A stretch of 64,000 nt of DNA from Albula goreensis (Eukaryota > Chordata > Actinopteri > Albuliformes > Albulidae): the NCBI GenBank assembly GCA_022829145.1, contig CM040758.1:25858575-25922574 (forward strand), in the 5' to 3' direction. Numbering within the stretch: position 1 is the first letter of the stretch; each line of letters opens with the position of its first letter. Below are positions 1 to 64,000 of this stretch, piece by piece. A program made the translations under genes and the position numbers. The notes under the pieces were generated by a model, which saw only the letters and a list, made by a program, of their open reading frames with translations, made no database searches and was not told where the DNA came from.

Positions 1-1809
1 CTGACCTTCCTGGGCGGGGCTGCTGTTGGGGGCGGGGCTCTCAGGCGTAGTGGGAGGGACTTCCTGAGGCAGTTCCCAGTGGAACACGCTTCGACTCAGC
101 TCCTGGGACAAACGGTTCAGCCGCCGGCTGTGCACCGAGTTCCTGTACAACACACACACACAACACAGGCACACACACAGACAACACACACAAACACACA
201 CACACAACACACATAACACACACACAATGTGAGGATGTAACTATAGAGGTAGAGTTCTGTGTGTGTCTGTGTGAGTGTAGAGACACCAGAGACACACTCA
301 CTGAATCTCAGTCAGGGGTGCTTAAAGGAGACGTTGCTGAGGGTGGCATGTTGCCGTGGCGCTGGTTGCTGGGCAGCCTCCTCTCCCACCAGCCCTGTGG
401 GGGTCTTCACTGTGGGCAGGAAGTCATCTTCACCCCCCCCAAAAAAAAACAATCAATCAATAATCTAAAATCAAAATCTCAGCCAGGCAGAGAATGATCC
501 TGCCAAATTGACAGACATCCCCGGTGCCTGTGCTATAACAGGACTGTGACATCATCTCAGCTTGGTGTCAGGGCTGAGAGATATCAGAAACATCAGCTGG
601 GCTTTTCCTCAACATCAAAACTGTCACAATGTATCAAAAGGTTCATTGTCCAGCTGTTATAAATGTTTATAGATGCTTATCATATTGCATACTGATGACA
701 ATAGTCCGTGTTCATAAAACATATTGCATCATGTGCACCCGATAAGATTCTCTTTACATTGTTATGGGTAACATAGCTCAAACACAGTAATAAAAAAATC
801 ATAAAAGAATATTCTTCTCTGCTTTGCAGAAATGGCCTTGACACAACTGGCAAGAAATTTGAAACAGCGGATGAATAAACATGCATGCGTTAAAACTACT
901 CCGTGCATTTGAAAACTAAAATAAAATAGAAAGTGAATAAAATGTGCAAATGTCCGCCTCCCTCTCACGCTCCTCTGCTTCCTCATGGTGAGTTGGACGT
1001 TAAAGTTAGTGTGGAGTGTCCCTGCTCCATCACAGCCCAATTAACCAGGACACTTTCAAATGTTCAGCTCTCATGTTTTGCTCATTAACTTGACTTTTAT
1101 CAGGAAAATGTGTTTGTGTCTGTGTTTGTGTCCCTGGCTCAGGGTTGGTGCTCTGTGTTTGAGTCCCTGGCTCAGGTTTGGTGCTCTGTGTTTGAGTCTC
1201 TGGCCCAGGATTGGTGCTCTGTGTTTGAGTCTCTGGCTCAGGGTTGGTGCTCTGTGTTTGAGTCCCTGGCACAGGGTTGGTGCTCTGTGTTTGAGTCCCT
1301 GGCTCTGGGTTGGTGCTCTGTGTTTGAGTCTCTGGCTCAGGGTTGGTGCTCTGTGTTTGAGTCTCTGGCTCTGGGTTGGCTCAGGGTTGGTGCTCTGTGT
1401 TTGAGTCTCTGGCTCAGGGTTGGTGCTCTGTGTTTGAGTCTCTGGCTCAGGGTTGGTGCTCTGTGTTTGAGTCTCTGCTCAGGGTTGGTGCTCTGTGTTT
1501 GAGTCTCTGCTCAGGGTTGGGTTGGTTGTTTGAGTCCCTGGCTCAGGGTTGGTGCTCTGTGTTTGAGTCTCTGCTCGGGGTTGGTGTTTCCTGCCTGTCG
1601 GGGAAAGCCGCCCCACTTCCTGTCAGCACAAGCAGTGGAATACCTCTGCAGTGAGTCAGCTTTAATGAGAGGAGAGACTGTAGCAAACCCTATCTCCCAC
1701 TCACACATGCACGCCCGCACACACACACACACACACACACATACACATGCATGCTCACACATGCACGCACAAGCACACAAACACGCCAATCTTCCCTCTG
1801 ACTCCACAA

Positions 1810-1840
<31 letters not shown>

Positions 1841-4800
1841 CACATGAAGTGTATTATTAATAAAACTCCCAGCCTAAATGTCTGCCAGTCTACACAGCTC
1901 AGCTACTGCCGGCTGATTTGCCAGTTTCCGTCAAACATCCTGTTCATTTGTGTGCCCTACTTCAGTCGCTTCCAAAATAAGTGTCGTGACAAAGCAAAAA
2001 AGTACATATTTATTACACTCCATAGAGCACATACCATACTCTTTATCATACTCTGTTCTACTCTATACCATACTTACTATATTTTATCTTATTTTACTCA
2101 TAATATTCTCTAAAAAATGCTCTATAACACTGATAATACCTTCTGGCCCTTCAGGACAGGACTTAGCATGCAATTTGCATGATACGCACAAACCTAAAGA
2201 AGTTTGGCAGCTTTTGTCCTCTTTCATCTTCCCTATTCCTGTGGGTCGGCTGTGTGTTCGACCCACACAGACAGTGATCTATATCTCTGGCATGTTAAGC
2301 ACCGTGACCCACCTCCCCCCTGCTAGCCGTCACCGCGAAATAGCACAGAACATGGAATGCCTCCATTCCCCTGAGGCCCAGCCCAGTGTTAAAGGGGGGC
2401 AGTACAGCACTGGGGTCATGGGGGCCGAGCGGCAGTGACTGTGAGGCTGCAGGTTTGATTCCAACCTTGGGCGCTACGCTGTAAAAATGTAAAGTGTGCA
2501 AATCATTCTAATCCAGAGTGCCAGCCAGGTGACCAAAACGCAAATGGGTCAACAAGAAGAACTGGCTTTTGAAAAGGTCCCAGCTGCCTCCAGAGTCAGA
2601 TTCACTAGAGGGGAGTTTACTTTGTGTGGGGCGGGCTACCCAGAGTTCCCAGAGCACACCTGTGACCTCATAGTGCACAAACAGATGATATTCCCTCCAT
2701 CCGCTACCTGGACGCTCCCCTGCATTCTTCTCCTTTTCAAACACAGGGATACTGTAAACACTGTACATGATGCTGGTCCCTGGCTTTAGGCTCTCAAACA
2801 CACGGGCGCTTGACTGAGACCCAGACGGTTGGTGGCCCCAGTCTGGCCACAGTAAGATCAGCAAGGCCCTGAACCCCACACTGCTCCCAGTGGGGTGCGT
2901 TAGCCCCTGGTTAGTCTGATCAACTGAAAGCTTTGGATAAAAGCATCAGCTAAATAAGTAAGTATTTTTCCGATGACGTACAACCAGTAACTTGAACGCT
3001 GAATCCATTTTACTGTGGTGTCTATTTTAACGCTGTAAATATTCAATATTCATGTGAAATAGTCATGTCTGAGTGATATTTTTTGTTTTGACTGCCTTCG
3101 ATGTGCACGGACTTGAGCCTGTTTCAAAACGCATAAAATTCTTGCAAACACAATAAAGACATTCATTTCAGCTCCCCTCACAGATTTCCCGGCGGCCTTT
3201 CGCAAACGGCTCCACACATCGCTTTCACAGGAAGTATGGGAACTGGGAATGGGAAGGCAGTCTGAGCATGCCCTCGCCTGTACCCTGCAGCAAAGCAAGC
3301 TGCACCATCATTCTCTCAAATTACTCTGAGAAAGGCCTAATGTGTTTTCAGCAATGCTCATCCAATCAGGAGAGAGGCAAGGCTTGTGTTCACCACCGTA
3401 AAATCAAAGCCGGTTAATGTCAGCGGACGGTGCCATTCTTTGACAAAAGTAAAAGCAGTGACCGTATGTGTAATAAAGGATCACAGCGCTGAATATCACA
3501 TTGCAACAGCCTGAGTCATCCACGGACCACTCCTTTAAGCTGTCTGAATTCCTCTGAAAGAGATATGAGGGAGACGTGTTTGGGGCTCGCTGTGGTGATT
3601 CTGAGTTTTGCTCCTGAAGCACGTTAATGCGACCTAAACAGATCTCAGTGTCCTGCAGGGTAAGAAAGGGGTCAGAGGTCATGAAGGACACTGCACGGAG
3701 CGGCTCGCTGTGTGAAACCTAACAACACGTTCTCAACCGGAAGAATAAATTCAGCATGCTTGAGTTTACTTCAGTTTAAATTTATTTTCTTAAAATTTTA
3801 TGCTGTTCATACAGCAGTTTTTATTAGATTATTGTGATGTTTTAGTAAATGGTGCTCTCTCACAGTGAATTTTGTGACACGGAACAACACATAAGTTTCA
3901 AACTGCCCTCCCTCAATTGCACTATATCAGTGTTCCATTAACAAAGCCTACACTGAAAATGAATGTCAAAGCGTAAAATCAAAATGAAAAGTTCCTCCCA
4001 GAAACAGTTTTTATGGTTTTTATAATCATATGTTCATGCTTTTAGGTGATCATATTACTACGTCACCTACTTTCACCTGTTTTCCTTTAAAAATAAAAAA
4101 TAAACAATAACATTTTTAACAATAACATTTAAATGGAAAGCAATGAGCTGTACCTTTGCAGTAGGTCACGCCCTCTTCCCTGTGCATGTCTGCGCAGAAC
4201 TGAGCAGACGGTCCAGCTGTGCCCCTGTGCTGCCACCTGCGCAGCTGCAGCTGCTGCAGCCAGTACATCATGGCCTCGCGATGCACAGCCTGCAACACAA
4301 ACTCCACTGCTCATTCACTTTCATTTGCACTTGGGGACAGTAGGATATATAATAAACACAAACTCCACTGCTGAGTGTGTGACGCTCTCACAGGTGACAC
4401 AGCTCAATGAGAAACCCCACAGCATCAAGTCAAACTGTTCTACAGCAAGTTAGTGAAGAAAAGCATTTTTAATGGGCCACTGAAAGAGGAGACTGTAGCA
4501 TTGCTGGACATCCAATCAACCTAGCAAAAGCATGATATAAATCTATTGCATTACAAGGAAGCCAGGAATGTATTATTTTTGAAGTGACTACCCAGTTTTT
4601 TTGTTGCATGATATTCATTTATTACTGCAGAATATTATACTGAAGCAATTCAGGTTAATTTTTTTGCTAAAGGTGACAATGACCGTGCCCCACCTGAGGA
4701 CTGAATTTTAAACCTTACAATTCAGGTTACAAGCTATTACAAGCTATTCCTTCAGGATGGAGTTAAACTGGGAACCTACGACTATCAGCTATCATAAGTC

Positions 4801-6803
4801 CTCTCTCTGCCAAATGACCTATCAGACAGTGCTGTATGTTTCCTGAGGGAATTTTTGGAGAGCACAGAAAACAGGATAAAAAGTGCCTTTCACTGCTGAA
4901 TTATGGTTGACTGTAACCCTGGGTGAATGTGTGACCTCATGACCTCATTAGGGAGGGAGAAAGAAGGGGGGTTACAAGGGCCTAAGTCAAACACTGTAGT
5001 TATCTCAGATGAGTTCTGGTGTAGCTTCTTTATGCACTGAGAGGGATAGAGACAGAGAGAGAGAGAGAGTTTAAACCTACCTTTAGTGGGACTTCATAAA
5101 CTACTTAACATGAATAAAGTGAATAATAAATAAATAAATAAATAAATAAATAAAATTCAAACCACGCAAACAAGGACCCCAAGACTTGCATAAACCTAAC
5201 CCTAAAACCTAACCAGATTAATAAACACAAAAAAGAAACAGAAATTAAACTCTAAAGAGAGAGAAATAAGGCAGAGATCAGTGTTCAGGTTTGACTGGGC
5301 CGCTGGTTAAATTACTCTCACATGTTTTCAGCCATGACAGGAATGTTCACCGGAGGAATTTTCCTTTTACTCGCCAGCACCATTGACCTCCATTACAACC
5401 AACCAACCTAGTGCAGAGGCCTGCATTCTGGGAATTTCCCAGTCAGAGACACTGAATATTAGTGCAACAGTCACAGACTGAGGGGAGCTACATATTTTGA
5501 CCATGACAAAAAAAAAATCACATTGTTAAGTTCATGAGGGAATACCCTATATTTGGAAAAAAAGTGCTTTGTGTTTGGGCTGAGTCTGGTGTTTACTCGG
5601 CTGGGGCATTTCCTGAAAGGGTTGCCCTGGGACACACATGAACAAATAGGTGTGACTCAATAAGTCTTAGTCACTCCAAAGTGGCTGTCAGCAGTCTGCC
5701 CTGACACAGACTGACTGCTATGACCTCACAAAGTGGTATCGCCATGACAACGGTCTCACCTACTGTTGTCATTTTACAGTCTCATCCAGAGAGACTGTTG
5801 TGGCGGCAGGATGCTCAAATTGGATATCAAAACAAACTCAGATATGCAGAAGACCACAATAACAGAGAGCTACGGCCATGTGACCAACACAACATGTTTA
5901 CAATTTATATTGCAAGCTTTACCAGATCTGGGCATTGTTTTCAAACAATATACTCAGAGAGCTAATATCAGGACAACCTCACAGAAAACGCGATCAGGCT
6001 TTCTGTTTCTCTTGTACAAGATAAGATCTGAATGTGGAAGGTTACATCAAAATAATGGAGGTTTATCTCAGGTTACCTGAGAATGTGGAAGTGTACGTAA
6101 GAATGTACAAGATTACCTTGAGAATGAATTTGCGCTCTGGGGTCTGGATGTGGAAGGTGCCCTCGTCCGCCTGGATGGGGTACCCGAATGTGGCATCAGC
6201 CAGCTGGATGCGGCCCAGGGGGTTCACATCTTGTGGGGTCCTGTAGTAGAACAGCTGGCATTTCTCCTCTTCATACACAAACCAACGACACTTCCAGCTC
6301 TTCAAAGGCCCTCCCAGCTTGTGCAGATACCCACACAGTTTTGTGGGGGGCGGCTCCCTGCTCCTCTGGGGCGTGCCTGCGTTTGGGTCGGCACCTGAAC
6401 TTTGCTGCCTGGCTGGGGGCACTGTACAGCTCTCCAGCACAATGACACCATTGTCTACAGTGGGTTGGTCGGGAGTCACCACCACAGTGACATCACAATC
6501 CACAGGGCTCTCTGCAACAATGACATCACAATCCACAGTGCTCTCTGCCACAGTGACGTCACAATCCACAGTGCTCTCTGCCACAGTGACGTCACAACCC
6601 ACAGTGGTCTCTGCCACAGTGACTTCACAATCCACAGTGGTTGGGTCCAGATTCTTCACAGCAGTGACATCACAATCCACAGTGATTGGGTCCAGATTCT
6701 TCACAGCAGTGACATCACAATCCACAGGGGGTGGGTCCAGCCTGACAGGCAGTGCAGGGGATTCTGCAGCATCTGCTCCTCTCTCTGGATGTTCCCCCTC
6801 CAT
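1..6803 (-). CDS. tbc1d2: TBC1 domain family member 2 (Armus-like), N-terminal part, gene continues off the left edge
   Basis: Span of the coding part seen here. The first coding exon is 6117-6803 (ATG at 6803, 229 codons, ends phase 0 at CTCAAG/GTAATC). The next is 4154-4289, preceded by TTGTGTTGCAG. Residues about 155-229 are a PH-domain start (KLCGYLHKLGG, WKCRWFVYEEEKCQLFYY, GTFHIQTPERKFILK). The second exon supplies its last helix (AMMYWLQQLQLRRW), which matches the TBC1D2 family closely. A further likely exon is 1-136, after a TTGTACAG acceptor, with an open frame NSVHSRRLNRLSQELSR. Its phase does not join simply to exon 4154-4289, so an exon or alternative donor between them is missing from my model. 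In the family this is a Rab7 GTPase-activating protein that binds Rac1 and acts in endosomes, autophagy and cadherin turnover. The coiled coil and TBC domain lie outside the window. The PH assignment is firm; the 1-136 exon is tentative. Confidence 0.8.
147..235. repeat. CA-rich tract next to a tbc1d2 exon
   Basis: Imperfect (CA)n DNA directly beside the candidate exon 1-136. On the minus strand it reads as TG-rich sequence running into the TTGTACAG splice acceptor. Confidence 0.8.
1126..1590. repeat. 33-bp minisatellite, about 14 copies
   Basis: Units of the type CTCAGGGTTGGTGCTCTGTG followed by TTTGAGTCTCTGG. The 33-bp period keeps two reading frames open (LAQGWCSVFES repeated on the plus strand), but no start context, splice signal or homology supports coding. 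It lies in a tbc1d2 intron. The right end degenerates into shorter units. Confidence 0.9.
1715..1840. repeat. (CA)n microsatellites
   Basis: Two CA runs, about 1719-1741 and 1812-1837, separated by CA-rich spacer, in a tbc1d2 intron. Confidence 0.85.
2385..2970 (+). mobile_element. Degenerate tRNA-derived SINE, head and tail separated
   Basis: 2440-2465 has a tRNA B-box-like sequence (GCAGGTTTGATTCCAACC). 2855-2965 has a typical fish SINE tail: AGCAAGGCCCTGAACCCC, then GCTTTGGATAAAAGCATC and AGCTAAATAAGTAAG. The roughly 370 bp between them are not SINE-like, so this may be one interrupted copy or two neighbouring pieces. Confidence 0.5.
2971..4153. other. tbc1d2 intron, no confident feature
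   Basis: Intronic sequence. A minus-strand open frame at 3404-3691 follows a possible acceptor at about 3712 but shows no recognisable domain and lacks a convincing donor, so I do not call it an exon. Confidence 0.4.
4290..6116. other. tbc1d2 intron between the two PH-domain exons
   Basis: No gene seen. It holds an (AAAT)n microsatellite at about 5123-5153 and a short GA run near 5050-5068. Confidence 0.7.
6475..6735 (-). repeat. Coding minisatellite in the tbc1d2 N-terminus (11- and 14-residue units)
   Basis: The first coding exon of tbc1d2 contains about six copies of an 11-residue unit (VDCDVTVAEST and variants, 33 bp), preceded by two copies of a 14-residue unit (VDCDVTAVKNLDPI, 42 bp). 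All copies stay in frame. The DNA units are very alike (GTGACATCACAATCCACAG on the plus strand), so copy number is probably variable. No known domain corresponds to this stretch, which precedes the PH domain. Confidence 0.85.
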
Positions 6804-6835
6804 GACTCAATGAGCCACAATGGAGACAGGCAAAA

Positions 6836-8201
6836 ACTGTAACAACAAACAGAAGAGATATGTAAACAAAACTGTGTGTATTAACTGCTCAAGTTGGTAA
6901 TATAATTCCATTGCAATATAAAGTAAAAACTGACAAATGAAATATACTGTCTTTCAGTGTTATCCAGAGCTAACATGCTTTTCTACTAATCTACAAGGAG
7001 TAAAGTCCTAGTTTAAGTAAGAGTCATATAAGAAAGATACATTAATTCTGTAGCAAAAGTTGTTTACATAAGTATGATCCCAATCACTGGGGTGCATGTG
7101 AGATTGGATCAGGCAGGTATAAATGCACCTGTAAACTCCTTCCAGTTCTGCACCTGTCCTGCTTTGATTTGATTAACAAATCAAAGTTTCTCAACAATCT
7201 GTACCGAATTAACATTTAGCTTTCTTTGCTATTAATTTAGTCAAATGACCTTTGTGTTCTTCACTCTAAATGGTGTTAATTATACAAAGTGATCAGGTCA
7301 CAATAATATACCCTTTCATTAATTATGACTTCATTACATATAACATAATTATATAGCATGACATTTATAATACAGTCCATATTTTAAAAGATTTTTAAAA
7401 GATTTTAAAGCAATTCAGGTAATAATATAACGTTGTTCTGAAAGATTAGCTGTTACTTTCTGCTTCCCAATTTCTGCCATGCAGAATCCATAAATAGCAC
7501 AGTAGCACAGAGCGCTGCTATTTCAGTCACACAACAGCTCCGCAAGGCAGTTTCACCCTCACAGGTGCGCCACCTCAAAATTGGTCCTCTAACTGTGAAA
7601 GATATAACTGTGAAAGATGTATCTCTGAATGTCAGAATACGCTGTGTTTTTTCTCTCGCAAGAATTAAAATTCTCACTTAATCTGGATTGTTTTTTTGCT
7701 ACATGAGGAATTCTGTGTACTTTACATCACACCCATTTTGCAACTATAAACCATAAATCAACCAATCAACAGTCAACTAATGTAGAACACAGTGTCACTG
7801 CACTAGTGTTGAGCTGAATTAGCAGCATTAGGTCAAACACAACGGGAAAACATTATTGAATTGAATAATTGCAATTGAACAATTGTTCCAAAAGTTTTTT
7901 TATCGCTTAATAGTGCTATTAATAATAATAAGAATGATAAGTAATAATAATGTTACTCTGTAATTTGAATTAATCCCATCTTAACGTGAAACTGAAAAAG
8001 CAATATTTTATTAATACTTATGGATTTACCACAACCGGTTCGGTTGGGTGGTATTTTTGTAAGTTCTGTATCACAGAGACTCAGCACCGTAACCGCACAT
8101 TGCAAATCAGTTCCAGACAGCAGACCGTGTAACAAAACACAGCGTAAAAATCATTGTTTATCATATAGGCGTTTCTGTACTCAAAGCATTGAGCCTTGTT
8201 C

Positions 8202-8289
<88 letters not shown>

Positions 8290-9010
8290 TTCTTAATGGT
8301 ATAAAGTTTAAATTCAGAATTAAGATTAAAAATGTAACTTATTCGTGGAGAAAAATGGAAAACAAAATCAGTAGCAGGTCTTTCCTTTACAAAATTCCCA
8401 AATATAAAATACGTGATTTTTATTACCTTGGGAAAACATCTACATTTTTCATTTTAAATGACACCAGTTGTTCGAGGCATTATAATCGATACCCGAAAAT
8501 GCTTACAGAGAGCCAAGATAACTTCACTAACCCATGTATTTGAGAGGCGTGCTGTAACTCTGGTGTGTGAAACCCAGTATCTCTGCAATTATGGAAAATC
8601 ATTGAAATGGTGATGAGCCAGCTTTTCGCCAAAACTGAATTTAAAATAATTTTAAGTGAAAGGTGAAAAGATTACATTTTAAGACTTGACTAATATTATA
8701 AAAGTTCATAAAACAGCACACTTACCACGTCTCTCAGTCGCTGTCAAAAATCCAACATCTTCCGAATTCTTTGTAAACAGTTTTTTCCTAAAGTTGTGAA
8801 GGTAGCCATGTGTACTTAGCTATCCTGAATTGGAGAAACTCGGATTACTTCCTTGTCCCGTTTTCACGTTGGAACTCGCAGCGCACTCGGTCAGTGTTTT
8901 CCACCCCTATCTTAACTCCCCGGGTGTTCACGCCTGGACTTCAGTTCGGTACAGATACATGGGCGGAGCAACAGATGAGCTGTATGCCGTGCTCATTTAG
9001 TCTGGCTGTT
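6836..9010 (-). promoter_or_regulatory. tbc1d2: tbc1d2 5' intron, non-coding first exon and promoter region
   Basis: The coding exon has a good 3' splice site at 6837-6839 (TTGTTGTTACAG), so the 5' UTR is split. A matching donor ACGTG/GTAAGTG ends a candidate non-coding exon at 8726 on the minus strand, and the sequence beyond it (about 8730-9010) is richer in CG. The intron contains a (GT)n microsatellite and otherwise AT-rich sequence. The first exon is inferred from splice sites only; the transcription start is not visible. Confidence 0.4.
8204..8286. repeat. (GT)n microsatellite, about 41 units
   Basis: Uninterrupted GT dinucleotides in the 5' intron of tbc1d2. Confidence 0.97.
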
Positions 9011-11011
9011 GAGTCCTACATTAGCTTTTAACCTGACGTGCGGCTAAACACTTTCTGAGATCCCCTTTGCGTACCGTCTCCTTCAGGAAAATAAAAAAAG
9101 GAGACGTGCTTCGTTGCTTTAAAAAGCCTCGTCCCGAGGAGAGCGGAGCATCGGGTTACCTCTCTGTCACTGACAGTCAGTCACCGAGCTCACGCAGGAG
9201 TTCGAGCGGTTAACGCGGTGGAGTCAGTCAAATTAGTGCTGACGAAGCAGGGCTTGAAACCCGAGGATAGTGATTGATCGCATTACCTGGATACCTGCTC
9301 ATGTTTTTTGTCGGTTGTTGTGACGTTGTGTATTTTCTTTTCTGTGCGTAAGAAATGACTCCGCCTGAATAATATATACGCTGTAAAAAAAAAAAAAAAA
9401 AGTCCTGTGAAATAGTACATATGTCCTGTGAAATCCATGGTACAGTACCTTATTCCTCAAATCACAGAAATTCTTTACGGTGTATTAAAAATCTGCTGAC
9501 GGTGAAGTGGATTTGTGACACAGAAAACTAGACACGTGTGAATCTACCTTTTTTAAAAACTAAACCTTTTTTAAAAGTGTGTTTATGGCAAGGAAAAGAC
9601 AGAGGTATAGATGATATATCTACACTTGTTTTATGATGTTGTTTATCAATGTAAATAACAGAATTTGCCTTTGGCTCAAGTTGCCCCGGGACAGGGAAAG
9701 GTTGATCAAAGCAGGAGTGTAATTTGACTCACAAGAGGCTGAATTGCTCCTGGAAAAGAAGGCAACTACAGTGATGTCACCTTGCAAATTATGGCCATCC
9801 CAATAATGGCGCGGTATGCATGACACAGACTGACAGACTGTAATAGTTCAAGGCAACATGACTGATGTTCACATTAGGAGAAACTACAGGACTGACAGTA
9901 TCAGTGGAGGATCCTGAGCACCAGTTAGAGCAAAGCCTCCCAAAACCGTCGCCCTGGTGCCGTTGTGCATCACCACCGTGGTTTGCCAAGTGCCTGTCAT
10001 TCAAATATGCAACGCTAAGGGTCCTTTCTGTCAAACTCACATGACAAGTCCAGCAAAGGAGTCTCAGTTTCTGATCTCTGCGGACGTAATTCGGACATAA
10101 ATATTCAGCAGCAAATATTCAGCAGTACATGAAATAATCGATAAAGGTGAGACTCTTTTGGAGTAATGATGTCTTACTATGATAGACAGCCATGGGCCAG
10201 GAGTGTGATTTGAGCTACCTGGGAACATGTGGCCTAGAAACCCTCGTTGTGTTATTTGACCATACCTGGCAAGGCAATGTCCAGATGATTACTTTAGCAC
10301 TAAATCTCCCTAAAATGCAGTTAAGATAGCTAGGCCTAAAATGCTTTTTCTCTGCAAAAATAAAATAAAGTAGATAAATGTGTGAGTGACCCTTGGATTA
10401 CTGAGTAGTAGGCATTATTCATTCAGTACTGTACCATTGCAGACCTGTACTCAGCCCGCCTTACTTTGAACATGAATCAATCTCAAACAGGGGCTCATAC
10501 AAGAGTGCAGGTAAACAGCACCCTCTGGTGGAAGGATGCCAAAGGACACCTATGCCCAGGAAAAAAAATCTCCTCCGGTGACCCTAGTTCTGTTAGTACC
10601 TCACTTAGTGGGCATTACTTGCCATTTGTTATATTATTTAAATGTGGGAAGTGCCTCATGAACACAGTGAATCTCAACTGTCCATTTAGAGATTTGAGCT
10701 TTAAATTTCATCATATCTTTGATGCAGATCATCCTTCATAGTGCTGTAACTTCCCTATGTGAGTTGGTGGGTACGGCAGATTAAGCAATGAACCATGACA
10801 TTTTGGATTATTTATGGATGCCTTTATTGTAAAATAGCAGTATTAAAAAATTCTTCAAATATGATAAAAAATCAAACTCAAGTTAGTGTAATTGCAAACA
10901 TAGAAAATGCCATCATTTAGAAGACAGAAAAATCGGTCAATTCATGATCTGGCCACTTAACAATGTTGGGTAAATAATAATATCCTATTATGAAATTGCA
11001 GTAGGTAAGTA
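9011..11011. other. Intergenic region between tbc1d2 and the GIMAP gene
   Basis: No coding sequence recognised. 9060-9260 is relatively CG-rich and could be promoter or 5' UTR sequence. A 17-base A run lies near 9386-9402. The open frames here are short and without recognisable domains. Confidence 0.5.
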
Positions 11012-12043
11012 TTACATTCTATATCCAATTCCCCTTAAACCCTGCATTTGCCCCTGATGCCATTCCACCCGGCCCTGTCCAGCACCTATACCTGCTGACA
11101 TTCCTGTGCCTAACCCTGCAGTTTCCTCCACCACAAACCCTGCATTTGCCTCAAATGCTATTCCATCTGGCCCTATCCTTGCACCTATACCTGCCCTTAC
11201 ACCTGCTCTCATTCCCATGCCTGACCCTGAATTAACCTCCAACGCAAGCCCTGCATTTGCCCCAAATGCTATTCCACCTGGCCCTATCTCTGTTGTTACG
11301 CTAGCCCCTGCCCTCAACCGTACACCTGCCCCTGCCCTCAACTGTACACCTGCCCCTGTCCTCAACTGTACACCTGCACCTTCCTCTTCTCTTAGTCTCA
11401 TTCTATCTTCCTGTTCTTGCCTCCTTTGTAATCTCCACCTTGGATTTCCCTCTTGACTCATGGTTTCCGTGTAGTAGCCATTCCTCTGTGCCATGTTTTC
11501 GATCTTCCTCAGTAGCTCCTCCACCTGCTGCTGGTCTCTGCTGTTGTTGTTGAAGACGTGGTACCTGTTCCCACACCGTTGGACGAGCTGTCGGAGCTGA
11601 TGGTCCCCATCTATGATGAAGTCCTCGATGGGCCCCCTCAGCATGTCTCCCCAGGTGAACAGCAGTATGGTGTAGTTCCGGGCATTCGCTCCGAAGGTCT
11701 CCTCGATCACGTCCATGGCCCTCCTCTCCGCCTCTGTGAAGCGGCCCAGTTGCACCACCAGGAGGAAGGCATGGGGCCCCTGAGCCAGCAGGGACATACT
11801 CCTCCCCAGCTCCCAACAAGCTGCACTGGGGCTCATCTCACCATCAAACAGCCCTGGAGTGTCCACCACTTCCACGGCTCTTCCAGAAACCATCCCGAAC
11901 GCCCTCTCACACTCAACAGTGACTGCTCTGGCTCTGAATGCAGACATAAAGGCCTCTCGGCCCAGGATGGTGTTTCCGGAGGCACTCTTCCCTGATCCCG
12001 TCTTCCCCAGGATCATCACCCTCAAATCTGCTCTTCCTGCCAT
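11012..12043 (-). CDS. GIMAP/AIG1-family GTPase with repetitive glycine-rich C-terminus
   Basis: 343-residue open frame in one coding exon. A splice acceptor (CTCTGCAG) lies about 13 bases before the ATG, so a non-coding 5' exon is likely. The AIG1-type G domain shows G1 GKTGSGKSASGNTIL (from residue 13), G3 DTPG (61-64), the conserved AIG1 box (FLLVVQLGRFTEAERRA), a G4-like FTWGD and G5-like RYHVFNN. Family members are immune-cell GTPases that assemble on intracellular membranes and influence lymphocyte survival. After a charged linker (QRRQEQEDRMRLREEE) the tail holds short GAGVQLRA repeats and a longer unit with IGP(G/D)GIAF.ANAG. No transmembrane segment is obvious. A third copy of the long unit is out of frame at the end, one base shorter than its sister copies, so the natural C-terminus may differ from the one read here. 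Which GIMAP subfamily it belongs to cannot be decided by eye. Confidence 0.9.
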   Translation of the reverse strand: MAGRADLRVMILGKTGSGKSASGNTILGREAFMSAFRARAVTVECERAFGMVSGRAVEVVDTPGLFDGEMSPSAACWELGRSMSLLAQGPHAFLLVVQLGRFTEAERRAMDVIEETFGANARNYTILLFTWGDMLRGPIEDFIIDGDHQLRQLVQRCGNRYHVFNNNSRDQQQVEELLRKIENMAQRNGYYTETMSQEGNPRWRLQRRQEQEDRMRLREEEGAGVQLRTGAGVQLRAGAGVRLRAGASVTTEIGPGGIAFGANAGLALEVNSGSGMGMRAGVRAGIGARIGPDGIAFEANAGFVVEETAGLGTGMSAGIGAGQGRVEWHQGQMQGLRGIGYRM

Positions 12044-12568
12044 TATGGGTCTGAACTGCAGAGCAGAAAAACATTCTCATGAGCAGCTTTACAGATATCG
12101 TATTTTAGATATACTCTCATAGTGTCCTGCAAGAATTATGCGCTCTTTAGGGGGTTTTACCATCCAAGGCTTTTTAGAAATTATCTGCAGGCACTCCCTT
12201 GTCAGTTTTTCACTTCATCATTTGGCATGCCGAAAAATACAAGAAAACACAAGTAAGTAAAACTATGGCAAGTTTCACTCATCATAGTTCGGATTTTCTC
12301 TGAAACTTTCATCAGTCATTTTTAATGGTCAAAGTTTAATGCATCAGTTGACAAAATGCATAACTAGTTGGTCTGAAGCTGGAGAAACCACAATGAGGTC
12401 TGTGCACTCAAAAGAAAAACATACTAGTGAAAAAAGGAGTATGTAGAAACCACAGCAATATACCAATTTTACTGTAATTTCAATTAGATACAGTTAGTTT
12501 TACTATGGTGTATGTTTAAAGTTGTTCACCTTTTAAAACTTACACAACCTGTAACCGGTATCTCCCTG

Positions 12569-13036
12569 TTATCTACTCTTTTTCATTAAGAAAAAAGTTG
12601 ACATTTTTTCAATATTTGGTGGCATCACAGTACTTTGTTGGAATTTTTCCCATTCCTGCTGACAGACCTGGTGTACATCAGTTTGTTTTGTGGGTCTGGT
12701 CGGGTTTGGTTTGTGGGTCTCCTTGCTCTGACACATCACTTCAGTTCCATCCATAAATGTTCTATCAGATTCAGTTTCTGTAATGGCCACTCCAATACTT
12801 TTACACATACCCATGACTGTGGAGGTGTGCTTAGGATCATTGTCCTGCTGGAAGACCAAGTTGTAACCAAGTGTGAACTTTTTGCCTGACATCTTGAGGT
12901 GTTGCTTCAGTATTTCCTGATAATTCTCCTTCCTCAGGGTGCCATCTATTTTGTAAAGGGCACCAGTCCCATTTCCAACAAAACACCCCCACAACATGGC
13001 TTTTTTATGGGGGTCTTGGAGCCATGCTCTTGTCAC
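12569..13036 (-). mobile_element. Tc1-like transposase remnant (C-terminal part)
   Basis: 155-residue frame with Tc1/mariner transposase features: MLWGCF, the block around FQQDNDPKHTS containing the second catalytic aspartate, and a terminal QEWEKF...NIEKMSTFFLMKKSR. The N-terminal DNA-binding half is absent, and the middle between HTS and the end is abnormal, so this is a dead 3' fragment. No intact inverted repeats were found. It lies just upstream of the GIMAP gene. Confidence 0.85.
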
Positions 13037-15570
13037 TCATATTCATTATTCTCCTACAGCAGTAAGAGCAGGGCAGCAAGAGTGGAAGCAGGCACGGGTA
13101 TAGAGCATAACTTACTAAAAATGTATAAATTAGTTGTTTGTCCAAATTAATCATTACCAATCCATAACCATTGCACCCCAAGGCATGTTGAGAATTTTCA
13201 CTTAAAATGAACTCACTCTTGTTGATTCAACGTAATTGAATTTCGTTTTTTTTTTTCATTCATATGAATTTAAGTACAATACACAAGATTGAAACTGAAC
13301 ACATTCAAATTGAACAGATTATACATTGAAACACTATTTATTTATGTAATGTGAACTCAAAACACCTTTAATTTTAAGCACCTTTTATTTATTTTTTTTT
13401 TTAAATATACTTTTTCAAATTTTCAAATAAATACTTCATCTGCAAATAATTAAAATAAAAAAAATATTCAAATAAAAAATATGCAATTAGTATCTGTATT
13501 TGTCCCAGGTCAGATGCAAAGTCGATACAGCCATTGACTTTACACAGGAAATGTACGGTAACATGAAATGTGTGGAGCTGAGATAAATTGAATGTCTTTA
13601 ACCTAGGCATATGTAAACTTTTTGCCTCAACTACATCTCCTGACCAAGGTTATTTTAGTTTTGTGTTTTAATATTGTTTCCATTTCAGTAATACTTCCTA
13701 ATTTTCCTTGAAAATCTGTTAAGTTTTCGTTAGTTTCACTTTTCTTTTTTAAGTGTCAGTTGTTTTTATTTCAGAGAGAGATCTCTTTTTGGTTTCTTCG
13801 CACTTCTGCTAGTTTCATCAATGCAATTTTCCGTCTTCTCTGTATCTGTTTGTTCCCAACAGTGTCGTGCAAGCAAGGTGTTTACATTAATTTTCTTCCT
13901 ATAACGTTTCCCATCCCCCACAAATAGGGCGTCGGATAATTACACCAGCTAAATCCGCGCTGTTGCGCTTCAAAGAAATTGCAGTAGCTGTGTAGCTTAT
14001 TCTGGGTTTAATTGCTTTCACTTCATCGACACATTGGTTCACGGAGTATTTTACGACTTACCTGTTGTTACCTGTTGGCTATAGCGTTCTGAAATCTTCA
14101 CCCCGTTTCTTCCTTTGCAAAATGGAGATTGTGACTCTTTGTGCTTCCTCAAATAGCAGTCCATCCTTTCCAACTTTCCGTTTTTCCGTTAGAGGTTTGA
14201 AGAACAAAATGTAGGATATTCTAGATAAAAGTTCAAAATTGCGCAACTACACCAATAAGTAAGGGTGAAAAACTATAAAGTTGAGAGGGTCACTGTTGAC
14301 ATATATGCTCTCAGTTATAGGAGAATTTTGGCAAATTTAATGGGTTGATGCAGGTATTCTGTGCAATGCATGATGCCAGCCAATGAGATGTGTTGTGGAA
14401 GACGTGATGTGCATGAGTGTGTCAGTAAAGTTCCAGAAAATAAAGTTTGTTGGCGACAAACTATCTGCTTCGAGGCTGTGCCCTTGATCATCCCTTGCGA
14501 TGAGCGATGGGCGCACTCAGGACCGCAAAGGGAAGCTCTCACAGGTGCTACGTACACGGGGACATGAAACAGGCAGTTTCATTGATTCAATTGTATTGTA
14601 GAATCATAAATAGGCTACCGGTGCAAATAGTGTCACTACCCAGATCGTGCATTTAACTGCTTGGAACAGACGAGCGTTTTCAAGATTAAGTCTCTTTAAA
14701 TGCACGTGCAATTCGGTCAAATGGAGATTGTCTCTTTGTGGGCATCTGCTATTCTGATCAAATGAAACATGCAAAGGTAATGGCTGCTGGTCTCCAAAAA
14801 TAAGATTTTATGTTGTGATGAAAAATCAGTCTTTACTTGCATGTGCCCATTGAAACATCTAAAGCCAGATTTATCAAAGCCTTCAGCAGATGTTAAAATT
14901 TTTTCATAGGCAGTTTCAGTGTTCTGATTTGTGATGGGAGCTACCTCAACCAATCACACGCTCTCCTAGTCTTTCTTGCACCAGGAAAAGTTTTGCTCAT
15001 ATTGTATTTTGACATGCCACCAGGAGGCACTATCTATCCACTCATGAGCTCCCTTCCAAGCCAACCACAGATTTGTATCTTGCTTTTTGTCAAATGTGCA
15101 AAGCCAATTTTGTGGGAAACTGATCGGGAAACCAGGTCAGTTGAATCTTTAGAAAAATTTGTGGGATCCCTTTATGACCACAGTGAGTCAGCACCTTGGT
15201 TTGATGTCCCATCTTTGAAAGGGATTCTCATTCTCACTGTGCTGCTGGGGCGCTGGATTTCTTTACATTTTGGAACAGCGGCCTTCAGCCTTGGTCCTGG
15301 AAGACCCCTGTGCTGGCTACTGGAACAGCCAGCTTGGTTTACTTCATGCCCAGCACCCTCTGCTTCCATTCTGAGTGTTTGAGTAATATGAGGAAGAAAG
15401 GCTAGCTTGGGTGGGCCTTCAAGAAATGTTTTGGTGCTTTCCTTGCAAACAGAGATATACCTTTGTGTCAGTCAGAAGAAAGAGAGCAGATAGAGCCTTC
15501 AGTTTTAATTCAAATTGTAAGAGAACTGTAATTTCATAACAGATCTGAACAGAAACTCTCACAAGTCATT
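13037..15570. other. Intergenic region, no gene recognised
   Basis: AT-rich sequence with long T and A runs (13245-13260, 13385-13470). An open plus-strand frame at 14993-15382 has no recognisable domain. A short stretch near 15290-15310 (AGCCTTGGTCCTGGAAGACC) resembles a dispersed fish repeat motif that also appears in the 37-bp minisatellite of this window. Confidence 0.5.
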
Positions 15571-15587
15571 TTTATGAAAAAGAGCAT

Positions 15588-15593
15588 TTTATT
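15588..15593 (-). terminator. aptx: Likely aptx polyadenylation signal (AATAAA)
   Basis: AATAAA on the minus strand about 315 bases after the aptx stop codon, the first canonical signal downstream. Confidence 0.5.
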
Positions 15594-15663
15594 TATCAGG
15601 CAACAGCAGACACAAAGAAGAGATCCATCCTTAAGGCAGGACAGCCGCTTTAATACTGAAATG

Positions 15664-15765
15664 AGGAGAATTCCCCAAGAGGTCATTCTAGAATGAGAAT
15701 TCCCCAGCCCCTTAATTCTAGAATGAGGGGATCCCCCCCCCACCTGATTCTAGAATGTGGGGGAG
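15664..15765. repeat. Three short repeats each centred on TTCTAGAA
   Basis: A roughly 37-bp unit with ATTCTAGAATG plus C/G runs is repeated three times in the presumed aptx 3' UTR. Each contains the palindrome TTCTAGAA, which is also a heat-shock-factor half-site pair. Confidence 0.7.
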
Positions 15766-15905
15766 GAGCAGTCCACTCAGCTGTGCTCCCTGTGTGTAGG
15801 GGGATAAAGCTCAAGCTCTTGACGCAGATGTTTCCGCTGTCCTGCATAGATCTGTAGTGGTCGCGTTGACATGTGCTTGTTCTATCCCAGCAGGCTGGTG
15901 GGCTT

Positions 15906-16811
15906 TCACCTGGGCAGGTGGGCCCTCAGGTGCTCCTTCAGCTGGGGGATGGTAGGCAGTGCCCTGCTGCAGACATGGCACTTCAGTGGCATCTTCAGCA
16001 GCTCACCGACCCCCTCCTTCACCGCCACCCTCCCATCTCTCTCCAGCATGTCAATAACGTCTGCAAGGGGAAGGCAACCACCAACCACCAATCAGCAGCA
16101 AACTCCAACCACCAATCAGCAACCATGAATCACCAACCACCAATCAGCAACCACCAGCCACCAATCACCAACCACCAACTACCAATCAGCAATCAGCTGC
16201 TTCCTCTTAAAACTGGGGCAGCTAGCCCTGGTCCAGGGAGGCCACATGGTCTTTAGACTGTTACTCAGCCCAAAAGTGATGAATTGCAGCAGTTTACTAT
16301 GACACCTAACCCAGCTCTTTTGGTTTCCCAGGCCTGAATCGCTAGTGCACTCTGGGAAAAGAAGTAAACATGCAGGACCAGGGCTGGCCACCAGGTGACA
16401 GACTGTGTGTAATCTGTATAATGAGCCACATTGTTATAGCGGAATACAGCAATCACCAACAGTTGTCTACCCAGTCTGTATAAACTGCAATGGCCGGTTA
16501 CTCAATGTGTTATAAAACCAAATTCCACAGGCAGCAGTCTGAGAGTTCAAGCAGCAGGTGCCCAAAGATTAAGGAGCGAATACACACACATCTGCGCTTT
16601 GCAAGTCTGCATGTGTAGTCTCTTATAGAAGCAGTAATTACCACTGTCAAATAATAAAAAATATATATTAATACATGAGACAGCCAAGAGCGGGTAAACA
16701 TGCTCACCTTGAGACTCTATGAAGTAGTCCGTTGTGAAGGAGTTCCAGTGTTTCTTGTTTTTCAGACAGGGAGAGTCAAAGTCCTGGCTGATGACATGCA
16801 GGTGGACATGG

Positions 16812-16882
<71 letters not shown>

Positions 16883-18715
16883 CTTCACAGTTAGACAGTG
16901 TACAGTAAACACAGTTTAACTCAAGCTTTTTACTGCATTGCTTTGCCAGCAGAGCCAAGTTAACAAATATAAAACTCATTTTAAAAGCTGTCAAAATGCT
17001 GATTAAATCTAGCAGCTTTTCCCCTTTTCTCCTTATTTGGAACACCTACCAGACTTGTAATTTGTAATCTTGTTGGCATGAGGTGTCATGGCGTGGTGAT
17101 TCACTCACTCACTCACCTCATGCTGGAGATGGAGTGGTGATTCACTCACTCACTCACCTCATGCTGGGGATGGTGTGGTGATTCACTCACTCACTCACTC
17201 ACTCACCTCATGCTGGGGATGGTGTGGTGATTCACTCACTCACTCACTCACCTCATGCTGGGGATGGCGTGGTAGCCCATGCGGAAGTGCAGCCCCTTGG
17301 CATCGTCACTGTGCTGCTCCACCATTCGCTGGCCCACACTCTGCATGTGCCTGAGCAGGGCACAGTGGTCCCCACACAGGGCCTTCAGGCTGGAGATGGC
17401 CTCCCAGGGCAGCACCAGCCAATGGTAGCGCGCCTTTGGGTACTTATCCTTAATGACCACCACCCTCTCATCTCTGAACACCTGCGACCACAAACATCCC
17501 CTCAGAACAGGTATAGCATATAACAGTAATATAATTTGCTCAAATATTGCTGCTCCAAACACCTACAAGCAAAGTGTCAATGGCAGGGTAAGTCTGCTAT
17601 TTTTGTTATTTTCCTGTGTAGTTCACATACACACCCACACATGCATGTATGCTCTCACACAAACGTATAAAAGCAGGCCTTCGTTTGGGGGGGTGTGATT
17701 TCAAACTCATGCACACTTGCCTGCATTTTGGGGTCTTGCATGCTGACTTTCAGTCCCTGACTCCAGTGTCCTGTGGTCTCCTGTGAAAGACAGAATACTC
17801 TGCACTGCAGGAATGCTCAAACACTCACCCTCCACTCCATTTCCTCATTAGATCATGTAATGACATGGCAGTGTACCGAACATGGAGAGAGGCTGGGCCT
17901 GGTTTACCTTCTGTTCCACAGTTCTGCTCACCGTTTTCTCTGTGGTGTCAGGTGGTTTTTTAGAGGGAGGACCGGCGTTGGATTCTGCTTGTCTGGGTTG
18001 ACTGTGGGCCTTCTCAGGGCCAGCTGGTCTGGACATCTTAGGTTCTGGAGGGTCCTCCCCAGGCCCTGGAGGGTGGGGTCTCTTGGATCCGGGGCTGGGG
18101 CTGGGGCTGAAGTTGGGGGCCTCCTCTCTGAACTGGACGGTGTAGGGGTACAGCTGGTTGACGATGTGAAGCAGCTGCCCGGGCTTGAGCTTCAGCTCGT
18201 TGCCTTTGCCCACCTCCACAGAGTCCACACTGGTGGGGTTCACGCCCAGCTGCAAAGAAGCATGCGGTGAGTGCAGGTGATTTCTAATGGGATCACCCTG
18301 GCGTGATCTTTACTGCAGATTGTACAAGTGCACATACCTGTTTCACACTGATATATCCTCTGTTGTAGTCTGCCTTCAGCTGAACTGCAAAAGTACAAGT
18401 AAAAAAATTATTCAGTTAGCAATACAGCAAAGAAGTACGTAAGGCATCCATTTCTCTATAATGGTTAGACATGCGATCATGTAATTTATTAGTGGTCAAT
18501 TAGCAATTCTTTTGATCAAACTGCAAATGCAGTTTATAATCCATAAAGACAATCACTCCTGATTAGCTCAATGAACATGTTTTACCTTGTTCTCTGGAGC
18601 ACTTTTTGTCCTTTATGGTCGTTTCAGGGCCCCGGCCTAGCACCACAGTTTGGAGGTGAGGTAACCGTATCGGATCATGACTTCCATCCTTCCTAATGAG
18701 CCAGCAAACAGGCAT
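15906..18715 (-). CDS. aptx: Aprataxin, DNA 5'-adenylate hydrolase
   Basis: Seven coding exons on the minus strand: 18586-18715, 18338-18384, 17908-18249, 17721-17780, 17252-17481, 16708-16811 and 15906-16060. Phases join without error and give 355 aa, the usual family length. Exons 1-3 encode the FHA-like domain ([29 protein letters not shown]) that in the family docks on phosphorylated XRCC1/XRCC4. Exon 3 continues into a proline-rich basic linker. Exons 4-6 encode the HIT domain ([21 protein letters not shown]) with the catalytic triad SHVHLHV straddling the exon 5/6 junction. Exon 7 gives the C2H2 zinc finger (CHVC, then HLRAH). The enzyme removes AMP from abortive ligation intermediates in the nucleus. 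Start: ATG 18715 follows a good acceptor (TGTATTCAG), so a 5' UTR exon lies upstream. Odd points: exon 4 ends in a GC donor (CAG/GCAAGT), exon 5's donor is tandemly duplicated, and exon 6's acceptor is a TG microsatellite. Confidence 0.96.
16077..16199. repeat. Minisatellite of ACCACCAATCAGCA-type units
   Basis: About eight imperfect copies of a short unit (ACCACCAATCAGCA and variants) in the last aptx intron, ending 17 bases from the final exon. Many copies carry ATTGG/CCAAT. Confidence 0.85.
16813..16879. repeat. (CA)n microsatellite at the aptx exon 6 acceptor
   Basis: About 33 CA units. On the minus strand this is (TG)n immediately followed by TAG and exon 6, leaving no ordinary polypyrimidine tract. 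Confidence 0.95.
17095..17268. repeat. Minisatellite duplicating the aptx exon 5 splice donor
   Basis: Four copies of a unit containing CACCTCATGCTGGGGATGG and (CACT)n. The copy at 17252 is the real exon end (CCCAGCATGAG/GTGAGT on the minus strand). The other three lie in the intron and keep the same exon-end and donor sequence. Confidence 0.9.
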
Positions 18716-19512
18716 TTTCTCCCTGAATACAGCAAGAGGAGTGGAACGCGATTCTAAATCACCACCAAACACTAGCAATTTGAAAACCATGTACTTAACT
18801 TGCTAATGATATAACTAATCGGAGTCAAAGCTAGGCAGACGATTTTATTTTGACAGATAGGAGGGAGATTATAAAATATTTAATCGTTAGTTAGAATCGG
18901 TTCTCAATCAGTTAGACAGGAAAATTAGTTAGTATAGCTACTATAAAGTAGCTCCATTCAGTCAGCGGTTTGCAAGTGTTAGCTGGAAGTTATGGTGTTG
19001 ATAGCAAGTTAGCCAATTGATAAGTTTTTTTTAGCAAATAATTCCGCTAGCAACTGATGTATATATATATATATATAATTATAAGATTATTACCAGAAAC
19101 ACCTGAATTGCAACAACACCCTTGCTGCTAAATTGCTAGCCTCAACAAATGTCGTCATTCAGCTACAATCGCAATAGCTACGGCAACAGCGAAGGGACGA
19201 AAAGAGTGAATGAGAGAAAATCCACAGATACCAGTCCAAAACCGTATTGTAATATTATCTCATAATTTAATCTATTTTGTAAAATTGCTGGACGTTGACA
19301 GATACCAAAGATAGCTATTTCTTTCAAATAAAAGATTTTTTCATAACACAGTCCCGGTCATCGAGCCAGATCAGCGATTACCTGCAAATCAACAGCAGTG
19401 AGCTAGAAAACTACAAATGCACATGTCATGAGTGTGGGGCGGCGTTTGCAATATACGTCATCGCAAAGGGGAGTGATTCAAAGTTCGGATTCCAGTGGAA
19501 AGAGCTGGCGGA
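18716..19512. promoter_or_regulatory. Shared promoter region between aptx and dnaja1
   Basis: aptx reads left and dnaja1 reads right from this interval. Both genes appear to have non-coding first exons: acceptors lie just before the aptx ATG at 18715 and before the dnaja1 ATG at 21034. I see no TATA box. A short (AT)n run is at about 19060-19076. A bidirectional promoter is inferred. Confidence 0.5.
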
Positions 19513-19527
19513 GGAAGCTTCTAGAAG
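19513..19527. promoter_or_regulatory. Heat-shock element upstream of dnaja1
   Basis: GGAAGCTTCTAGAAG contains three perfectly alternating pentamers (GAA, TTC, GAA with two-base spacing), the trimer bound by heat-shock factor. Its position about 1.5 kb before the dnaja1 ATG, near the probable first exon, fits an HSP40 gene. Confidence 0.7.
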
Positions 19528-21033
19528 TCTTTCGCTAGGAACGACAAGAGTTTCGAGTCTGAGCTGAAAGTCTGGCGACCTAACTTCTGTCATTGCTTTC
19601 ATAATCTAGTGTTTACTCATAATTGGCGGAATGTTCTCTCTTTTTTTTATGATCATTTTCTTCTGCTTCACATCTGTGATGGGTAAAAAGAAAGCTTGTC
19701 ATTGTTTTAGCTTGCTACATAGATCAGAAATGTAACATCAGCTAATGTTAGCCAGACAGGTCATAGGAAGTGGCCTTCTCAGCAGCTATGATGCTGTTCA
19801 TGATGTTTGATGATATATTTGACTGTGGAAATAGAAAAATAGATGGCTGGCTCTATGGTGCCTGCGTCTTTGTAATCCTTTTTTGCTGGACAGCCGGGTA
19901 GCTAGGGCTAGGGTCGTGCTGATTAGCTAACGGGCTACTTAGCGTAGCTCGCTTCAGTCTGGACTCTAATTTTTTATTGCACTGTCTAGGTAGCAGGCTA
20001 ACGTTATCTGACAATTTCTCTTTTACCTCATCGGGTTTAATAACATTATCAAATATTGTGTGTGTTCCCTTCGTTGTCTCAGTGAGGGAGAATATTCAGG
20101 AAGCCCATTGCCCCAAAATGCAGCCTTTGTCTGTTATGTCAGACTGACAGCTAGTTTGATAGCAGTGGTCAGGAACTGTACATTAAAGATGTAGTTGTGG
20201 GCTAGGCTAATTATGATGGCTTGGTTATTGCTTATCTGCCATTAGTTTTAACCAAGGTTAATAACATACGGGGCTCCAAGGTTATTTGATTGAAATATTT
20301 GTGTATGTATTTTGTGTAATGAACTTTATTTTTCAATTGACACCGATGAGAAGTTAGTAATAGTTATTATCTGTGTGTTTTTAAAAGAGTAACTTCAGGT
20401 GATTTTTCTGGCGCTGTGGAGCTACAATCAATAGGAGACACTTAACCGTTCTCGGTGTCCCATTAAATCACACTGTGGTTGGGATTTATCACCATGTAAT
20501 TTACGTTGTTTCGAAACGCATCGGTAATAGCTGTTACTTAGTGGCTCAACTGACCGAGAAAAAACAGTGGAAAGAGTCTTATTTCGAACCTAATCGTTTC
20601 ATGTTTCATTTCACTGCGATCCCAAGGCGAGGTAAATTGTTACTGTAAATGTGTCATTTTTTTGCTGTCCTTGGTTAAGGAAACAAATGGAAATGTATTT
20701 TTACATCCAAGCAATGGACTCTTAGAGTGTATCCATTAGTAATGCTGATTGTGAATTGACAAATAATTGAAATGAAATCACGTGACTTAATACATCACTG
20801 GGCGTGATTCATAGAAATGATTCACTGTTTATAATTCAATTCCCTGACATTAATGTTTGTTGTTGGAAAATTTTAAAGAAAAATCCCCATGTCTGAAGGA
20901 TTCCAGCAGCGATAACTTAAGAATCCTGGAAAAAGGGCTTCGTTAAGCTGATGTCTTGAGAAAGCAGGCAGGACCTGACGGCGCCAGCCCGTTTAAAGAC
21001 CATTCATGTTTTTGCAGTCGCGAGGCAGCAGCG
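19528..21033 (+). other. Probable dnaja1 5' UTR exon and first intron
   Basis: No other gene seen. The 3' end is a clear acceptor (GTTTTTGCAG at 21008-21017) 16 bases before the ATG. The first exon and its donor could not be fixed from sequence alone. Confidence 0.5.
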
Positions 21034-24000
21034 ATGGTGAAGGAAACGGGTTATTACGACATGCTGGGAGTCAAGCCCAACGCAAGCCCCGACGAACTGA
21101 AGAAAGCCTACAGGAAGCTCGCTCTCAAGTATCACCCGGACAAGAACCCAACTGAGGGAGAAAAGGTGAGCGCGAGGTCAGCACGAGCCAGGTGCAGTTA
21201 GTCCTGATTGCAGACGTTCAGTCTCCTCACACTGTCTTTGAAGAACATTCCTGAGTGTGGCTTTGGTTGGATAAAATAATAATAATAATAATAATAAGAA
21301 GAAGAAGAATAAGAGTGTTACTATAAAATTATTGTAGAAATTAGTGGTATGCATGCTGAATGCCAGCTCAAAGCAGAAATGGAAAACAATTGGCTGCACC
21401 CCAGAAGTATTAGTTCTTCTGTGTTTACAGTTCACAGCTGCATTTTTGTTAATGATTGAGAAAGTCTCAGGCCTGAACATTTTCAGTGCATTTCAAATGA
21501 ACATGAACCAAGACTGTCTGAGAAAAGTTTGCCTGTGTCTTTCCTGTAAGGGGTGATGGGAGTTGGGAGTAGTAACGGATCATTTGTTTATTTGCAAAAA
21601 ACATCTCTGCGGCTGGGCGATGGTATACCACAACAGAGACGGCAGCTTGTCAGTCTGATGGGTTTGAGCTGACACAAGTGAGGCTGGCGTGGATCTAACC
21701 TTTGACCCTTGTCCCACTGGCAGATCATTCATCAAGCCCTCTGATAGGCGAAAATCTATTCAGCACACCAGAGTGCTTTACCTTTTTGTTTTTTTTGATA
21801 CGGGTTTAAGTTTACCCTTACTGCAAGGGACAGACACGCGATATTCCTTGCGAAATTTCCAGTCAGGTGTCCATCAGTTCACCGAAACCGTAACACGAGC
21901 ATTGTGAAAATGTGAAATGACCGGGAAGCTGAAAGGGTACGGTCTGACGCTGAAGCACCTGCACTTGTGATAGCCTCATTACTGAATAAATGAAGCGGGT
22001 TTGTGAGTGCGCAGGAGCGGTATGAGGTTTCCAGCTGTGCAAACTGTAGCTGTAGCAGGGCTGTATCTGTGGCAACCGAACAGGGAGTTCCTGGGATGGC
22101 ATAAGGGTCAGAACACATGTAATTATATCCCTGGCAGGTGTGAGTTAAGGATGTCCTTTCTGATTGGGTCAGACACCCTTCCTACCGCGACTGTGCACTG
22201 TCAAGTGAGTGTGTGTGTGTGTGTGTTTAGATTTTATTTGTTGGAAATTTTTCTTGGACACCGTGTTGCTGTGTTTGTGTGCATGCACATTTGTTTGTGT
22301 GTGTGTGTGCACATGTATTCTCAAGTCTGCACCATTCTTATGCAGTGTTTGGGTTCAGCACAAAAGGAGCTTTATCCTTGGCTTTAGCTGTGGGATTAAA
22401 TAGACGTAATGCAGTAGCATGTTTCAGGAGAGGGAGCTCACGCTGTAATGTTTGCTGCTTAGAAAGATCTGCCTGGCACGGTGGAAAAACCTTATTTGTA
22501 GCCATGAGACCCTGGGGCCTTCACTTGTTTAATATCAGACGAAGGTCACTCTGGAGCCACTTTTAACAAAACTGTAAATTAATGCCTTTGTGTTTATTTA
22601 CCTGAGGTGGTGTAGAGCACAGGTTATTCACTGTATGCATTTTCATGTTCTACAGTTGTATGAGAAACGTGGTCTGTGATTTTTGAATATTTTGTGGGTG
22701 AGTAGATTACTAAGGTGGCTAAGATGTGTTTGCACATGTTGTCTTGGTTGTTGTGAATCTTCTCATAACAGATGAGTGTTTTCGATGTCATCGATTTCAG
22801 TTTTATCGAGTTTGCATGGCAGCACTGCAGTCAAAATTGTGTAGGAGAGAAAGGGCTCTCCCATTGTCTGGTTTGACTGATCTTTTCCTGTGTTGGTGTC
22901 AGGCCTGGAGGGTTGCAGTGTCTGGTGGGTTTCAGTGTGTTTCAGGAGTCGTGCTTCATAAAGAGACCACAAAAACCTGCAGATATTGACACTCCTGTTT
23001 TATCAGGAAAAGGGAAAAAAATCCGCTAATCCGTTTTTCATAGACTCAAAAGCAGTCTGGCAAAGGTCAGCTAGCTTAAAAACACATTCATCTTCAAACA
23101 TTGAAGTAAGTGATTCTTGTGGGAAACACAGGTGTGTAGGACTTGGCTCTTTGCCGTCAATGTGTATTATTGAGGATCTTATTTTAGATGTTTTTTATCT
23201 TTTAAATGTGTGCAGAATGCTCTCCAGCAGCACTTCGTTTTGATCTCTGTAAAACAGCAGCTCCTGACTGCACTGGGTCTCTGCTTGCTTTGTGTCTCGC
23301 GCAGTTCAAACAGATCTCTCAGGCGTATGAGGTGCTGTCTGACGCAAAGAAGAGGGAGGTGTACGACCGCGGGGGAGAGAAGGCCATCAAGGAGGGCGGG
23401 GCCGGAGGGGGAGGTGGATTTGGCTCCCCCATGGACATCTTCGACATGTTTTTTGGGGGAGGGGGCAGAATGCACCGGGAGCGGAGAGGTAAATAACCCG
23501 TTTGGGCTGGGTGATATGACAGTCAAAACTATATCATGGTAATAACGAAGACGTTTCTCTGTTGAGAGGTATAACGATAATTAACGTAACGATACCTTAA
23601 CGATCCCCTAGCTCTGCCCCAGGGCCTGGCTTTTTTTTCCCACAACGCTAGTGCTAATGTGCCACAAGCTGCTAATAGTTTTTAATTAGACACTTTTAAT
23701 GTGTCATGGGAAATGATTTCCCTCTTAAAGTCACGTCATGTACAAATAAAACAGGTCAGCTATTAATGTCACTTAAAGACTTCTAATCAGTTTTTGGACA
23801 GCCTTTTTAATGGATTAATTGAAAAACATCCAACTGAAATGAATAAAATCCTATGTGCCAGTAGTGTTAGCAAATGGTCAGTACCCTGCTTGATTTGACT
23901 CAAGTCAGATTTTTTTTTCCCTTATATGCGGTTTGTAAATAAACGGTCCTCCTTGTGTGATAACCTGCAGGTAAGAACGTGGTGCATCAGCTGACCGTGT

Positions 24001-26107
24001 CTCTGGAGGACCTGTACAACGGGGCCACCAGGAAGCTAGCGGTGCAGAAGAACGCGATCTGTGAGCGGTGTGAAGGTGAGGAGGGTCCAGGCCGGGATGG
24101 GGGGGTGGTGGTGGGAGGGCACCATTTGGGAGAGAGTACTTACCAGTGTGTGTTTCTGTTTCTGCGTCTGCGTCTGTGTCCAGGCCGGGGCGGCAGGAAG
24201 GGAGCAGTGGAGCCGTGTCCGAATTGCCGAGGCGCCGGGGTGCAGGTGCAGATGCACCGGATCGGCCTGGGTCTGGTGCAGCAGGTCTCCACCATCTGCG
24301 GTGCCTGCCAGGGCCAGGGCCAGCGCATCAGCCCAAGGGACAAGTGCAAGGCATGCGGCGGCCGCAAGATCACCCGCCAGAAGAAGATCCTGGAGGTCCA
24401 CATCGACAAAGGTGAGGCGGCGGCCATGTCCATCTCTCAGCCACCTGGCACCTGTGCTATACCTGTACACCGTCCATGGACTTAGGGGAGACCCCAGCAG
24501 AATTCACTATGTAGAGTACAATCGAGGCCCTTACTGGTTATAGTGTATTGTTGCGTCTGAAGACATTAGCGGGTTTTATTCTACACTGTGTATGGATTTC
24601 ACAGGCAGTAATATTATGCTGTCTGTTGAGACTCCAGAAGGTCGTATTCTGGAAATGTGTGGAAATAGCAGCAGGTTATATACAATATTGTGTGAATATT
24701 ATTGCAGATAATGTGTGTGTATGGAATTCTCAAAAGGTTATGTTCTACAGTGTAGGTGGAGACACTGGGGTTAGATTCTATTGAGTATGGAGATCATGGC
24801 CAAATGTTTGAAAGGAGACCTGAGGAAAAGCAGAAATTCTATTACCGTTTCATTATGCACTCACCTATCCCTGCAGTTCATATTCTGTAGACCTTGTAGG
24901 GACCTCAGCAGTAGTTTATTTTTGGAGGTGCTGATATCCCACAATACACTGCCCCCATTCTTAATCGGGTGTTTACAGAGGTCACTGACCAGGACAGGAA
25001 GTTCGCAAAGAGTAATGACCACACATATTAAAAGCTGTTCGCTCTATGTTTGTGTAGAGACACACAGGGGGACTTGTAGAACTGTAAGGAAGATGAAAGT
25101 TGTAACATGTTGACACACTGGACCGACCTTTGACACTGTCGACGCCGTTAGCGGCCAGACCCCAGCACCTCCCCCACCAGCTGCTGGTGGGAACAGCTGT
25201 GCATGCCCAGGTAAAGGTTTTAGGAAGCCATTTTGACTCCGTGCTAGGGAAGCGTACACTCATGCCTGACCGAAAGTACTTTTTTTCCCCTCTCTTTCTC
25301 CCTCTTCCTCCTGAGTTTTTGTGCAGCAGACTGGGACAGGGATGGCTGGTAGTTTGCAGGTGAATAAGCAGCCTGGTTCTATGTCATGATTTAAGGCAGG
25401 GATACTTGAACAGGGATAAGACAAACATAAGATGGATGTTTTGTGGCTTGGCAGTAAAACTTCCTGTCAGTAGCACACATAAAATCTTGCCTTTGAGGGT
25501 CAGTCTCCAATTGGCTCAATAGGTAGTAAAAAAAAAAATATATATATGTATATGACCATTCTGAGTGAGACTGAGATTTGGGGCAAAAAAACAGAGGCGT
25601 GACCAACAATCACATGCTACATTGGTAACAACCAGTTGAACAACACAGGTGGTGATTGGTGGACATCTGGCTATGCTTTTGGGCATTCTGTGAACATACA
25701 ACATGCACCAATCGCGATCTGACCATTGTTACCAGTGTACTCTGATTGGTGTAGCTACTCTCCAGTTTCCATAGGTGGTCTTATCTGTATTTTAGTATCC
25801 CTGACTCAGAAGTGGAAATGGAGATGGTGTTTTATATATTATATAAACTCTACTGATTCTCCTCCCCTCCTCCTTATCCCACTCTTTCCTGTGATTGCGG
25901 TCTAGCCAAGCTTCCTATGAACCGTGTTCAGAGTTGGCATAGCAAGCCTGCGTCACGAGACACGCAGGTGTTTGTTTGCCTGTACCTTATCTGGCAGTAA
26001 AATCTCCAGGCCTGGCGCAAAGTCATGAGTGACTATAGCTGCTTATTATTGACCTTGACACGTTGAGACTCGTGCTGCTGCTTATTCACTGAGAAACAAA
26101 TTTTAAT

Positions 26108-26186
<79 letters not shown>

Positions 26187-29178
26187 AATACCCATTGTCT
26201 GAGTAAAGAAGATTAGCCATTGAGTGAGTGTAGCATTCACAATGTCACGCTGAATTCAACGTTGATTAACCATCCAAAACATCCAAATCAAAGTCCTGGG
26301 GAGCACCATTAAAACGATAGCATGTAGCGACTGAGGTATTGTTGCAGTTAGTGTCGAGTTACAATTGGCTGTCGATCGATGAGTTGTTTCAACCAATCGG
26401 AGAGATGTTGCTCTTTACAAGAAAACACAGCGATTGGTTCAAATCATTGCATTGCCGGGTAACATGAAAGCGTAAGCTTTTTGAGGTCATGAAGTCCATC
26501 CTGTCATTATTATAGACAAAACCTTCCAACTTGTGATGCCCGAAATGGAGTTTAATGAACCGCATGAGGGTGGAGCTACATTCAGCTGTAGATCATTTAA
26601 TTGTTTCAACCAATTGAAAGTGTTGGCACACCACAGCTAGTGCAGTCATTGGTCAGAGTCATGGTAGCTCCTCCCATTTTTTTGTTCCCCCCCCCCCACT
26701 ACACTACGTCCCTGAAGAAACGTTGAATTCACTGTGGCACAAGCGTAGCCGAAAACGTTAAGCACACGGCGCGGCTGCAGACCCGATCGCTCCTGTCGTC
26801 CAATCTTACGGCACGGAGAGGAACATGGCCTGCTACAGCATCGCGGGAGTGGTGGCTCTCAGGGCGAGACGAGTTCCGTCCTGCTGATATTCCACTCCCG
26901 ATACGTGGGAGGGAGAAACACAGCGCTCCGCAGCCCGCTTCACGTTACAGCCCTCGGCCCACAAGACGCTTTTCAAATCACTTGGGAACATGTACAGTCA
27001 TGCGCCACACAACGTCCGATCAGGCAGCATCCGACCACATGCACATGTCTTTGGTCCCATTAGGTTATAATAGAGTTCAGAAATCCCGATCTGAGAACAT
27101 GACATAATGAACGTAACCTATTTAACCCATATATTACCTTGCCAGATACATTAGCAGAAATACAGTACTGTATGTGTACAGTATCTTGGCTATTTAATCA
27201 ATACAGGTACGCTACAGTATCCCATATAGCTTTGATAAAATGGTGTTAGCACAACGTCCAAATCACATAACGTCCTGTTTCACAGAACGTATCGTGGACG
27301 TTAAGCAACGCATGACTGTATTTTTATTTCTCTTCGAAACCCTTGGCTCTCAGAATTTGCTGCTGTAAGTCTTCCCAAGATTCAGTGCATCAGGTTTCAT
27401 GTGCGAAATTGAAATTCCCCCTCAACTGACTCGTGGCACGTTGTTGTGGAAACAGGCCCCTGTTTAATTTCATTATCAGAGTAATTTCATTTTATTGCTT
27501 TGTTACTTCTCAGTCTCTACTTGATAAAGGTCAGAGAAGGGAAATTCTAATAAAATCTTTTTAAAAATTAAAATGGAACAAAAAAAGTCCCGAGAACTGT
27601 GGGGTGAAATGAAAGATATCTGTGTTACAGTAATCTGGCCCTTGACGTATAAAAATATGCTGATATATGTCAATAGACACAAATCAAACTGAATGGAAAA
27701 CGCATATGTTTGCCTTATTACATACATTTATTTTTTGAGATTGTTTATTAGCCTGACTTTACACTGGGAAAATATGGATATGATGATATTACATTAATAT
27801 TACAATATAATTTAAAAGAACTTAGAAGTAAACAATAGTACTGACATACCATAACTGCTCAACTATTTCTTGACTTTTCTGCCCAGGCAGTTTTGATCTG
27901 AATTGTGCCTACTTCAGTTGGGAGAGTTACTGTAGGGTTAGAGCTCTTTTACTTTCACTGTAGTTTTCACTTTACGGTAAACAGAGAGTCTTGTGGGTAA
28001 ACCACAGTGCCCTCGCTCATTTGACTTGTTTGTTCAATTACTCGGTTGTAGCAGCCTTGGTTGGTCTTAGTGTTTCCCAGAAATGGCATGTGCCTGAAGT
28101 CAACAGTAACCATCTGTTGTGGTGTTCGTTGTTCTGCCCTTTAGCTGTGTGTGTGTCTGTGTGTCTATGTGGGTGTGTGTTTGTCTGTGTGTAAGTGTGT
28201 GAGTGATTGAAGTTTCCTGAACCCCCTTATGGTGGGTGGTTCCATCAAGCTGTCAGTCACTTGTTTTAACCAATCAAAAGCAAGTTCTTCTCTACACCAG
28301 TAACACGCTGATTGGCTCAAATCAGTGAGTGGCTAATGACTAAACGTCTCTTATCACCAATGCGAAGAGGCCCTTTAGAGCAGAGCAGGTGCAACACCAT
28401 TAACCCCATCACAGCCAAACTCAGTACCCTTCCTCCAAAAAAGGGAAGGGATGTCTTTATCTCTGTTCATGTTTCTTGTAGGTTTGGGGAAAGGCTGGCA
28501 CCAGGTTATCAGTCATTGGAAAGCATGAAGGTCAGTAAACTAACCCTTTTTTTTTTTTTTGCCCATCGTTAGGTATGAAGGACGGGCAGAAGATCGTGTT
28601 CCACGGAGAGGGTGACCAGGAGCCGGGCCTTGAGCCGGGTGACATCATCATCGTTCTGGACCAGAAAGTGCACCCAGTTTACACAAGGTAAAAAAACATC
28701 ACTGTGTCAGAGTCACACCCTCTCTGATATTCATTATCACTACTGATGAGTAATGTTGAATAATGATTGTTATTATTATGAGACCAAAGTCAGAGCCAAA
28801 GTTATACTCTATGTACGAGACGCTAAGGTAGAGTGACGGCAGTAAAATGACCTACCGCTGGGGGCACTGTAGCAGCAGGGGAGCTGTGTGGCTGTTATTA
28901 ACAAAACCTGTTATTTCTCTCTCTCTCTCCTCTCTAGACAAGGGGAGAACCTGATCATGAACATGGAACTGCAGTTGGTGGAGGCTCTGTGTGGCTTTCA
29001 GAAGCCAATCAAGACCTTGGACAACAGGACTCTGCTTATTACCTCTCATCCAGGTAAGGCGATTCCCATGGCAACCACACCTGGGTCATACTGGTCTGAA
29101 ATATTTTACTTCTTAACATGTATATGGACAACTTTGCTCTTCCTACAGTAATCCATTATCAGTTGTGTGGATACCTCA

Positions 29179-29235
<57 letters not shown>

Positions 29236-30330
29236 AAAAGGTGGTGATGGAGAAAGGAATTTCCTGCATCCCCTTATGGTGGGTGGCTCCTCTGAGCTGT
29301 CAATCACTTGTTTTGACCAATCAAAAGCAGCTCTTCTCTCCATAGTGGGACACAATGATTGGTTCAGATGGGTGTTTTTAATGCCCTTGCAGGAGAGCTG
29401 ATCAGACCAGGGGATAAGAAATGTGTCTTTAACGAGGGCATGCCAATGCACCGCAGGCCGTTTGAGAAGGGCCGGCTCATCGTCCTCTTCTCGGTGAGCA
29501 AGACGCCATGGAGACCGTGCTCTCTGGGTTTTTACTTCCTGGTTTTGGTAGCGGTGGCTAATCGCCTTGGAGACCAACGCTTTCCGTGTTAAACAGGAGA
29601 GGGGCAGAGCAAATGAAAAGCATGATGGAAACATAAATTGACATCTCTGCTAGGCCTGGTAAAACTAGGGCAAGTCAGAATGACAAACTCATCAAATTTT
29701 CAGGATGTGATGAAGTTCACCAAACAAATAACATTTACTCAGTGATGCTTGCAGAGACTGTTTGGCTAGCCAACTAGAAATTTTGGCCTGTTCATATCTA
29801 GCAAAGAAAAAAAACAAAACAAAAAAACACCAGCAAATACCCGAGCTGGACAACAATTTTGTCAGATGATGTGAACAAATAGGATAACCCAGATGATGTC
29901 AGTTTCTGTATGAAGTGTAGATTAGGCCTATTGCTTCCTCTGTCTCCTTTTTCTGAGCCTGAATAGGTTCAGTGTCTTCAGCTTTCAAGTGTCATATCAG
30001 GAACTAGTCTAGTTGTCCTTCTCTGTACTCTGTACTGAACATAAACAGCCTTTCGTGCAGTTTTGAGGCTAACTGTCCTTCCCTGTCCGGCAGGTGGTCT
30101 TTCCACAGGAGAACTTTCTGCCCCCGGAGAGGATGCATGAGCTGGAACGCTACCTCCCCAACAGAGAGGCGTCGGACGACCCCGACAGCATGGAGGACGA
30201 CCTCTACATCTACGCCGAGCTGGAGGAGTACGACCCCGCCCGCCATCGCCAGAGCCGTCACCACTTCCACAGCATGGATGACGACGAAGACTTCCACACG
30301 GGCGGCGGCGTCCAGTGCCACACCTCTTAG
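21034..30330 (+). CDS. dnaja1: DnaJ (HSP40) homolog subfamily A member 1
   Basis: Eight coding exons: 21034-21165, 23305-23488, 23971-24075, 24184-24411, 28573-28687, 28938-29053, 29393-29493 and 30094-30330. They join in phase to 405 aa, a little longer than the 397-residue human protein. Order: J domain ([16 protein letters not shown] at residues 34-36), Gly/Phe-rich linker ([20 protein letters not shown]), four zinc-binding CxxCxGxG-type motifs ([32 protein letters not shown]), two beta-sandwich substrate domains ([27 protein letters not shown]), then an acidic tail ending CHTS, a CaaX box for farnesylation. It is the type I co-chaperone that stimulates the Hsc70 ATPase in protein folding and mitochondrial import. 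It is head-to-head with aptx and tail-to-tail with smu1, as in human. A heat-shock element lies upstream. All donors are GT. The first coding intron (2.1 kb) and the intron before 28573 (4.2 kb) are the longest. Confidence 0.97.
21166..23304. other. dnaja1 intron after the J-domain exon
   Basis: No gene. Contains short AAT/GAA runs (21277-21310) and GT-rich stretches (22206-22230, 22294-22310). Confidence 0.7.
24412..26108. other. dnaja1 long intron, first part
   Basis: Between about 24490 and 24790 there are degenerate, roughly 70-bp spaced similar segments, probably an eroded minisatellite. No coding sequence. Confidence 0.4.
26109..26185. repeat. (GT)n microsatellite
   Basis: About 38 uninterrupted GT units in a dnaja1 intron. 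Confidence 0.97.
26350..26690. repeat. Two diverged copies of an intronic CCAAT-containing repeat
   Basis: Segments at about 26360-26450 and 26565-26680 share the order: GTTTCAACCAAT, a spacer of about 30, then ATTGGTTC/ATTGGTCA. They resemble the better-preserved copies at 28.2 and 29.3 kb. Confidence 0.5.
26993..27320. mobile_element. Tigger/pogo-like MITE
   Basis: 328 bp bounded by TACAGTCATGCG and CGCATGACTGTA, that is, terminal inverted repeats starting CAGTCATGCG flanked by a TA duplication, as in Tc1/mariner (pogo/Tigger) elements. Further internal complementarity is present (CAACGTCC near the left, GGACGTTAAG near the right). No transposase frame, so it is a non-autonomous copy. Confidence 0.7.
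28215..28335. repeat. Dispersed intronic repeat, copy in dnaja1 intron before exon 28573
   Basis: Begins CCCCTTATGGTGGGTGG and continues through TGTCAGTCACTTGTTTTAAC, CCAATCAAAAGCA and GATTGGCTCAAAT. A close copy lies at 29268-29380. Confidence 0.7.
29183..29235. repeat. (GT)n followed by (GA)n microsatellite
   Basis: A compound dinucleotide tract in a dnaja1 intron. Confidence 0.9.
29268..29380. repeat. Dispersed intronic repeat, second copy
   Basis: CCCCTTATGGTGGGTGG, then TCAATCACTTGTTTTGACC, CCAATCAAAAGCA and GATTGGTTCAGAT, in the same order as the copy at 28215-28335. It ends just before exon 29393. Confidence 0.7.
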
Positions 30331-32189
30331 AGTCCTCCCAATCCCGACCCCCTGACATCCCGCTGGCTCCTCCCCCCTTTGCCCCCCAACTCTCTCCAGA
30401 AACGAATTTCCAGATTTCTCTTTCTTACAGTTTACTTTTTGTTCATTTCAAAATGCCGATGGCGGCCTGCGTGAATGAAGACCCTCTGCAGAGCTGCAAA
30501 GACTGCAAGGAAGTGGTTCTGAAATGGAGGAAATCGGGCCATTGGTGGGATGGGGGTGGGGGGTCTGGGGGGGAGCAACTGGAACAAGGTCCCACCTATC
30601 ATCAGATTTATGTATCGTTTTCTGGTTGTTTTCCTGGGTGCCTGCTGCCCAAAACCTCACCAACCCCAGCCCTGCCTTGAGTTGTGTTAATACCAGGCTG
30701 TTGAAGAGGGGCGTGTCAAAGAAAGAAGTTGTTTTAAAAATGTAAAAAAAATGAATTAAATGGTGACCCAGTGTGGACCTGAGGGATTGAATCACCCTGA
30801 GTGAGACGCATAAAATCACTATCATGGGGAAGAATCACCGGAAAGAAATGCAACACAAAGCCGTAACGAAAAAACACAAGGACGACGTAGGTTTTGGGAG
30901 TGGGCAAGGGAGCATCACCCACCCCACCCCACCCCCACCCCCCGCCATCGTTAAAACAAGCAAAAGCTCATTTTATCATGACATTTCCGCAGCGACTTCT
31001 GACCCGTGACATTGCAGTTCCTTCTAACACACTGACTTGCGGTTTGTGTCGCGCCGCTTTCACAACTGATCGAAGCTGTGCAGGTGAAGCACCTTTGTCA
31101 AGGGCAGAATGGCCGAGTCCCGCTGAGGTACTGAACCTGCAAGCCCAGTTCCCCACCTGTTACCGTTGCGTGTTTAACACTGCTGTTCCCATTGCCACCA
31201 ACACTGTGAATGAAGAAGACTGAGCACTGCAGTGACTCTCTCTGAGCCAAGTGTGAGGCAGATTTCCATATTCAAGAAGCTGTGAGCCAAGTACATGGGG
31301 ATAGGCAGTAATTCAGTCACATGCATTTTAAAGGGTCATTATATGTAGGTATTTCATATCTTATATGGGTTTCTTACTCCATTATTTAACATTCATAAAT
31401 GGTGTACACCTCTGTGTGTCTTGCAACGTGACCTTTGTCTCCGCAATTTTTAATTTTATTTATGGATGGCCACAAAAACCATAGAAAAAAAAAAAAAAGT
31501 GAGAGATTCATACAACCTTTATGTTATGAAAGGCATACATATAAATTAGTATTTAAAAGAGTAATGTATCTGAAATATTACACATCCTAGCATTGGGGTT
31601 AGGTCCATTTCTGTGAAGTCAGTTTGGAAATGTAACCAACATTTAATTTATGAAAATAATCCTTTTAACTCATAACTGACATGTTTGGCCTTACTCCCCC
31701 CCCCAAACCTCATTCTTAAAATATCAGAACACAGTTTCAGGAGAAAAAAAATTGATTCCAGGAGCCTAAAGGATTTCTTGAGTGAAATTGTGTTACATAT
31801 GGTTATACTCCTGAATGGAACGCTGATGTTGTGCATTGATTTTCATTTAATTCCCAGAGGTGAAATGCTGATTGTAAGTGGTGTTTGAATCGACTGGTGG
31901 CACTGAGTTACTGAAGCCGCAGCCTCCCATCCATCCCATTCGTTATAGGTTTATTTAATTTTTTTTCTTTGGGGGGGGCGAGATTTTTTTTAATCCCGTT
32001 ATTTTTGTAACCAGTCTGCCTGGTGTCCATATTATATTATCACTGGTGCCAAATTATTGTGCCATTTTTCCCCAGTAAGCAGAATTCACCATGTGCTGCT
32101 CTTAAAGACTGCAGAGGTTTCAGGTGGCTTGAGGAACTGCCACACGTGCTGTTTAAATGTTGCTGTGTAGAATTTAGGGTTGTAATAAA
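30331..32189 (+). other. dnaja1: Probable dnaja1 3' UTR
   Basis: Sequence after the stop codon with no convincing open frame. A canonical AATAAA at 32184-32189 is a reasonable end. Weaker upstream AT-rich signals exist (near 30750), so the true length is uncertain. Confidence 0.4.
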
Positions 32190-34347
32190 CATAAATCAGA
32201 CATTTCCTTCTCCCTAACCAAGTCATCTATTTGAAATGGACTTTTTTTTTTTTTAATCCCCACAATTTTTCTTTTTTTCGTTAGGGACATTTCTACCCGC
32301 ACGAAGCCTTAATACTCTTATCTATCTCCGGATCTCCTCTCCGTCGCCTTCATTTCACTCTCGCTCGGGAACTTGTTCTGCCTTCGCTGGGGTCTCCAAA
32401 CACAGGAGCTTCACGCGACCAACTGGACGCAACCCCCCGCGGGGCTTAACCCTTAGCTGACGCTAGTTTTTAACCGTCAAGACTTTTTTTGTCTCGGAAA
32501 ACTTTTTTGTCTTGGGGGGGAAAAAGCATCTCAAGACTTGAACTTTTTGTCTTTAGGTGATTTAATTTAGGGCTTTTTGTGAGCAAGGAGAGTCGGTTGA
32601 TGAAATTCTCTCATCTTTGTGATGTACAGGAAGTTGATCGTCTTGGGTCAGTTGTGACCACTGACCAGCTATTTCCTTGTTTGTATTTGTATAATATTTA
32701 TAATTAAATATGAGCACTGTCAGTGATTCCTTACATATTTGTCTGTGTGTCTGTTTTTTGAAAGGAGTTCAGGAGAGTGTCTTAAAAGAAAGCAAGAAAA
32801 ACCGGACATACATGAACAAATTGATATGTGCAGCAGGGTTTTGTCGTCATTACCTTTGTAAGTTCTGTCAAATTCAAAACAACATTTTCATTTTATCCAT
32901 TTCAGTTCATTCCCTGAAATGACAAAATCCGCATTGGCATCAACACCAATTCTGTCAAGCAGTAGTCACCCTTTAAATAGGACATTTTTGTTGTGGTTTT
33001 ACAGTTTATTGAACTATAATTTGGATGGAAACCACAGTGAGAGGGGGTACAGCATACCTTGCTAACTTGAATATTAGTTGTGTTTTTGTTGAATGTATAT
33101 GTAGGCTGTATATTTTATGTTGTGATCTTAGTTTTGGACCTCTTGGCTTTTATAATATATTTATTATAAATATATTTTTATAATGCGTTGAGAGACGGGG
33201 ACTATAGAGTGTGGCTCGGGCCGTATATTTCTGTCCGAGCCCGACGTAGTTAATGTAAGCGGTTGATTTGTAGTTAACACCCGATTTTTTCCAAACCCAC
33301 GAACTGAAATGGCTCAGAGTGCAGAACCGGGGTGCACCTCTTGGTGGCACTGTATACACATACAATGGTCCATGTTTGCACGTTCCCTTGAATGGGTTTG
33401 TAGAAATACGAGTTGTCAGCACACATTTGTTAGTGTCCACACGCACCATCAAAAAAGCTATTGACATTCAAAACTGTAAGGCATACATACAAAACAGATC
33501 ACCCCATCGTAAAATCTGGCAAGAAGAAACGGGGGGGCACATTAAAAGTCATGGGTGATGGTATTAAACCACATCTTCAGTAACAGACTACTTTAGAACC
33601 AGGAATTGTTTTTTATTTTGTTTTTGGTTGAAACAAGTCAGTGATTGACAGCTAGTTTTACTTCCACCCAGTTTTTTTCTGCCATGATTGTACTGCCGCC
33701 CCTTAACTTCTCCCATCACAACAGAACTCAACATACTGCATTCACTGTGTTACACAAACACCATTAAGTCTTCCACAACTTTTCCTGACAAATCCAAACA
33801 AAGTTAAGATTTCAGTTCATTCCTGATGAACTGAAATATATTTCATCCAATCCTAAAGAAACCCATGCAATTAATTCAAAATAAAACATTAAAAGCTGAG
33901 TCCAGTCAGATTGCTCTTTAATTGTATGGGGACATAGATGTCACATACACTGTGCACGCAAAGACTTACCATACTAAAACAGCTGGCATGCATAGTGAAC
34001 CTTCTTGACGTGAGTGAAATAAATATCTTACACAAGAAAATACATCATACCCAAATCATGTGTGTGCTAGAGCATTAAGTCATGCTGCTTTTTATAGTTG
34101 GAAGCCAGCACCACATAAGACAGTGGAATACATTTCCGTTTGGTTGGTACGAATGAACGTGCTTGCGCACACACACAGACACACACACACACACACTCAA
34201 ACAAAAGAGCATGTAACAGCCAGCCCACAATACAGGAACATCGGCTTTCACAGTCCTTGTCATGAAATTCACTGCTCATGCATTTTACGACGACATACAC
34301 CAAGGGACAAAACAATCTCTGACCAGATCTTATGTTAAAAAACAATG

Positions 34348-34378
<31 letters not shown>

Positions 34379-34554
34379 CACACCCATCCAAGGGCCATTC
34401 CCACTTACACCCAAAATTCAAAAGACATCCAGTATCTTTAAAAAGAAAAGTCAACATTGGCAATAACAACAACATAACTGTGCAATGACTTTTTTCAGCC
34501 AATGAAAAAGCAGTCTGTGCGCTGAGGGGAGTGTTTTGGGGGAGGGGGTGGGAT
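32190..34554. other. Tail-to-tail region between dnaja1 and smu1, including the probable smu1 3' UTR
   Basis: No gene seen. Minus-strand AATAAA signals (for example the complement of TTTATT at 33612-33617) could end smu1. A 27-base A run at 34352-34378 and a small (CA)n at 34168-34196 are present. Confidence 0.5.
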
Positions 34555-50679
<16,125 letters not shown>

Positions 50680-51493
50680 GATTTTCTGGATTCAAAAACC
50701 TTGCCTCGCTGATGCGCCACCAGCCTGTGGAAGTCACGTCGGAATCTGAGAGGCGAAACAGAAAACCTGCAAAGACGATTTGCTCCTCTGCCATGTGACA
50801 CGCTTAGGACCGCCCACTCCCACGTGACCTCAGTATTCCACAGACAGAGAGGTGATTCTGTACATCAGATCAGTCAGCGTTTCTTACCTTAACATGCTGC
50901 ACTGACCGACGTCGTGTAGTCATATCTGATACATTATTACAAAGAGAAGGCTCACACATTTAATGAAAACAAACTGACTGACTAAATGAATGAATGAATG
51001 AATGAAGATGAGTTTTTTTGGAGGTTCTAGTTTTTGGCTATTGTTTTCTAGACTGCTCTCATCGTCACATCATAGCATTCTGATATAATAATATGTATTA
51101 ACAGTTGGGCTCGGGTGCATATGTGTGTGGGGGGAGGTGTTTGGGGGTACGATTCAAAATTAGAAGTTATAATCCCCGAAAGTGGCATTATAATCAGATC
51201 ACAGACCTTATTTCAAAGTATCAAAGTAATCTTGGCCGATTACAATCAACAATCAACCTATCTATGTGTGTAATCTTATCAGAGATGGTATAGTGCTGTT
51301 AATATCTGATTTTATTGCCAGGGCTGTTGCTGTACTTGAGGCAATACTGGGGCACCGGACCCTTCACGTCACTGGTTATTAATCAATGCTATTGGCTGAA
51401 GTCTCCCGCCTTCAGTTTCCCATATAATTAATCTGAACTTTTTGAGCTTGAACCTTGAGCTGGAAGTCACAGCCAGTTTACAGTAGCCTCTAA
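50680..51493. promoter_or_regulatory. Head-to-head intergenic region between smu1 and pycard
   Basis: smu1 starts leftward at 50679 and pycard rightward at 51494. 50740-50830 is CG-containing and likely smu1 promoter. A weak TATA-like CATATAATTA lies 73 bases before the pycard ATG, and CAGTTTCCC at 51413-51421 (complement GGGAAACTG) is a partial interferon-response-like motif. Function of either is inferred only. Confidence 0.45.
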
Positions 51494-52703
51494 ATGGAGA
51501 AAACAGAGAGCGATTTAATTGTTGAAGTGTTGGATGATCTCTCGGAGGAGCAATTAGACAAATTTAAACACAAATTGAGTGAACTAAAGAAAATCGGTTA
51601 TGGTGTGATCGAGAAAAAGTCGAATGTGTTTGTCGCTTCAAAGATAATAAGTAAATTCACGAAGAAAGGCGCCATTCCGTGCACCGCCGACGTGTTAAGA
51701 GCCATCGGTGAAGCCGATAAAGCAGAAGAATTAGAAAAAGAATCGAATACCTGTAAGTAGCTGAAGGTATGTCAACTAAAAACATGGTTACATTTTTCTT
51801 TGTTGTCTTTTGTTTTAAGGAAGTATGCAACAGATTGAGATACTTTCGGTTTCCTTTTCCGTGAAAGGGCGCAACTTAACTTTTGTCTAACTTATATAAA
51901 CCCTTTATTTTACAATAAAGGTAATTTATAGAAATGTATAGGTAATGAAAGTAGTTGCTTAATTTTTATTCGACCGTTTGTCTGAAAAAGCACCGCATGA
52001 TGCAAACAGTGCAAACGATTGCCTCCTCCGTTTCAGGTCAGGGAGCCTCGAGCGCGACGGGACCGAACAGGGGAGCCAGTGCAGCCGGCATGGGGGACCC
52101 TGGAGAACGCGCGCCGAGCCCCAACTATGAGCTAGAGGACGGTCAGTGTGAAGGCTCCCTGAACGGGAAAACATCCCTGAAACTCTTACAATGTCAGACC
52201 ACTATCTAACTATTTTTTAAAAGATAATCGCACATCTCACATTGGCCGTAGGTCTGAACACGTCACCACACGCTATACAGTAACAGTAAAATTGAACTTA
52301 ATCTCAACAAATACTTTGGCAAAAAATCTCAGAGGGCGCATTCACCATTAACTTTAAATGTGAGAGTGATAATTATTATGTTTAACAGCTAACCTGCTCT
52401 TATGAATGCAGTCTACTTAAGCTTGAAATACAAAGGTGTCCGAATTTGGCAAACTTATATGATATCTGTTTATGTCTCTCAACAGGCCAACATTTCGTGG
52501 ACAAGCACCAAGTTGCCCTGATTGAAAGGGTCACACTGGTGGAACCCATTCTCGACCGCTTTTTGGAAGGGAATTTTATCAGTCGCGAGGCTTACAAGAA
52601 CATCCAAGTCTTACAAACATCAATTGCCCAAATGAGAAAGCTTCTACATGACGTTGTTTTCCCAGGAGGCAAGGTGTTCAAAACGAGCTCTGCAAGATTT
52701 TAG
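51494..52703 (+). CDS. pycard: ASC/PYCARD inflammasome adaptor (PYD-CARD), frameshifted near the end
   Basis: Three exons: 51494-51752 (PYD), 52037-52141 (linker) and 52486-52703 (CARD). All introns are GT-AG with phase 1 joins, giving 193 aa as read. The PYD (residues 1 to about 86; LIVEVLDDLSEEQLDKFKHK, CTADVLRAIGEADKAEELEK) nucleates filaments with NLR sensors. The linker is GASSATGPNRGASAAG and acidic residues. The CARD (FVDKHQVALIERVTLVEPIL, FISREAYKNIQVL) recruits caspase-1. The reading frame stops at TAG 52701-52703, but in the next frame it continues ELCKILENQQPYLMKELKEK to TAA 52745-52747, exactly where the last CARD helix belongs. One base is missing near the A run 52680-52683. Family length (about 200 aa) fits the unshifted reading. 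Whether the shift is real or a sequencing error cannot be told here. Confidence 0.93.
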
Positions 52704-52747
52704 AGAACCAGCAGCCATACCTCATGAAGGAACTGAAAGAGAAATAA

Positions 52748-53790
52748 AGGGTGCCGTCTATGGGTTAGGGCAGCCTTAAGTAGGCATGTGAGGCAGGCAT
52801 CGTTGTGTGCTGGGGCGCGACTGGGTGGCTGTCTCTTTCTCCACTGTAGTTTTTTCACGATGATTAGATCTGAGCGCTCTGGGTAGATTTGCTGATCTCA
52901 ACGTAATCATCAAGGAAGTGCTGACGTCTGAGAGCGCCCAGGTTTGATCAGTGTGAATGTGTCTCCATTCAGCAGATGCTCCTATCCAGAGCAACTTGAC
53001 AGTTTACAAATTTTACACTATCCATATATACAGCTTCATATTTATCAAAGAAAGGTCGGTGGAGAACCTCAACACTGACTTAGCTGGGAACTGAACCTGT
53101 AACTTCTTCATTGCAAGACCTAATCATTGTGCCATATCGCGGACCCTAAGGGGTATAACAACAGTGCCATAGCTTGAAATTGAACCAGTGAACTCTTCAT
53201 TTTAAGACCAGCTCTCTAACCATCGTACTACTCCGCCCCTCTTGGCCAAAGACTGACTGTCTCTCGATTGTCAAGTGCCTTCTTGGCATGCCTACTTTGC
53301 TGATGCCTAATCCGGTCGTGCTGTGGAGAGCGAAGATAAAACTGAAGCTAAATCCCCCCTACAGCTTCAGTTTAGAGCTGGGCTGGGCAATGAAATGTGA
53401 CTCTTTATCAGATTTCATTGTGAGAATATCATGATCATATTTAGATTTTTTTTTTTTTGTGATATCCACTTTGTTGCTTAATGTCATTTTAACAAACAGA
53501 ACTTTTACCTTTATCTTCCTCTCAAAATGAGTTCTAGAGCAGTTTCAGGTTGAATTACATTTCAGGGTATATAGACTCATAGATTCATCAATATGCAACT
53601 ATGAAAAACAGCCATAATTAATATTCAGAATAGCTGGAATTTTTTTTGCATGCTGAGACATAAATCATGAAATATTTTTACATTAGGAAAGCCTCAACTA
53701 ATTACTCTCTTCTTAAAAGCTATCGTTCCTTTTTCTTTATGATAATCTATGCACTTAGTATATGCATTGACTCATATTTACGTGTGTAAA
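52748..53790. other. pycard 3' flank with SINE-like pieces
   Basis: 52966-53000 has the dispersed fish motif CAGATGCTCCTATCCAGAGC. 53080-53240 has two minus-strand tRNA-like heads (complement GTTAGAGAGCTGGTC and GGTTCAATTTC). AATAAA at 52743-52748 overlaps the unshifted pycard stop and may be its poly(A) signal. Confidence 0.5.
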
Positions 53791-54000
53791 TATATATGTT
53801 CATATATCTTATCACTACCTCAGTTGACAGGTTAGTATGCCAGTTTACAGCGCTTGACATTCACTAATTAATGGACCAGGTCTGGTGACAGCTGGAAAGT
53901 CAGAAATGGTCAGTACAGCAAACGTTTCACCAGGACAGAGTGACTGCCAGGTACTGGGTCCTGATTCACATCCACCTACAGCAGGGAAAGTTAGAGTGTT
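53790..54000 (+). repeat. Left copy of the segmental duplication flank (after pycard)
   Basis: GTTAGTATGCCAGTTTACAG CGCTTGACATTCACT and following sequence recur at 59132-59260 after the PYD-only gene, marking the downstream part of the tandem duplication. Confidence 0.85.
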
Positions 54001-54204
54001 CCAGACTCGAGGAGAATTTTAATTTTTTATGCCTCATCATTTTTGGGTGTTGTTGGTTTTTGTTTTTTTTTTAATCTGGGAATGTATTGCTGTTTTTTAT
54101 TGTAAAAAAGGGAGTGACGCTTGATATAAAAATATGACGTTTTAAATGTATTTTAATCTTACACATTGATGCTGATTTTCAGTGTAGGCAACGTTAATGG
54201 GGCA

Positions 54205-54700
54205 TTTGGGAATCCATTTTTGGAGAGGAGGTCGAACATTATCGGAGCGACGTCCTGTAACATCCTGACGGTGCTCTCGTATTATTGGAGAGGAGGTCGA
54301 ACATTATTTTAAACACTTATGATTGGGGAAAATCACCAAATATGCAAGTAGGAAATCATTTTGAACTGAATTGCACTTTAAAAAAAATCCAGGAATTGTT
54401 CAGGGAAAATAGGTAAAACCTAAAAATGACAAGACTTATCATCAATAATTGACATGGAGACATATTAGACAGACAGAACACTGCCAAGAAATAACCGACG
54501 TCCTGTAACAACAGTCATAACATCCTGACGGTGCTCTCGTATTATTTTAAACACTTATGATTGGGGAAAATCACCAAATATGCAAGTAGGAAATCATTTT
54601 GAACTGAATTGCACTTTAAAAAAAATCCAGGAATTGTTCAGGGAAAATAGGTAAAACCTAAAAATGACAAGACTTATCATCAATAATTGACATCTAGACA
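54205..54700. repeat. Local tandem duplication, roughly 240 bp unit
   Basis: The block CATCCTGACGGTGCTCTCGT through CATCAATAATTGACAT occurs twice (about 54260-54452 and 54520-54692), nearly identical. A shorter GGAGAGGAGGTCGAACATTA duplication is nested at 54219 and 54285. Confidence 0.85.
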
Positions 54701-56373
54701 GTTCCACAGAGAATACTTGGAATCTTCCACAGAGTAAGGGGCCAGCGCTAAAGTCATTCTGGAACATCTTTGCCAGCCTTATCACTGAGGGGAACACACC
54801 AGGTGCCTTAAATTTTTTTAAAAAGGGATGTTTTTTTTACTTTTTTATGACTTATATCCTCTTCTGACTCTGTCATTTTAAATATTAATGTCTTTGCTTT
54901 GCATTGCTCCTATACAGCATGTTATATCTGCAATAATGTAATAATGCAATAATTATGTATGTTTAACTTGTTGTGTTAGTGAATGAAATAAAAGAAGCAA
55001 ATACATTTATAACATTGTTATACTTACACCAAGGGCTAAGATGCTTGTCAAAAGCTTATAAAGAAAACACAGACTGTTTTTAAGATTCACGCCCTGGGCC
55101 AGGCAGAGGACACTGGGTCCTGTCTCTTGTCCTCTGCTGTGAAAACTGTTTGCAGGTTTTTACGCCAGCCTCTGCGGTTGAAATGCTCGTTAGTTGCATG
55201 ATTTGCTGAATTAGCCCTGGTGGCTTGCTCACCTTACAGTTCAGTCGTTTAGTGAACGCTTCTATCCAAAACAGCTTTCAGTTGATTAGACTAACAAGGG
55301 ACCAAACACCCCCCGATTTTAATGGGGCTACACCGGGGCTTGAACCACCAACCTTAGCCACTAGACCCAGAGTGGTAGCAATGTTATATATGTCATTTGT
55401 GTTGTCAAAATTTTATTTTAAACAGTTATCCGCATAGGCCTGAACGGGCACCGGAATCACTTAAGGAAGCGTTAGCTGTGTGGAACGGAAATCTGCATGC
55501 ACACTCCCTACGTTTCATCCTTTTTCTCCACCAAAGAAGATTTTCCTGGCTGTTTGTGGGGGTGTAGGTGCAAGGTCTCCTATGTGGTATATATTGTGGC
55601 AAAGGTTTTGTAAATGTGCTTCACAAATAAATTGAATTTGATTCACATGACGTCTGATTTTCTTTACTTTTTAGAAAAGCTCTTATCTCTATATATATGG
55701 AGTATGTATAGTCAACTGCTAGTTAGCTTCTTAGATCTATATTCTGGATCACTTCTTGCACCTGTATGATTGACAGCAAACTGCAAGGATGTCTTGCAGT
55801 TTGCTGTCAAAAGCAAATACATAAGCAGGATATGGACTTCTGCTCAACATTGTTTTGAGATTGCTTATCCTCTACGGCCATCTAGTGATCGGTTATGGTA
55901 ACGATTAAAGTAATCAAGTGCTTTTGGGACATGCGACGTTTGAGACAAAGTGACAGTCAAATCGATTTTCAGGCAACATTACATGCGCTTGGGACATTGT
56001 GTCACATCGTAAACTGTCATTGTAAACTAGTCATTCCGCTAGTGCATATTGACCTGAATGATTGCACGTGGACAAAGACCAAAAACATTGTGCGGCTCGC
56101 ACCTGAGGTGTGGCTGCGCCTGTCATGGACAGAGCGCGCTCCTGTCATAGCCATTGAGATGTGTCCCATGCATCAGGGAGCGAAAAAATGAATATTTGTA
56201 TTGAGAGTCGTTGCTAAGGGTGAAAGGGAACAATATGCGCTTAAAGGTCTGAAACTCACTTTTTCCAGGAAATGCGTTTTTGCGCAAGACACATAACAGC
56301 CTACCAAAACCTTTCCCGCCTGGATGTCACTCCACCTCTCCTTCCTACTTCCTTCTCCTCATATTCGCATACT
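54701..56373. other. Region between pycard and the PYD-only gene
   Basis: No gene. 55239-55370 is a degenerate dispersed element with TAGTGAACGCTTCTATCCAA and a tRNA-like minus-strand B box (complement GGTTCAAGCCCC). An inverted repeat built on TTGCAGTTTGCTGTCA surrounds 55775-55810. Confidence 0.5.
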
Positions 56374-56379
56374 TATAAA
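56374..56379 (+). promoter_or_regulatory. TATA box of the PYD-only gene
   Basis: TATAAA 54 bases before the ATG, with no better candidate nearby. Confidence 0.45.
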
Positions 56380-56427
56380 CAGTGAACCTCCATGTTTTAC
56401 CGTCTTTGAACTACAGTAGGTATCATC

Positions 56428-58974
56428 ATGGGAAAAACTGTGAGTGACCTCATCATTCAGGCACTGGAGAATCTCTCTAGCAATGGATTAGACAGATTTA
56501 AACGTAAACTGAGTGAACTGAAGGAAATCGGATATGGTCGAACTGAAAAAGAGACTATTGCGGGTATTGCCGAGCTCATAATTGGTAAATTCACGAAGAG
56601 CAAAGCTATCGCCTGCACTGCCGACGTGTTACGGGCGATTGAACAAGAGGATAAAGCGAAAGACTTAGAAGACAAAGCTGCAATTACTTGTAAGTAATTA
56701 CATTAGGCAAAAATACAACAACGTAGGGTGCCTCGCATTGTAGAAGTGATTGTTGAAAACGCAGTTAAACTTTTCTTTGAGTTAAACATCATTGTGATTC
56801 CCTTGAAACACCGTCCTAAAACTGCAAATCCTTGATGGACCATATTTTCATGCTTTCAAGATGTCTTTCATCGGTTTTATGTCACATGTTATATGCTGAA
56901 TGTGAACAAGTGTGTTGTACAAATGGAAATTCAGAAACTAATTATGATCTGATGATGGCTAATTTTTCAAAGTAAGACACCAACAGGCTGTAGTTTGTTC
57001 CAGTATATACATTGTTTTTCAGCAAAAAAGTTAATGTTTTCTATATTCACATGTATCATTAATACATGACACCATCATTGTGATTTAGATTATAAACATT
57101 TTGACTTCCAAGCATGACTTTGTAATGTAATACATGTAATAATACACATAATAATGGACATGGAGCAGTGGTAACTAACAATTGCAGAGTAGGGATGACA
57201 GGAACAATGAGTTTTATTGAAATTTTCCAGAAAACAAGTCTCATGGTAGGTGGACAGTTGGGGTCAGAACTGGGAGATCAATACACAAACAATCCGATAT
57301 GGCAGGCAAAGAGTAGTCTAGAAACAGGCAGGAATTCAGCAACAAAACGGCCTGCAAGACAAGCAATCCGAATCAGCAGGCAAAAAGTTGTAGTAGAAGG
57401 CAAGCAAGGGTTCTGTAACACAAATACAAGGACAGGGATTTCAGGCAGGTGTGAGAAAGAACAAAACTGAAACAAACTGGCAGCAAACAAAGGAACAGGC
57501 AGGATTTGAATACACAGTGAGGAAATGCAGAGCAGGGGCCTCATTTATTAAACTTTGCGTACTTTCGTGCCTAAATAGTTTGTACGCCAAAACCTACGAG
57601 GTTGCGTACGCAAAGTTTAATAAATGAGGCCCCAGGTGAGCAGGCAGGCAGGTGAAACTGAGCAGGTGATATACAGTGGCAGGTAATGAGGAAGGCAGGG
57701 CAGGAACATGAGGACTCTGAAAACAACATGGCAGATACATGACAGAAAAACAAAAACCAAACACAGTGAGCCATAGTGGTCATCGTTTTTGGGAGCCAAA
57801 GTAATATAAATTGAAATTGCAGTGGCAGGTAATCATGAAGGCGGGGCAGGAACAAGTTACACAAGTTCAAAATAGATTTCACCTACCCAGGTGTGTGCAT
57901 TAGCTTTTAACAATAAGCCAACAATGACAACAGGAAAGGTTCTTTCAGTTTCTTTAAGTTTTGCTGGCACTTATATCAAGTTTAAGACCATTAATCATCA
58001 ACAGGAAGCACCCAAAGATGCAAACAACAGCCTGTTCTGTTTCAGTTCGCGGAGTGTTGGACACGACGGGAGCGAGTGGGGGCGCGACACGAGGTGCTAG
58101 CGCGGCTGAGATGGAGGACACCAGAGATAGTGCCTTATCCTACCCCTACGAGCCGGATGAAGGTCAGTATGAAAGTTCCACACCTGAGTGCGAAAACCCA
58201 CCTGAAACTCTTACAGTCACAGGTCAATCTTTTAACTAAGACAGTGGCCAGAATTATCAAAGCCTCGATAAACTGTTAAACTTTTTGCACGTGTAATTTC
58301 AGCGACATGTTTTGTGATTAGAGCGAACAAACGACCTTCAACTAATCAAATGCTTTCTCACATTTTGTTGCACCTGCAAAACGGTTTTGCTCATACTAGA
58401 CGCTTCAGTAAACCAGGCCCTAAATCGCTGAAAGGGCATACAGTGTGCACTTTGATCAGAGCAGAAATAAGTCTCTTTGTGAGGCTTTGGTGATTCTGTT
58501 TTACAATAAAAAAGACACATTCCAAATGGCATGCTCACTTGTCTCTGATAAAATAGAAATTACTCAAGGAAGCATGTTGGAAAGTCTGTCCTGAATGACT
58601 TGCATACACCCCTTAAAGAGACTTAGCATGTTTGATTGACTCCTGGCCAGAATCTTTATTCTCACACCACATTGGCCGACACACAGCATCGTATGGAATC
58701 CTGTGTCAGTGCTGTTCTGCGCTCTCTGATCGAGCACTTAGGCGCCTACTCAAAGAGCATCCACGCTTCATTGTGTATTTAAACGTAAGAGTTACAGTGA
58801 AGGCTCAACAGCTAACCTGCTGTTCCAAATTCAGCCCACTTAAGCTATGAATCTTAAGGTTTCTATACAACATAAACGGCTAACTTATACAATACCTGTG
58901 TATGTCTCTTTACAGACTATTTTATGGAGACGTCCTCAGTTGGAACGGATGAGTCGAATCCTGACTTGAAATGA
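56428..58974 (+). CDS. PYD-only protein, CARD-less tandem paralogue of ASC
   Basis: Three exons: 56428-56689 (PYD), 58046-58162 (linker) and 58916-58974 (tail), joined in phase 1 as in pycard, giving 145 aa. The PYD (SDLIIQALENLSSNGLDRFK, EIGYGRTEKETIAG, CTADVLRAIEQEDKAKDLED) is close to the neighbouring ASC PYD, and the linker keeps GASAAEMEDTRD and an acidic end. Exon 3 starts at a splice site homologous to the CARD exon's (TATGTCTCTTTACAG against TATGTCTCTCAACAG) but encodes only DYFMETSSVGTDESNPDLK and stops. No CARD remnant follows; the duplicated 3' flank resumes about 210 bases later instead of 1.3 kb. So a deletion removed the CARD and the frame closed neatly. By analogy with mammalian POP proteins it could block inflammasome filaments; that is inference. 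All splice sites and the frame are intact, so it is probably functional. Confidence 0.85.
57170..57880. mobile_element. Unclassified transposon-like insertion in intron 1 of the PYD-only gene
   Basis: Sequence rich in GGCAGGCA and CAGGCAGGTG motifs with repeated CAGTGGCAGGTAATGAGG / CAGTGGCAGGTAATCATG. It explains why this intron is 1.36 kb against 0.28 kb in pycard. No coding capacity. Confidence 0.45.
57535..57633. repeat. Foldback element with 28-bp perfect inverted arms
   Basis: Left arm 57535-57562 starts GGGGCCTCATTTATTAAACT and the right arm 57606-57633 is its exact reverse complement. A 43-base loop separates them. It would form a long hairpin and looks like a small MITE. Confidence 0.9.
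58163..58915. other. Intron 2 of the PYD-only gene
   Basis: The last 110 bases align with the end of pycard intron 2 (CAGCTAACCTGCT, CTTAAGC, TTATATGATA/TTATACAATA). The rest is not recognised. Confidence 0.6.
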
Positions 58975-59094
58975 ACTCTGACACATCTATGAGAGCTGAA
59001 CAATTTTGGGGTTTGATATCCTGGTATAGATTTACTTAATTCTCCCTCATTTTCTATCTATGTTCAAACTTTATGACTGTATAGGAATGTTTTT

Positions 59095-59660
59095 TTTTCT
59101 TTGTCTGTGCATATATTTCATCACTGCCTCAGCTGACAGGTTAGTATGCCAGTTTACAGCGCTTGACATTCACTCTGAATGGACCAGGTCTGGTGACAGC
59201 TGGAAAGTCTGATATAGTCAGTACAGCAGACGTTTCATCAGGACAGAGTCAGTGCCAGGTACATCACATTACATTACATTACATTACATCACATTACATC
59301 ACATCACATCACATCACATCACATCACATCACATTACGGGCATTTGTTAGACGCTCTTATCCAGAGCGACTTACAAGGCAAAGTGCATAAGAACAGTACA
59401 AAAAGTGCGAAGATAAACCTAGAGAGGGGTAAAGTCCCGAGTGCCAAGGTGATCGAATAGATCAGGACTCCCCTAGAGACTACAGACTTACTAAACAGCC
59501 TAGTTAAAAACAATCTCAAATTAAGAGCATAGTTTAAAAAACAATCACAGATAAGTGCAAATAGGAATAGACACATTACAAAGAGCAGGGGAGGGGAGAG
59601 GTGCAGCCTGAAGAGGTGAGTCAGGTACAGAATCCTGATTCATGTCTATCTGCAGCAGGG
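59095..59660 (+). repeat. Right copy of the duplication flank, interrupted by a dispersed fish repeat
   Basis: 59132-59260 matches 53827-53955 (GTTAGTATGCCAGTTTACAG, then CTGGTGACAGCTGGAAAGTC). The match resumes at about 59617 (CAGGTACAGAATCCTGATTC, GCAGCAGGGAAAGTTAGAG). Between them lies (CATTA)n/(CATCA)n and an element with CTCTTATCCAGAGCGACTTA, inserted after the duplication. Confidence 0.8.
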
Positions 59661-59884
59661 AAAGTTAGAGGGATCCATTTCTGTGTTATGCACTGCGTTT
59701 GTTTCTCACTGAACAGATGCGTGATTAGGAATCAGTACCCCAGTGAGGGGTTATTTTTGGTATATCCATAGAGCTGTAGTCTTATATCTGTCTCCTCAGC
59801 AGACGCGTCAGTCACCCAAACCACAAAGGTCTGTTTGGTATTCAAGGCTCATCGTTTTTGGGTTTTATTTCTTTATTTTTTAAA

Positions 59885-60310
59885 ACTTTACCATTACATT
59901 ACATGACATTAGCAGAAGCACTTATCCAGAGCGACTTGCACCACAAAGTCCAATTTATTCGGGACGAGGGTGTTAAAGGGCTTGGAGGGGGTAAAAGTCC
60001 CAATTCCAGAGGGGTTATTATGGGCTAAACCCTGTGAATGACCTGTTGAATAAACAAAAAAATGAAAGCACCATTCGTAATATCAACAACAGTCCTAAGC
60101 CAACAAGATCAGGACGCTCCCAGTGAAGCTATGGCTAAGTGGGGGAGCTAGAGAGGGAAGGAGAGAGGTGCGTCCTGAAGAGGTGAGTCTTCAGTCTGCG
60201 CTGTCAGAAAGCGGACAGTCTATCTGCTGTTCTGACCTCTGGAGGAAGGTCATCCCACCAGCGGGGAGCCAGAACAGACAGCAGACATTTTGTTTTTTAT
60301 TATCAGTTTT
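59885..60310 (+). mobile_element. Second copy of the ATCCAGAGCGACTT dispersed element
   Basis: ACATTACATGACATTAGCAG, then CTTATCCAGAGCGACTTGCA, and further similarity to the insert at 59.3 kb (AGAGAGGTGCGTCCTGAAGA against AGAGGTGCAGCCTGAAGAGG). Confidence 0.65.
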
Positions 60311-61116
60311 AAAAAAGAAGTTGAAAATAGGATGAAAAACATGGCCTGGAAATACAATTTTGCAAAAAAGAGATTATAACACAATGCATATTTCCTGGAG
60401 AATATTGTATCGTAGTTTTAAACATTGGCTTTGCTTTTGATGTAGGCTGTTCAGTGGAACATTAATAACTCACTGTGTAACAACCTGCATCTCCTAAGAA
60501 AGCACAGTTTACCAAAAAACAAAAAAAAAAAACAGTTATTCTCAGACCAGCTGTAAATGTTTTTGATGTGTGAAAAACACAGATCAGTTTGAAGTGAATT
60601 GTACTTTTAAGGGGAAAAATTGAGTTTTTCTGAAAAAAAAAAAAAAAAAAAACGGTATAACTGAAAAGGATGAGCCGTATCAGCATTTTATCTCGTGCCT
60701 CAGGGAAACTTTTCATGCTGTTTTTGACAAAAAACAACACACTCAGGAAGCAAGCAGGACTCATGGACTGCGTACTTCAGCGTCTCACAAAGTGCTGCCT
60801 TCTGCCTCACTGAGGAGACCTGCAGCCTCTAAAGAGATTTTATATTTTTATTTTATCGGTTGTTTTTCCCTCCCCTGTTGTATCTGCTGTAAAGCACACT
60901 GTGCCAAAGGTTTGGTGACATTTGCTCCACAGATCCACAGATTAGATTGATCTGGCAAATGGTTTTCTCTGTCTACCTGTCTATGCACTGCTGGTTGTGC
61001 TTGTTATAGTTATGCATTAGCTAGGAAATTATAACATTTTTTCTGTTAAAATGTACTGAAAAAAGGGATTTAATAAAAAAGCAATAAGTATACATTGCAA
61101 ATTTTCTTATATAAGT
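60311..61116. other. Intergenic, no gene
   Basis: AT-rich with A runs near 60519-60532 and 60634-60652. Confidence 0.6.
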
Positions 61117-61122
61117 TTTATT
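61117..61122 (-). terminator. Likely poly(A) signal of the MAP6/SAXO-like gene
   Basis: AATAAA on the minus strand 285 bases past the stop codon. Confidence 0.5.
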
Positions 61123-61407
61123 CTGAATAAAAACAGTTGTATAGGCAGAGCAAGTCACATAAAAACTTCATTTTATACACAGTTTAAATTACAATAATAC
61201 AGTACATCAGCCATTAGTCTGGAAAATGTGGAAACAAAGGGAAGCAAAAGTTGCTTTGCCCTTCTTTTTCAAATACAACCTGTCCTGTCCTCTGAATTTC
61301 CTGTGTGTTAATTGATAATATTTTACTTTTAACAAAAAAGTGACATCTGTAAGAATAACCCCGCTTCTTAAGGCTCCTAGACATTATGCCAGTATCATTC
61401 TGGGGAG

Positions 61408-62307
61408 TCATTTTTTACCGCCCTCCTTGACTGAGATGGAGCGGGGGAGCTGCGGTTTCTTATTCAAGAGGAGCTCATCTCCGCCTTTGGGCCGGCACGG
61501 ACGCGGGGGTGGCTCCGCTACCTTGGGCGCGAACTCGCACCTATAGGTGGTGGTTTTTTGGAAGGGACCCTGGCGCAGGGGCACTTGGTCGAGCTGAATG
61601 ATCGGGAGACGCTTGTTGATGTCCCAGGCTTTGTACTCTTGAGAGTATTTGGTTACAAAGTCAATCCTACCCGGGATCTTGTAATCCTGAGGTTTAAGCA
61701 AGCGTGCCGGTCGGGTTGACCAAGCCCTGAAATTGTCCTGGTATTCCGTGAATCCGCCAAAGGGCACTTCGTCGCTTCCCAAAGTGATTGGATGCTGAAA
61801 TAACATGGCAACTTCCCCCTTCAAGCCCTTGTAAACATCAGCATAATTGGTTACTAGGTCTAGGTTCCCACTGAGACGGATGCAGTCCATGGGTTTCTGT
61901 CGGCGCACGGGTAGCAGAGGCCAAGGTTTGAAATTCCCTCGGTATTCACTGACGATCCTTTCTTTGGGAAGGGATTGGTCTCTGTTGATCAACACGCTTC
62001 CCGGAATCTGGTTGCTCCCGGAGACCCCGGGTTTGCGCAGGGCTTTCTGCTGGGTGGAGGCGATGGGTTTGCGTAATTTGGAGGGGCTTGGTTTCAGATT
62101 CCCGCCGATTCTCGAAGCCTTTTCTCTTTGGAGATTCCCAGCACGCACCACCTCTTCATGACAGAGGAAACATTCTTGTTTAATTTACAATTTACACAAT
62201 GATCTCAATCGGGCTAAATTAGTCTTATTGATAACGCCACACCATGAGTGAATACAGTTTTGCAACAGCAAATAATTTATACCTGGATGAACAGACTTGA
62301 CCATCAT
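61408..62307 (-). CDS. MAP6/SAXO-like microtubule-associated protein
   Basis: Two coding exons, 62283-62307 (MMVKSVHP) and 61408-62153, spliced GT-AG with phase 1, give 256 aa. An internal GTG-started reading would begin at 62151, but the upstream ATG pair with a donor (CCAG/GTATAA) and an acceptor just before 62153 gives a proper start. The protein is basic and has three or four spaced motifs of the Mn type: SEYRGNFKPW, TEYQDNFRAW, TKYSQEYKAW and a weaker TTYRCEFAPK. Each is followed by basic-proline segments (RRQKPMD, RLLKPQD). In MAP6 and SAXO proteins such modules bind and stabilise microtubules, including axonemal ones. No transmembrane or catalytic domain is visible. Assignment to MAP6 or SAXO is unresolved, as is the exact gene name. 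Confidence 0.7.
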
Positions 62308-64000
62308 CTTCTTTGTTAATGCGCTATACTCCACTGTTCTGTTCGCATCGGTTTTTATGCTGTCAGTCCCTCTACATTTGAATTAGCGACTGTTATATAT
62401 TAAAACAATACAAACTGTAAACACGGTGGGTACGGTCTGGTTTGTCCACAGTATTGATTAGTTACATTTCGAGATACAGCGTTCCGGTGGCATAAACCAA
62501 AGTTCTAAATCAGAATGATGGAAGTGTGACGTAAAACTCGAGCACAATGGGTGTAACAGAGCCGTTTATGTAATAAGAATCTGTCTCATTCCTGTCAAAA
62601 TAATGTTCTGCTTTGCCACGATGTTGATATAAGGTGAATCAATACGTTTCCATTCCATGACGTAGCCAACGTGTTAGCCTTGAATCAGCCAAAGGTTCTG
62701 TCATTGTAAACTTCGCCAGGGGCCACTCAAAGTCAAATGTGTGACTTTTTTCCTTTAACAATGGATTAAAGAGCACCACAAAACGGCTGGGAAATGTTTA
62801 CAACTTCTCTGTTGGTTCAAACAGTTATCTAAGCTCATGTTTATCCAGGAGAGAATGGGGTAGCCTAATTTGAGCCAGTTTTTACCAAAGGTGTGTTCAC
62901 TGCTAGGGAAAGATAGGCAAAGCTATAACTAACACATCAACACATTTCAGGATGTCATTTATCACAGTAAATAACTCGAATGTAGCGGAACTAAACACAT
63001 CTCAAAAAATGACGGGTAAAAAATAATGGTCCCTTTGCTCAATTTGCCCCAAGACAGGGATAAATTCATCCTTGGAGGAGGTGAAGTTGATATTTCATGA
63101 GACAAAAATCCTACATAATCAATAAAAACCTGTTTCTGTATGAAAATGATGTCACCACAATACAGTAACCGCCAGAGCTATTAGCACCATTGGTTAGGAT
63201 AGGGTGTTAGAGTGAGCATCAAAGAAAGGAAGGTTTATCTGTATTTCAGACCAATATGATCAATGGTCACATGAGAAGAATCATGAGAAGCAAAGTGTGA
63301 GCTACATGGTTTGCTAAATTGGTGGATTAGCAGCATATGATGATAGCTAGGTGTGTAAATATTATTAATACAGGGTCAATTTAATCACCTCCTTCGAACC
63401 TGCATGATGAGTCAACGGGGCCACCTACTGACCTGTTCAAAGCCAACAGTGATATCTAAATTATCCACACGAGGGCGCTCAAGCTCTTTCAATGATGTTT
63501 TTGATTGTGGTCGGCATTATTTTCAAAACACAGAGCTCTGGATCTAGTGGATGACGTACACGACAAAATTATCCGAAAAAAATTGGACGGTTTGTCCACT
63601 GCGTAAATGGCATTTACCTTTTTGATTTGATTTTCTAAATCACACATTTTAGCGGTATTTCACCATTTACAGTAAAGTTGCCAACTTTCTGAATTTACCT
63701 TAAACCCCTATCATGGCAATACAGAGCCCATCTGTGCTGAAGAATGTGGAATCACCGACAAGTTATAGGCTATAGTTGGTAAAGTATGCCATACAAACTA
63801 TAATGAAGCCTGATTTGCTTGCTACGGGATGATAGCATCGGTGCTGTACCTCTGTAAGGCAATATACAACCCTTATTGTGTTTTACACACCGCCTCTGAG
63901 CACGTAGGTTGCTGTAACGTCGAGCTTCCCTTAAAATGCATTTTTACCGGATTCTAGGGATGTTAAGACCATTGAATTGATACATATTTATTCATTTATG
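62308..64000. other. Right-hand end of the window, no gene recognised
   Basis: AT-rich DNA without convincing exons. 63040-63080 (TTGCCCCAAGACAGGGATAA) resembles a stretch near 9680-9700 (TTGCCCCGGGACAGGGAAAG), suggesting a dispersed repeat. Confidence 0.5.

What the first reader, a model, noticed from the sequence alone, without database searches (positions are those of the whole stretch)
56428..58974. A PYD-only gene made by tandem duplication of ASC, with the CARD exon replaced by a short tail
The gene keeps the exon layout, intron phases and PYD and linker sequence of the adjacent pycard, and the duplicated 3' flank is still recognisable. Its third exon uses the homologous acceptor but codes only 19 residues before a stop. 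The flank distance shrank from about 1.3 kb to 0.2 kb, so the CARD was removed by deletion. The frame and all splice sites are intact. Mammalian POP1 (PYDC1) is a PYD-only ASC derivative that dampens inflammasomes; this would be an independent fish counterpart. In its PYD, the acidic EEQ at residues 18-20 of the neighbour is SNG, while YGR is kept where the neighbour has YGV, so interface charge differs.
Basis: partly seen in the sequence, partly recalled or inferred. Interest (0 to 1): 0.82.

Follow-up and report, generated by a model that had tools for sequence, protein, structure and literature searches.

The report
Bonefish ASC copy lacking its CARD
Bonefishes carry, beside the gene for the inflammasome adaptor ASC, a tandem copy that kept the pyrin domain but lost the caspase-recruiting domain; it looks like a working gene and may act as a brake on inflammasomes, as POP1 does in primates.

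Summary
The gene is real. Three exons (56428-56689, 58046-58162, 58916-58974) give a 145-residue protein with one pyrin domain (PYD) and no CARD. The window is from a bonefish: its pycard model equals an Albula goreensis protein. A. glossodonta has a full-length counterpart, 145 aa, 92% identical. Between the species 1 of 84 PYD residues differs, against 11 of 61 behind it. Paralogue dN/dS is 0.20, dS near saturation. So the copy is old, shared and constrained. It falls beside bonefish ASC (support 82/76 or 58/71); a clade with human POP1 is rejected: an independent origin.

Corrections: the tail starts with a CARD stub of 8-9 codons; R38 is best read as regained, not kept; G20 is E in the sister species; the 91% flank is too similar to be a passive leftover; the neighbouring pycard is frame-shifted inside its CARD.

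Best reading: a POP1-like PYD decoy (0.55), without expression or binding data. Beyond the locus, halosaur gene models join an ASC-type PYD, some with the ASC linker, to PRY segments, so this PYD has left the CARD more than once.

The parts
56428..56689 (+). exon 1 of the PYD-only gene (PYD, residues 1-87 and first base of codon 88)
   Evidence: (PF02758, 33.6 bits, cut-off 22.9)
58046..58162 (+). exon 2, ASC-type linker, 117 nt, phase 1-1
58916..58974 (+). exon 3: CARD stub (about 58916-58942) and short tail to TGA
51494..51752 (+). pycard exon 1 (PYD)
52037..52141 (+). pycard exon 2 (linker)
52486..52703 (+). pycard exon 3 (CARD), frame-shifted near 52680; the annotated frame stops at 52703, the usual CARD C-terminus lies in another frame to about 52744
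53797..54003 (+). 3' flank element of pycard
59106..59262 (+). 3' flank element of the copy, first part (91% identical)
59622..59677 (+). 3' flank element of the copy, second part, behind the insert (82%)
59263..59621 (.). insert that splits the flank element; holds a CAT(T/C)A-rich array and an UnaL2-like LINE 3' end
   Evidence: UnaL2 48.6 bits, below gathering 55, E 2.9e-7

Best explanation
A tandem paralogue of ASC in bonefishes lost its CARD when the third exon was cut short, leaving PYD, linker, a CARD stub and a short tail. SHOWN: gene structure, CARD loss, presence in two species, constraint on the PYD, origin independent of POP1. INFERRED: the protein is made, folds as a PYD, binds the PYD of ASC and/or of NLRP sensors, and cannot pass the signal to a CARD caspase. 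It would cap or poison the PYD nucleus and raise the threshold for ASC specks, as POP1 does.
For: 145-aa frame with all splice sites; full-length A. glossodonta counterpart JZ751_011323; 1 of 84 PYD residues changed against 11 of 61 behind it, Fisher one-sided 0.0003 at residue 84, 0.002-0.003 at 85-87; dN/dS 0.20 against pycard; Pfam PYD only; predicted six-helix PYD, tail without structure, best fold matches pyrin and ASC PYDs, chimeric or human POP1 at ranks 6 and 13; no other CARD match in the window (best outside pycard E 0.6). In zebrafish and flounder CARD-deleted ASC still co-localises with NLRP3 (PMC8122782, passages); POP1 blocks ASC nucleation through its PYD (PMC7555848, passages).
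Against: No expression, binding or speck data. A decoy is not the only use of a lone PYD: it might also nucleate ASC. The acidic side of helix 1 that ASC uses is poorer here (2-3 acidic residues against 7 in bonefish ASC), and of the POP1 contact residues named, K21 aligns with D22 while R41 aligns with K41 (alignment). dS is near saturation, so the dN/dS is rough. Constraint between species rests on 12 differences and a cut-point named after the fact. Foldseek E-values are weak (best 0.004).
Confidence: 0.55

Rival explanations
1. A functional lone PYD with a positive role: it nucleates or extends ASC PYD filaments, or joins another PYD protein, rather than blocking.
For: PYD constrained; both charged faces keep residues (E14, E49; R23, K25, R26, K27, K41).
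Against: The known mammalian lone PYDs of ASC type are inhibitors (PMC7555848, passages).
Confidence: 0.22
2. A decaying copy or a gene model without a protein product; conservation is residual.
For: CARD lost; linker and tail change fast (11 of 61); no expression data; the neighbouring pycard model is itself damaged in this assembly.
Against: Intact frame and splice sites in two species, and PYD change concentrated away (1 of 84), although synonymous sites against pycard are near saturation, so the frame has stayed open for long.
Confidence: 0.13
3. The gene continues: exon 2 splices to a further exon (CARD or B30.2) beyond the window, as in halosaur PYD-PRY models, and exon 3 is an alternative end.
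For: Halosaur Aldrovandia affinis has ASC-type PYDs joined to PRY segments; exon 2 is phase 1-1, so it joins easily.
Against: No CARD match outside pycard (best E 0.6) and no PRY match (best E 0.23) anywhere in the window with these queries; the A. glossodonta model, made by another pipeline, ends with the same tail.
Confidence: 0.05
4. ASC function is being split in bonefishes: the lone PYD and a CARD-type product of pycard act as separate parts.
For: A. goreensis pycard is frame-shifted in its CARD and the A. glossodonta pycard model starts behind the PYD exon.
Against: Both may be assembly or annotation faults; the A. goreensis pycard PYD exon is intact, and the A. glossodonta CARD has an intact C-terminus.
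Confidence: 0.05

Closest known systems
POP1 / PYDC1 (primate PYD-only protein 1)
   Same: Lone PYD, derived from ASC, lying near ASC (about 14 kb in human, PMC3775265 passages; about 3.7 kb here from the pycard stop to the copy's ATG), no CARD.
   Different: Independent origin: a clade with POP1 is rejected, p-AU 1.5e-5. 145 aa with linker, CARD stub and tail instead of 89 aa. POP1 is ascribed to exon duplication (PMC7555848, passages); here three exons were kept and the third cut short.
ASC / PYCARD of bonefish and other elopomorphs
   Same: Exon layout, phases, PYD and linker.
   Different: No CARD beyond 8-9 codons.
ASC-type PYD gene models of the halosaur Aldrovandia affinis (P0007-P0011, P0013-P0016) and eel P0018
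   Same: ASC-type PYD without a CARD; six of the nine halosaur proteins (P0007-P0010, P0013, P0014) carry ASC-like linker sequence.
   Different: Five of the nine halosaur proteins match PRY at E <= 0.01, two of them above Pfam's cut-off. A clade of bonefish copies with the halosaur CARD-less rows is rejected at p-AU 0.029; eel P0018 groups with eel ASC (100/100).
Tandem ASC copies of medaka and the ASC expansion of round goby
   Same: ASC duplication in a fish.
   Different: Medaka's three copies all have PYD and CARD (PMC8122782, passages); the 20 goby cases were found as PYD-CARD combinations (PMC6988351, passages), so a CARD-less copy would not have been counted there.

Membership tests
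PYD-only proteins (POPs), by architecture | one PYD and no other domain | tested here: met
   Pfam: PYRIN is the only family above its cut-off; model: six helices, then no structure
PYD-only proteins (POPs), by architecture | protein ends soon after the PYD (about 90 aa) | tested here: not met
   145 aa with linker and tail; unspliced exon 1 alone would give 89 aa
PYDC1 (POP1) orthologue | common origin with primate POP1 | tested here: not met
   clade POP1 + bonefish copies rejected, p-AU 1.5e-5 (18 rows)
POP1-like regulator | derived from, and next to, ASC | tested here: met
   tandem with pycard, shared exons, intron ends and flank; PYD beside bonefish ASC at 82/76 or 58/71, so the PYD tree alone is weak
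POP1-like regulator | basic contact residues (K21, R41 in POP1) for the acidic face of ASC | tested here: inconclusive
   K21 aligns with D22, K22 with R23, R41 with K41 (alignment; residues named)
POP1-like regulator | binds ASC PYD, does not self-polymerise, blocks speck formation | not testable with these tools
   needs protein experiments
ASC / PYCARD | PYD plus CARD | tested here: not met
   no CARD in the protein and no further CARD match in the window
PYD-B30.2 genes as in the halosaur | PRY/SPRY behind the PYD | tested here: not met
   best PRY match in the window E 0.23 (two PRY queries)

The most novel reading that the evidence does not exclude
In elopomorph fishes the ASC PYD with its phase 1-1 linker exon is a portable cassette that has repeatedly left the CARD: a truncated PYD-only copy in bonefishes, PYD-PRY joins in halosaurs, a second lone PYD in eel. 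These would be lineage-specific PYD regulators or sensors feeding into, or holding back, ASC. Primate POPs would then be one case of a recurring evolutionary route.
Probability: 0.35. Interest if true: 0.7.

Novelty: new variant of a known kind. Interest (0 to 1): 0.52.

Why it matters
Two reviews describe PYD-only proteins as confined to higher primates (PMC3775265 and PMC7555848, passages). A constrained CARD-less ASC paralogue with its own origin in bonefishes would show that vertebrates arrive at lone PYDs more than once, and gives a natural test of what a PYD needs in order to act as a brake. The paralogue pair lies side by side in one locus, so gene removal and co-expression tests are simple to frame.

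Tried and rejected
Tried without answer: the window's own genome was asked for PYD genes ten times with the same request; the machine was busy each time, so copy number of PYD genes, and whether the 3' flank element is a dispersed repeat, stay open. Within the window the element has two copies only.

Considered and rejected: common descent with POP1; a CARD or PRY exon further down in the window; the flank as a plain neutral leftover. Tested without result: any match between 58943-59105 and pycard's 52516-53796 beyond a T-run (104 of 300 shuffles as good or better); a match of 58975-59105 to 52700-52900 (253 of 300); an unanchored match of all of exon 3 (201 of 300). The linker dN/dS could not be estimated because its synonymous sites are saturated. 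A clade of the bonefish copies with the eel PYDs is not rejected (p-AU 0.207), so the PYD tree alone does not settle the place of the copy.

Rows dropped: of 28 proteins P0001-P0028, the tree used 20 plus the window copy (P0003, P0019-P0021, P0023-P0025 and P0027 left out: no PYD, near-duplicates, isoforms or truncated); one search also dropped P0028; one search dropped in addition P0005, P0010, P0011, P0013 and P0014 and added three mammalian rows. Support for bonefish copy + bonefish ASC went from 58/71 to 82/76 with that change of rows.

Literature: nine searches of the held open-access library listed no paper on a PYD-only ASC paralogue in a fish, going by titles and the starts of abstracts; subscription papers are mostly not held. 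Papers seen as passages only: PMC10038134, PMC3775265, PMC7555848, PMC9978379, PMC6988351, PMC8122782. Others were seen as search listings only.

Full report
What is there. Pfam finds one PYD above its cut-off (33.6 bits against 22.9) and no CARD; the neighbour matches both PYD and CARD. The neighbour pycard (51494-51752, 52037-52141, 52486 onward) has the same layout with introns of 284 and 344 bp.

Where it is from. The pycard protein read from the window equals, residue for residue, AGOR_G00194090 of Albula goreensis (193 aa), so the window is bonefish DNA. The PYD-only protein found a single relative at E <= 0.001 among 52 candidates: JZ751_011323 of Albula glossodonta, 145 aa, 92% identical over its full length. 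The protein of the preceding locus number, JZ751_011322, carries that species' ASC linker and CARD, and its contig has the same listed length. The second species therefore appears to have the same pair, and a model made in another genome project has the same exon ends and the same tail. That project's annotation used a transcriptome of gill, heart and liver (PMC10038134, passages); I saw no statement about this gene.

Is it constrained? Between the two species 12 residues differ: 1 of the first 84 (PYD) and 11 of the other 61 (Fisher one-sided 0.0003; 0.002-0.003 if the border is set at 85-87). The border was set after looking, and 12 differences are few. For comparison, pycard's linker and CARD differ at 7 of 100 comparable residues (1 of 36 and 6 of 64). 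Against pycard, the PYD codons give dN 0.30, dS 1.47, ratio 0.20 (bootstrap 0-0.40); 5 of 18 four-fold sites are identical. dS is near saturation, so the ratio is rough, but the duplication is clearly old while the frame is still open.

How the CARD was lost. Homology between the loci runs through exon 1, exon 2 with its splice flanks, and the end of intron 2, and stops 27 nt into exon 3 (58942 against 52515). Those 27 nt match at 17 positions with one 3-nt gap (2 of 20,000 shuffles reach this), aligning YFMETSSV with pycard's HFVDKHQV. So the 'tail' starts as a CARD stub. A free local comparison of the whole exon did not reach significance. Nothing is alignable from there to 59106. The distance from acceptor to flank is 190 bp here and 1311 bp in pycard. 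A deletion is the simplest account, but part of the difference may be growth on the pycard side, which holds an UnaL2-like LINE end at 52959-53013 (31.3 bits, below the gathering score of 55) and a 51-bp local duplication.

The flank. 53797-53954 and 59106-59262 are 91% identical, then 82% over 56 bp and 76% over 41 bp. Exons are at 67%, intron ends at 73-76%. A passive leftover of so old a duplication should not be the best-kept part. Constraint on a shared regulatory element (fits the fall-off in identity), gene conversion, or a later event that also set the new 3' end are all open.

Relationships. A profile search gave 27 proteins at E <= 0.01 among the 7,995 best candidates (a capped list). 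A tree of PYDs puts the two copies together (100/99) and beside bonefish ASC at 82/76 in an 18-row set, but only 58/71 in a 20-row set. A clade with human POP1 is rejected (p-AU 1.5e-5), a clade with the halosaur CARD-less rows is rejected at 0.029, and one with the eel PYDs is not rejected (0.207). Gene order, shared intron ends and flank are stronger evidence of tandem origin from ASC than the PYD tree.

How it may work. The model for the A. glossodonta protein has six helices (5-14, 18-30, 36-40, 44-54, 57-70, 74-94) at block means of 74-92 pLDDT up to residue 80, and no structure in the tail. Foldseek ranks pyrin and ASC PYDs first, chimeric POP1 6th and human POP1 (ASC2) 13th, none at E <= 0.001. 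Without a CARD the protein cannot pass a PYD signal to a CARD caspase. In zebrafish and flounder, ASC without its CARD still co-localises with NLRP3 (PMC8122782, passages), so a PYD-only product can be expected to reach the same partners. POP1 binds ASC and stops sensor-induced nucleation (PMC7555848, passages). I take the same for the bonefish protein at 0.55. The charge pattern is only partly POP1-like: R23, K25, R26, K27 and K41 are there, but POP1's K21 aligns with D22, which bonefish ASC shares. Helix 1 and its following loop have 2 or 3 acidic residues against 7 in bonefish ASC, which could weaken self-assembly and favour binding to ASC; that is inference.

A further point on robustness: in both genes exon 1 reads in frame into its own donor site and meets a stop within a few bases, so unspliced RNA would also code for a lone PYD of 89 (copy) or 88 (pycard) residues.

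Wider setting. The halosaur Aldrovandia affinis has, besides three ASC proteins (P0004-P0006), nine listed CARD-less proteins that I scanned (P0007-P0011, P0013-P0016). Five match PRY at E <= 0.01, two of them (P0015, P0016) above Pfam's cut-off. P0007-P0010, P0013 and P0014 carry ASC-like linker sequence; P0015 and P0016 largely do not. Several are marked partial, and their gene models may be incomplete. The eel entry P0018 is an 88-aa lone PYD that groups with eel ASC. So CARD-less ASC-type PYDs are not unique to this locus in elopomorphs, but the bonefish gene is the one with two-species support and a full ASC-like exon layout.

Verdict. Observation confirmed; interpretation partly supported. 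It works, most likely, like POP1, but is not a POP1 orthologue. Not described in the papers that my searches listed, though the A. glossodonta protein is in public databases as a hypothetical protein.

Noticed in passing
window 52486-52747: pycard's CARD frame shifts near 52680; the annotated 193-aa A. goreensis model ends at 52703, while the usual CARD C-terminus lies in another frame. A. glossodonta's CARD model is intact at that end. Real change or assembly fault is open.
   Followed up: partly
P0003 (A. glossodonta JZ751_011322): The A. glossodonta pycard model starts just before exon 2 and lacks the PYD exon; its first residues read as intron in the window, so it may be an annotation fault.
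   Followed up: partly
P0007-P0009, P0015, P0016 (Aldrovandia affinis): ASC-type PYDs joined to PRY segments, three with ASC-like linker; two PRY matches exceed Pfam's cut-off.
   Followed up: partly
window 53797-54003 and 59106-59677: A flank element better kept (91%, then 82%) than the exons of the duplicated genes, split in the copy by an insert.
   Followed up: partly
window 51753-51760 and 56690-56697: In both genes exon 1 runs in frame into its donor site and stops at once, so unspliced RNA codes for a lone PYD.
   Followed up: no
window 57526-57642: Inverted repeat of 37-nt arms (89% complementary, 43 nt apart) in intron 1 of the copy, like a small palindromic transposon.
   Followed up: no
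window 11012-12076, minus strand: Long open frame with an AIG1 (GIMAP-type) GTPase domain (190.6 bits).
   Followed up: no
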